From positions 1 through 42,776 of the IMG/VR virus record IMGVR_UViG_3300031963_000315: a stretch of DNA of 42,776 nt; one strand, 5' to 3'. Shown one piece after another: positions 1-42,776 of the stretch; position 1 is the first letter of the stretch, and each line of letters opens with the position of its first letter. The notes beneath the pieces are model-generated. The model saw only the letters and a program-made list of their open reading frames with translations. It did no database searches and was not told where the DNA came from. Made by a program: the position numbers and the translations under genes. Source of the DNA: a virus.

Positions 1-10
1 CATCATCAAG

Positions 11-241
11 ATGATGGGTCAGGAACCGCCTGCTATCTGGATGCTGGCGATCGGGGCGGGACTGTTCCAGCTTTCAATGTTCATGGTCCGGGGCGGCTTG
101 TACGCTGCCAGCCGGGAAATCCGCGAGCTGATCGATGCACGGCAGGAACGGCTTGATCAGGCTGCGGCGTATGCGCGTGAGCAGCTTAATGCAAAGCGCC
201 GCGAACAGTATGCCGAGCGCAATGTCGTGAACATGCGCTGA
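11..241 (+). CDS. Small membrane protein with C-terminal coil, possibly 5'-truncated
   Basis: This 76-residue protein has one hydrophobic segment at about residues 8-26 and then a charged helical stretch rich in Arg, Glu, Gln and Ala up to the end. I recognise no family. The reading frame is open back to the window edge (Ile-Ile-Lys precede the first Met), so the true start may lie outside the window. It is transcribed toward the leftward late operon and ends 6 bases before a strong terminator that separates the two. If the genome is circular it would follow the integrase end of the rightward arm, but this cannot be shown here. Function unknown. Confidence 0.55.
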   Translation: MMGQEPPAIWMLAIGAGLFQLSMFMVRGGLYAASREIRELIDARQERLDQAAAYAREQLNAKRREQYAERNVVNMR

Positions 242-246
242 AACGC

Positions 247-295
247 AAAAAGCCCCGCCCACGCGACCAGAAGGTCAATGCGGGCGGGGCTTCGC
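247..295. terminator. Bidirectional intrinsic terminator
   Basis: A perfect 10-bp stem is formed by AGCCCCGCCC (251-260) and GGGCGGGGCT (282-291). A smaller inner stem GACC/GGTC (265-268 and 273-276) sits in the loop. On the minus strand the stem is followed by a run of five T (247-251), the classic form for ending the leftward late operon whose last gene stops at 375. On the plus strand only a weak TTCGCTTT follows, so termination of the 11-241 gene may be less efficient. Confidence 0.85.
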
Positions 296-374
296 TTTCC
301 ACCCCGCTTTGGGCTGGGGGGCTGATGGGTGGGGCGGTCAGCGTTCGGATTGTGCTGGGGGAATGTGGCGAAGT

Positions 375-752
375 TCAGAACAGCTCGTAAGCCTTCGCGC
401 ACTTGAGCAGCACCGTGTCGTTTAGCCTTGGCACGTCGCTTCCGGGGTCTTGCTCCAGCATCAGCGAGCTGTCAGCCGAACAGGTCGTGCGGCCAATGTC
501 TGCCAGGATCATCTGTCGCCGCTCCCCGACATAGATCAGGAGCGCAACGACAGTGACGGCCAGCACGGACAGGTAAGGCCCGGCCCTGACAAGCCATGCC
601 ACGGGGGTTGGCACTTCTATGCCTTCGGGGGGCTTAGGGGCTGTTCGGGCGAGGAACTTGGAGCGCAGCGGATGGTCAATCACTTCCCCATGCCGGGCGC
701 TGTGTTCCGCTCCGGCAGAGGCTAGGATTTCGTCGGCTAGGTCGCGGCTCAT
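375..752 (-). CDS. Single-pass membrane protein at the end of the late operon
   Basis: The product has 125 residues, with a charged N-terminal half and one strong membrane segment (about residues 52-77, rich in Leu, Val and Ala). A C-terminal domain of about 45 residues with two Cys follows. The start at 752 is chosen because its ATG overlaps the stop of the Rz1-like gene by four bases; a longer version of the frame would run far into Rz1. It is the last gene before the terminator, next to endolysin and spanins. It could be a lysis accessory protein or holin regulator, but no family is recognised. Confidence 0.6.
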   Translation of the reverse strand: MSRDLADEILASAGAEHSARHGEVIDHPLRSKFLARTAPKPPEGIEVPTPVAWLVRAGPYLSVLAVTVVALLIYVGERRQMILADIGRTTCSADSSLMLEQDPGSDVPRLNDTVLLKCAKAYELF

Positions 753-997
753 TTTGGGGCACACAGGGCGGCAAGGTCGCGGTTGTGGTAATAAATCCGC
801 ATGGCAGTCGCTACAGTATCGCAACTGTTCGTGGCGTCATCCAGATCCCCCGCTTCGCACAGGTGATACTCAATCGGTTTCAGGACGGTGCAAGCGGCCT
901 CGGTTGTGCGGACTGGCTTCGGCGAGCTTGCGCAACTGCTCAGAGTTGAGGCGCTCAACAGCAGCACGGTCGTCCTCAACACGCTGGATAGCTTCAT
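749..997 (-). CDS. Rz1-like outer-membrane spanin lipoprotein
   Basis: The product has 82 residues: a basic N-terminus, a hydrophobic signal segment, then a lipobox Leu-Ser-Ser-Cys at about residues 18-21. The mature part is short and contains several Cys. The gene starts inside the preceding membrane/coiled-coil gene in another frame, with 128 bases shared, and extends 121 bases past its end. That overlapping architecture with a lipoprotein product is the hallmark of Rz/Rz1 spanin pairs, which fuse inner and outer membranes at the final lysis step. Unlike lambda Rz1 it is not proline-rich, so the call rests on lipobox plus architecture. Confidence 0.72.
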   Translation of the reverse strand: MKLSSVLRTTVLLLSASTLSSCASSPKPVRTTEAACTVLKPIEYHLCEAGDLDDATNSCDTVATAMRIYYHNRDLAALCAPK

Positions 998-1184
998 CGG
1001 TCTTCTCCTGTATCTGTTCGGTGACTTGTTCAACGGCTTCCTCGGCAGCGTCCTCGCGCTCGCGGCGTATCTTGCGGGCGAGCCATAGGCGAAACGCGAT
1101 GTAGAGCGCGACGACAAACGCCACGGCTTGCGCTGCTGGATTCGAGCGGAACCACAGCCAAATGGAATATCCTATCGGTGCCAT
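870..1184 (-). CDS. Rz-like inner-membrane spanin
   Basis: The 104-residue product has an N-terminal membrane segment at about residues 15-36. A long charged helix rich in Glu, Arg and Gln (about 37-92) follows and is expected to form a periplasmic coiled coil. This is the i-spanin layout. Its start overlaps the endolysin stop by one base (TGATG), and the Rz1-like lipoprotein gene begins inside it in another frame. Together they form the predicted two-component spanin complex of a phage with a Gram-negative host. The assignment is by topology and gene arrangement, since these proteins share little sequence. Confidence 0.72.
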   Translation of the reverse strand: MAPIGYSIWLWFRSNPAAQAVAFVVALYIAFRLWLARKIRREREDAAEEAVEQVTEQIQEKTDEAIQRVEDDRAAVERLNSEQLRKLAEASPHNRGRLHRPETD

Positions 1185-2293
1185 CAGTATTTCGGGTCCT
1201 GTGTTTCAAGGCGGCGGTGATACGCTTCGTTGCGTCCGCTCCACCACCAGTAAGCGCCCATGCCAGCAAGGCAGATGAACCCGAACAGCGCGACACGGAT
1301 CATGGTATCAGTGCCAATGTTCTCAAGGCTGCGCCCGATGATTTCGATTTGCGTTGCAAGGCCCGCGAGGACTGTGCCGATGGTGCTGATGGCGACGGTT
1401 TCGCGTCCACGGGATGCGCGGTTAACGGCCTTGCCAGTGCGGGAATCTTCAATCTTCTTGGGCGGCAGCGACGGGTCAACGGCGGGTTTCAGTTCCGGCA
1501 GGGGTTCGGCTTTGACTTCCACAACAGGCGCGGGGGCTTTCGGCGGGTCAGGCTGTTGCGGGATGGGTGGCATAGCGGGCAGCAGCGGATACTTGCGGGC
1601 AACGGCGAGCGTAGACGTGAACGGGGTCTGCTCAATAATCACGTCCTGCCAGCGGTTCTTGGCGGCGTTCCATTCCAGCCGTGTGCGGATCGATAGCGCG
1701 CCGGGCTTGGTGGCCTCGCTGTGGTCATAGCCAAGCAGGAGGCAGCCCTGTGCGTGGCCACGGCGCAGCAATCCCGTCAGCCTGCGGAAATACTGGCAGG
1801 GCTGGCCATCGGGGCCAATCCAGCGGTTCGTGTTGCCGATCCGCTGATAGGGCGCTTCGATCCGATAACCGTTCCTGATCTCGCGCGGCGAAGGCCCCGA
1901 GCTTGTCGCGCCGGTCCACATGGCGAACGCAGCGGCGGCGTTTTCAAACCGGCCCGCGTTCAGTTCCCTGACGACGCTGGACCCAGCCGCAGCCGAGCCC
2001 CCTGCATTGTAAGCAAACGAGGCCAGCGCATCGACTTCATGCTGGCGCAGCGGTACTCTTACGGCACGCAACACAGGCGCCAGTTCGACCCCCAGCGCGT
2101 GCGCCCTAAGCTGCTTGGCATATTCCAGCGTACACGTCTCGCCCGCCTCTACGGGCCGCCCGTCCAGATGGTAGGTAGATCCCCATCCCAGCTCGTACTT
2201 GCCGCCCTCGCACAGCTCTGCAACGAGGCGGGGTTTTGAGCCTTCGAACTCCGTGACAAGGTCAACGGCCCTAGTGCTTACGGTATAGGTCAT
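1184..2293 (-). CDS. Endolysin, GH24 lysozyme-like, with C-terminal membrane anchor
   Basis: The first about 150 residues look like a phage GH24 muramidase, which cuts the MurNAc-GlcNAc bond of peptidoglycan. Features are the Glu of Phe-Glu-Gly (E17, expected catalytic acid), the Gly-Trp-Gly turn near residue 37, and a downstream Ala-Phe-Ala-Tyr-Asn-Ala-Gly stretch. The Thr normally placed just before that turn appears to be Glu34, so the classic Glu/Asp/Thr triad is not fully visible. A middle domain of about 80 residues is unknown, then comes a Pro-rich linker (about 240-275). The C-terminus has a weakly hydrophobic segment (about 298-320) and a clear membrane segment (331-351). At 369 residues it is about twice the usual length. 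It precedes the spanins and overlaps the Hsp70 gene by four bases. Confidence 0.8.
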   Translation of the reverse strand: MTYTVSTRAVDLVTEFEGSKPRLVAELCEGGKYELGWGSTYHLDGRPVEAGETCTLEYAKQLRAHALGVELAPVLRAVRVPLRQHEVDALASFAYNAGGSAAAGSSVVRELNAGRFENAAAAFAMWTGATSSGPSPREIRNGYRIEAPYQRIGNTNRWIGPDGQPCQYFRRLTGLLRRGHAQGCLLLGYDHSEATKPGALSIRTRLEWNAAKNRWQDVIIEQTPFTSTLAVARKYPLLPAMPPIPQQPDPPKAPAPVVEVKAEPLPELKPAVDPSLPPKKIEDSRTGKAVNRASRGRETVAISTIGTVLAGLATQIEIIGRSLENIGTDTMIRVALFGFICLAGMGAYWWWSGRNEAYHRRLETQDPKY

Positions 2294-3762
2294 GCTGCTT
2301 TGTCCTTCAGCCCAATGATAACTTCATCGCCCGCCATCACGGACAGTTGCCCGCCTGCGTCCACGTCCAGCGTCACAGTGACGGTCAGTTCGCCCGCTGG
2401 CAGGGCTTCCGCGCCGATCTGGTAGAACACCAGCCGCTCGTTATCCTCTGCCGCCACAGCCTCGCCCTGCGTGATTTCAAGGCCAAGGATGGCCTGCCCG
2501 TCCTTGACGGTGCAAAGCTCAGCGGTCTTGCGAACCGGGTATTTCTCCCCGCGCTTGATGACCGGCACGAACTCGCCGCCGAACCGGGTGATGCCGATCG
2601 ATGCGGGCGCAATGCGTTCCAGCACGGACTTGGCCTTGCGGCCTTCGATCTCTGCCGCCTGGATTGCAGCGCCAAGCGCAACGGCATGTTCCGGCCTCGG
2701 TCCCGTCACCAGCTTGTCCGGCCCGAAGAACCGCGACAGCACGGAATGAATGAGCGGCATTCTTGACTGGCCACCGACGAGAAGGACGTGTTCGATTTCC
2801 TTCTTGGAAAGGTCCGCCTGCTTCAGCGCTTCGGTGAGGCACGTAACGGTGCTGGCAACGAGGTCTTTCGTCATGGCCTCCAGCTCGGAGCGCTTTAACT
2901 TTTGTTTCAGCGTGAGCAGGCCCTTGTCATCGGTCAGCACGAGTTGCGGCAGGTGAATGATTGTTTCGGTCACGTCCGAAAGGCGCCGCTTGGCTTCCTC
3001 GGCTTCCTTGACCAGCCGGACCATGCAATGCGGCTTGCCGCGAAGGTCAATGCCATGCTCGGCAAAGAACTTGTCCGCGCAGTCTTCCACGATCCGCGCA
3101 TCGAAGTCCGCGCCGCCAAGGAACCCGATGCCGTTCATGCCAGCCGGGCTTGTGACGCCGTTCTTCATGTGCAGGACGGTCACGTCGAACGTGCCGCCGC
3201 CAAGGTCGTAAATCACCACGCGGGTAAACTTGTCGTCCAGCGCGGTCACGCCGTAAGCCACAGCCGCCGCGTAGGGCTCTTCAAACAGTTCGACACGCTC
3301 AAGGCCCACGAGGCGCGCAGCTTCCCGCACAGCGTCTTTCTGGGCCTGCGTGCAGTCAACTGGCACCGCAATCACCGCGCCGCTTGGCTTGACCTTCAGA
3401 TGGCTTTCAGCGGCAATGAGCAGCGATTTCAGGATTTCCGCCACCAGCGTAGGGCCGGAGATCAACCCATCCCGCCCGCGCCACCAGACCTTGCCGTCAG
3501 GGCCTTCCGCAAGCTGGAAGTGCGAGTGCTCCTGTTCGTCAAACTCGCGGCCTAGGTATCGCTTGATATTGCGGAACGTGAAGTCAGGGTTTTCATCCGT
3601 CTGCGTCAGGGCATAGCGGCCTGTGACGAACCCCTTATCCGTTTGCGCGACGACCGAAGGCAGCGTGTCTTGCTGGCCTGCGATTTCGATCATGGTTGTC
3701 CCGCGCGGGGTCCAGACCGCCACGCCGCTGTTCGTCGTGCCGAAGTCGATACCGATCATCAT
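2290..3762 (-). CDS. Phage-encoded Hsp70 (DnaK-like) chaperone lacking the lid
   Basis: The 490-residue product carries a complete Hsp70 nucleotide-binding domain: phosphate-1 motif DFGTTNS (6-12), phosphate-2 YDLGGGTFDV (185-194), LGGADFD (215-221), adenosine motif LLVGGQSRMPLI (327-338) and EHAVALGAAIQA (358-369). Residues about 385-475 align with the beta substrate-binding domain, including SIGI (388-391) and LDVDAGGQLSV (465-475). The alpha-helical lid of DnaK (about 640 residues) is absent, and the hydrophobic interdomain linker reads SVLERI instead of DVLLLD. Two adjacent ATGs (3762, 3759) overlap the upstream stop. It lies in the late operon between a membrane-protein pair and the endolysin. 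The ATPase family is certain; the client and role are unknown. No DnaJ or GrpE gene is visible, so host co-chaperones or the neighbouring proteins may serve. Confidence 0.95.
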   Translation of the reverse strand: MMIGIDFGTTNSGVAVWTPRGTTMIEIAGQQDTLPSVVAQTDKGFVTGRYALTQTDENPDFTFRNIKRYLGREFDEQEHSHFQLAEGPDGKVWWRGRDGLISGPTLVAEILKSLLIAAESHLKVKPSGAVIAVPVDCTQAQKDAVREAARLVGLERVELFEEPYAAAVAYGVTALDDKFTRVVIYDLGGGTFDVTVLHMKNGVTSPAGMNGIGFLGGADFDARIVEDCADKFFAEHGIDLRGKPHCMVRLVKEAEEAKRRLSDVTETIIHLPQLVLTDDKGLLTLKQKLKRSELEAMTKDLVASTVTCLTEALKQADLSKKEIEHVLLVGGQSRMPLIHSVLSRFFGPDKLVTGPRPEHAVALGAAIQAAEIEGRKAKSVLERIAPASIGITRFGGEFVPVIKRGEKYPVRKTAELCTVKDGQAILGLEITQGEAVAAEDNERLVFYQIGAEALPAGELTVTVTLDVDAGGQLSVMAGDEVIIGLKDKAA

Positions 3763-4796
3763 GCGGCAGCCCCCTCACCGACTGCAATGCGGTTATCCAT
3801 GCCGCGCATCTTGCGGTTCATGTTTGCCGCCTGCGCGCCCTTGCGGCCGATTTCGGAGCGGGTCAGCTTCGTGTCTTCGGTCTCGTCGTTGACGGGCTCG
3901 GGGATGGCCTCAACCGGCTGCGGCTTGGCCTTCTGCGTCGCCACGATGATCTGCATCCCGTAAGCGATGGTGAAACACGCCATCATCAGGATTTCACCAA
4001 ACCCGAAGAACAGCGTCAGGAACGCAAACCCGAGCCCGAACTGAAGCGTCTCGGTCGGCTGCTTTGCCGGGTCCCACGTCCAGCTCATGACGCGGGCCAT
4101 GAACGTGAACAGCGGGTTGAAGCTGTCCACCTTGGTTTTCGCCTCGGTCGCCTCAACTACCGTTGCGCCGGCAGCGGTCGTCAATGCCGTGATCTGGTCT
4201 TCCAGCGGGCGGATACGCTCGCGGGCTTCGTTCTCGGCTGCGATCTGGTCAGCGCGGTAAGCGTCGGCCAGTTCGTCATTGTTCAGGCCGTCATTGACAA
4301 TGCCGTTAATGCTGTCTTGCAGGCGAGTGACTTGCCCGTCACGGTCTGCCCTGATACCGTCGATTTGGCTTTGCAGGATGGCGATTTGCGCCGCGCTCGT
4401 GTCCGTCGTTGCCGTCTCAATCTGCCCGATAGCAGCGGCGCGGCCATACTGGCCTTCCATGATCTTGGCGGAAATCCCCAGCGCATGGAGGAACAGCAGC
4501 ACAGCCGCAATCCCGCCCATCCAAAGCAGCATATTGCGGAACCGGGGCATGGCGTGAACGTGGCAGTACATGGCTGCCATGCCGACGATGACGCTGAACG
4601 CCCGCACAGCCCACGCAAGGTGCTGCGTGACATGCTCTGGCACTACCCCGCCCGCGAGGGGCCGGGAGAACTCAGCGTCAATCTGGAGGAACGCCAGGAC
4701 AAGCCCGAAGCCCAGCAGGTAGAACGCGGCGACCATCCAAAAGGTAGCGACCTGCGCGGGCAATTGCTCGCGGCAGTATTTCCAGAATGTGTTCAT
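3759..4796 (-). CDS. Multi-pass membrane protein with coiled-coil loop, coupled to Hsp70
   Basis: This 345-residue protein has hydrophobic segments at about 17-39, 62-80, 88-108 and 252-286. A long, probably coiled-coil region (about 120-225) lies between the third and fourth. The C-terminal tail (about 290-345) is soluble, Pro- and Glu-rich, then basic (SEIGRKGAQAANMNRKMR). The gene stop overlaps the Hsp70 start, so the two are probably translated together, and an interaction between the tail and the Hsp70 is a reasonable inference. No known family is recognised. It might be a holin-like, superinfection-exclusion or assembly membrane protein. Confidence 0.75.
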   Translation of the reverse strand: MNTFWKYCREQLPAQVATFWMVAAFYLLGFGLVLAFLQIDAEFSRPLAGGVVPEHVTQHLAWAVRAFSVIVGMAAMYCHVHAMPRFRNMLLWMGGIAAVLLFLHALGISAKIMEGQYGRAAAIGQIETATTDTSAAQIAILQSQIDGIRADRDGQVTRLQDSINGIVNDGLNNDELADAYRADQIAAENEARERIRPLEDQITALTTAAGATVVEATEAKTKVDSFNPLFTFMARVMSWTWDPAKQPTETLQFGLGFAFLTLFFGFGEILMMACFTIAYGMQIIVATQKAKPQPVEAIPEPVNDETEDTKLTRSEIGRKGAQAANMNRKMRGMDNRIAVGEGAAA

Positions 4797-4806
4797 TGTC
4801 AGCCCC

Positions 4807-5187
4807 TTAGCCGCCTACCCAGCCCATCGCGCGCAGCATTGTGTAACCGATGGTCACAAGCGCCGCTGTGCCCGCACTGATGAAGGTGATCCGCACACGG
4901 TTCTCGATTTCAGTGTCCCGCTTCTCGCGGTCAGCGTGTTTCTTGTCGATCTCGGCAGTGATGCGCTTTTCCATCTCCGCAATTTCAGCGCGGCGTTCGG
5001 TGCGCTGGTTTTCAGCGAGGTCGCTCATTGCGGACTTAATGTCGCTGCGCCACTCTTGCCGGCTCACGTTGACCACCTCATTCATCCGCTCGTGACTGAC
5101 GAGGCCGTCCACCTTGGCTTCTATCCGCGACTGCCCCGCGATCAGCTCCATCAGGACGCCTGACAAGTCCTTGCCCAGCCCGTCCAT
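4807..5187 (-). CDS. Coiled-coil protein with C-terminal membrane anchor
   Basis: The 126-residue product is a highly charged helix from about residue 40 to 98 (repeated Glu, Lys, Arg with heptad-like spacing), followed by a membrane segment at about 99-120. The N-terminal 35 residues resemble the short helix that starts many phage coiled-coil proteins. It sits between the multi-pass membrane gene and an unknown 178-residue gene, with gaps of 10 and 2 bases. Topology suggests a tail-anchored protein with its coil in the cytoplasm. A role as partner of the neighbouring membrane protein or in lysis timing is possible but unproven. Confidence 0.7.
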   Translation of the reverse strand: MDGLGKDLSGVLMELIAGQSRIEAKVDGLVSHERMNEVVNVSRQEWRSDIKSAMSDLAENQRTERRAEIAEMEKRITAEIDKKHADREKRDTEIENRVRITFISAGTAALVTIGYTMLRAMGWVGG

Positions 5188-5189
5188 GC

Positions 5190-5726
5190 TTAACCACCGA
5201 GGCGAAGGTTGGTTGTCAGCTCACTGAGCCGCGTCTGCTCTGCGTCTTCCAGAATGCGGACGTAAGAATAGTTTGTCAGCTTCTCAAATTGGAGTTGCAG
5301 GCGGGCAACGGTGTCAGCGCGTTCCTCGCCGTCCAGCGCCTCGCGGGCAATGAAGTCATCGTGAAAGTTCATTTCAGCCTCGGGCGGTTTGAGGAAAGCG
5401 GGGATTTCTATCACCTCCGGCGCCTTCGCCAGCGCTTCGGCAAGCTGGGCCTTGAGCCCGGCAATGATGGCGTCATAGTCCGTTGCCGGAGGGGTTGGCT
5501 TGGCTGCCAGAGACGCGGTGAGCGGCTGGGGCGGGACGGGTTGAACAGCCTGCACGGTCATGCCTCGCACCTTCTCGGCCAAGTCCTGCGCCAGTGAGAC
5601 GCCGTTTTCCCGGCCCCCGGCATGGTTTCCGATCCACACTTCCCAGAACTTGCCGTTGAACTCGGCGCCTGTGTCATATCCTCCCCGCTTGAACGGGCGA
5701 AGGATGGCGTCAATTTGCTCTCGCAC
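5190..5726 (-). CDS. Hypothetical late protein, GTG start
   Basis: I place the start at GTG 5726 because an excellent Shine-Dalgarno sequence GGAGG lies six bases upstream. The longer ATG forms would overlap the upstream zinc-finger gene far more. The resulting 178-residue protein has an N-terminal domain of about 55 residues (with NGKFWEVWIGN), a Pro/Ala-rich linker (about 60-85), and a C-terminal helical half rich in Glu and Leu. It follows the tail fibre gene and precedes the coiled-coil/membrane/Hsp70 block. No family is recognised; it could be a tail-fibre accessory or part of the chaperone block. Confidence 0.65.
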   Translation of the reverse strand: MREQIDAILRPFKRGGYDTGAEFNGKFWEVWIGNHAGGRENGVSLAQDLAEKVRGMTVQAVQPVPPQPLTASLAAKPTPPATDYDAIIAGLKAQLAEALAKAPEVIEIPAFLKPPEAEMNFHDDFIAREALDGEERADTVARLQLQFEKLTNYSYVRILEDAEQTRLSELTTNLRLGG

Positions 5727-5907
5727 GGGAAACCTCCACAGGGCATTCGGGACAGACATGGATGATCGGGAACGCATTCTTTCGCACGGCCCAAGCCCGG
5801 CGCTTGATGACTTCCCAAGCCTGCGAATGGGTGTGCGCGTGGAACGTCTCAAACGCTCCGCACACGTCGCACTTGCAGGTGAACTCTCCGGCGCGCTTCG
5901 TCATCAT
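5710..5907 (-). CDS. Small zinc-ribbon-like protein
   Basis: The product has 65 residues with Cys-x-Cys-x2-Cys near residues 11-16 and a Cys-x2-Cys (CPEC) near residues 52-55. This arrangement would bind one zinc ion. Between them lie a His-rich turn and an amphipathic helix. Two adjacent ATGs (5907, 5904) overlap the tail fibre stop. Such small zinc ribbons are common in phages and may bind nucleic acid or protein. No specific role can be assigned. Confidence 0.6.
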   Translation of the reverse strand: MMTKRAGEFTCKCDVCGAFETFHAHTHSQAWEVIKRRAWAVRKNAFPIIHVCPECPVEVSRARAN

Positions 5908-7733
5908 GCCGTTGTTCCGTTCAGGATCAGGCCCATTGTCGTCAGTTCGGCCAGCAGGCTTGCAAGCGCCGCATTGCCGCCGCGCGATCCGGTGATGGTT
6001 GGCCGGGCAACCGGCGTGGTGTTGTAAAAGCCCAGCGTGTTCACACCGACACCGATGACCCTGTTTCCAGAGCTGCCCCGAATATCAATCAGGCCCGTTC
6101 CCTTCGGAGCAAGCTGGACCGTGATGTTTGTATCAGAGCCTTGCGTCTCGATCCGCAGGGGTTGGCCGGTCGTGTTCGCAATGACACGCAGGTAATTGGC
6201 CAGCGTGCCCGCTGCGCCTTCAACCTGCATACCGATTTCGCCCTGGAACGTGTGGCGGATCGCATCGTTTGTGAACTCAAGCCCCACACGGTTCGCCGTC
6301 GCGCTGACTGACGAGAAGATCGTAGCGGCCTGTCCGTCTGACGCCTGCCACTCAAAAACGTGGCCCTTGGCCATGCTGATGGCAACGCCGGTGCCCGTGA
6401 CGCCATCGGTGCCTTCAATGGCTGTGGCGCCGATCACGATACCCTTGTTGAAAGTCTCTGCGTTGCGAGCAATCAGGATGGCGCAAGTGCTGGGGTGTGT
6501 CGGAGCACCGAGCGCCGAATCTCCCCCGCCCGCGAAATAGAAGCCAATGGTCGAGCCGCCCGGAAACACCGAATACGGAGTGTTGACCACATCCGTGCTG
6601 CCCCGGTTCTTGACCGCGATTTCAGCCGCATAAACCGTGCTGCCATCTGGCCCGCGAATGCCTTCAAAGTATCCGGCCCACGTGCCTGTCCCATCTACCA
6701 CGTCCGAGAAGCCAACGAACGAGGCGCCGATTGGAACGAGGTAGGTGTAGTCAAGCCACGTCAGCGTGGCCGTTCCATCCACAACGCTGCCGCTGGTATG
6801 CGTCGGGGCAACCGTGCTGGTCGTGCCCGCCACCGTGACGGTGTAGAGCCTTCCGGCATATCCAACGATGGCGTTCAGAGAATAGGCCGTGGAAGCCTGC
6901 CAGACCACCGCGCCGTTGATCGTATAGCGATCCGATGCTCGGGACGCGCCCAGCACACCGATTGCCCCGCGATCCGACACAGCCACGATATGTGACGCGC
7001 GTTCATGGTAGAACCCGGCGCCAGCATCCTGAAGCCATGTATCGCCATCAGTCGCTTGGGAACTGCCCGCAAAATCCTGCGCCGCCTTGGAAATCAGCAA
7101 GCGTTGCGGAACGCGGAAGATCGAAGGGTCATCATCCTTGTCCGTCAGGAACCCGCGCACCGCAGACGCGGCAAAGTTGGCGGGAGTCGTGAACGTTGCA
7201 AACGGAGAGGGGTAAAAGTCGCCCGTGACCTTTGCACTTAGCGTGTAGGAGCCGGGCGGGATGACAACATCCCCAGCCGCCGCCGCTGATGTGAACGCTG
7301 TAGCGTTTGAGCCATAGTCCAGCACGTTTTGAACGCCAAACAATGCGCCGCTGAACACAAGCTCGCCAGTATCAACGCCCGTGCCTCGGGTTATCTTCCG
7401 GTTTTCAAGGCCAAGCCCGGCAAGCGCTGTCAGGGTAGCGTCTACGGGCTGGGAGCCGGTTGCGGAGGGGCTTTCGGAAAAGCTGCGATACGTGATCGCA
7501 TCGTTGGCAGACTTGATCTCAACGTCATAGTTGACCGTTGGGCTGAGGTACGTATTGAACCAGCCAGCCGCGTCTGCCACAACGGGGTTGGCCGCCGGAA
7601 CGGTCAGCGCGCTGTCCGTGTACGTCGTGGCGTTTGTGTTGGTGCCCTTGATCTTGAAATAGATCTTGGCGCCGGACACAGGCGTGCCAGACGAGTTCTC
7701 AACCTGATCACCAAACGGAATCCCGCTTGCCAT
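5904..7733 (-). CDS. Tail fibre or tailspike protein
   Basis: The 609-residue product begins with a short domain (about 1-100) resembling the particle-binding N-terminus of podovirus tailspikes: VSGAKIYFKIKGTNT, then a Thr/Ala segment ending in VVADAAGWF. The rest is rich in Gly, Ala, Thr and Asn with beta-strand character, as expected for a trimeric receptor-binding fibre. The last 45 residues contain a helical stretch that may trimerise. A strong AGGAGG ribosome site precedes the start. It follows the gp10-like gene and a small Ig-like protein, the expected tail position. The receptor is unknown and no lyase or esterase motif is evident. Confidence 0.82.
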   Translation of the reverse strand: MASGIPFGDQVENSSGTPVSGAKIYFKIKGTNTNATTYTDSALTVPAANPVVADAAGWFNTYLSPTVNYDVEIKSANDAITYRSFSESPSATGSQPVDATLTALAGLGLENRKITRGTGVDTGELVFSGALFGVQNVLDYGSNATAFTSAAAAGDVVIPPGSYTLSAKVTGDFYPSPFATFTTPANFAASAVRGFLTDKDDDPSIFRVPQRLLISKAAQDFAGSSQATDGDTWLQDAGAGFYHERASHIVAVSDRGAIGVLGASRASDRYTINGAVVWQASTAYSLNAIVGYAGRLYTVTVAGTTSTVAPTHTSGSVVDGTATLTWLDYTYLVPIGASFVGFSDVVDGTGTWAGYFEGIRGPDGSTVYAAEIAVKNRGSTDVVNTPYSVFPGGSTIGFYFAGGGDSALGAPTHPSTCAILIARNAETFNKGIVIGATAIEGTDGVTGTGVAISMAKGHVFEWQASDGQAATIFSSVSATANRVGLEFTNDAIRHTFQGEIGMQVEGAAGTLANYLRVIANTTGQPLRIETQGSDTNITVQLAPKGTGLIDIRGSSGNRVIGVGVNTLGFYNTTPVARPTITGSRGGNAALASLLAELTTMGLILNGTTA

Positions 7734-7791
7734 AGGCAGCCTCCTTGCGGTTCAATTTTCGGGGAAAGTGGGGCGCGCTATTGCGCGAGGG

Positions 7792-8391
7792 TTACGAGAA
7801 GATGAAATCCGGCAGGACAAATTCATCCCGCGTCATCGTCACTGAAAAGCTCTTGTTGCCGGTCAGGGGCGTTCCGGTAGAATCTTCAACCGTCCAGCGA
7901 TACTGGGCCGTTAGCGTCTGGCCCACGGTCATCGTCTGCGAAAACTGAACGATATTGTTGTTGGCGCCGCTGATCACATTGTCGATTGTGTCGCCAGAAA
8001 CCTTTGTCAGCGTGTAGGTGTATGGCGCAACGCCTCCCGTTACCGAGGCGGTCACAGTATTGCTGGTCACAACGCTTGTATCGCTGCGGCCTGACGCCAG
8101 AGACGGGGAAATCGACACCACAAGGCCGCCCGATCCCGCAGCGGCTTCAGTGGCGGTGCTGTCGATGTTGCTGTTGACCGCCTGAAGCGTAACGCTCAGG
8201 CTGCTGCCAGCTAGGTTTATGTCTGCAAGCTCTTGGCGGCCGTTGATGATGTTGCCGACCAGGTTGACCGCTTGTCCGCCAGTGCGGTCCAGAAGATCAT
8301 TCCATGCGTCCACGAACCATTTGGTTGGCGTTCCATCGGGATTGATGATCGGCATCCCGTGAAGCAATTGAGGAATCAGCCGGTCGGACAT
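7792..8391 (-). CDS. Tail-associated protein with Ig/PKD-like domain
   Basis: The 199-residue product has an N-terminal helical region (about 1-55, with WFVDAWNDLLDR) and a Thr/Ser/Val-rich C-terminal half (about 95-190). The C-terminal half resembles a single Ig-like or PKD-like beta-sandwich (VTASVTGGVAPYTYTL, then YRWTVEDSTGTPL). The first part recalls short phage proteins found next to the P22 gp10-type gene. The gene overlaps that gene's stop by one base and precedes the tail fibre gene by 58 bases. It is probably a minor tail or fibre-adaptor protein that contacts the cell surface. Exact role unknown. Confidence 0.65.
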   Translation of the reverse strand: MSDRLIPQLLHGMPIINPDGTPTKWFVDAWNDLLDRTGGQAVNLVGNIINGRQELADINLAGSSLSVTLQAVNSNIDSTATEAAAGSGGLVVSISPSLASGRSDTSVVTSNTVTASVTGGVAPYTYTLTKVSGDTIDNVISGANNNIVQFSQTMTVGQTLTAQYRWTVEDSTGTPLTGNKSFSVTMTRDEFVLPDFIFS

Positions 8392-9809
8392 CAGGACACC
8401 TGTCCTTCATTGATCCATGCGCCGTGAATTGCCACGCCGAGTGGATCTGAAACGCTGACGTGTGCCATCATGCCTTCGGAAGGCGTCATCTGGCCAAGGC
8501 CCCAGATCGTGGGTTTCCAGTAGTTTCCGACTGGCGGCATATCCACGATCAGCGTGTTGCGATTATTCCCCGGCACGGCACGCGCATCGGTCGAGAACGA
8601 GATTAGGAGCTGCGGCGCCGAGCCCTGCCCGCTTGCCGGCAGGTCAAACGTTGCAGCATCAAGGCAGAGCGATCCGATGGCTTCCCGGCCCATGCTGTTG
8701 AACCGGAGCGTGGCGGTCCTCACGACCGGCTCGCCATCATCAGAATAAACGGTGCGCTCTAGCGTGTAGATTTCAGAGCCGCCCTCAAGCGCAACCACGT
8801 CATAGCCATAAGCGTTCGTGTGATACTTCGGCGCCCAATACCCGAGCCCGTAGGATTCGCGCGTGTGCCAGAGCTTCGTTGCCCCGTCATAGACATGCGC
8901 GGGATGGCCAACGGGGCGCACCACGAAATAGTCATGCGGGCCGTCGCGGTAGGCCCACGTCCGGGTCGCCATGCGGTTGGCTGCCGTCATGCGCGTCAGT
9001 TGTTCTTTCAGTTCGAAGTTTGGCGTCAGCGGCGTCACGCTCATACCGTAGATCGCCCAGCACTGCATATCGCCGCCGATGAAGAAGCACTTGTCGCCAG
9101 ACTTTGCGGCCGCATACTTGCCGAGGATGCCCTTTGTTTCCTCGATGGCCTGGTTCGTCACGTTCTGGAACGGCAGGCTTGTGGACGGCACGGCGCGCAG
9201 GATTTCAATGCCGGTTGATCCAAACGCAATAGCTTGCCCCGACAGCTTCATCAGCCTGCGTATCGGGTCCGGTGACTGCTCAGCGGTCGTGAAGGCCAGC
9301 GCCTCGAATGCCGTTCCGTCCAGCGTGTTAGACCATGTAAGCGTGTCATCATCATCGCTGTTCAGAAGCAGGCGCTGGTTGATGGCGATCATCGTGCCCA
9401 CGTCCGGCAGGTCAACGTCCGTCACTTCGGTGAGCGCCGATCCGTTCCACCGCCAGAGGCGCGTGTTGACCGCGACGAACAGCACGTCCCGAATGCCGAC
9501 AAACTCAGCCTCGCCTGCGTCCAGATTGCCAATCTCGGTCGCAGCCCATCCAGACGAAATGCTGTAGAGCTTGCTGCCGGCCACCGCGAACATCAGCCCG
9601 CCGCGCACCCCGTCTTCTTGCCAGATGCCTTGGATCGTCGCCCCGAGGTCCAGCTTTGACACAAGCCCCGGCGTTGGAAGCAGCACCGCTGCGGCCTGTT
9701 TGGTGTTGTCCTGGCTGATCGGCTCCACGTACCAGTTGCACAGCTTGATCGGCGCCATTCCCCGCAGGGAACGGTTATCGCTGTTGAGAATGACCGGCAC
9801 GTAGACCAA
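8391..9809 (-). CDS. Packaged DNA stabilisation protein, P22 gp10-like
   Basis: The 472-residue product resembles the gp10 family of P22-like phages. It has the N-terminal NWYVEP motif (about 25-30), repeated beta strands such as GGLMFAVAGSKLYSI and FVGIRDVLFVAV, and LPFQNVTNQAIEETKGILGK in the middle. In P22 this protein forms part of the tail hub that plugs the portal after DNA packaging. The annotated start is a TTG (9809) with only a weak ribosome site; a GTG three codons downstream (9800) is an alternative. Length matches P22 gp10 (about 470). It lies between the ejection-protein genes and the tail fibre. Confidence 0.83.
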   Translation of the reverse strand: MVYVPVILNSDNRSLRGMAPIKLCNWYVEPISQDNTKQAAAVLLPTPGLVSKLDLGATIQGIWQEDGVRGGLMFAVAGSKLYSISSGWAATEIGNLDAGEAEFVGIRDVLFVAVNTRLWRWNGSALTEVTDVDLPDVGTMIAINQRLLLNSDDDDTLTWSNTLDGTAFEALAFTTAEQSPDPIRRLMKLSGQAIAFGSTGIEILRAVPSTSLPFQNVTNQAIEETKGILGKYAAAKSGDKCFFIGGDMQCWAIYGMSVTPLTPNFELKEQLTRMTAANRMATRTWAYRDGPHDYFVVRPVGHPAHVYDGATKLWHTRESYGLGYWAPKYHTNAYGYDVVALEGGSEIYTLERTVYSDDGEPVVRTATLRFNSMGREAIGSLCLDAATFDLPASGQGSAPQLLISFSTDARAVPGNNRNTLIVDMPPVGNYWKPTIWGLGQMTPSEGMMAHVSVSDPLGVAIHGAWINEGQVS

Positions 9810-9813
9810 GGCG

Positions 9814-10053
9814 TTAGTTCCGAACCGGAGGCATCGGGCGGGACGCGCCGCCGAGGCCGGTCATCGGACCCATGGACCTGGGACCACCGGGCGACATCAT
9901 TTCGGGCTCGGGGGGCATTTGCTTTGCGCCGCCGCCCTGCCCGGCTTCTGCAAGGCCAGCGTTAAGGAACTCAAGCGTCCATTCCGGGCCTGCGGCTTCC
10001 AGAAGCTGCTGAAGTGCGCTAAGGATGGCGTCTGCGGCTTGTTCGTTTTCCAA
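9814..10053 (-). CDS. Small acidic and Met/Pro-rich protein, TTG start
   Basis: This 79-residue protein has an acidic helical N-terminus (about 1-35) and a Gly/Pro/Met-rich tail (MPPEPEMMSPGGPRSMGP). No in-frame ATG is available before the helix. A TTG at 10053 is preceded by TAGGAG seven bases upstream, which supports translation from it. It sits between the giant ejection protein and the gp10-like gene. Similar short genes next to portal or tail genes of P22-like phages are often unassigned. Function unknown; a small virion or assembly factor is possible. Confidence 0.55.
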   Translation of the reverse strand: MENEQAADAILSALQQLLEAAGPEWTLEFLNAGLAEAGQGGGAKQMPPEPEMMSPGGPRSMGPMTGLGGASRPMPPVRN

Positions 10054-10138
10054 GTGGGACTCCTATGGATTGGTGGGTTTATTTAGTTGTAGCGGGTCTT
10101 GCGGTGCTGCGTTTGGCGCCGCTTTTTGATCGCGTTGA

Positions 10139-13100
10139 CTAGCGGTCGTTGTCGTTAGACGGCTTGCGCGGCTTTCCTCTTGAGAAAGACACGGGCGGCT
10201 TAGGCTTCGGCGTGGGCGGCAATCTCGGGCGAGTGACCGCCGCAGGCGCGGGCAAACTTAGCGGAGCTTGAGGCGGTGCTATTGGGGCGGCCGCTGCCGG
10301 CGGTGGCATCATAGCCCGGTTGATCAGATCCCGCTCACGGGCGGCAGCTTCAAACCGGGGCTGCGGTCTTACATAGCGACCATGCGTCAGGCCGAACCCG
10401 CCACCGATCATTAAGCCGATACCGACGCGCTGAAGAATGACCTGCACGGTTTCGGCTTGACGAAGCTGCTCCAGGCGCTTTGTTGAGACCTCAACCGCAT
10501 CCGGATCACCCTCCCCATTGTTCGCCGCCAAAGCGTCCTTGAGCCGCCCTTCTTCCGCAGCAATGTCAGCGCGCGTTTTTTGAAGCATACCTTCCATAAG
10601 ATATGTGTCAGCCGCACCAGTGCCGATAACAGCCAAATCCGCAGCACGCACCCGGCTGTTGACGGGCTCCATGAGCCTGCCAAGACGGCCAACGGGGCCA
10701 AAATCTCCCGCAGCCCTTTGACGGTCAAACTCATCGACGTTGGCCAGCCGGTTGGGCAGGCCGTCCGGTGAGTTAGGGTCAGGCGAAATAGGCGGAATGT
10801 CTCGGCCAGCCAGACGTTCCTCAGTGGCAAACTGCGCTTTGTTTGCCGCCTTCGTTTCTTTTGCAATGCGGGCCTTGTCTTTGGCGCCCACAATCGGGAC
10901 GCGGCTGAGCAGGGTTTTCTTTGGCGCCTCGGGCGGAACAGGAAGGCGGGTCAGCAGGGCATTGGCCTTCGCTGCTGCGCGGTTGGCCGATACTTGTGAG
11001 CCTTTGACCATAGCGCCCCGGAACCTGTGCGCGCCATAAACCATCGCGCCGTAAGTGCCGAACTCCAAGGCCTTATCGACAAGCGGATTGGTCTGCTTTT
11101 CTGGTTTCTGGGCAAGGCCGACGCGGATTCGGTTGATCTCTTTCCTGAAGTTGTCCCGTTCGGCTTTTTGCGCGGCAAGAGCGTCGTTCAGTTCCTTTTT
11201 GTAGGTATCGATCGCAAAGCCGGTGACGCCGCGCACGTCTCCGTCCGGCTTTACAATTTCGCCGTTCGGGCCTCTGTAGCCGTTGTTTTTCAGGAAGATT
11301 TGCTTGTCCGTTGGAGACAGCGCCTCAAAGTCTTTCAGGCTCTGCTCATACTCGGTGATGAGCTCTTGCGCGGCAGCTTGGTTTTGCGACAGTTCGTCAA
11401 TGCGCGCTTGAGCTTCGGCGCGAGGATCGACCGTATCCGCCTCTGCCGTTGGCCCACCTGCCGCCAGCGTTGTGATTGCAGCCGCATCAGCGGTGCGGGT
11501 GCCGAGTTTGGACTTGCCCACCGTGCGAGGCGGGACGGGCTTACGCGGGCCTCCTACGCCAGCCGTGAGGATGGGGGATGCGGGCGGGCGGATCATGCCC
11601 GCCTGCGAACTGAAGTCTTTGTTCCGCCCTTTGTTGGGAACGAACCCGTTGCGCTTGTAGAACGCCTCAAGCTGCGCCTTAGACATGCCGCCCGCGCCGA
11701 CTGGGTCGGCAGTCAGGAACACCGTAAGCCCTTGCTCGTCCGCTTGGCGAAGTACTTCTTTCAGCGCTTTCGACGCCTCGCCCTGCCCGCGCGCATCCTG
11801 CGGAACCTTGATCCGGTTGATGGTCATTCCGTCACCGACGCGGGTGACTTCGACGGAGGCCTTGCCAATGCTCAGTTCGTCATAGCCGAAATCAGGCAAG
11901 GATGGCTTGCGAGGCCCCCCCGGAACCCCAGCCGTCGCCACATCATCTGCGCCCGCACCAAACGCCTTGCCGACACGGCGCGCACCGAGGCCAACACCAA
12001 AGCCAATCCCAATATTCCGAAGCCGCTCCTCGTTGCTGTCTGCCGGGCCTGCTGCGCCAAGGCCTGCGCCTGCTAGGGCGTTGCCGAGGTCGCCTCGGAG
12101 GGGGAGGCCGTTGGCGCCGCTCTGCGCTGCTTTTGAGAATACACGGTTCGTCAGCGCCTTTTGGATCGGGCGACCGCCAGCAAGTCCGGCAACACCTATC
12201 GCCGCGCCGATCTGACGGTCTTTTTCGTCAAGCACGCCGTCGCCGTTATAGTCTACCGCATAGCCAGACGCAGCCCCGCCAGCATATCCAAAGCTGGCGC
12301 GCCCAACAGTGGCAAGGCCACCTTGCACAAGAGCCTCACGAATAGGAGACGGCCTGGCCATTGGCTTGCTGCCGACTATCCGGTCTTCGGGAACATCAAT
12401 CGTTTCCCAAGGCGCCTTGGTCTTGTCGCCATCAAGCCGGGTTTCAATGTTCCGGGCGCTGACCTCGCCGTCAGAATACCAGTATTTTAGAGGGCCGTCC
12501 TTGTAGAAGGATTTGCCGCCGTTGAACCGCTCGATTGCCTGAATCGCATGGCCCGCAACTTCGTGCGCGATACCTGTACGGCCCACAGAACCATCCCCGC
12601 CTTTGGGAATGACAACCTCGACTGAGCGAGTTGCTGGGTTGAAAGCCGCGCCCCCGCTTTTGCCATACTTAACAGTTACAACGATGTCGGAAAGCTCTGG
12701 GTATGCATCATAAAGGTTCTGGTTTTCGTAGATGTCGCCCAGCTTGTAACGACCGGCTTTCAAGCTGCCATCAGGCCGCGTCGGAAGCCCGTCTTCAGCC
12801 GATGGCTGGGCTTTGAACCGCGAGGCTGAGTTGTCAATTTCGTATTTCCAGTTGCCGTCTACATCACGGAACCAGCCGGTCTGATCCCAGATTTCCCTGC
12901 GTGATGCACCAGAGGTCTCAAGGGCAACAGCTTGATCATAAGCCGCCCGGTTAGCAGTCTTGGACTGCAAGCCCCCAAACCCAGCCGCCCGGATCGGCCC
13001 TTGCGGGGCGAGTGCGTTGGGGGATGGGGCGGGAGAGCCGGAGGGGGGTGTGCCGCGTGGGGGCGTGCCTGGTGCGGCGGGCGGCTTCGGGCCTTTGCCG

Positions 13101-15595
13101 GTTGCGGCCTGACGGGCGCGAATTTCAGCGACAATCTCAAGGATTTGCTCACGGCCCCGCGTGGTCAGGATGCGGCCAAGCTCGCGGTTGACTTCCGGCT
13201 TGAAGATGGCAGGCAACGTGGCGCGCTGGACAGCCCACAGGGCGGCGTTCTGCGCCGCCTGCTGTGGGTTCATCACCGATTGGGCAATTAGGCCTGCCGC
13301 GCGCTGCAAACCGCCTTGGTTGGCAATCGCTTCAGTCACGTCTCCCGTGACTGAGTTGCCACTCACCCTGCCCTGATTTTCCAGCATCGTGCGCTGGCGT
13401 TCAAACAGGCTGGGCACAGCGCGGCGACCTTCTGCCCGCGCACCGGACCCAAGCCCAAAATTGAATGTGTAGTCCTCTTTGCCCAGCTCGCTGCCCACCA
13501 GCGCCTTGATGCGCTTCGTCTGGTCGCCCTTGACACCGCTGGTCATGACGTCCGTCTCGCTCGGCATCATCTCAAGCAATTTAGCGCGCTGACGCTCCGA
13601 TCCGTAAATCTGCCGAAGCAGTTGACCAGGATTGGTTGCCGTTTCGATAGCGTCCTCAGCGCCGCGCAGCCAGCCCATGATGAGCGCCTGATCTACAACG
13701 GAGCGGCCTTCGCCCACGATGTCCTCAAACACCTCGTCAGCGTCCTTCAGAGACGCGGCAAACTGCTTCTTGAGGTCTTTCAGCGAAGTCCCGCGACCGA
13801 AGGCCTTGGCGCCAAATTCCAGCGCGCGTCCGGCTGCCTTGAACTGCGAGTAAACCTGACGCGGCCCGGCTAGTCCGGTGTCTGCGTCAAGGCCTGCGTC
13901 TCGGAGGGCTTTCTGAATTTCGATGAGAGAACTTGCGAACGCCTGGTTGTTCTTTTTCTGACCGGCAATGAGGCTTCCAAAACCACGGTCGAGGTAATCG
14001 AGAGCATGTGTCGATAGTTTGGGCGGGATTGCAGACGGGCTATCCAGCGCGCTAGCCAGTTGCTCAAGTTGTCTTGCAACGTCCAACTGAGCCGGGTTAC
14101 CCCGGTAACTGTTTCGGGCGAGGCGGGCTCCGGCTGCGATTGCTTCTCGGGCGTCCGGGGAAACGCTAAGGCGGTCCCACATCTTGCCCCAGGTTGTGTC
14201 TGAGATTTGCTGTGCGTAAGCGGCGGTGTATCCATCGGCGGTGGCCTCGTCTGCCCGTGCTGCCATCTGTGCAGCAAAGTCTTCCAGTTCGTCTCCAGAC
14301 AGCGCCATAGCGTCCCGCAACTGCGTGCGGATGCGCTCCGGCATCTCGGCATTACGTGCCTTGAATGCCTCCCGGAATGTCTTCTTTGCATCGCCGCCAA
14401 CACGGGCAGCGGCAACTGCAAGCTGGTCAATGTCAGCATTCGCAAGCTCGAACAACATCTCATCGACGGTCGTGTAGTTGTCATACGAGATCAGCTTGAC
14501 CAGCTTTTCGGTTTCGTCCGCGCTGATGCCCTTGGCAATCAGGAGGTCAATCGCCTCCTCGCGTGCCGTGCGCCCGCGTGCGCTCTTGCTTTGTGCGTTG
14601 ATGGCCTGCCCTGCCGCCACGCTGCGCTGAACACTAGCGGGCGTGAACAGGTTGCTTACAGGGACTTGTGCGGTGCCACCGCCGGGAAGCGTGCGCGTCG
14701 TTGCCGATCCGGTTGTGGCAAGGTTCTTGGTTGCTGCGATACCGCCGCGCACGCCGCGCGCAATGACCGATCCCGCCACAGGCAAGCCAGCCGAGATCAG
14801 TCCAGCCGGTGTGAACACTTGGCTGTTGGCGTAGTCGATCCGCTGGCCCATCGTAGGGCTCGGAGCGCCAGTCATGCGGGCTTGGTTAGGCGCTTCGGCT
14901 AGGGCGTTGTATGCGTAGAAGTCGGCAGCGCCCGTACCCGCCAGCACACCAGCGCGGCCAAGGTACTGAGCGGCTCGGCTTCCGGCAAAACGTGCCGCCA
15001 CAGCAGGGGCAACCAGCTTCGGGGCATACACAAGCGCACGGTTCGTAAGTTGCGCGCCGCCGCCTGCCGTCAGCGCCGCTGTCTGGCCTACACGGGTGGT
15101 AATCGGGTTGTCTTCAAGGCTGCGCGTCATCGCAGCCTCATAACCACGGTCGCCCGTTGCAAGGCGCACGGGGTTGAGGTCGTTGACGCCAAGCGCTGCG
15201 GACTGCGCCATTGTCATCTTCTCAGAACGAAGCGCCTGCGGTGTTTCAAGGGCCTGCGACGTGGCAGCCATGTTCATGCCCATAGGGCCGGGGCGCAGAA
15301 TGTCTTCGCTGACCACGGGCTTCATGAGCGGCGTCTGGACGGGCTGGCTCGCCATCGGGATCAAGCTGCCATCCGGCGCAGACGGCGCAGCCTCATTCAC
15401 AGGCCCACGCTGGCGCATGTATTCTTCGCGGCTGATTGTGCCTTCGGTGACCATGCCGCCACGTTTGCCGGAAGCGCTTGCGGGCGCCGTGTAACGCTTT
15501 TCAAGCTCGGCCAATGCCGCGTCCTGCTGGGGCGACAGCTTGCCCCGGCGGCGCAGTTCTTGGCCTGCTGCAATACGTTCTTCAGGCGTTGGCAT
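10139..15595 (-). CDS. Giant polyvalent ejection protein (1818 aa) with zincin-like and GNAT domains
   Basis: The largest gene in the window, last of three internal virion protein genes and in the place of T7 gp16 or P22 gp16. Visible parts, with approximate residues: long helical N-terminal half (1-820); Pro/Gly-rich linker (835-870); a metal-protease-like segment with HEVAGHAIQ near 1012 followed by a GEVSARNIETR helix, resembling a large polyvalent protein-associated domain but with one residue too many for HExxH; a calcium-loop-like DYNGDGVLDEKD near 1112; a GNAT acetyltransferase domain (1240-1335, with DARGQGEASKAL for CoA binding and FYKRNGF); a second helical region; and hydrophobic Gly-rich segments near 1730-1755. 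It probably enters the cell with the DNA. I see no lytic transglycosylase motif. The start overlaps the upstream stop. Confidence 0.8.
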   Translation of the reverse strand: MPTPEERIAAGQELRRRGKLSPQQDAALAELEKRYTAPASASGKRGGMVTEGTISREEYMRQRGPVNEAAPSAPDGSLIPMASQPVQTPLMKPVVSEDILRPGPMGMNMAATSQALETPQALRSEKMTMAQSAALGVNDLNPVRLATGDRGYEAAMTRSLEDNPITTRVGQTAALTAGGGAQLTNRALVYAPKLVAPAVAARFAGSRAAQYLGRAGVLAGTGAADFYAYNALAEAPNQARMTGAPSPTMGQRIDYANSQVFTPAGLISAGLPVAGSVIARGVRGGIAATKNLATTGSATTRTLPGGGTAQVPVSNLFTPASVQRSVAAGQAINAQSKSARGRTAREEAIDLLIAKGISADETEKLVKLISYDNYTTVDEMLFELANADIDQLAVAAARVGGDAKKTFREAFKARNAEMPERIRTQLRDAMALSGDELEDFAAQMAARADEATADGYTAAYAQQISDTTWGKMWDRLSVSPDAREAIAAGARLARNSYRGNPAQLDVARQLEQLASALDSPSAIPPKLSTHALDYLDRGFGSLIAGQKKNNQAFASSLIEIQKALRDAGLDADTGLAGPRQVYSQFKAAGRALEFGAKAFGRGTSLKDLKKQFAASLKDADEVFEDIVGEGRSVVDQALIMGWLRGAEDAIETATNPGQLLRQIYGSERQRAKLLEMMPSETDVMTSGVKGDQTKRIKALVGSELGKEDYTFNFGLGSGARAEGRRAVPSLFERQRTMLENQGRVSGNSVTGDVTEAIANQGGLQRAAGLIAQSVMNPQQAAQNAALWAVQRATLPAIFKPEVNRELGRILTTRGREQILEIVAEIRARQAATGKGPKPPAAPGTPPRGTPPSGSPAPSPNALAPQGPIRAAGFGGLQSKTANRAAYDQAVALETSGASRREIWDQTGWFRDVDGNWKYEIDNSASRFKAQPSAEDGLPTRPDGSLKAGRYKLGDIYENQNLYDAYPELSDIVVTVKYGKSGGAAFNPATRSVEVVIPKGGDGSVGRTGIAHEVAGHAIQAIERFNGGKSFYKDGPLKYWYSDGEVSARNIETRLDGDKTKAPWETIDVPEDRIVGSKPMARPSPIREALVQGGLATVGRASFGYAGGAASGYAVDYNGDGVLDEKDRQIGAAIGVAGLAGGRPIQKALTNRVFSKAAQSGANGLPLRGDLGNALAGAGLGAAGPADSNEERLRNIGIGFGVGLGARRVGKAFGAGADDVATAGVPGGPRKPSLPDFGYDELSIGKASVEVTRVGDGMTINRIKVPQDARGQGEASKALKEVLRQADEQGLTVFLTADPVGAGGMSKAQLEAFYKRNGFVPNKGRNKDFSSQAGMIRPPASPILTAGVGGPRKPVPPRTVGKSKLGTRTADAAAITTLAAGGPTAEADTVDPRAEAQARIDELSQNQAAAQELITEYEQSLKDFEALSPTDKQIFLKNNGYRGPNGEIVKPDGDVRGVTGFAIDTYKKELNDALAAQKAERDNFRKEINRIRVGLAQKPEKQTNPLVDKALEFGTYGAMVYGAHRFRGAMVKGSQVSANRAAAKANALLTRLPVPPEAPKKTLLSRVPIVGAKDKARIAKETKAANKAQFATEERLAGRDIPPISPDPNSPDGLPNRLANVDEFDRQRAAGDFGPVGRLGRLMEPVNSRVRAADLAVIGTGAADTYLMEGMLQKTRADIAAEEGRLKDALAANNGEGDPDAVEVSTKRLEQLRQAETVQVILQRVGIGLMIGGGFGLTHGRYVRPQPRFEAAARERDLINRAMMPPPAAAAPIAPPQAPLSLPAPAAVTRPRLPPTPKPKPPVSFSRGKPRKPSNDNDR

Positions 15596-16899
15596 CAGCG
15601 GCCCCCAAGGATGGAGAAGAGGTCGTCATCAGATGCCTCTTCAAGGCCGGTGGGCATGATCGGTTGCGTGCCTTTAGGCAGCATCCCTTTTCCGCGCTCA
15701 AGGAACGTCTTTGGCTTGTAATCGCGCATCGTTGCGAGGTCGGGCACGGTTCGATCCACGCCAAAACCATACTCGCCCGCAATGCCTTCATAGGTTTTGC
15801 GAGTTGTATCATAGCTTTCAAGCGCTTGGCCGTAGAGCTGAGTTGCCTGCGCTTTGAAATCGCCAACCTGTTCAGGGGTCAAACGTTTGCCGGCCATGAT
15901 CTTGTTGTAGGTGTTCATCACACCCTCCGGCACGCCGCGCGCATTTTCGGCAGTTGCAAACTCGCCTTCACGAACCGTTGAGCCAGGGTCCAGCATCTTC
16001 ATGTATTGGAACACAAGGCTTATCTGTCCGGCTGGCGTGTTTGGGTCGGTCGCGCGGATGCGTCCGAATGCCGACTGCACGTCACGGAACTCTTTCGTGA
16101 TCGTGTTGTATTCGCGGCGGAACTGGCCTTCGTCATCTACGTTAGGGCCATCTGCAGCAGTCGCCTCTGCCTGTGCAGCATCCTTCGCAATGTTCAACCG
16201 CTCCCGGTCCATAGCCAGACCGCCACGGCCAAGTTCGGCTTGCAGGTCGTAGCTGCGCTGGCTCTCGGTCACGCCCTGATCAAACGACTTCTGCCACCGC
16301 TGGCCTTCCAGCTTCTGCGCGTAGGTCAGCATCTGTTCTTCGAACTGGGTCAGTTCCTCGTCAGTGATCCGGCCATCGGCAGCGGCTTGCTGCACGGCCT
16401 GCATGACCTGCGGATTGTCCGCAAACGGGCTCTTTGCGATGATGTCCATAGCGGCCTGTCCGCGCGCTTCCAGAGGCAGGTTCCTGAGCTGGCCCGCCGA
16501 AGTCGCAAGGAACTCCACGCCCTGTTTCTGGACCGTGATGGCGCGGTCATGATCTTCCCAATCCTGGAGCGTCTTGGCACGGGCCTGACCCTGCGCGTAG
16601 CCCGCTGTTTCGAAGTCGCCCTGACCTGCCGCCATTTCGCCAAGCCCGGTCCAGCCGCCCGTCTTGAACGTCTCGCCGTAGGTTTTCTGCTTCTCCGCAG
16701 CCTTGCGGCGCTCACCAGCGCTGCCAAATGCTTGCGCCTCGTCATAGAGGCCAGCCGTCATCAGGCCCGTTTCTGCGCCCTCGTAGTTGCCCGCCTTGAA
16801 CAGTTCCGAGGCCGAGGCGCGCGCCGTGTCCCGGTCACGCTCCTTGCGCTGCTGCTGGCCCATGGCAAGGCCGGTCTGGAAGGATTGGAAGATGCTCAT
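15595..16899 (-). CDS. Internal virion (ejection) protein, coiled-coil rich
   Basis: The 434-residue protein is almost entirely helical and rich in Gln, Ala, Glu and Lys. It begins MSIFQSFQTGLAMGQQQRKER, a start pattern common in podovirus internal core proteins. It lies between the 339-residue ejection protein and the 1818-residue one, the position of T7 gp15 or P22 gp20. By analogy it would form the second part of the DNA-ejection tube across the cell envelope. No enzymatic motif is seen. The stop overlaps the next start by one base. Confidence 0.68.
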   Translation of the reverse strand: MSIFQSFQTGLAMGQQQRKERDRDTARASASELFKAGNYEGAETGLMTAGLYDEAQAFGSAGERRKAAEKQKTYGETFKTGGWTGLGEMAAGQGDFETAGYAQGQARAKTLQDWEDHDRAITVQKQGVEFLATSAGQLRNLPLEARGQAAMDIIAKSPFADNPQVMQAVQQAAADGRITDEELTQFEEQMLTYAQKLEGQRWQKSFDQGVTESQRSYDLQAELGRGGLAMDRERLNIAKDAAQAEATAADGPNVDDEGQFRREYNTITKEFRDVQSAFGRIRATDPNTPAGQISLVFQYMKMLDPGSTVREGEFATAENARGVPEGVMNTYNKIMAGKRLTPEQVGDFKAQATQLYGQALESYDTTRKTYEGIAGEYGFGVDRTVPDLATMRDYKPKTFLERGKGMLPKGTQPIMPTGLEEASDDDLFSILGGR

Positions 16900-16911
16900 C
16901 GGACCCTCGCG

Positions 16912-17931
16912 TTACGCGGCTTTGTTCTGCGGCTTGTAGAGCTGCCCCGCAGCCCAGCCGCCCCAGCCCGCCACGTCAGACAGCCCGCTTTGCCATGCGC
17001 TGGCAGAGTTGAGCTTGCCTTGTGCCGCTGCTGCGCCGCTCGCCTGTGTCAATTGGCTCGCATTGTTGGCGAAGTTCTGTCCGGCAGAGGCAATGCCCGT
17101 CGTTGCGCCATAGCCTTGGTCACTGATGCCGCCGAGATAGCCCATGTACGAATTGAAGTTGCCCATCGCGGCTTCATTGGCGACTTCCGCCATGCCGCGC
17201 GCCGTACGCCCGCTGAGCGTCGAGCCTTGCGAGCCTGCGAGATCCACAAACTCCTTGCCCGCCTTGTCCGCGTAGAAATCACCGATCTTCCCGAACGTCG
17301 TCTCCGTCCGGTACTTGTTCCACGCTTCTTCCTGAGCCTGACCCGGCGTCTGGTACTCCGCCATATCGCCGCCGCCCTGTGCCATCTGCTGGCCGTCACC
17401 GCCCGGCATCATCGCCCCGCCGCCGATTCCGGTTGTTCCGGGTACGGCAGGCCCGCCCGTAGCAGGAGCGCCGGGTGTCGGTAGCCGGTCGCCCTTCTTC
17501 CAGCCCTCGGTGTTGAAATAATGCTCCGTCGCGGCCATCCAGTCCCGGCCCATGCGGTCGAACGTCTTGCCGTTCTGGCGGTAGAACGCCTCAATCGCAG
17601 GCTTGTTCTGTTGGAAATACGCCTGCATCTGGTCCGCGCGGCTCGTGCCGAGGCCGGTAGATGGCGGGGCCAGTCCGTTTGCCGCCGAAGGTGCGCCGCC
17701 GCCCATGCCAAGGTGCGGCGCCATGAGCGCGAACGCTGCATTGCCGCGCGCTTGATAGGGGGCGAGCTGCTGCTGGGCAATGTCACGCTGTTCACGCTGG
17801 AACGCGATGGCCTGGTTGTTGGCCTGCGTCTGGGCCGCCGTCCCGCTGTTTGCCGCGTTGGACATCTGGGACGCGCCAAAAAGGCTTGCCCCGGCCCCGA
17901 TCACTGCCGCGCCAATAATCGGATCACACAT
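16912..17931 (-). CDS. Internal virion / DNA transfer protein, T7 gp14 or P22 gp7-like
   Basis: The 339-residue product starts with a hydrophobic Gly/Ala segment (about 6-22), then a Gln-rich helix (AQTQANNQAIAFQREQRD) and a Pro-Tyr motif. This layout is widespread among podovirus DNA-transfer proteins. The middle is Gly/Pro-rich and flexible; the C-terminal 120 residues are Ala/Gly/Ser-rich helices. In T7 and P22 the equivalent protein is ejected first and sits in the outer membrane. It follows the gp13-like GNAT gene with an eight-base overlap, matching T7 order. Confidence 0.75.
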   Translation of the reverse strand: MCDPIIGAAVIGAGASLFGASQMSNAANSGTAAQTQANNQAIAFQREQRDIAQQQLAPYQARGNAAFALMAPHLGMGGGAPSAANGLAPPSTGLGTSRADQMQAYFQQNKPAIEAFYRQNGKTFDRMGRDWMAATEHYFNTEGWKKGDRLPTPGAPATGGPAVPGTTGIGGGAMMPGGDGQQMAQGGGDMAEYQTPGQAQEEAWNKYRTETTFGKIGDFYADKAGKEFVDLAGSQGSTLSGRTARGMAEVANEAAMGNFNSYMGYLGGISDQGYGATTGIASAGQNFANNASQLTQASGAAAAQGKLNSASAWQSGLSDVAGWGGWAAGQLYKPQNKAA

Positions 17932-18376
17932 CGCTACGCCTCATTTCAAAAGGGACAAATTTCCCGCCGTCAGGGCGCATCTGGAACCCCAGCTTTTCCA
18001 AAAGCCGGAGATGGTGAACGTTCGTGGCAAGCATCCGATTGCTCAGTTTCGGCCATTTCTTCAGTGCCCGGTCTATGTCCCTGCGGCACCCTTGGAGCAG
18101 CTTTCGCTTGGCTTTGAACGAGTATTCCGAAGGCTCAGCCGACAAGAGCCATGGCACACCGCCCTCGGCGCCGTCCATGAAGCCCCAGATCGCCAGCGTA
18201 CGGTTGTCCTGCACCAAGGCAGTCCGCATCCGCGACATCTCCACACCGGCCATCAGCGAGTGCGCCGGATCAGAGCCGCTGGTCTGCCTCACTTCTTCGC
18301 GGTCAGACTGAGACAACCGGCCCGCAAGATCGGCCGCATGTGCCAGACTTGCGGGAAGGCATTTCACATCAGGCAT
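17924..18376 (-). CDS. T7 gp13-like protein with GNAT acetyltransferase fold
   Basis: The 150-residue product looks like a small GNAT-fold protein. A central strand (ALVQDNRTLAIWGF) is followed by a helix with Lys/Arg, and a C-terminal HLRLLEKLGF matches the helix-strand signature of acetyltransferases. Phage proteins of this kind precede the internal core genes, as T7 gp13 does, and are needed for assembly of ejection proteins. Whether it acetylates anything is unknown. It overlaps both neighbours by eight bases. This is one of two GNAT-like domains in the ejection module. Confidence 0.72.
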   Translation of the reverse strand: MPDVKCLPASLAHAADLAGRLSQSDREEVRQTSGSDPAHSLMAGVEMSRMRTALVQDNRTLAIWGFMDGAEGGVPWLLSAEPSEYSFKAKRKLLQGCRRDIDRALKKWPKLSNRMLATNVHHLRLLEKLGFQMRPDGGKFVPFEMRRSDV

Positions 18377-18569
18377 TGCCGCTCACGGACGATGCATAGC
18401 CCTTGCGCGCCACCTTGCCCTTGGACGCCATTTCCTCGTCAGGATCGGTCAGCACCGGCTTTTTCTTCTTCGCCAGCGCCGTATCGATGCCCAGCTTCTC
18501 ACGCACAGCGCGGCGAAGCAGCTTCAGTTGTGCCGGCGTCGGCTTTGCGGTGTCCTGTTTCTTGCTCAT
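18369..18569 (-). CDS. Small basic protein of the head-tail region
   Basis: The 66-residue product is Lys- and Ala-rich (MSKKQDTAKPTPAQLKLLRR near the start, AKKKKP in the middle). It overlaps the gp4-like gene upstream by four bases and the gp13-like gene downstream by eight. No family is recognised. The basic composition suggests nucleic-acid or acidic-protein contact. It may be a small connector or morphogenesis factor. Confidence 0.55.
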   Translation of the reverse strand: MSKKQDTAKPTPAQLKLLRRAVREKLGIDTALAKKKKPVLTDPDEEMASKGKVARKGYASSVSGNA

Positions 18570-19237
18570 CTGGGGCCTCCTAGAACAAAGGTGATTGATT
18601 CTTCGCGGTCAGAGCCAAGCAACTCGGCAAGCGATGCCCGCGCCCTCTGCTTCACTTCCTGCGCGCTCGGGTTCTCGATGCGGAAATCCACCGCAAGCCG
18701 TCCGCCTACGGTATCTGCTACCGTGTCCAGCCATTCCTGCGGCACATCAATCTCGCCCGCGCTGTCCGTCACGTCTTCCATCACGCGGTCATAGCTGACC
18801 CGGATCGTGCGCGCCGCCGAAGTCGCGTCCGGCGTGGGCCACACCACAATCGACGTGTTCGCCCGCTGGCGGTCAATCGTGTAGACCACCGGCCTGCCTT
18901 GCTGCGTCTTCGTGGGCAGCATTTCGTAATCGTCATAATTCCAGCGGCCCATGATCAGCTCGCGGCCGTTTTCTTCCTGGTAGAACGCATCCCTTACCCT
19001 GTCCGGCCTCGGGCTCAGCGTGTAGCTCGCCTGCGCCTGCACAAGGTCAACGGTCTGGCTCGCGCGCCGCCACTGGCTCGGGCCTTGCGTCTGGAGCAGC
19101 TTCAGAAGCGCGTTCAGATGCGCGAGGCCCCGCGCAAGCTGGTGCGCAGACAAGTTCTGGCCCTGTCCGAGCATCTGGATGCGCTGCGCCGCCTCGATGA
19201 CGAGACCGCCTGCGGTGAGGGTCCACGTAATGCTCAT
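18566..19237 (-). CDS. Tail accessory / head completion protein, P22 gp4-like
   Basis: The 223-residue product resembles the gp4 family of head-to-tail adaptors: an N-terminal helical pair (VIEAAQRIQMLG, then LARGLAHLNALLKLLQTQG), a central beta-rich part (YTLSPRPDRVRDAFY, YTIDRQRANTSIVVWPTP) and a C-terminal helical tail (EWLDTVADTVGGRLA). In P22 this protein binds the portal ring and closes the head after packaging. Its place between capsid and ejection genes fits. It is longer than P22 gp4 (about 166 residues). No peptidoglycan-cleaving motif can be confirmed by eye. Confidence 0.75.
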   Translation of the reverse strand: MSITWTLTAGGLVIEAAQRIQMLGQGQNLSAHQLARGLAHLNALLKLLQTQGPSQWRRASQTVDLVQAQASYTLSPRPDRVRDAFYQEENGRELIMGRWNYDDYEMLPTKTQQGRPVVYTIDRQRANTSIVVWPTPDATSAARTIRVSYDRVMEDVTDSAGEIDVPQEWLDTVADTVGGRLAVDFRIENPSAQEVKQRARASLAELLGSDREESITFVLGGPR

Positions 19238-19506
19238 GATCTACCTGACGCCGGGTCCCAATCTGCTTGTTCATCCGTCGCTTCCATCAGGACTTGGGGC
19301 CTGCTGTCGGGCAGCGGCTTGCCTTCGTTCGGATCGATCTGCGGCGGGTCGAGTTGCGCGGGCCGTGGGTCGAAGCACGGCCCGCACACTTTGAGGTTAG
19401 TCCATTCCTTGCGCAGCGATTTCAGCCGGTGCTTTTCACCGCAGCGGTCACAGATCCCGTAGGGCTGTCCGCTGAGATAATCATTGCCGGTGAAATCCTG
19501 AGCCAT
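19234..19506 (-). CDS. Small zinc-ribbon phage protein
   Basis: The 90-residue product carries Cys-x2-Cys (CDRC) near residues 19-22 and a second Cys-x2-Cys (CGPC) near 41-44, separated by a basic KSLRKEW segment, then a Pro/Asp-rich tail. Proteins with this pattern and a following FDPRP motif are common next to capsid genes in tailed phages. The start at 19506 overlaps the capsid stop by one base; longer forms would read back into the capsid gene. Probably a zinc-binding structural or assembly protein; exact role unknown. Confidence 0.7.
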   Translation of the reverse strand: MAQDFTGNDYLSGQPYGICDRCGEKHRLKSLRKEWTNLKVCGPCFDPRPAQLDPPQIDPNEGKPLPDSRPQVLMEATDEQADWDPASGRS

Positions 19507-20411
19507 CAGGCAGCGCCGTCCGAACCCCAGACCGCACGCCAGTCGTTGACCGTCGCAACATAGCGCTCGGTCGCCTTGGCCTTGGCGTTCTCGGTGTCGA
19601 AGTCGTTGTCCTGCTGAAGCTCCATCGCGCGCCGCTGGTAGCGGGTGAAGCCTTGCGGCACATCCGTTTGCAGGAACCACGCAGTTGGGCTGGTCAGGTA
19701 ACGGTAGTTGACGAAATCTTCGCTGATCAGGCCCATGGCCTTCGTGGCGTTGATGTCGTTGTTTGCCGTGCCGGGCTGCTTGTCAGACGACAGGAGGCGC
19801 TTTGCGACAAACGAGAGCTGCGGAGGAACGATCAGCCGCTTCGGGCTGACGTTGATGCGCAGGCCACGGCTGTTCGTGAACAGGAACAGTTCGATCTGGG
19901 CGTCTTCCAACGCCGCTTCCGAAAGTTCTGCATCCACGGCCAGCTTGTTGGCCTTGTTGCCCGCCAGCGTCGGGTGAGCCGTCGAGCAAAGCGCCGCGCC
20001 GTCGCCGTAGGTCGTGCTGAACGCCGTGTTGAAGATGCCGGCGTGGATCACTTCCTTGGTCTGGCGCATGGAATAGGCCAGCGAACGCGCACGGGACTTG
20101 CCCTTGGCTTCATACTGGTTGTCTTCCTTTTCCTCGCGCGTCACGATGAACCCGAGGCCGTAGACCGCGTGCGTTGCACGGTTCTTGTAGCCTTCGGAAT
20201 CCGAGTCGTAGGCAATCGCCTGACCTTCCTTCTTGATCGACGCATAGCCGAACGAGGTGGATTCGACGATTTCTTCGTATGCCTTCTCCGAGCTTTCCTC
20301 GGTGAAGATCATGTCGCACTGCATCGGGATTTCCTTGTAGGTCTTCCCGAAAAATGCCTTTACGCCAGGCCAGAGCGCTGACGGGTGGGCGGAACGTGTG
20401 ATCACCGTCAT
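19506..20411 (-). CDS. Major capsid protein, probable HK97 fold
   Basis: The 301-residue protein has features seen in many phage major head proteins: an N-terminal arm (SALWPGVKAFFGKTYKEIP), a conserved GLGFIVTREEKEDNQYEA strand-helix in the first third, a spine helix with SLAYSMRQTKEV, and the loop CSTAHPTLAGN followed by a peripheral domain with a RLIVPPQL strand. This resembles the Mu gpT-like branch more than P22 gp5, which is longer (about 430). Position after scaffold and decoration-like genes supports the call. It builds the icosahedral shell, probably with help from the scaffold and the GroES-like protein. Confidence 0.82.
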   Translation of the reverse strand: MTVITRSAHPSALWPGVKAFFGKTYKEIPMQCDMIFTEESSEKAYEEIVESTSFGYASIKKEGQAIAYDSDSEGYKNRATHAVYGLGFIVTREEKEDNQYEAKGKSRARSLAYSMRQTKEVIHAGIFNTAFSTTYGDGAALCSTAHPTLAGNKANKLAVDAELSEAALEDAQIELFLFTNSRGLRINVSPKRLIVPPQLSFVAKRLLSSDKQPGTANNDINATKAMGLISEDFVNYRYLTSPTAWFLQTDVPQGFTRYQRRAMELQQDNDFDTENAKAKATERYVATVNDWRAVWGSDGAA

Positions 20412-20414
20412 GGT

Positions 20415-21011
20415 TTACAGCCCCGCTACTGCGCCATACCGATTGGTATGGAGGTTGATGGACACGAGGAACTTGGCGTTCGTGTCGGGCGTGACGTTGT
20501 CGGGACGGTCAATCGCACGGCGAACCGTGAGTTGGAACGTCGCGTCAGCCGCCACCGTCGAAGAATCCAGCATCCAGCCGGACTTCTTGGTAGCAGTCGA
20601 ACCCGTGCCCGAAACGAGGTTGGCATTCAGGCCGGCCGATACCAGAGCAATGTCGCCGCCAACGCTGTCTTCCTGGATTTCGAACAGGAGCGTCGGATCA
20701 TCAGCAACGTAGACCTCACGAAGCGTGGAGGCGAGGCCGTAACCGTTCTGCACGATGGAAGGCGTCGGACCAAAGCCCACGATGACGCCGGTGATCTGGT
20801 TCGTTGCGCCTGCCGTGGCCACGTTGACGACCTGGTAGGAACCGCCGGACGTGCCGGCTACGGACGTTCCCGTGACCACAACCGGGTCACCGATGAACAT
20901 GTTTGTGGCGTAGCTTGCGAGTGCGACGTAGGTGTTGCAAGCGCCGTTGTACGGCGCCCCACCAAGATTTCGCACGGGGCGCAAGCCAAACGCCGAGTTG
21001 ACGTTAGGCAT
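20415..21011 (-). CDS. Head decoration or capsid-associated protein
   Basis: The 198-residue protein is rich in Val, Thr, Ala and Gly, with beta character throughout. It starts MPNVNSAFGLRPVRNLGG, a pattern seen in phage capsid-associated proteins placed next to the major head gene. The middle has GDPVVVTGTSVAG and ITGVIVGFG, a likely beta-barrel. It lies four bases upstream of the capsid gene in transcription order. Likely a cement protein on the head surface. Confidence 0.65.
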   Translation of the reverse strand: MPNVNSAFGLRPVRNLGGAPYNGACNTYVALASYATNMFIGDPVVVTGTSVAGTSGGSYQVVNVATAGATNQITGVIVGFGPTPSIVQNGYGLASTLREVYVADDPTLLFEIQEDSVGGDIALVSAGLNANLVSGTGSTATKKSGWMLDSSTVAADATFQLTVRRAIDRPDNVTPDTNAKFLVSINLHTNRYGAVAGL

Positions 21012-21035
21012 TTGAATTGTCCTTGATTGAGGGGG

Positions 21036-21557
21036 TTATCCGAAGTCCGGGTTGCGCACAGGGCGGCTTGCCACGTCTTCGACACGGTTGGTTTTGAGAG
21101 CGTATTCATGCCCATCGGAGTCAGGAGCGCGCTGGACGTCGCTCGCGCCGCGCATCATGTCGGCCATGTTCTTCTTGTGCAGCGTCAGCGCAGCGGCGGC
21201 GTCTTCTTCGAACCACGGCCTGAACTTGCGCATCAGCACGGTCTGCATTCCCTTCCCCTTCGGGTCGGTGCCTGCGTGACGGGCGACTTCCTGCCCGCCG
21301 ATTTCCTCGCTTGGCACCAGCTCCCATTCACGGGCTGTAAGCTGCGAGACGTTGCCCGGCGTGTCGTTGACCCACCGATAGCGATAGTTTGCGTGATCTA
21401 GCTGGCCGTCATCAAGGCCGAGCCGTTTGTTGAACCCATGGTCAACAGATCCGCGCTGCATCCGCTCCGCGCGGCGCTTGGCAAGCTCTGCATTCGGTCC
21501 CGACTTTACGCGGGCGCCCCGGCGAGGCTTCACTTGTTCCTGTTCGGTCTCGCTCAT
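21036..21557 (-). CDS. Hypothetical capsid-region protein
   Basis: The start at 21557 overlaps the scaffold stop by four bases; the longer frame is an artefact. The 173-residue product is hydrophilic. It has a basic N-terminus (KPRRGARVKSG), a short core with YRYRWVNDTPGNVSQL and WELVPSEE, and a Met/Lys-rich helix (MRKFRPWFEEDAAAALTLHKK). Proteins with YRWVND-like cores are found next to scaffold genes in P22-like and related phages but their role is not established. Probably a morphogenesis factor. Confidence 0.6.
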   Translation of the reverse strand: MSETEQEQVKPRRGARVKSGPNAELAKRRAERMQRGSVDHGFNKRLGLDDGQLDHANYRYRWVNDTPGNVSQLTAREWELVPSEEIGGQEVARHAGTDPKGKGMQTVLMRKFRPWFEEDAAAALTLHKKNMADMMRGASDVQRAPDSDGHEYALKTNRVEDVASRPVRNPDFG

Positions 21558-22447
21558 AGCAGTTCTCCACCTGATTCCTGATAGACTTCGGCCCATTCCT
21601 CATAGGAACCGAAAAGCCCTTGCTTGATGTCTTTCGCAGCCTGCGTTCGCGCTTCAGGCGGTAGCCGCGAGGCCAGAGTTTTTGCCGCGCCCCGGCGTGC
21701 ACTGCCAAGGACGGGCACTCTCGGGCCGTCTTTCTCCGCTCGCCGCACGGGTTCGGGGTCTTCCTCATACCGTTCGGCAAACGTCTTCCGGATCAGCTTG
21801 TCTGCGGCTTCCAGCGCTTCAGGCAGGGAGCGGCCGCTTTGCATCATCCGGGTAATCTCGGCCTCCACGAGGCCAAAGTCTTCGATGTCAGCCTCGTCAT
21901 CGAGGAGCCATGCGTGGTCTTCCCAAAACGGCTTCTGGACCTTGGGATAGCTTATCGGGAAGCTCTCAACCCACTCGTCTTCAGCCTTCTTGAGCTGTTC
22001 GGGGGTCAACTCGACCTGGTTGAGGTCTTCGTATTCCTTCTCGATGCCTTCCAGTTCAGCCCGGAGCGCGTCTTCTGCCCGCTCGTCACCCTTGGCAACG
22101 GCCTGGCGGATCAGCGTGGTGTATTCCGAGCGGACGCTGGCAAGTTCGCGCTCATGCTTGGTGCGGACCATCCGCTCCATCGCTTCGACACGTTTGACGA
22201 CAGCATCGTCAACGCTCTTTTTCGTGTCGATAAGCTCCTTGCGGGTCGCTTCAGCCTTCGCCTTGGTCTGGCGGATGAACGTTGCGGCGTCCGTCCACGT
22301 ATCTTCTTGGCCGGGCTTCGTCTTCCAAGCCGTGCGGGGCTTCCAGCCAAGCTCGGACGCAAGCTGTTCGACTTCGGAAAGCTCTACCGCCTCGTCAGCA
22401 AGCGCAGCTTCTTCAACATGGTCTTCGGTATCGGCTTCGATGCTCAT
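21554..22447 (-). CDS. Scaffold / capsid assembly protein
   Basis: The 297-residue protein is strongly acidic at the N-terminus (about 1-35), then has WKPRTAWKTKPG and a long charged coiled-coil region (about 60-150). The C-terminal part is helical with KDIKQGLFGSYEEWAEVYQ. This overall architecture, together with location between portal and major capsid genes, is typical of a scaffolding protein that directs procapsid assembly and then leaves. It overlaps its neighbours by four bases on both sides. There is no sign of a protease domain. Confidence 0.75.
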   Translation of the reverse strand: MSIEADTEDHVEEAALADEAVELSEVEQLASELGWKPRTAWKTKPGQEDTWTDAATFIRQTKAKAEATRKELIDTKKSVDDAVVKRVEAMERMVRTKHERELASVRSEYTTLIRQAVAKGDERAEDALRAELEGIEKEYEDLNQVELTPEQLKKAEDEWVESFPISYPKVQKPFWEDHAWLLDDEADIEDFGLVEAEITRMMQSGRSLPEALEAADKLIRKTFAERYEEDPEPVRRAEKDGPRVPVLGSARRGAAKTLASRLPPEARTQAAKDIKQGLFGSYEEWAEVYQESGGELL

Positions 22448-22830
22448 GCGATCACCTTGGCAGGCTCAGTCCGGCGCACGCCGAGGATGTCCTTGTCCTT
22501 CATGATGCGATAACGGCGCCCGTCCGTGCCGATGAAATTGCGCCCGCCGGCATAACGCGCAAACATCACCACATCACCGGGCTCCGGCTTGCTGTTCCAC
22601 GGCTCGATATTGCCGTTTGCGTCCTCGAAATGGAACGCAAACTCCCCGGCGCGGACCACAAGGCCCTCGATGCCTGCCTCGTCTTCACGCTCAAGGGACG
22701 TTTCGGCAAGCAGCAGCCCGCCTTTCGTCTTTTCCTCAAGCTGGCGCGGCAGGACAAGGATGTTGAACTCGAACACCTCGATTCCGGGATCAAGGTCAGT
22801 CAGCTTCGGCAGGGGCTTGTAGTTGGTCAA
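22444..22830 (-). CDS. GroES-like co-chaperonin (Cpn10)
   Basis: The 128-residue product aligns by eye with GroES from about residue 22: strand NILVLPRQ, mobile loop EEKTKGGLLLAETSLE (32-47) with the hydrophobic tripeptide LLL (39-41) that contacts GroEL, strand EGLVVRAGE (55-63), PGDVVMFARYAGGRNF (84-99) and RYRIMKDKDILGV (106-118). It has about 20 extra residues at the N-terminus and a small insertion near 64-80 where the GroES roof lies. It starts at TTG 22830, nine bases after AGGAG. Co-transcribed with scaffold and portal, it probably replaces host GroES on GroEL to fold the capsid protein, like T4 gp31. Confidence 0.92.
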   Translation of the reverse strand: MTNYKPLPKLTDLDPGIEVFEFNILVLPRQLEEKTKGGLLLAETSLEREDEAGIEGLVVRAGEFAFHFEDANGNIEPWNSKPEPGDVVMFARYAGGRNFIGTDGRRYRIMKDKDILGVRRTEPAKVIA

Positions 22831-23068
22831 GGATGTCTTCTCCTGTCAGGTTAGTGATGTCTTCAATGGCAAGGGCCTGGAACTTCAACTGGCTCCAGTA
22901 TTGCGGGCCGGGCGGTTCGGGATGGTCAAAACTGGCCGCCCATTTGTCCCGCTGGGCCTGCGCCATTTGGCTGAGGCACTGGTAGAACGCCCGTGTCATC
23001 GGGCTGGCCTTCCATGCCGCCCATTCCTCCAGCCATTCCGATTGTTGCTCCGCGCTCAAGCGCTGCAT
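22796..23068 (-). CDS. Small protein nested in the portal 3' end
   Basis: The 90-residue product is Trp-, Gln- and Ala-rich (WLEEWAAWKASPMTRAFYQ near the start). Its first 143 bases lie within the portal gene in another frame, and its last 35 bases overlap the GroES-like gene. The start is well supported by AGGAGG seven bases upstream of ATG 23068. The only region not shared with another gene is about 95 bases long. No family is recognised. The position suggests a small assembly protein made together with portal and co-chaperonin. Confidence 0.7.
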   Translation of the reverse strand: MQRLSAEQQSEWLEEWAAWKASPMTRAFYQCLSQMAQAQRDKWAASFDHPEPPGPQYWSQLKFQALAIEDITNLTGEDILDQLQAPAEAD

Positions 23069-24887
23069 TCTCTGCCTCCTGGTTGATCTTCTCGGCCTCG
23101 GCCATCGTCTTCATGACCTTGGCCTTCTCGCCGGCCACTTCATGCTTGGCTTTTTCCTGCGCGAGGCCCGCCATCGGGTCAGGCCCTTGCGCGAAGAACC
23201 GCTCCGGCTTCGGAATATGCGCGGCCTCAAGCTGGAACTTGATAATCTCCGCCGTGTTCATGCCGGGCATTCCCTTGAACTGCCCGACATATTCTGCCCG
23301 CATCATGCGCTGCATGTCCGTCACGGACTTGGGGTCCGCGCTCGGGGCAACATCCATGCCCTCAAGGTCGAACTCTTGCCGGATGTCATAGCCCTGCTGA
23401 ACCATCTGTTGCAGATCAGGGCTGTCCTGGAACTTCATGTACGTCTCGGCCGGAAGATACAGGCCATTCAAACGGTGCATCAGGCGAAGCTCGCGCCGCA
23501 TCGAGCGATAAACGCGCGTGTAGATTGTTGAGAAGACCTGCAAGCCCTGCTCAATCAGCGCCATCGTGGATCCCATGGCCTGGCCGCTTGGCGCATCACC
23601 CGTCAGCACGTCCTTGACCGCCGTGATGTCCTGCGCCGCGCCCAGCAGGAACTCGACAAGCTGGAACTGCACCGGGCTCGGGCCGGGGAATGTCAGCGTA
23701 TGAATGCTGTTCGTCAGGGCTTGGCCGTCTGCCTTCACGAACTTGTATTCGCCGGGGTTGATCTGCATCACGCCGCCGCGCGCACCTTTGAGACGCAGGG
23801 ATTCTGCAATGAACCCGCCGCCCGTGTTCTGGCGTGTGCCCGCGTCCACGATCTGGTTCAGCATCGTGTTGATCGCGGCGCCAAGGCTTTCAAGGAGCTG
23901 GCCGAACCCCATGCCGTACACCGATCCGTCCATGTCGGGCAGGAAGTTGTAATCAATCCACGGGCTTTCCCGCAGGATCGTCTCCACGTCGCCCATTCCT
24001 GTCACCATCATGGACCGCTTGGAGAATGCCGGATCAAGCCGCACAGGCGTCTCGTAGCATTCCTCAACCGTCACGATGTACGGCTCGTCAAGACCATCGC
24101 CGTCAAGGTCGATGAACCGGAGCTGCTCAAGATACCGAACCGCTTTCTGGCTGTCTTCCGTGTCGTCTGCGTCGTACTTGTGGTTCGCCCACTTGCCGAG
24201 CTTGATCAGCCTGCGGATTTCGCTGGGGTAATACTCTATTGGTTGCGTCTGGCGCGGCGCGCGGTCGAAACTCGGGCTGTCATTGTGGACGCAGACATGC
24301 TGTGCCCTCGTATGCTCTGCCACGATCCGGCCAAGCGAGGCGTCCCAGTACACCTTGCGGAACGATGCGCCCGTGACCGGGATGGTGTGCAGAAGCTCGT
24401 CTGTGCCCCTGTCCCATTCGTCCATGGCGTACATGAGCTGGTAGTTGTTCCACGCCGTCAGGCGAGACGCACGGGCCGCCTTGAGGCCGTTCGGATCATC
24501 GCCTAGCACTTTCGTGACCGTGGGCTGGTCAGAGCGCGTCACAGCGCCGTAGGCACGGCTCCCGAACTGGATCGCCGCAGCGGTCAGCACGGGATACTTG
24601 ATGTTGGAGGCTTTCAGGAACGGGTAGTTCTTCGCCTCGGGGTCCTGCTTCGCCAGCTTGATTGCGCGCTCTACGCCGTCCAGCCATGGCTTGCGGCTCG
24701 CCTCGTCAATCCGGTACTCGCGGACCACTTCCGCGCCAAGCCGGCGGCGTTCGTCTTCCGGCATCAGCTCGATAAGGTTGCCCCGAAACGCTAAGATGTC
24801 GGCCAAGTTCTGCGCAACGGACACAGGAGCCCGTTCGGCAGCGCCGTCCAGTTCCTCGTCGTATCCGTTGTCAGTTGGGTTCAGCAT
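22926..24887 (-). CDS. Portal protein, P22 gp1-like
   Basis: The 653-residue product matches the P22-type portal layout: helical N-terminal region, YPFLKASNIKYPVL near residue 80, a wing region with PVTGASFRKVYWD, FLPDMDGSVYGMGFGQLLE (about 310-330) near the tunnel, and a helical C-terminal part with Lys/Ala/Glu repeats. The last 45 residues are Gly/Met-rich and disordered. Twelve copies form the ring through which DNA is packed and ejected. The start at ATG 24887 overlaps the terminase stop by one base; a TTG three bases upstream is less likely. Its 3' end contains the start of a nested gene. Confidence 0.9.
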   Translation of the reverse strand: MLNPTDNGYDEELDGAAERAPVSVAQNLADILAFRGNLIELMPEDERRRLGAEVVREYRIDEASRKPWLDGVERAIKLAKQDPEAKNYPFLKASNIKYPVLTAAAIQFGSRAYGAVTRSDQPTVTKVLGDDPNGLKAARASRLTAWNNYQLMYAMDEWDRGTDELLHTIPVTGASFRKVYWDASLGRIVAEHTRAQHVCVHNDSPSFDRAPRQTQPIEYYPSEIRRLIKLGKWANHKYDADDTEDSQKAVRYLEQLRFIDLDGDGLDEPYIVTVEECYETPVRLDPAFSKRSMMVTGMGDVETILRESPWIDYNFLPDMDGSVYGMGFGQLLESLGAAINTMLNQIVDAGTRQNTGGGFIAESLRLKGARGGVMQINPGEYKFVKADGQALTNSIHTLTFPGPSPVQFQLVEFLLGAAQDITAVKDVLTGDAPSGQAMGSTMALIEQGLQVFSTIYTRVYRSMRRELRLMHRLNGLYLPAETYMKFQDSPDLQQMVQQGYDIRQEFDLEGMDVAPSADPKSVTDMQRMMRAEYVGQFKGMPGMNTAEIIKFQLEAAHIPKPERFFAQGPDPMAGLAQEKAKHEVAGEKAKVMKTMAEAEKINQEAENAALERGATIGMAGGMGGMEGQPDDTGVLPVPQPNGAGPAGQMGGQF

Positions 24888-26431
24888 CAATACCCCGTGT
24901 GTTCATCCGCATGGCGCAGCCGGTTTTCGGCCGCCGCGTCGTAGTCATCGCCGTACATTTCGCGGTCCAGGAGCCCCTGGTAATCCGCTTCTGCCGCTGT
25001 CCTGTATCCGTCCGAACCGTCAGACGCCTGATTGTGGAACGGCTTGGTCTTCCAGATCGCCAGCTTGTCGTCCCATTCGCGCCGGTAGTTGGCGAGATGC
25101 TTCAGCCCTTCAGCGCAGCCCACGCGGTCAAACGCGCAAAGGTCCATGAACGCCTTCACCAAGTTGATCGAACTAGTCAGCGCCGGGCCGCTCAGGTCCT
25201 TGGTGCGCTTCACGATATGCACCGGGAAGATGTGCAGGTTTTCCAGCGTGGTCTTTCGGCTCGCGGCGGCGCTGATGTCCGTCCTTGCGCCGTCGTGCGG
25301 GAGGAAGTGTCCGCCGTATACCCATCCGCCGTGTTCGTTCTGTTTCTCTCTCAGCACACGGGCATAGTGCGGGAAGCTCTCGTCCTGCCCCTCGATATAG
25401 TCAAAGAACCGCCAGCGTGACGCGCCTACCCTTTGCGCCAGCCAGATCGTCATGAGGTCCGACCGGCCCAAATCCCAGAACGTGTAAACCGCACCTAGCT
25501 TCGGATCGAACGGGTAATCCCCGATCCTCAATTGCTCACGGGCGCGGCGCAGTTCCTCGGTGTAGTAAGCGCCCTCAATCGGGGCTTCGAACGCTTCCTC
25601 AAGGTAGCTCGGGAACTCCCGGCGCATGTCCTCGCCCTGTTGCAGGGCTTGTTGGCTGTACCAGCGCTGCTGCTCAATATCGAGTTCAATGCCGTGCTGG
25701 CGCTTGAGTTCTGCAAAATATGCCTGATGCTTCGCCGGGATCGTGCGGTCAGTCTTGATCCGGTAGCGATTGTCATTCCACCACGGAACGAAGTGCAATT
25801 TGAACTCAAGCGGTGTCAGCTCTAGGCCCTGATCTTCACGCTCTCTGGCCGTCATGACCATCTCGTGAAACAAGCCGCCCTGCCCCTCGGCTGTGCTTTC
25901 AACGAAAATGTGTTGGCCTGAGTGAACCGTAGGAAACGCGCCTGTTTTGATCTCTCGCGCTTTGCCTGGATATTTTGCTGCAATCTTGCCCAGCTCGGAG
26001 ACGTGCAGGAACTGCAACGTTCCCGAACGCATCGACGTATCAACCCAGATCCGCGACTTGTTCGAGAACTCCATGGCGCGCTCGGAGTTCTGTGTCGCGG
26101 CACGCAGCGCGCGGATCGAGTCCGGTAGTCGTTCGTAAACGTCCTTGATCTTTTCCCTGAAAATGCGGCCGGCGGTAGGCAGGTCCTGAGCAATAACGCC
26201 CATGTTGGTGTTGGCATGGAACAAGCAGGTATCGAGGCCCATGATCTGGATCAGCGTAGAGAAACCAAGCTGGCGGGCTTTCAGGATGACGTTGCGGTTG
26301 TGCATCGTATCCATGAGCTTGATCTGTTCGCCATTCGGCCGGAACGGAATGACCCGCCCTTCTTCGTCCGCGATGGTGTAAAGGTTGCTGACGCGCCAGC
26401 GCCAGTCCTTCATTTGATCAGCGGTCGCCAT
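24887..26431 (-). CDS. Terminase large subunit
   Basis: The 514-residue protein has the ATPase-nuclease plan of TerL. There is a Walker-A-like KARQLGFST (51-59), an ATPase strand FLHVSELGK (141-149) in the Walker B position, and coupling motif EST (178-180). The nuclease domain has acidic residues D320 (TFWDLGRSD) and D380 (LPHDGARTD), plus a late DGSDGYR motif. The Walker A lacks the usual Gly-Lys-Ser/Thr order, having Arg-Gln-Leu-Gly-Phe-Ser-Thr, as in several phage terminases. It powers DNA packaging and cuts concatemers. It overlaps the small subunit by 14 bases and the portal by one. Confidence 0.92.
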   Translation of the reverse strand: MATADQMKDWRWRVSNLYTIADEEGRVIPFRPNGEQIKLMDTMHNRNVILKARQLGFSTLIQIMGLDTCLFHANTNMGVIAQDLPTAGRIFREKIKDVYERLPDSIRALRAATQNSERAMEFSNKSRIWVDTSMRSGTLQFLHVSELGKIAAKYPGKAREIKTGAFPTVHSGQHIFVESTAEGQGGLFHEMVMTAREREDQGLELTPLEFKLHFVPWWNDNRYRIKTDRTIPAKHQAYFAELKRQHGIELDIEQQRWYSQQALQQGEDMRREFPSYLEEAFEAPIEGAYYTEELRRAREQLRIGDYPFDPKLGAVYTFWDLGRSDLMTIWLAQRVGASRWRFFDYIEGQDESFPHYARVLREKQNEHGGWVYGGHFLPHDGARTDISAAASRKTTLENLHIFPVHIVKRTKDLSGPALTSSINLVKAFMDLCAFDRVGCAEGLKHLANYRREWDDKLAIWKTKPFHNQASDGSDGYRTAAEADYQGLLDREMYGDDYDAAAENRLRHADEHTGY

Positions 26432-26864
26432 TACTCAAGCGCGGCTGTGACGCAATCGAATCCAGGAAACGCTCAAGGCTTTCAGATGCCCCGTGCTTCA
26501 CGTTGTCCGCGCCCTTCTCGAACAACTTCATAAGCTGGGCAGATGCGGACACGGCAGCACCGGCCTGTTTCTGCTCGCGGGCAAACTGCCGGTCTTCCAA
26601 AAGCAGGCGGGCCAGTTCTTCAACCGATCCATTGAACTCGGCTGTCAGGATCGTGTCGCGGGCAATGGCACGAAGCTCATCGACGCGCTGGTTTATCTCT
26701 GGTTTCTTTTTTAGCAGCTTGTTGCACTGCACAGAAGCTACGCTGTTGTTTTTGGCGGGGTATCCGGCGTTTATCCAAGCTAACGCCTGCGTTGCGCCTT
26801 TAGCCAACTCCTGTGCGAGCGCTTCTTCCTTATCGTTTGCGAGTGCTGGCATCATCTTCCCCAT
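26418..26864 (-). CDS. Terminase small subunit
   Basis: The 148-residue product has the usual N-terminal helix-turn-helix (ALAQELAKGATQALAWINAGYPAKN followed by SVQCNKLLKKKPEINQRV), a central oligomerisation helix and a Ser/Glu-rich C-terminus. It would recognise the packaging start site and regulate the large subunit. The start is uncertain: the first ATG (26864) lacks a ribosome site, while ATGs at 26855 and 26852 follow a GGGGAAG. It lies directly upstream of the large subunit with a 14-base overlap. Confidence 0.82.
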   Translation of the reverse strand: MGKMMPALANDKEEALAQELAKGATQALAWINAGYPAKNNSVASVQCNKLLKKKPEINQRVDELRAIARDTILTAEFNGSVEELARLLLEDRQFAREQKQAGAAVSASAQLMKLFEKGADNVKHGASESLERFLDSIASQPRLSNGDR

Positions 26865-26906
26865 TCATGAGGCGCCCCGGCTTATGCGCGCGGAGCTCAG
26901 GCGCTA

Positions 26907-27290
26907 TCAGGCTGGGGTGGCAACCATCTCAAGGATAATTGAGTAGCTGTCGCCGGATGAATGGCCGACTGTGGTGAAGTTGATGTCACCCGTGACGCCG
27001 TCGCCTGCGTTGTTTCGGAGCCCGCCGAAGTGCGTGAAATCCAGCGTGCTGGTCTTGTCGGGGCCAAGCTCGAAGATCGGCACATCGGCTGTCGCGTCCC
27101 ACAGGAGGCGAACCGTCATGCCGGAACAGGTGTAGTGTATCTTGTCGATGCGGACCCGGCTGTAGCCCAGAGCGGATACATCGACCTTCGTGACGGCCGA
27201 TTCACCCGTGCCGTCTGACAGGTTGGTGAACTTCATCACGCAATTGCGCGGGCCGTTCAAAAGGGTCTGGCTGGCTACGGCGTCGGCCAT
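26907..27290 (-). CDS. Probable structural protein of the late operon
   Basis: The 127-residue protein is beta-rich, with MKFTNLSDGTGESAVTKVDVSAL and later a VRLLWDATADVPIFEL strand pair. Such small beta proteins encoded upstream of terminase occur in alphaproteobacterial phages; I cannot name the family. It follows the 253-residue gene by three bases and precedes terminase by 42. Possibly a virion decoration or fibre-associated protein. Confidence 0.6.
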   Translation of the reverse strand: MADAVASQTLLNGPRNCVMKFTNLSDGTGESAVTKVDVSALGYSRVRIDKIHYTCSGMTVRLLWDATADVPIFELGPDKTSTLDFTHFGGLRNNAGDGVTGDINFTTVGHSSGDSYSIILEMVATPA

Positions 27291-27293
27291 GGA

Positions 27294-28055
27294 TCAGCGC
27301 TCCCTGGAAATGTGAATCCAGTCAAGCTGGAACTTGTCTGTGCCGGTGTCGTTTGCCTCATGGGCGAACGCGATGGTCATTTCAGTGTCGGGCAGCAGGT
27401 CGCCCGCAGTGGACGAGGTGACATCAAGGCTGGCCGAACCTACGAGCGTGTAGACATCGCTCACCACGGTATAGGCTTGGCAGCGCACCGTGTCCTTGCC
27501 GTCATAGTACATATAGATCGCATAACGCACACTGTCGGTCATGGCGGCAACAAGGGTGCCGACAACTTCGGTCGATGCCGTCTTGCCTGCAATGCAGGTC
27601 AGCACACCAAGCAGGGCACGCACCCCGAACTGGTCAGTCGGCTCAGTGCCAAGAATGTCATCTGCCGTGATGTGCGCGCCGATGAACACGCTGTTCTGGT
27701 CAGCGTCCTCGATGCTGAAGCAGGTGGAAAGCCATGCTTTCTTGCCAGCAATCAGCTTGACCGGCTCAAACGGGGTCGTGTTGATCGCAAGCTGGTAATG
27801 GTAGTTGTCGCCCTGGGCAGTGTCCGCCTCAAACTGAACCACGCCGCCGAACTCATCCAGCATCGTCGGGCCGGTGCCGGTGTTTACCTCATCAAGGTGC
27901 CAGCCGGTGACGCCGGCCGCAGAAATGGTGAAGCCGTTGAAGTCATCAAAAAACTGCCAAACCTGCGACGGGTCAGGGCGGGGAAAGTTGCCGTACAGGT
28001 GATCTGCGGGGCGAGACGCAACGCCTGACGGATAGCGGACGGGTACAGACGACAT
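27294..28055 (-). CDS. Probable structural protein with lectin-like beta fold
   Basis: The 253-residue protein has DPSQVWQFFDDFNGF near residue 30, then alternating beta strands with Asp and Gly turns, and a final KFQLDWIHISRER. The pattern (FDDF, then strands, then a conserved terminal strand) resembles concanavalin-like domains found in phage virion proteins. The ribosome site AAAGGAGC precedes the start. It is the first large gene after the 140-base gap 28056-28195. Likely exposed on the particle. Assignment is by fold impression only. Confidence 0.58.
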   Translation of the reverse strand: MSSVPVRYPSGVASRPADHLYGNFPRPDPSQVWQFFDDFNGFTISAAGVTGWHLDEVNTGTGPTMLDEFGGVVQFEADTAQGDNYHYQLAINTTPFEPVKLIAGKKAWLSTCFSIEDADQNSVFIGAHITADDILGTEPTDQFGVRALLGVLTCIAGKTASTEVVGTLVAAMTDSVRYAIYMYYDGKDTVRCQAYTVVSDVYTLVGSASLDVTSSTAGDLLPDTEMTIAFAHEANDTGTDKFQLDWIHISRER

Positions 28056-28195
28056 GACAAGCTCCTTTGGTTAGGCGCCCGGAATGGGCGCTGGTCATGC
28101 AAGTTTGAAGGACGGGGGATTGGTTGCCGGGAACACTCCTCCCGGCTAGGGATTTCAGCGCCTGAACGAGCCGATACTGATCAGCTGCTGAAAAT
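28056..28195 (-). promoter_or_regulatory. Leader region before the structural genes, with hairpins
   Basis: This 140-base gap holds no gene on either strand. It contains two hairpins: GCGCCC (28075-28080) pairing with GGGCGC (28086-28091), and CCGGGA (28127-28132) pairing with TCCCGG (28140-28145). Neither is followed by a T-run, so they look like leader or processing structures rather than terminators. At the right end lie inverted repeats with TTCAG/CTGAA arms (28154-28166 and 28187-28200). No convincing -35/-10 pair was found. Confidence 0.4.
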
Positions 28196-28273
28196 TCAGC
28201 GCCATGCAATACGCCCGATTGCGATGAGGCAACCGAGCGCGAGGCAAAGCAGGATGGCGGCTGCGAACAGCAT
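28196..28273 (-). CDS. Tiny hydrophobic peptide (25 aa)
   Basis: A 25-residue frame from ATG 28273 to TGA 28196 encodes one membrane segment (MLFAAAILLCLALG followed by CLIAIGRIAWR). Its start overlaps the stop of the upstream two-segment membrane protein by one base (TGATG), the coupling used throughout this operon. Small, purely hydrophobic, coupled genes next to holin candidates are often holin or antiholin parts. Its reality rests on coupling and composition only. Confidence 0.42.
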   Translation of the reverse strand: MLFAAAILLCLALGCLIAIGRIAWR

Positions 28274-28470
28274 CAGGGCTTGTTCTGCTTCCAGAACGCA
28301 GCGCCGGCCCATACGCCAGCAGCGGCAGAGACAAGCACGCCGGCAAAGGTCAGCAGTTCTTTCGGGGTCGCAGCGCCGTCAAAGACGATCTTGCTGGTCA
28401 GGACGTAAGCGCCAACGCCAACCAGAATGGCGCAGACGAACATGGCAACTCGTTTTTGTTCAGGGGTCAT
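28273..28470 (-). CDS. Two-segment small membrane protein, holin candidate
   Basis: The 65-residue protein has a hydrophobic segment at about residues 8-28 and a second at about 39-58, separated by a short polar turn, and a charged C-terminus (FWKQNKP). Size and topology match class II holins. No other gene in the late operon fits so well, but it lies 26 kb from the endolysin, so the assignment is tentative. A general small membrane protein is the alternative. Confidence 0.5.
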   Translation of the reverse strand: MTPEQKRVAMFVCAILVGVGAYVLTSKIVFDGAATPKELLTFAGVLVSAAAGVWAGAAFWKQNKP

Positions 28471-28479
28471 AGCGCTCTC

Positions 28480-28884
28480 CTAGTCAGCCCGTGCGGGCGG
28501 GGTGAAGTCTTCAAAAATGTCGTCGTCATGCGCGAAACCGACAACGCCGTTTGTCATGGTTATCGACGTTTTCGGGCCGACATATTTCCACTCATCCGAA
28601 TCGTAGGTGTGGCCGTAGCCGTTGATGACTTGCGCGGCGTCCTCGTTGTCGGCCGGCTCAGCTTCGCCGGACTCCACTTCAATCTGGTGATAGTCGCGCA
28701 GCGCGTTCATGGCGCGCGAGTAATTGTCCAGACGCTTGTTTACCCTGTCGTGAACCTCTTGCAATTCGCCGGACAGCTTGTTGCGCAGGGCAACGTCTGC
28801 CGTATGCTCAGGGCCATTGACGGCCTGCTGGGCATTCCACGCTTGCTCGACCAAGCGCGCTTCTTCCATCGGGATAAGTCTCAT
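28480..28884 (-). CDS. Hypothetical acidic protein, first gene after the regulatory gap
   Basis: The start at 28884 is chosen for its ribosome site (AGGAG, six bases upstream); the longer frame reads back into non-coding DNA. The 134-residue protein has a helical N-terminal half with HDRVNKRLDNYSRAMNAL and an acidic C-terminal half (AHDDDIFEDF). No family is recognised. It is the first gene downstream of the 215-base gap with GANTC sites, so it is probably the first late gene if a late promoter or antitermination site lies in the gap. Confidence 0.65.
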   Translation of the reverse strand: MRLIPMEEARLVEQAWNAQQAVNGPEHTADVALRNKLSGELQEVHDRVNKRLDNYSRAMNALRDYHQIEVESGEAEPADNEDAAQVINGYGHTYDSDEWKYVGPKTSITMTNGVVGFAHDDDIFEDFTPPARAD

Positions 28885-29099
28885 GGGATCTCCTGTCAGC
28901 GCGGGAGAGAGCCGGGGGTGACCGGCTGGGGACACAAGGGGAGTCGTCTGGAGTCGTCCGGGGCCCGGCTCACTATCGCGCTGCGTTGTGGCATTGCTTC
29001 GCACATGGAGGCGTCGCGGTTAGCCCGGCCCCCGTGGATCAGGTTCGCGGCTCGGCCCTTTGGGCTGCGTGCGGATCAACCTGAAGCGTGTATGTTGTG
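28885..29099 (-). promoter_or_regulatory. 215-base non-coding gap, candidate late control region
   Basis: No gene is supported here on either strand. It holds a tandem 10-base repeat GGAGTCGTC(T/C) (28940-28959) with two GANTC sites at 28941-28945 and 28951-28955. There is also an inverted repeat TCAGGTT/AACCTGA near 29039-29087 enclosing a small GCCC-TTT-GGGC hairpin. The gap is flanked upstream by a small membrane gene and the NusG-like antiterminator gene and downstream by the late genes. A late promoter or an antitermination loading site is the obvious guess. I could not identify a -35/-10 pair. Confidence 0.4.
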
Positions 29100-29372
29100 C
29101 TAGGGTTCGCGGATTAGGTCAATAGGCTGACGTTTACAGCCCGCAAGCGCGTTGTCATCGGTCCAGACAGGGTTAAACCCAATTAGCTTGCCGTCACGGT
29201 AGACGGCTTTCAGTTGGCAGCCAGTGTCCGGGTCGGTGTATATCTGCGGATACAGAACGGAGTAGGCTTTCCCCAGCACTTCAAAGGTGCCCACCATGCA
29301 AACGCAAATAAGCCAAACACCAAGCAAGGCTTTTACCACGTCACCAAGCCGACCGAAGCTGTCAATGGTCAC
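29100..29372 (-). CDS. Small membrane protein, GTG start
   Basis: The 90-residue protein has a membrane segment at about residues 12-34 and then a polar domain with Cys-Gln and Gly-Cys-Lys, probably periplasmic with one disulphide (Cys52 and Cys79 approximately). The start is GTG 29372, overlapping the NusG-like stop (GTGA). It is the last gene before the 215-base gap. No family is recognised; a superinfection or lysis-control role is possible. Confidence 0.6.
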   Translation of the reverse strand: MTIDSFGRLGDVVKALLGVWLICVCMVGTFEVLGKAYSVLYPQIYTDPDTGCQLKAVYRDGKLIGFNPVWTDDNALAGCKRQPIDLIREP

Positions 29373-29896
29373 CCCACCTTCTCCACCAGTTCCGCCCTGA
29401 TCCGCATCGTATCCCGGCCAAGTATCATCCGGTTCAGCTTCACGAGCAAGGTTTCTCCGTCTACGGCCATGACAGGCGCGTCAATCGCTTCAGCGGCAAA
29501 GTCAAACCGCACATTGTCGCCGGGGGCGATGTGGGCAGGCGCCTTGCGGGAAAGGGCTTTCGGGGGATCGTCATCCCGGAAGTATTGCCCCCGGTCTGAC
29601 AGGATAGCCGCAAGCTGTGCGTCTGGGATGGGCCGTAGACGACCGCAGAACCGCACGGGCTGGCTGACATGGCGCAGCTTGCCAATGGCCCACAGGTCTG
29701 GGAAATCGGCCTCTATGAACACATAGCCCTTGAGCGCCACAATGGCGTGAGGCTCCCACACAGCCCCGCCCTTGGCCCGGTGGCGGTGACGCTTGCGCCG
29801 GTCTACCATTTGCACGCAATAGGCGTTGTAGCCCTCGCTACGTAGCTCCTGAGCGGCTTTGACTTCGTGGCGGGCGGTAAAAGCGAACCAAGGCAT
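29369..29896 (-). CDS. NusG/RfaH-like transcription antiterminator
   Basis: The 175-residue protein has an NGN domain: WFAFTARHEVKAAQELRSEG (3-22) at the start, a basic loop (33-41), LKGYVFIEADFP (55-66), and a helix with PIPDAQLAAI (89-98). A C-terminal KOW-like part follows (about 122-175, APGDNVRF, then KLNRMILGRDTMRIRAELVEKV, like the LFGR strand of NusG). NusG-family proteins bind RNA polymerase and reduce pausing or termination; specialised paralogues such as RfaH act at one operon. The gene sits just upstream of the non-coding gap before the late genes, where lambda encodes Q. Inference: it drives late expression. Confidence 0.85.
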   Translation of the reverse strand: MPWFAFTARHEVKAAQELRSEGYNAYCVQMVDRRKRHRHRAKGGAVWEPHAIVALKGYVFIEADFPDLWAIGKLRHVSQPVRFCGRLRPIPDAQLAAILSDRGQYFRDDDPPKALSRKAPAHIAPGDNVRFDFAAEAIDAPVMAVDGETLLVKLNRMILGRDTMRIRAELVEKVG

Positions 29897-30078
29897 CAGC
29901 GTTGACCTTTCGTGCGTGGCCGGTTCATCACGCGGCCAACGTCTTCAGCGGGTTGGATTTGGGCGAAGCGGCGGGGCTGGCGTTCGCCGCAGCGGGAACA
30001 CCACGTGCGGCCAAATTCGTCGGTTTCATCGTAGCGGTGCCAGTTGAACTGGCAGCGGAAGGAGTGCGGTCTCACCAT
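29896..30078 (-). CDS. Small zinc-finger-like protein
   Basis: The 60-residue product begins MVRPHSFRCQFNWHRYDETDE and continues WCSRCGERQPRRF. It has Cys9, His14 and a Cys-x2-Cys pair near 27-30, which could bind zinc, followed by a basic tail. It overlaps the following gene by one base (TGATG) and the preceding one by seven. Small phage zinc-finger proteins of this type are frequent and unassigned. Confidence 0.58.
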   Translation of the reverse strand: MVRPHSFRCQFNWHRYDETDEFGRTWCSRCGERQPRRFAQIQPAEDVGRVMNRPRTKGQR

Positions 30079-30689
30079 GGGTTTCCACCTCCAACGGGCA
30101 GAACGCCTTCCGATCTAAACTCGCCCCACAGGCTTGTGAAATCAGGCCGCTCTTCAGTCGGCTTGCAAAACGCCGGGTCGTTCCACAGCACGCGGTTGTT
30201 CGGAAACGCGCCTATGTTGCCGTCTGCCAGCTCGAACAGGTGCAGGTGCTTGTGCTGGTCTGCGTTCTCGGCAAGGCTGCTTTCGGCAAAGTCGATGGTG
30301 AACCAGTAGGTTGCATCCATCCTGGCTGGCAGGATCACGGCGCGCATGTGCCGGTGGAACTCGAACTCGTGAACGCCAAAGCTGGACGAAAACGTGTCCC
30401 ATGGTTGGATCATGTTCATGTCCACGGGCTCGCCCTTGGCGCGGGGTTCGTCGGGGATGCGATGGCAAAACGCTTCAATCGGGGCCATGAACCCAGCGCC
30501 TGCGCCTTTGCCTTCCATGATCATGCACTGGAACCAGAGGCTTTCGCCTTCGATCACACGCAGGCCGTGGATAGCGCAGACGAGGTATTCCCCGTGCCCG
30601 TCTTCGCGGGAGCGGGTATACTCGCGGCGGATGTATCCGTATTTCCACGGGCGGCAGGAGCCGATGATGTAGTTTGCGGCGGGGTTCAT
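30072..30689 (-). CDS. Hypothetical early/middle protein
   Basis: The 205-residue protein has mixed alpha/beta composition with many Trp, Phe and His. Notable stretches are YIIGSCRPWKYGYIRREY at the start, FGVHEFEFHRHMRAVILPAR in the middle and HKHLHLFELADG later. No catalytic motif is recognised. It overlaps both neighbours by a few bases, so it is part of the coupled early leftward operon. Function unknown. Confidence 0.6.
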   Translation of the reverse strand: MNPAANYIIGSCRPWKYGYIRREYTRSREDGHGEYLVCAIHGLRVIEGESLWFQCMIMEGKGAGAGFMAPIEAFCHRIPDEPRAKGEPVDMNMIQPWDTFSSSFGVHEFEFHRHMRAVILPARMDATYWFTIDFAESSLAENADQHKHLHLFELADGNIGAFPNNRVLWNDPAFCKPTEERPDFTSLWGEFRSEGVLPVGGGNPW

Positions 30690-30748
30690 TCCGCACCTGC
30701 CCAGACGACGGCGCCCATGAGTTGGATCAGGAGGATGAGGGGGATCAT
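30686..30748 (-). CDS. Tiny hydrophobic peptide (20 aa) coupled on both sides
   Basis: ATG 30748 to TGA 30686 encodes 20 residues that form one membrane segment (MIPLILLIQLMGAVVWAGAE). Its start overlaps the stop of the upstream gene by four bases (ATGA) and its stop overlaps the next start by four (ATGA). Two exact overlaps of this type and a clean hydrophobic composition make chance less likely. Function unknown; it may be a real peptide or a coupling relay for ribosomes. Confidence 0.45.
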   Translation of the reverse strand: MIPLILLIQLMGAVVWAGAE

Positions 30749-30990
30749 GGGCGCCCCGCTAGGCCGACGCGCTCAGCACGGACGATGACAAAGCCATGCC
30801 GTTCAAGGTATTCTTCCAGCGCTACGGCGCGCGGCATGAACCAGCGCCAGCGGGGCTGATCCTTCAACTCGCCCGACATTTGGGTCATGATTTCGTCGGG
30901 GTCAGCAGGCTGGCGGTTCGGATCACACTCAATCCAAGCCCGAGCCAGAATTTCCAGCTTGTCGGTCATCTTCGCTTCATCCTCGGTCAT
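30745..30990 (-). CDS. Hypothetical small phage protein
   Basis: The 81-residue protein is helical at the start (LEILARAWIECDPNRQPADP) and ends in a short strand-helix (YLERHGFVIVRAERVGL). This arrangement is common in small phage proteins with no assigned function. A second Met at residue 8 could be the true start. It overlaps both neighbours by four bases. Confidence 0.55.
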   Translation of the reverse strand: MTEDEAKMTDKLEILARAWIECDPNRQPADPDEIMTQMSGELKDQPRWRWFMPRAVALEEYLERHGFVIVRAERVGLAGRP

Positions 30991-31328
30991 ATCGGCACTC
31001 CCGGCTCAGTGCTGACCGAGGCTTCCATGCACTTCATGGCAAACGGCGCGCTCTTGCTTTCGGCTCCGTGCCACGGGTATCCAGCGCCTATCGCCATTGC
31101 GTTGGCAACGAAGCTGGCGACCGGGATGGCGAGGTCGATTGGCACATCCAGAGCAAAGCGCCGGTCAAGCAGGAAAGTGATCGTGTCGCCGTCCCTGCGA
31201 CATTCAAGGTTCGGGATCAGTCGCCCGTCCACCATGACTTCGTGATGCGGGAACCGGGGCGGCAACATCATGCGCTCTAGCGCGCTTTCCAGTTGGTCCT
31301 TGTACGGCGTGTGTATTGTGGCGGTCAT
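30987..31328 (-). CDS. Hypothetical small phage protein
   Basis: The 113-residue protein contains a helical N-terminus (DQLESALERMMLPP), a central beta segment (ITFLLDRRFALDVPIDLAIPV) and an Ala-rich helix (ASFVANAMAIGAGYPW). No motif is recognised. Start and stop both overlap neighbouring genes by four bases, so it is part of the coupled early operon with the methyltransferase upstream. Confidence 0.55.
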   Translation of the reverse strand: MTATIHTPYKDQLESALERMMLPPRFPHHEVMVDGRLIPNLECRRDGDTITFLLDRRFALDVPIDLAIPVASFVANAMAIGAGYPWHGAESKSAPFAMKCMEASVSTEPGVPI

Positions 31329-32050
31329 GTCTTCCTCGCGTGTGTTGTTGTTACGGTTTGGGTTGCGTCAAAGAGCGAAGGCGCCGGTTCGGGCTTTGCC
31401 TTCGGTTCGTCAAAGAGGCGCGGTTGGCGCCATGCTTCCTCGATGCGGCGGCAAGCAATGTCGAAGTAACCGGGGTCCAGCTCTATGCCGATGAACTTCC
31501 GGCCAAGCTGTAGGGCGGCTACGCCTGTGGTGCCGGAGCCCATGAAAGGGTCGCAGATTGTCTTTGCATCGGGAAGCTGAAGAATGCTCCAGCGCATCAC
31601 CTCCAGCGGCTTCTGTGTCGGGTGCTGAGCGCCTTCTACAAGCAAGGCCACGCGGTTCTGCGTGAAGATGCGGAGCGCGCCGTCAAGGGTGGTATAGGCA
31701 AGCTCGCCGTCCGATTGATTGATCCGCTGGCCTTTGTCCCAGACAAGCCATTTGCCCTTCGGAGGCAGCAAATCTGCAAAGTAGTTGCCGCCCCAGATGA
31801 CCGCCTCGTCAGCCATGTCTAGCATTGCAGCAAAAATCGGCGCTTCAGGGCGGCTTGCATCCCAGCCCTTGAAAGCGTATTCTTTGCGTCCGCCGTTGCC
31901 GCCTGTTGTGCGTTTCTGCCCGTCCCGCCCAATCCCATAAGGCGGATCAGTCACGACAGCATCCACCCGCCCCAGCGTAGGCAGAACCTCAAGGCAATCG
32001 CCTAACCAAAGTTCCGCATCGCCAATTGTCACTTTTTTCGGACTGGTCAT
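31325..32050 (-). CDS. DNA (adenine-N6 or cytosine-N4) methyltransferase
   Basis: The 241-residue protein has motif IV DPPYG (35-39), then HPTQKP (143-148), then the AdoMet motif DPFMGSGTTG (167-176). This order, catalytic motif before AdoMet motif, is the beta class. DPPY favours adenine-N6 methylation. The start at 32050 overlaps the GIY-YIG gene stop by four bases. It is shorter than CcrM-type enzymes (about 350) and lacks their C-terminal domain, so it is not an obvious GANTC enzyme. It may protect phage DNA from host restriction or mark sites for regulation. No matching restriction gene is seen apart from the adjacent GIY-YIG nuclease. Confidence 0.9.
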   Translation of the reverse strand: MTSPKKVTIGDAELWLGDCLEVLPTLGRVDAVVTDPPYGIGRDGQKRTTGGNGGRKEYAFKGWDASRPEAPIFAAMLDMADEAVIWGGNYFADLLPPKGKWLVWDKGQRINQSDGELAYTTLDGALRIFTQNRVALLVEGAQHPTQKPLEVMRWSILQLPDAKTICDPFMGSGTTGVAALQLGRKFIGIELDPGYFDIACRRIEEAWRQPRLFDEPKAKPEPAPSLFDATQTVTTTHARKT

Positions 32051-32565
32051 TGGAACAGCCCCTTGCCTTTGTGGCGCGTGTTCGCGCAGCGCCGAGAACA
32101 GAAGCGATTGTGCCCAGCCTGGATGTCCCGCTTTTTGCGCCAGAACTGTTGATCGCAAACCTCACACGCAAAGTGTGCGCCCGTCCGAAGTTTGGCTGCT
32201 ATTTTCGCGCGGTGTTCAGGCGTAGGCGAGTGACCAGAAAGCCCCTCGCCCCCGTCTGTCAAATTCAACAGCGGGGCGCCAACGTTCCGGTAATGCTGTA
32301 TCCAGTAACGCTCCCGAGCGGCCCAATCTTGCCCGTCAGGAACAAATTCCACGGCTTCAATGACACTTGCAGGCTGCTTTGCCAGCCAACGACACACGGG
32401 AAGCGAGCGCCCTTTTTTGGCCTCTCGCAAGTGCTGCTTATGGCGATCGCACATATAACGGGCTGTTTTTCCAACGTACCTTACAGGGCCTCCGATCCGG
32501 CCGCGCAGCAGGTAAATCGTGGTGCCCTTGATGGGCGTGGCGTCTCCGATGACTTCGGTCCTCAT
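32047..32565 (-). CDS. GIY-YIG endonuclease with zinc-finger C-terminus
   Basis: The 172-residue protein shows the GIY-YIG fold: IYLLRG (about 17-22) and VRYVGKT (28-34) for the two strands, then HLREAKKG and the conserved Glu of RERYWIQHYR (about 84-93). A NUMOD3-like SPTPEHRAKIA segment (about 113-123) and a zinc finger (CEVC at about 134-137, FCSRRC near 154-159) follow, features of phage homing endonucleases. It is fused into the operon by four-base overlaps on both sides and precedes the methyltransferase. Either a homing enzyme that has become fixed, or a nuclease paired with the methylase. Confidence 0.85.
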   Translation of the reverse strand: MRTEVIGDATPIKGTTIYLLRGRIGGPVRYVGKTARYMCDRHKQHLREAKKGRSLPVCRWLAKQPASVIEAVEFVPDGQDWAARERYWIQHYRNVGAPLLNLTDGGEGLSGHSPTPEHRAKIAAKLRTGAHFACEVCDQQFWRKKRDIQAGHNRFCSRRCANTRHKGKGLFQ

Positions 32566-32762
32566 GACTTCACCGCCAACATCAGCCTCACATCCGCGAC
32601 GGGCATCCGCAGCATGGAAGCGATCTGGACGGGCACGTAGCCTTCAGCAGCGAGCCGGGCCACACGCGGGTCAGGCGGGGGAAGCTGGCGAGGCAGGAAC
32701 GTCCGGGCGTGGCGCTCGGCGCGGAGTTCGGCGGCTGTCTGGAGCGGGCGGGTGCGGGTCAT
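32562..32762 (-). CDS. Small basic protein with possible HTH
   Basis: The 66-residue protein is Arg-rich and ends in RLAAEGYVPVQIASMLRMPVADVRLML, which reads like a short helix-turn-helix of the resolvase type. It overlaps both neighbours by four bases. It may be a small DNA-binding regulator. No family can be named with confidence. Confidence 0.55.
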   Translation of the reverse strand: MTRTRPLQTAAELRAERHARTFLPRQLPPPDPRVARLAAEGYVPVQIASMLRMPVADVRLMLAVKS

Positions 32763-33001
32763 GCTGGGGGCTCCGGGAGGGGCATCCAGTGGGTGAATGT
32801 GCTGTCAGGGGCGCCGCCATAGCCGGGGTAGACACCCCAGCCGCCGAACTTGCCGCCAAAGGTTTCGTACCGGATGCAGAACATGCGGCCTCTTTGGTGG
32901 CTCATGTGGCGGTCATCGTTTTCGCCAACGATGGCAAGGATGCGTGTCCCATCCCTCGGCGCCGTCTCAATCGGTTGCCATTCCATGCGGGTGCGGGTCA
33001 T
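32759..33001 (-). CDS. DUF551-like phage protein
   Basis: The 80-residue product has WQPIETAPRDGTRILAIV near the N-terminus and a terminal WMPLPEPP motif. Both are hallmarks of the DUF551 family, small phage proteins of unknown function. The start at 33001 is fixed by the four-base overlap with the upstream gene; the longer frame is an artefact. Function unknown. Confidence 0.75.
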   Translation of the reverse strand: MTRTRMEWQPIETAPRDGTRILAIVGENDDRHMSHQRGRMFCIRYETFGGKFGGWGVYPGYGGAPDSTFTHWMPLPEPPA

Positions 33002-33432
33002 GCTGCTCTCCGCTGTTCCGGCAGGACGCCAGAGCGCAGGAACTCGGCAAGCGCAGCCCGGTCGGGGATGGTGTAAACCGCCGAGCTGCCCCAGCCGGAG
33101 TTGTAAGCGTTCGGCGGCACGAGCTCGCGCGGCATGAACTTCCGCATCTTGCTGATCTGCGCTTTCAGGCAGTTCGTGGACGTGCCGGGGCAATCGGCTT
33201 GCAAGGCCTCGGTGATCGTGTCCGCAGAGGCGTCACGTTGCGCCAGGATACGCAAGACGCGCGTCTGGTAGAGCGACAGGGGGCGGACATGCGTTTCCCA
33301 CTCGACGCCGCGTAGGGCGTGCTCTGCGGCTTCTGCGCGCTGGCGCATGGCTTCCAGCTCGGTTTCCAGGCGGGCGATCTGGAGGGCGTAGGGGTTTGCC
33401 CCGCGTTGTGATGTGGGGAATTGGACGGTCAT
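32998..33432 (-). CDS. Winged-helix DNA-binding protein with N-terminal coiled coil
   Basis: The 144-residue protein has a short coiled coil (about 17-42, ARLETELEAMRQRAEAAEHAL) and a C-terminal domain (about 52-125) with LSLYQTRVLRILAQRD, an ISKMRKFM recognition-like helix and a final VYTIPD wing strand. This resembles the OmpR/PhoB-type winged helix, as in alphaproteobacterial CtrA, but without a receiver domain. It probably binds phage or host promoters. It lies between the DUF551 gene and the DUF1376 gene, overlapping both by four bases. Confidence 0.65.
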   Translation of the reverse strand: MTVQFPTSQRGANPYALQIARLETELEAMRQRAEAAEHALRGVEWETHVRPLSLYQTRVLRILAQRDASADTITEALQADCPGTSTNCLKAQISKMRKFMPRELVPPNAYNSGWGSSAVYTIPDRAALAEFLRSGVLPEQRRAA

Positions 33433-34289
33433 GCGGCGGCTCCCAGCTTGGATTGCTCAGCGACCCATGTGCGGTATCGATCGAGGATCAGCTCAGGCAC
33501 GCGGCAGCCTTCGTGGCCCGGCTGCGGGCCAGCATAGGCGGGCCACGATTGCGTCTCGTGCCAGGTCATCAGCAGGCGGCGCCACTGGTCGTCGCCCATG
33601 TCGATCGCCGCCGCCTCCGGCTCTGCGGACGGCAGCCAGCCTTCCCACATGCCGGTGTTGAGGAACTTGTAGATCGCAGGCGCGTACTGCCCGCCGTCCC
33701 GAGTGCTGTCCGGATGGCTGTAGCAAGCCCGCACCGCTGCCAAGAGGCTTTCAGGGGAGGTCTTGGCGATGATCGTCTTGACTACCTTCGGCAAGGTTTT
33801 CTTCGGGGCCATCCGAGCTTTTGCTTTCGGGATGATCCTCAGAATTTCTTCGACCACATGCGCGCTAGAGAGAGGTTTACCTCTCTCTACTGGTTCTGGT
33901 TCTGGTTGCTTGAGCATTGGGGTAGCATTGCTAGGCGCAACATCGTTTGTTTTCAGCGCCTTAGCTTTTCCGCCTTTTGCGCCTGCGTTGCGGCGACGTT
34001 CGTGAGCCTCTTTTGCGGCTAGCCATTCTACAGTCAGCCTAGCATTGCTAAGACGCCCGTCAGCCTCTTTGAAAAACTCGCCAATGACAGCTTCGACAAC
34101 CGACTGGTCAGCCTCGGTCAGCGCTCTCATGCGCCGGTAAACCCAATTGCGATCCGCTGGGATTGAACAGCCCGGCGTCATCCATGTAAGGCGCAAGAGG
34201 CGATTATAGGCGCCATCCTCTGCCAGCGTGAGGTGAGAGGTCTTGGCCTCAAAGTCAGTGGGGAACATGGGGAAATATGGCAGGCTCAT
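33429..34289 (-). CDS. DUF1376 phage replication protein
   Basis: The 286-residue protein starts YFPMFPTDFEAKTSHLTLAE and continues GAYNRLLRLTW, the signature of DUF1376, found in phage replication modules next to helicase genes. It has a basic Lys/Arg patch (about 96-112), then a linker, then a C-terminal domain. By context it is probably the origin-binding or helicase-loading protein, a role filled by lambda O/P or DnaD-like proteins. It lies immediately downstream of the DnaB-type helicase (four-base overlap). Confidence 0.8.
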   Translation of the reverse strand: MSLPYFPMFPTDFEAKTSHLTLAEDGAYNRLLRLTWMTPGCSIPADRNWVYRRMRALTEADQSVVEAVIGEFFKEADGRLSNARLTVEWLAAKEAHERRRNAGAKGGKAKALKTNDVAPSNATPMLKQPEPEPVERGKPLSSAHVVEEILRIIPKAKARMAPKKTLPKVVKTIIAKTSPESLLAAVRACYSHPDSTRDGGQYAPAIYKFLNTGMWEGWLPSAEPEAAAIDMGDDQWRRLLMTWHETQSWPAYAGPQPGHEGCRVPELILDRYRTWVAEQSKLGAAA

Positions 34290-35698
34290 ACAGCGCGCTC
34301 CCAGATCGGGGTAACGTTGGAATTGGGCGTCCAGAACGTGTTGCAGGCGATGTCGCAGGCGAGATGCACCTTGCCGAGCGGGCCGTTACGGTTCTTGGCA
34401 AAAATCACGTCTGCGCCGTTCTTGGTGCGCATCCATCGATCGCTGGCCTTCTCGTACTCATCAGGCGTCTGGGCAGCGTCCATAGCCTGCCGGGCGAAGT
34501 GTGACTCCCGGTGAAGGAACATCACCGCGTTGGCGTCCTGCTCAATCTCGCCTGACTGGCGCAGGTCATGGATCTTCGGCGGACGCTCGTCCTTCACGCT
34601 TTCGCGGTTGACGTGATGAAGCGTCAGAAGGGCCACGTCATGCCGCTTGGCAAACGCCAGGAGGGCTTTCGAGATGCGTCCCGTCTCGTCTGTCCGATCG
34701 CCGCGGTGTTCGGGCGTCAGGTTGCCAAGGTTGTCCACGATGATCAGCCGCGGGCGATCGATGCCGCGGCGGCGGCAAACACCTTCCCATGTCCGGTACT
34801 GCTCACTGAGCTGCGAGACCTTCAGCCCGCCGCGGTCATCAAGGAACAGGCGGCGGTGCGTCTCTTCCTCAAACACGCGGCGCAGGCGGATCGCGCTCTG
34901 CTCATCATTGCAGCCCGCGGAAACGTCATTGTAGCGAAGGTTGCGGCTAGCCGCCTTGTCATACGAGAGGAAGCACCCTCCCCGCATGGCAATCTCATGC
35001 CGCGGCATTTCAAGGGCAAAGTAACCGACAGTCGTTCCAGAGCGCACGGCATTGAGTGCAATGCAGATGGACAGGGCCGACTTGCCCACAGAAGTTGCCG
35101 CGGCGAGGATGGTGTTTTGTCCTGGGCTGAGACCGCCGCCTAGCTGGCTGTCGATCGCGTCAAACCCGGTCCTGATCCGGCGAGCCGCCATCTTTCCCAG
35201 CCCGTCTAGGGCTTCAAGCCCCGTCTCGCTGAAATCATGGGCATCGCCGTTGCCAATCATGGCCGATCGCAAATCATCAAGCTGGCCGTCGATCGACGCC
35301 ATAACCGCGGAGGGCTCAACATAGCCCTCGCCGTCTCCCAGCGCCGCGGCGCGCATCTCGTCTGCCACGCGGATCATGTCGCGGCGGCGGCAGGTATCAG
35401 ACACCACCTTCGCCTGCGTCCGGCACTCAAAGGGCGTCAGGCAGTAGTCCAGCAAGCCTTCAATCGTGTGCTTATGATCCGTCAGCACGGGCGAGCCTGC
35501 CAGCTCTTCAAACACCGTCCCGCAATCAACCGCCATGTTGCGAGCCATCAGGCGGCGCACAGCGGCCCAGATGGTCTGATGCAGCGGGTGATAGAAGTCG
35601 CGCTCTTGGAGGTGTTCGCAAGCCTGCCAGCAGGCATTGTCGAACAGCACAGAGCCAATGACGGCAATTTCCGCGGAATGGGAATATGGCGTGCTCAT
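34286..35698 (-). CDS. DnaB-type replicative helicase
   Basis: The 470-residue protein has an N-terminal DnaB-like helical domain (about 1-110: AEIAVIGSVLFDN, FYHPLHQTIWAAV) and a RecA-like ATPase domain with Walker A AAATSVGKSA (199-208), GYFALEMPRHEIA (about 226-238), Walker B RLIIVDNLGNL and a following HHVNRE. Hexameric DnaB helicases unwind DNA at the replication fork. I see no primase domain, so host DnaG is probably used. The gene is coupled to neighbours by four-base overlaps. Confidence 0.92.
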   Translation of the reverse strand: MSTPYSHSAEIAVIGSVLFDNACWQACEHLQERDFYHPLHQTIWAAVRRLMARNMAVDCGTVFEELAGSPVLTDHKHTIEGLLDYCLTPFECRTQAKVVSDTCRRRDMIRVADEMRAAALGDGEGYVEPSAVMASIDGQLDDLRSAMIGNGDAHDFSETGLEALDGLGKMAARRIRTGFDAIDSQLGGGLSPGQNTILAAATSVGKSALSICIALNAVRSGTTVGYFALEMPRHEIAMRGGCFLSYDKAASRNLRYNDVSAGCNDEQSAIRLRRVFEEETHRRLFLDDRGGLKVSQLSEQYRTWEGVCRRRGIDRPRLIIVDNLGNLTPEHRGDRTDETGRISKALLAFAKRHDVALLTLHHVNRESVKDERPPKIHDLRQSGEIEQDANAVMFLHRESHFARQAMDAAQTPDEYEKASDRWMRTKNGADVIFAKNRNGPLGKVHLACDIACNTFWTPNSNVTPIWERAV

Positions 35699-35886
35699 TG
35701 TCTCGACTCCAGAAACAGGCGCTTCACCAGCGCAAAGTCCTCGGTCTTACCCATCGGAAACCAGCGGTCCTTGAGCACCTTGAGGAACGCCGCATCCTGT
35801 GGTGACAGCGCGTCTTCAGCGTCCTTGCGGGCCTGCGTCCGCGCCACGGCTTCGGCAAATTCGTCAGCGTTCGTTGCCTTGGTCAT
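35695..35886 (-). CDS. Small helical protein upstream of the helicase
   Basis: The 63-residue protein is helical and charged (DEFAEAVARTQARKDAEDAL, then AAFLKVLKDRWF). The start at 35886 overlaps the GcrA-like stop by four bases; the longer frame lies within that gene. It overlaps the helicase start by four bases. It may be a helicase accessory factor; no family is recognised. Confidence 0.55.
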   Translation of the reverse strand: MTKATNADEFAEAVARTQARKDAEDALSPQDAAFLKVLKDRWFPMGKTEDFALVKRLFLESRQ

Positions 35887-36341
35887 GCCATCACCCCCGA
35901 CGACTGAGACACCGAGCGGCTTGTGTGATGCGGGCAATAGCGTCCGCCCTCGGCGTGCGCGCCGCAGAACTTGTGCGGCAGGGCGTCTGTGACAGGCCAG
36001 CGGCAGGATGTGCGCGACAGCGCGTCAAACAGGATGCCTTCAACAGGCGCCGGCTTAGGCGGATCAATGCGCTTGACCGGCGCGGTCGTGCGCTGGCGGG
36101 CTTCCTTGCGCTTCAGGACAAGGCCAGGAGACACCGCGTTGGCTACGGCCTTTTCCGAACGGCTGGCGGAATGACGGCGCCCGCCAAGGGCGATCGCATT
36201 GCGGTGGCAGATCCCGATGATCGTGTTGCGGGTCACGCCAAAGCGCGCCGCGATTTCCCGCCCGCTCTGGCCTGAGTTGGCCAGTGTGCGGATGTAATCA
36301 ATGCTGTCGGCGCTCCAGCGCGCTGTGTATTCTCTTGGCAT
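35883..36341 (-). CDS. GcrA-family cell cycle regulator
   Basis: The 152-residue protein follows the GcrA pattern: N-terminal Trp and helix-turn-helix (about 9-45: SGREIAARFGVTRNTIIGICHR), a basic Pro-rich linker (about 60-100), and a C-terminal Cys/His domain with SCRWPVTD (about 110-117), FCGA and YCPHH. Alphaproteobacterial GcrA binds sigma-70 and promoters carrying GANTC sites methylated by CcrM. A phage copy could redirect host cell-cycle transcription or read methylation state at phage promoters. It lies between a winged-helix gene and the small gene before the helicase. Confidence 0.88.
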   Translation of the reverse strand: MPREYTARWSADSIDYIRTLANSGQSGREIAARFGVTRNTIIGICHRNAIALGGRRHSASRSEKAVANAVSPGLVLKRKEARQRTTAPVKRIDPPKPAPVEGILFDALSRTSCRWPVTDALPHKFCGAHAEGGRYCPHHTSRSVSQSSGVMA

Positions 36342-36358
36342 TCCCCAGCCCTCTGCTT

Positions 36359-36676
36359 CTAAATTGCCCGATACTTGTGTGCGCGGTTGCCGCGCTTGCT
36401 GACGCCTTCAGCGGCTTCCAGCGGGAGTTTCTCGACCTTGGCCCGCGCAGCGAGACGGCTCAGCGCAGGACGGGCCGTCAGGATGTCGAAGCCCATCAGT
36501 TGCGCGATACGATCCGGGCATTCCGGGCCGTGCGCTTTCAGAAAGGCCAGCACTTGATCGTCGATGCGCTTGGCAGGCTCACGCATCTTGCGCGCGGCTT
36601 CGGCACTGGCGCCGCCTGTCTTGCTTCCGGGAACGTCCGGGTAGCGTTCGGCAAAGGTGAAAAGGTCGTCAGCCAT
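36359..36676 (-). CDS. Small winged-helix-like protein
   Basis: The start at 36676 shares one base with the stop of the small upstream gene; the longer frame is an artefact. The 105-residue protein has a helical N-terminus and a probable winged helix (about 40-80): QVLAFLKAHGPECPDRIAQLMGF, then ARPALSRLAARAKVEKLPL. The C-terminus is basic. Such proteins act as phage transcription regulators. No family name is certain. Confidence 0.6.
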   Translation of the reverse strand: MADDLFTFAERYPDVPGSKTGGASAEAARKMREPAKRIDDQVLAFLKAHGPECPDRIAQLMGFDILTARPALSRLAARAKVEKLPLEAAEGVSKRGNRAHKYRAI

Positions 36677-36783
36677 CACGCCAGCCCCACCATCAGCAGG
36701 AGCGCGCACCAGAACGCGATGGACAGCATCAGGCCCCATGCGAGGCCGCGAACGGGGGCGAGTTGATCGTCTTGGGGGATCAT
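36676..36783 (-). CDS. Tiny membrane protein (35 aa)
   Basis: ATG 36783 to TGA 36676 encodes 35 residues with a polar N-terminus (about 1-12) and one membrane segment (about 15-34, LAWGLMLSIAFWCALLLMVG). Its start overlaps the stop of the Cro-like gene by four bases (ATGA) and its stop shares one base with the next start (TGATG). This exact coupling on both sides supports it as a real gene. It would be among the first proteins made after induction. Function unknown. Confidence 0.55.
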   Translation of the reverse strand: MIPQDDQLAPVRGLAWGLMLSIAFWCALLLMVGLA

Positions 36784-37004
36784 GCGGCGCCTGCCTTGCG
36801 CTTCGTGCGCCGGTCGAGGCCAAGCAGGCTGATGGCAGTCACCTGCCCGCCTGTTGCAGTCTCAATGCGTCTGGCGAATTTGACCGAGGGCGTTCGCCGC
36901 CCGTCGCAAATGTCCGCTAGATAGCCCTTGGATGTGTTAAGCTGCCCCGCGAGCCGTGTGAGCGCGCCGTGGCCTTGTTCAGAGAGGAAGTCTGCTAGGG
37001 TCAT
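36780..37004 (-). CDS. Cro-like XRE/YdaS-type regulator
   Basis: The 74-residue protein has one helix-turn-helix (about 12-50: GALTRLAGQLNTSKGYLADICDGRRTPSVKFARRIETATGG). It is the first gene of the leftward operon and divergent from the XRE repressor at 37097, the Cro position of a lambdoid-type switch. No Shine-Dalgarno lies before its ATG, and a TTGACA -35 (minus strand, 37034-37039) would place the transcript start at or next to the ATG, so its mRNA may be leaderless. It probably binds the operators at 37013 and 37047. Confidence 0.8.
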   Translation of the reverse strand: MTLADFLSEQGHGALTRLAGQLNTSKGYLADICDGRRTPSVKFARRIETATGGQVTAISLLGLDRRTKRKAGAA

Positions 37005-37012
37005 GCAACATG

Positions 37013-37029
37013 GTTCGCAAAATGCGAAC
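37013..37029. promoter_or_regulatory. Operator O1 (17-bp palindrome)
   Basis: The sequence GTTCGCAAAATGCGAAC is a perfect inverted repeat of seven bases around a three-base centre. It lies nine bases upstream of the Cro-like ATG (minus strand), between the predicted -35 and the start, so binding would block leftward transcription. Confidence 0.75.
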
Positions 37030-37033
37030 TGCT

Positions 37034-37039
37034 TGTCAA
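37034..37039 (-). promoter_or_regulatory. Predicted -35 box of the leftward promoter
   Basis: On the minus strand these bases read TTGACA, a perfect sigma-70 -35 hexamer. No good -10 is seen at 17 bases; GAACCA occupies that place and overlaps operator O1. On the plus strand the same site reads TTGTCA (37033-37038), so a rightward promoter may share it. Confidence 0.45.
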
Positions 37040-37046
37040 CAACGGA

Positions 37047-37063
37047 GTTCGCTATGTGCGTGT
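37047..37063. promoter_or_regulatory. Operator O2 (degenerate copy)
   Basis: The sequence GTTCGCTATGTGCGTGT keeps the GTTCGC half and GCG at the same spacing as O1 but has lost the last three bases of the right half. It lies 34 bp from O1 (start to start) and 33 bases before the repressor start at 37097. It could be a weaker site for the same regulator. Confidence 0.5.
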
Positions 37064-37096
37064 CTACTTGCCGCAGTGCTTGTGACAGAACGGGCC

Positions 37097-37408
37097 ATGA
37101 GCAGCACCCGCCCCTTCTTCCTTAAACAGTGGCGCGAATATCGCGGACTGAGCCAGCAACGACTGGCTGAACGCCTTGACACCTCAAAGGGATACATTTC
37201 GGACCTGGAACGTGGCAAGCGCCGCTACAACCAAGATATGCTGGAATTATTGGCCGACGCGCTGAATTGTGAGCCAGCAGACATATTGATGCGCGACCCC
37301 AGCGATCCGTCCGGGATATGGTCAATCTGGGACGCCATTCCCGCCATTGATCGCCCCCGAATCGTCGCGGTCATCAAAGCCATGATCGGCAACAAAACGG
37401 GCAGCTAA
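37097..37408 (+). CDS. XRE-family repressor, CI-like position
   Basis: The 103-residue protein has a clear helix-turn-helix (about 8-62: LKQWREYRGLSQQRLAERLDTSKGYISDLERGKRRYNQDMLELLADAL) and a short C-terminal part (about 70-103) but no peptidase domain of the LexA/CI type. It diverges from the Cro-like gene and lies among GTTCGC operators, so it is the likely lysogeny repressor or a partner of the second XRE protein. No strong ribosome site precedes the ATG. Without a peptidase domain, induction must work differently from lambda. Confidence 0.8.
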   Translation: MSSTRPFFLKQWREYRGLSQQRLAERLDTSKGYISDLERGKRRYNQDMLELLADALNCEPADILMRDPSDPSGIWSIWDAIPAIDRPRIVAVIKAMIGNKTGS

Positions 37409-37416
37409 AGAAAAAA

Positions 37417-37433
37417 GTTCGCAATAAGCGTTA
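37417..37433. promoter_or_regulatory. Operator O3 (degenerate copy)
   Basis: The sequence GTTCGCAATAAGCGTTA keeps the GTTCGC half and GCG with the same five-base spacing as O1 and O4, but the right half ends TTA. It lies just after the first XRE gene and before the second. Confidence 0.5.
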
Positions 37434-37451
37434 CATTCTGCTTGCCTATGG

Positions 37452-37468
37452 GTTCGCGATATGCGAAC
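37452..37468. promoter_or_regulatory. Operator O4 (17-bp palindrome)
   Basis: The sequence GTTCGCGATATGCGAAC is an inverted repeat with six-base arms GTTCGC and GCGAAC around five bases. It lies 25 bases upstream of the second XRE gene start (37494), so this gene probably has its own regulated promoter. O3 and O4 are 35 bp apart (start to start), almost the same as O1 and O2. Confidence 0.72.
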
Positions 37469-37493
37469 GTCTCTCCATCGAACGGAGAGACAC

Positions 37494-37826
37494 ATGCCCA
37501 AGACAGCCACAACCCGAGAGCCCGGCTCGCGCTCGCCTACAGAGATCGACGTGTTTGTCGGTGAGCGCATCCGCGCCATCCGGGCAGACCGCCACCTGTC
37601 AATGCAGGAAGTCGCTTCGGCGCTCGGCCTGAGCCATCAGCAGCTTCAGAAATACGAGGTCGGCACGAACCGTCTGAGTGCCGGGATGCTTTATCAGGTT
37701 GCGGCGTATTTCGAGGTCAGCGTTGCGAGCCTGTTCCCTGACGCGCCGAAAGACGCGGCCGCCGAAGCCCTGAGGGCGAAGCGCAAGCTGGACGCGATCC
37801 GCCGCATTCTTCTGGAGGCCGTGTGA
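37494..37826 (+). CDS. Second XRE-family regulator (alphaproteobacterial type)
   Basis: The start at 37494 follows a GGAGAG ribosome site; the longer frame begins within operator O4. The 110-residue protein has the arrangement DVFVGERIRAIRADRHLSMQEVASALGLSHQQLQKYEVGTNRLS (about 21-64), typical of a widespread alphaproteobacterial XRE family that recognises its sites with the QQLQKYE helix. The C-terminus is a Lys/Ala/Arg-rich helix. It may control the rightward arm, including the ERF gene and excisionase. Confidence 0.82.
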   Translation: MPKTATTREPGSRSPTEIDVFVGERIRAIRADRHLSMQEVASALGLSHQQLQKYEVGTNRLSAGMLYQVAAYFEVSVASLFPDAPKDAAAEALRAKRKLDAIRRILLEAV

Positions 37827-38110
37827 TGCTCAACGCCTTCCACGAAACCGACTCCCGCAACTCCTACGCATGGGGCCAGCGCCTCGCCAACGCGATTGAG
37901 CTTGCCCTGTTCGCAGCGGGCCAAGTCCGCAAGCTGAGCGCAACGGATGCCTGCGCCATTGCAGAGGCGATCATCGAACACGGCGCGGGTGAGGATGCTC
38001 ACCTTGATGGCGTGTTGCTCTATGCTGGCGCGATAGACGGGTCGCCGCTTTATCGCGCTGCACATGGCGAGATGATCAAGCAGCGCTCGGCGCAGCGGGT
38101 GGCGGCATGA
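37826..38110 (+). CDS. Hypothetical small helical protein
   Basis: The 94-residue protein is mostly helical (ANAIELALFAAGQVRKLSATDACAIAEAIIEHGAG). The ATG at 37826 shares one base with the upstream stop and follows a GGAGG site; GTG 37823 is an alternative. No family is recognised. Context is the rightward early operon before the ERF gene. Confidence 0.6.
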   Translation: MLNAFHETDSRNSYAWGQRLANAIELALFAAGQVRKLSATDACAIAEAIIEHGAGEDAHLDGVLLYAGAIDGSPLYRAAHGEMIKQRSAQRVAA

Positions 38111-38388
38111 GCGGCCTTATGAAACGCTTCGGCTGGGTCCGCGCAGCCGAGCTGACCAAATTGCAGGACATGATTGCGGCCAAAGAGGCCGACATGATTG
38201 ATTGGGCAAACGAAGTCGTCGAAAAGCACGAACGGGAATACCGCGAGCTTGCAGAGCGCTGGGCGGAAACCCGTGAGCATCTGTTCGACCGAAAGCAGCT
38301 TCAAGCGATTCAAAATGCCGTGCTTGAATATCGGCTGCTCATGCCGCCCGCGCCAATCCTTGTTAAAGAAAAGGACGGCGACGCATGA
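38107..38388 (+). CDS. Hypothetical coiled-coil protein
   Basis: The 93-residue protein is one long charged helix in the middle (about 15-70: MIAAKEADMIDWANEVVEKHEREYRELAERW), suited to a coiled coil. It overlaps both neighbours by four bases. Its place before the ERF gene suggests an accessory to recombination, but this is inference. Confidence 0.55.
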   Translation: MSGLMKRFGWVRAAELTKLQDMIAAKEADMIDWANEVVEKHEREYRELAERWAETREHLFDRKQLQAIQNAVLEYRLLMPPAPILVKEKDGDA

Positions 38389-38603
38389 ACCGCCAGATCT
38401 CCCACCACATCGACCAGATCGAAGCCCGCCTTGCGGCAGCCGAAGCTCCGTACAAAGCCGAAGAACGCGAAATCGAGCAGGCAATCGACGCGCTGAAGGC
38501 CCGCCTTCGCGCCGTGTACGAGGCGCGCTGCGAAGTCGCTCGCCCGTTCGAAATCGAGCTTGACGCATTTTACGATCAACAGAACCAAGAGGAGGCCGCG
38601 TGA
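38385..38603 (+). CDS. Small coiled-coil protein
   Basis: The 72-residue protein is a charged helix (about 5-65: IDQIEARLAAAEAPYKAEEREIEQAIDALKARLRAVYEA), likely a coiled coil. Its stop overlaps the ERF start by one base (TGATG) after a GAGGAGG site. Small coiled-coil genes often precede phage single-strand annealing proteins; no function is established. Confidence 0.6.
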   Translation: MNRQISHHIDQIEARLAAAEAPYKAEEREIEQAIDALKARLRAVYEARCEVARPFEIELDAFYDQQNQEEAA

Positions 38604-39424
38604 TGGCTGACAATCTCGCAACTATCGAACCCCGTAGCAATGCGGTCGCAGCGCCAGGAATGGGATCGGCTGACGCCTTCATTGCCATGATCGAACGCGC
38701 CGCAGTCAATCCGGCTGTGGACGTGGAGAAGATCGAACGCCTCTACACGCTTCACGAGCGGATGCAGGCCAAGGCTGCGGAGACGGCTTTCTATGCCGCA
38801 ATGGCGCAGCTTCAGCCCCAATTGCCGGTCGTAGAGCATACCAAAAAGATCAGCTATGAGAAAGGCGGGCAGACGATTGTCAAAGGCACCTACACGCCTT
38901 GGGAAGACATCGATGAACTGATCCGCCCGCTCTACACGGCGCTCGGGTTCTCGCTGTCCTTTGACATTGAGCAGACCGCCGAAGGCATCAGCGTCGAGAC
39001 GATCATCATGCACAGCGAGGGGCATTCCGTCCGGCGCGCAAAGATGCGGCTTCCGCCCGATCCGTCCGGCAACAAGGGCGCGGCTCAGGCTGTCGGATCG
39101 GCTGTCAGCTATGCTAAGCGGTACTCGGCTTGCGCTGCCCTCAACATCACCACGCGAGGCGCCACAGGCGAGAGCGAGGACGATGATGGGCAGACGGCTC
39201 ACACGCCCATGAACGCCTCTCAGGCAAAGCAACATGGCCTCTGGGAGCGCCTTGAAAGCGAACTGAAGACCGAGTGCGGCACACAGATCGAAGCCGACGC
39301 ATGGTGGGAAAAGGTTCGCAGCTTCCGGGAAGCCTACCGCGATATGCCGAACGAGTGGAAGCGCATGTTTCGGGACGAAGTGTTTGCGCCGTACCGTGAA
39401 CGTCTGAAGCCGGGCGAAATCTGA
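38603..39424 (+). CDS. ERF-family single-strand annealing protein
   Basis: The 273-residue protein matches the ERF family of phage recombinases. Its motifs are AETAFYAAMAQLQPQLP (about 56-72), YTPWEDIDELIRPLYTALGFSLSF (about 93-116), and GAAQAVGSAVSYAKRYSACAALNI (about 157-180). ERF proteins anneal complementary single strands and help circularise or recombine phage DNA, in P22 for example. The C-terminal 90 residues are a separate, more variable domain. The start at 38603 is preceded by GAGGAGG. No dedicated exonuclease is visible nearby. Confidence 0.92.
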   Translation: MADNLATIEPRSNAVAAPGMGSADAFIAMIERAAVNPAVDVEKIERLYTLHERMQAKAAETAFYAAMAQLQPQLPVVEHTKKISYEKGGQTIVKGTYTPWEDIDELIRPLYTALGFSLSFDIEQTAEGISVETIIMHSEGHSVRRAKMRLPPDPSGNKGAAQAVGSAVSYAKRYSACAALNITTRGATGESEDDDGQTAHTPMNASQAKQHGLWERLESELKTECGTQIEADAWWEKVRSFREAYRDMPNEWKRMFRDEVFAPYRERLKPGEI

Positions 39425-39759
39425 TGATCACCGAGAAGCAAGTAGACTGGGCAATGGAAATCCTGATCGACCGGGAGAGCAACGCGGCCAAGAACCGCGC
39501 AGCAAACGAGTACATGGATGACCTAACAGCCGTTGTTCTCGCCAAGCTGATCAACGAGGCGCCAGACAGCCTGAAGTCTGCCGACGCCCGGAAAGCATGG
39601 GCGCTGGCTCAGCCTCAGTACACGGCGCACATCGAACAGAAGAAAGCGGTTGCGGAAATGGATTACAAGGCGCGGGACCGCAGATCGGCAGCGTCGGCAA
39701 TCATTGATGCGTGGCGCACGGAGCAGTCCAGCGCACGGCTTGCGGCGAGGGTTGGCTGA
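39424..39759 (+). CDS. Hypothetical protein downstream of ERF
   Basis: The 111-residue protein is helical and charged, beginning MITEKQVDWAMEILIDRESN and containing an ARKAWALAQPQYTAHIEQKKAVAEMDYKARDRR stretch. Small proteins in this place often accompany ERF genes; I cannot name the family. Start and stop each share one base with neighbours (TGATG). Confidence 0.6.
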   Translation: MITEKQVDWAMEILIDRESNAAKNRAANEYMDDLTAVVLAKLINEAPDSLKSADARKAWALAQPQYTAHIEQKKAVAEMDYKARDRRSAASAIIDAWRTEQSSARLAARVG

Positions 39760-40124
39760 TGGAAAAGCGTAAGCCGCTGACCCGATCCCAGATCGCAGAG
39801 ATAACCCTCCGCCAGCTAGGCAAATGCGCCCGCTGTTCTGAGCGCCTGGATTTCGCAACCAAAGGCGCCGTGATTGATGAGCACCTTCATCCGTTGGCAG
39901 ACGGAGGCACAAACGAGACGGACAACAGGGCTTTCTATTGCAAGCCCTGTGCAAAGCCTAAGACCGCCAAGGAAGCCCGTGACAGGGGAAAGTCAAAGCG
40001 GATCGCTGAGGGCCGTACCCAAGCAGACCGCAGAGCCCAGCGCGGGCCGACGATCAAGTCACGCGGTTTCGACCGCACACTGAAACGCCGCATGGACGGC
40101 ACTGTTACACGGAGAGACGCATGA
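39759..40124 (+). CDS. HNH endonuclease
   Basis: The 121-residue protein has Cys-x2-Cys (CARC, about 23-26), the HNH core IDEHLHPLADGGTNETDNRAFYC (about 40-62), with His residues, Asn and the final CKPC zinc pair, and a basic C-terminal tail. HNH enzymes cut DNA; in phages they are homing enzymes or packaging/recombination partners. Here the gene follows ERF and is not next to terminase. The start at 39759 is fixed by overlap with the upstream stop; the stop overlaps the next start by four bases. Confidence 0.85.
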   Translation: MEKRKPLTRSQIAEITLRQLGKCARCSERLDFATKGAVIDEHLHPLADGGTNETDNRAFYCKPCAKPKTAKEARDRGKSKRIAEGRTQADRRAQRGPTIKSRGFDRTLKRRMDGTVTRRDA

Positions 40125-40465
40125 CCGACACATACGACAAAGAGAACCATTGGTACGGCTGGAACTCGGGCAAGTGCCCGGTTCATCCGGAGACGGAGGT
40201 GTTTTTCGCCTTTCGGGATTACGATGACCGAATGGAAGTTTTCGGGGGGGTCGCCAAAAGAGCGCCGTGGCAATGCCCAGGTGGATTCCACATCACCAAG
40301 CTCTACCGGGAGCCAAGGAAAGCACGGGAGTGGTGGGTGAATGTCTACGCCGGCACGGCGATGGGCGTGCATCGGTCAATCGAGCACGCCGATGAGCACG
40401 CAGCAATTGGGCGCACCGAATGCGTCCACGTCCGCGAAGTCCTCGGAGACGACGATGCACATTGA
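40121..40465 (+). CDS. Hypothetical protein
   Basis: The 114-residue protein begins MTDTYDKENHWYGWNSGKCPV and is rich in aromatic residues and His (HRSIEHADEHAAIGRTECVHVREV). A ribosome site GGAGAG precedes it. It has a few Cys/His residues that might bind metal. It is part of the coupled early rightward operon. Function unknown. Confidence 0.58.
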   Translation: MTDTYDKENHWYGWNSGKCPVHPETEVFFAFRDYDDRMEVFGGVAKRAPWQCPGGFHITKLYREPRKAREWWVNVYAGTAMGVHRSIEHADEHAAIGRTECVHVREVLGDDDAH

Positions 40466-40601
40466 ACAACGCGGCGAGACGCAGCGCCTGGAAGCCCTCC
40501 TGCGCGAGCTTCGCCCCATAGAGGCGCGGTGCGTGGAGTTCAGCGAGGAGTGCCTGCGGGCGATTGAGAGAGCGAAGGAAGTGGAGGACGGGGATGAGTA
40601 G
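40455..40601 (+). CDS. Small helical protein (48 aa)
   Basis: ATG 40455, after a GGAG site, starts a 48-residue highly charged helix (LEALLRELRPIEARCVEFSEECLRAIERAKE). It overlaps the upstream stop by 11 bases and the next start by eight. Composition and coupling support it. Function unknown. Confidence 0.5.
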   Translation: MHIEQRGETQRLEALLRELRPIEARCVEFSEECLRAIERAKEVEDGDE

Positions 40602-40839
40602 CGAAGTGAAAGACGGCGGGCCTGCGTTTCCGAGCGTAGGCGAAGGATTTAACAACCCGCTTTATAGCGCGCCCGGCATGTCCTTGCGCGACTGGTTTGC
40701 GGGGCAGGCTTTGGCGGGCTTGATGGCCGACGAAAACACCGAAGGCTTTGATTGGGAGTTTTTCGCGCGCCAATCATATGCGGCCGCCGATGCCATGCTC
40801 TCCGCCCGCCAACAGAAGGACAAAAACGATGGACGCTGA
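40594..40839 (+). CDS. Conserved small phage protein (GMSLRDWFAGQALAGL type)
   Basis: The 81-residue protein carries DGGPAFPSVG and GMSLRDWFAGQALAGLMAD followed by a Tyr/Ala-rich helix ending in AADAML. This pattern is very common in small phage proteins of unknown function. The start at 40594 is the first Met before DGGPAFP. Confidence in the gene is good, but no function can be given. Confidence 0.75.
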   Translation: MSSEVKDGGPAFPSVGEGFNNPLYSAPGMSLRDWFAGQALAGLMADENTEGFDWEFFARQSYAAADAMLSARQQKDKNDGR

Positions 40840-41194
40840 CAAGCTGGACGAGTTGGAGAGGCTGAGAAAGGCGGCAGGCGGGCGCTGGTTTGTTGGCGGT
40901 CCTATCGGAGACCCTTGGCAGGTTGTCTGCATGGAAGACAGCGACGATGACTACGCGCTGTTTGAATGTTCGGCGCCAAACGCCGCCCTCATCACCGCAG
41001 CGATCAACGCGCTGGAGGAGCTGGTGGCGATGGGCAAGACAGCAAAGGCGTTTTCCTTTGTTGATGAGCGCGCTGTGGAAAAAGCCCGCAAGCACCTCAC
41101 TGACGCGGGATCGACTGTCCACCCCATCGATATGTCAACTGCAATTGCGGTTTACCTTGAAGAGGTATCCCGCGCCGCCCTGAAAGGAACCTGA
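40829..41194 (+). CDS. Hypothetical early protein
   Basis: The 121-residue protein starts MDADKLDELERLRKAAGG, contains a strand region (DPWQVVCMEDSDDDYALFEC) and a long helix (ALITAAINALEELVAMG). Layout resembles small phage proteins of the Ead/Ea22 type, which share an N-terminal helix and an ALITA-A-N-helix, but this is only a resemblance. The upstream overlap is 11 bases. Function unknown. Confidence 0.62.
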   Translation: MDADKLDELERLRKAAGGRWFVGGPIGDPWQVVCMEDSDDDYALFECSAPNAALITAAINALEELVAMGKTAKAFSFVDERAVEKARKHLTDAGSTVHPIDMSTAIAVYLEEVSRAALKGT

Positions 41195-41195
41195 C

Positions 41196-41402
41196 ATGAC
41201 AGACCGGGATGAGAAGGTGCGGGAGGCACTTGAAGACCTCGATGCGCTTGAGGCGCTTGCCAGAGAAGCGTTTGGCGGAGCCGAGGCGCGGGCAGCGTCC
41301 ATGCTGGCGAAGTCTATCGCCGCAGCCCTGACGCCCCACCCAGACAGCCCCAGCCCTCCGGGGTGGATCATGGAGATGGAACGGAAGGATGCCCCGACAT
41401 GA
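41196..41402 (+). CDS. Small helical protein
   Basis: The 68-residue protein is helical and acidic (EKVREALEDLDALEALAREAFGGAEARAASMLAKSIAAAL). It has an A-GGAA-like ribosome site and ends with a four-base overlap into the next gene. No family is recognised. Confidence 0.52.
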   Translation: MTDRDEKVREALEDLDALEALAREAFGGAEARAASMLAKSIAAALTPHPDSPSPPGWIMEMERKDAPT

Positions 41403-41617
41403 ACACGATTGAACACATCAACGGCGGAACATGCGCGATCCGCATGACGGAAGCCGAGCAGGCAAGGTGCCGCGAGCGCTGCGCTGAGATGGGCGACCCG
41501 CCTTGCTGGCTGCTGCCGTCGCTCACAGACTCGTGGCCGGAAGGGCAGTCTGTTCATCCATGCTGGGATTGTTCGGAGGCCACCCTCCTCTCCCGCGCGA
41601 AGGAGCAGCAGGGATGA
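41399..41617 (+). CDS. Small Cys-rich protein
   Basis: The 72-residue protein has seven Cys, including CRERC (about 25-29), CW and CWDC. It may bind zinc or form disulphides, as in small phage zinc-binding proteins. It overlaps neighbours by four bases. Function unknown. Confidence 0.55.
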   Translation: MNTIEHINGGTCAIRMTEAEQARCRERCAEMGDPPCWLLPSLTDSWPEGQSVHPCWDCSEATLLSRAKEQQG

Positions 41618-41880
41618 AGACCGCGATTTACATTGAGGACGGCATTGTCCAACTCGTTATCACGCCGGAATCCGACTTTGAGAAGAGCGCGCTCAAAGCC
41701 TTTGAGGCGAATGGCGAAGTGTCCGCTCAAATCTTCCGGGGCACGTTCTACGATTGCCGGGGCGGATGGGTCCGGCAAAAGCAATACTACTCGCCTATGC
41801 ATGGCGACATGGATCACAACGATCAAAGCCTGATCCTGCGGAACGTCGCCGCCGCGCCCACGCAACCAGGAGACAAGTGA
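41614..41880 (+). CDS. Hypothetical beta-rich protein
   Basis: The 88-residue protein begins MKTAIYIEDGIVQLVITPES, a strand pair, then FEKSALKAFEANGEVSAQIFRG and a polar C-terminus. Similar short proteins beginning MKTAIYIEDG are common in alphaproteobacterial phages but unassigned. It overlaps the preceding gene by four bases and the next by one. Confidence 0.6.
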   Translation: MKTAIYIEDGIVQLVITPESDFEKSALKAFEANGEVSAQIFRGTFYDCRGGWVRQKQYYSPMHGDMDHNDQSLILRNVAAAPTQPGDK

Positions 41881-42041
41881 TGAACCGCAAGGAACTGAGT
41901 TTCTGGCGCTTGGTTGGCCGCATCGAAGACCCGCCTCCGCCACCATCGTGGTGGCCGGTAATCGTTTGGCCGCTTGTTCTTCTGGTTTGCCTGTCGTTCG
42001 CCGCCGCCCTCCTCGCAGCGCTGCTCAAGGCGGAGGGGTGA
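41880..42041 (+). CDS. Small membrane protein
   Basis: The 53-residue protein has a polar N-terminus, a run of five Pro, then one membrane segment (about 25-48: PVIVWPLVLLVCLSFAAALLAALL). The start shares one base with the upstream stop. Probably an early membrane protein; no function is known. Confidence 0.55.
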   Translation: MNRKELSFWRLVGRIEDPPPPPSWWPVIVWPLVLLVCLSFAAALLAALLKAEG

Positions 42042-42042
42042 G

Positions 42043-42240
42043 ATGGGAAGCTGGGAAGAACTGCTTCGCCCGCATCACGCAAAGTTTCGATCTGCATTTG
42101 CCGGCGGACTTCATCTTACGCTTGAGCCTCACGCTTGTGATGTGCTCGGCAGGCTGATGATGCATATGGCCAAAAGCCTTGATGTGCTCGGACACCCGGT
42201 AAGCAATGCTTTACCAATCGCCCCGGACCCCGAGCCATGA
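42043..42240 (+). CDS. Small hypothetical protein
   Basis: The 65-residue protein is helical with FAGGLHLTLEPHACDVLGRL in the middle and ends in a Pro-rich tail. A GGGGTGAG site precedes the start. Overlap with the next gene is four bases. No family is recognised. Confidence 0.52.
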   Translation: MGSWEELLRPHHAKFRSAFAGGLHLTLEPHACDVLGRLMMHMAKSLDVLGHPVSNALPIAPDPEP

Positions 42241-42521
42241 CCCCGGAAATGAAACTTGAACTTCGCCGAATGCTTGATGAAGACCTGTGGGAGGAAAGCT
42301 CTTACGCTGGATATTTTGCAATCGAGTGCGGGCCTGTCAGAGCGTGCAAAGTTTACGGGCTCATTCTTGCGATTGACGGGCGCAGGATGCATCCCGGTCT
42401 GATCTTGGCAAGCAAAGTCAAGCGCAAGATTGATCAGATGGACAGTGAGCGCAGGAAGCGGCTTGCTGCAACGTCGCTCGAACGAATGCGTGCTAACCGG
42501 CGGAAAGCGAGCGGGCCATGA
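42237..42521 (+). CDS. Small hypothetical protein upstream of excisionase
   Basis: The 94-residue protein has an acidic helix at the start (KLELRRMLDEDLWEESS), a short central strand region and a basic helical C-terminus rich in Arg and Lys. It overlaps both neighbours by four bases. No family is recognised; location before excisionase fits an early regulator or accessory. Confidence 0.55.
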   Translation: MTPEMKLELRRMLDEDLWEESSYAGYFAIECGPVRACKVYGLILAIDGRRMHPGLILASKVKRKIDQMDSERRKRLAATSLERMRANRRKASGP

Positions 42522-42776
42522 CCCAGCTTCTCACCATCAGCCAAGCCGCCCAGCGCCTCGGGGTCCATGAGGACACCCTGCGTGGTATTGTCCGCGCTGG
42601 CCTGCTGCCCTGTGTTCACGTTTCCGCAAGACGAAGGGCGTTTGATCCGGCAGACATAGCCGCATACATCGAGAGAGCTAAATGTCAGTCTACAGAAAAG
42701 GCCGCATCTGGCACTATGATTTCGTCTACCAGGGGCGCAGGTTCTACGGTTCGACGGGGCAGGAAACAAAGCGCGC
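42518..42776 (+). CDS. Excisionase / HTH_17-type DNA-binding protein, 3' end beyond window
   Basis: The first 55 residues form an excisionase-like winged helix: LLTISQAAQRLGVHEDTLRGIVRAGLLP, followed by RRAFDPADIAAYIERA. This family bends DNA and sets the direction of integrase action, or regulates transcription. The frame stays open to the window edge and overlaps the integrase start by at least 95 bases, so its true 3' end is unknown. Confidence 0.72.
   Translation, partial: MTQLLTISQAAQRLGVHEDTLRGIVRAGLLPCVHVSARRRAFDPADIAAYIERAKCQSTEKAASGTMISSTRGAGSTVRRGRKQSA
42682..42776 (+). CDS. Tyrosine integrase, N-terminal fragment
   Basis: From ATG 42682 the frame reads MSVYRKGRIWHYDFVYQGRR then FYGSTGQE, the arm-binding N-terminal domain found in tyrosine recombinases of temperate phages (Tyr-Arg-Lys-Gly, then Trp-x-Tyr-Asp-Phe and Gly-Arg-Arg). 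Only 31 residues are present; the catalytic domain lies beyond the window. It shows that the phage integrates, and that the attachment site should lie outside this window. Confidence 0.78.
   Translation, partial: MSVYRKGRIWHYDFVYQGRRFYGSTGQETKR

Follow-up and report, generated by a model that had tools for sequence, protein, structure and literature searches.

Genes and candidate operators at the locus

The window, by which we mean the whole 42,776-base stretch of viral DNA analysed here (IMG/VR record IMGVR_UViG_3300031963_000315), contains a short regulatory region around XRE1, a gene for a CI-like repressor (Table 1). Leftward of this region lie, in order, a Cro-like gene, a weakly matching gene, the GcrA-like and DnaB-like helicase genes and a primosomal-type gene; on the right side, XRE1 is followed by XRE2, a small conserved gene, the gene for an ERF annealing protein and an HNH gene. 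The leftward early region also includes an N6/N4 DNA methylase gene (31325-32158, minus strand) in addition to the GcrA-like gene, and the two may represent a version, carried by the phage, of the GcrA/methylase circuit of alphaproteobacteria.

The Cro-like protein matches the transcriptional repressor family phrog_35 (E 9.4e-07), and the nearest solved chains, 8co2 and 8c7k, are named phage Cro. In Pfam, XRE1 shows only helix-turn-helix (HTH) families, with no match to S24, the self-cleaving domain expected of a lambda-type repressor; an earlier reading of this DNA made from the letters alone (the sequence-only reading) was therefore right to describe a repressor devoid of a LexA-type peptidase. 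The AlphaFold model of XRE1 (pLDDT 86) has its recognition helix at residues 31-38 and two extra C-terminal helices at 74-80 and 83-98. Foldseek matches include SinR/SinI, P22 c2, DdrO and the phi106 repressor/AimX complex.

Table 1. Positions of genes, candidate operators and promoter elements around the regulatory region of the window
Feature	Position	Strand	Details
DnaB-like helicase gene, left early operon	34286-35698	-	DnaB_C, E 6e-43
GcrA-like gene, left early operon	35883-36341	-	Pfam GcrA, E 2.5e-15
Left early operon as a whole	34286-36341	-	GcrA-like and DnaB-like genes
Cro-like gene, 74-aa HTH protein	36780-37004	-	Divergent from XRE1; recognition helix TSKGYLADIC
Strong candidate operator, left	37013-37029		GTTCGCAAAATGCGAAC; inside putative leftward promoter PL; conserved in relative L079
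-35-like TTGACA, putative leftward promoter	37034-37039	-	Starts 18 bp from strong operator centre
Weak candidate operator, left	37047-37063		GTTCGCTATGTGCGTGT; left half intact, right half altered to GCGTGT
XRE1, 103-aa CI-like repressor	37097-37408	+	Recognition helix TSKGYISDLE
Weak candidate operator, right	37417-37433		GTTCGCAATAAGCGTTA; right half altered to GCGTTA
-35-like TTGCCT, putative rightward promoter	37442-37447	+	Starts 18 bp from strong operator centre
Strong candidate operator, right	37452-37468		GTTCGCGATATGCGAAC; inside putative rightward promoter
XRE2, 110-aa HTH protein	37494-37826	+	Helix SHQQLQKYE, unlike that of XRE1
Small conserved gene	37823-38110	+	Homologue lies directly after the operators in L079, as first gene of the right operon
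ERF-type single-strand annealing protein	38600-39424	+	phrog_155, E 3e-40; PF04404; right early operon

The 17-bp palindrome GTTCGC-N5-GCGAAC occurs in two copies in the whole 42,776-base record, against 0.03 expected under a first-order Markov model. The shorter GTTCGCN5GCG gives six strand-specific matches over the whole window against 1.7 expected, a number reached by one of 100 shuffles, and all six are confined to four sites. The sequence-only reading had listed these four as two strong and two degenerate copies with 34 or 35 bp between starts. All of them lie exactly where it placed them, with start-to-start spacings of 34 bp in the left pair and 35 bp in the right, and the genome-wide search that it proposed returns no surplus copies in the window. 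Its statement that each pair precedes an XRE gene also stands, with the qualification that the left pair precedes the divergent Cro-like gene as well. The strong sites are 439 bp apart and flank XRE1.

The weak sites have three mismatches in 12 positions, and 34 such sites are seen in the window against about 36 expected, so that the mismatch count does not set them apart. We accept them as operators because of their position and their conservation in relatives, not for their sequence alone.

Conservation of layout and promoter geometry

In the relative L079, whose Cro-like protein is 82% identical to that of the window, four sites (GTTCGCAAAGTGCGAAC, GTTCGCCATGTGCGTGA, TAACGCTATTAGCGAAC and GTTCGCGTTGTGCGAAC) reproduce the layout with spacings of 35 and 34 bp. 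The left weak site has counterparts in L079 (GTTCGCCATGTGCGTGA) and in a second relative, L017 (TTTCGCTATGTGCGTGA), and the right weak site of L079 has the same altered half as in the window, but inverted. Since the altered weak half-sites (GCGTG, GCGTTA) are kept in L079, they look like selected features. L017 (helix GYYSDIE) carries TTCGCACATAGCGAA and TTCGCTATGTGCGTGA 35 bp apart, and the right-hand operator pair is absent. A third relative, L003, has an XRE1 that is 55% identical and a different motif, TGTGC-N7-GCACA, in the same layout around XRE1 (sites at 4904, 4938, 5318 and 5354, spaced 34 and 36 bp). Downstream of its switch (6050-6700), L003 encodes a pentapeptide-repeat-like protein with long GANLGGADL repeats.

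Scans with an XRE1 alignment yielded 65 viral and six genome loci. Once the window and four annotated phages were added, 52 loci were nonredundant at 75% identity, and the statistics treat any loci that fall below this protein identity as independent. GTCAA, the -35 element of the putative leftward promoter, occurs upstream of XRE1 in 32 of the 52 loci, typically at about 62 bp, and dyad symmetry peaks 14-15 bp away from it (z 4.4 and 3.9). Operator centres were placed by eye in four loci that have no GTCAA anchor. When the strong dyad was compared with the sequence downstream of it over 112 lags, in 26 loci whose dyads represent many different motifs, the sole similarity peak fell at lag 34 (0.50 versus 0.25, z 5.9). 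On the right-hand side, a search for the left consensus past the XRE1 stop put the partner at lag 35 (z 5.3). A matched downstream operator was found in 14 of 29 loci at p <=0.1 (combined Fisher p 5.5e-5) and is missing in about half of these relatives. A best-dyad search without anchoring separated only some loci from shuffles. The phage phiLM21 was considered as a test case and dropped, its 227-aa repressor being apparently of a different kind.

In 14 loci selected for carrying matched sites (both strong sites), the position profile of TTGACA-like hexamers peaks at -18, with z 4.1 leftward and 3.4 rightward. With a -35-like hexamer 18 bp from its centre, each strong operator would therefore fill the spacer of an outward promoter, and the weak operators are placed upstream of the -35-like hexamers. 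The mirrored strong-weak/weak-strong order then arises because the two promoters face away from XRE1. The -10 hexamers, GAACCA and GAACGT, fit the E. coli consensus poorly, and a consensus promoter scan returned no promoter at the operator sites; activity of the two putative promoters is predicted.

Some phages with an 'SQLE' helix, PBC5 and RHph_I1_23 for example, carry TTTCAGTCA direct repeats in place of clean dyads. The simple dyad model does not fit such loci (L004, 3870-3925; L007, 3860-3910; L056, 4885-4930), which look like a separate subgroup, possibly with a different binding mode.

Candidate binders of the operators

Across 37 loci, the recognition helices of the Cro-like protein and XRE1 share an identity of 0.43 within a locus versus 0.17 between loci (z 9.7, p<=5e-5); the helix positions were masked in the step that placed the helix on each Cro-like sequence. 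In the same 37 loci, the two proteins show no excess similarity outside the recognition helix (z -1.7). The XRE1 helix furthermore covaries with the operator half-site more than overall relatedness would explain (partial Mantel r 0.43, p 2e-4), and its similarity bears no relation to that in the remainder of the protein (r 0.006). The two window helices use largely distinct codons, agreeing at 20 of 33 bases, and this speaks against recent gene conversion.

XRE1 and the leftward Cro-like protein are thus the likely binders, as L079 keeps all four sites but has no XRE2, the next gene being the homologue of the small conserved gene of the window. The sequence-only reading had proposed to try three regulators at the sites; on the same evidence, XRE2 no longer belongs among the likely ones and is probably an accessory gene regulated from the putative right promoter. 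In phiKO2, the binding of Cro is confined to OR3 and differs from that of the CB repressor, so that Cro and the prophage repressor occupy different sites (PMC4997575), whereas the two proteins of the window share recognition residues. This precedent counts against simply assuming that the Cro-like protein and XRE1 share sites.

A putative genetic switch and its alternatives

Taking as directly established the sites, their spacing and conservation, the shared helix residues and the covariation of helix and half-site, we infer binding, promoter activity, cooperativity, autoregulation and the direction of control as follows. Very probably, the region is a mirror-image version of the lambda-type genetic switch, in which XRE1 and the Cro-like protein would compete for four operators. 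Dimers of XRE1 would occupy all four. The left strong operator would lie in the -35/-10 spacer of a promoter serving the Cro-like, GcrA-like and DnaB helicase genes, and the right one in that of a promoter serving XRE2, the small conserved gene and ERF; with strong operators within both outward early promoters, XRE1 would shut both early operons. The weak operators would sit 34 or 35 bp farther upstream, and the left one, which is also in the region before XRE1, would probably set the level of XRE1 itself. The fixed spacing suggests that neighbouring dimers are in contact. The Cro-like protein, with the same recognition residues, would compete for the sites of XRE1 and favour the lytic programme.

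Self-cleavage through an S24 domain is ruled out as the induction route. Given that absence, an antirepressor that targets the C-terminal helices of XRE1 is a reasonable guess, and its docking there would be the most likely route. SinR/SinI and the phi106 repressor/AimX pair offer a parallel: they are peptidase-less, are controlled by a small antirepressor, and combine an HTH with C-terminal helices as XRE1 does. The Foldseek matches of XRE1 to 1b0n and 9sf2 (E 3.6e-3 to 4.3e-3) mainly cover the HTH and, unlike in SinR/SinI, no SinI-like antirepressor carrying the C-terminal sequence of XRE1 was found in the window.

The mirrored order had earlier been taken to indicate cooperative binding or looping across the repressor gene. 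The cooperative part would fit the 34/35-bp pairing. Looping, in which XRE1 dimers on both pairs would join across the XRE1 gene and be essential for tight repression, seems unlikely. Two similar pairs do flank XRE1 with strong sites only a few hundred base pairs apart, and lambda CI joins OL to OR over about 2.3 kb (PMC5880393), but the left-to-right distances range from 409 to 529 bp and are not helically phased (Rayleigh p ~0.94, n=14), so that the conservation can be explained without looping; moreover, about half of the relatives have no right pair, and promoter polarity already accounts for the order. Somewhat less likely again is that the phage has lost lysogeny or never had it, and that the same proteins and sites form a timing circuit which serves only to shut early genes during lytic growth. 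Searches for tyrosine or serine integrases (PF00589, PF07508) found none in the window record, nor in L003, which would suit such a circuit. The window record may, however, be incomplete, an extrachromosomal prophage is possible, and the weak-site detail is still conserved. Among 37 records searched (the window and 36 others carrying the cassette), 26 have a tyrosine integrase (PF00589), including that of L017, and the relatives L009 and L010 are located in bacterial genome contigs; the cassette therefore belongs to temperate phages generally. What had been called a lysogeny switch is upheld as a switch-type region that may serve lysogeny in this particular phage.

Two further readings have little to recommend them. 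That XRE2 is a main binder, with the right pair as its autoregulatory operator, is very improbable: the pair directly precedes XRE2, but L003 retains the layout with another gene in that place, the XRE2 helix in the translated sequence is unlike that of XRE1, and we rejected this reading on the operators kept without XRE2 in L079 and L003. Chance repeats or transcript hairpins (terminators) can practically be dismissed. The GC-rich dyads could make 6-bp stems, but they are followed by no T-run and no terminator-like site was found; chance repeats are opposed by the tiny number of exact sites expected, and both ideas are refuted by a layout and spacing that are conserved while motif sequences change. 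Position, conservation and spacing thus support the earlier view that the sites are operators of a switch-type control region and not chance repeats.

In lambda, the repressor gene and cro diverge around shared operators, and past the repressor gene a second operator group controls the other early operon. The layout of the window matches this plan: both left sites lie between the divergent Cro-like (minus strand) and XRE1 (plus strand) genes, the second group (37417, 37452) sits beyond XRE1 at the other putative early promoter, and in both systems replication genes are on the cro side and recombination genes opposite, with the repressor between. Lambda has three operators per group whereas the window has two, left and right alike, at 34/35-bp spacing; also unlike lambda, the window has a repressor of only 103 aa without a peptidase, and no integrase was found in its record. 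The system would therefore work like a lambda-type switch by its layout, lacking the S24 domain and the third operator.

The closest known layout is that of Rhizobium phage 16-3 (DQ500118), whose four annotated operators flank the repressor gene in pairs: downstream of c lie OL1/OL2 and PL, and upstream of it OR1/OR2 together with Pr and Pc, which diverge. The window likewise has operator pairs on both sides. The 16-3 repressor C, by contrast, has 263 aa and an S24 peptidase domain, and no repressor homology is apparent, BLASTP of C against XRE1 giving E 0.26 with undetectable similarity beyond the HTH; the 16-3 operators (12-14 bp, spaced 17 and 26 bp) are also unlike those of the window. phiKO2 and N15 resemble the window in having the repressor between the OR and OL groups in their CB-Cro systems (PMC4997575).

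We moderately favour a broader view, in which the locus is a modular immunity cassette, mainly of alphaproteobacterial phages, whose repressor helix, Cro helix and operator change together against a constant promoter/operator geometry, with the strong site within the promoter spacer and the weak one 34/35 bp from it. If so, operators, and hence immunity groups, could be read from sequence alone for many uncharacterised phages. Sequence divergence makes operators hard to locate in such phages; a 2025 search of phiLM21-like prophages, for example, detected neither the lambda nor the 16-3 operator sequences (PMC12429752). Fixed geometry and shared helix would enable de novo operator prediction for the XRE1-type repressor family. 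The cassette would also predict which phages are heteroimmune and supply a natural collection of matched repressor/Cro/operator sets for the DNA-recognition code.

Elsewhere in the window, a full-length Hsp70-like protein (2290-3762, minus strand; PF00012, E 8.6e-110; also phrog_22485, of unknown function) is encoded next to the endolysin gene, an unusual cargo for a phage of such size, and the protein of 30072-30689 (minus strand) matches a PHROG annotated as ferredoxin (phrog_3704, E 1.4e-24).
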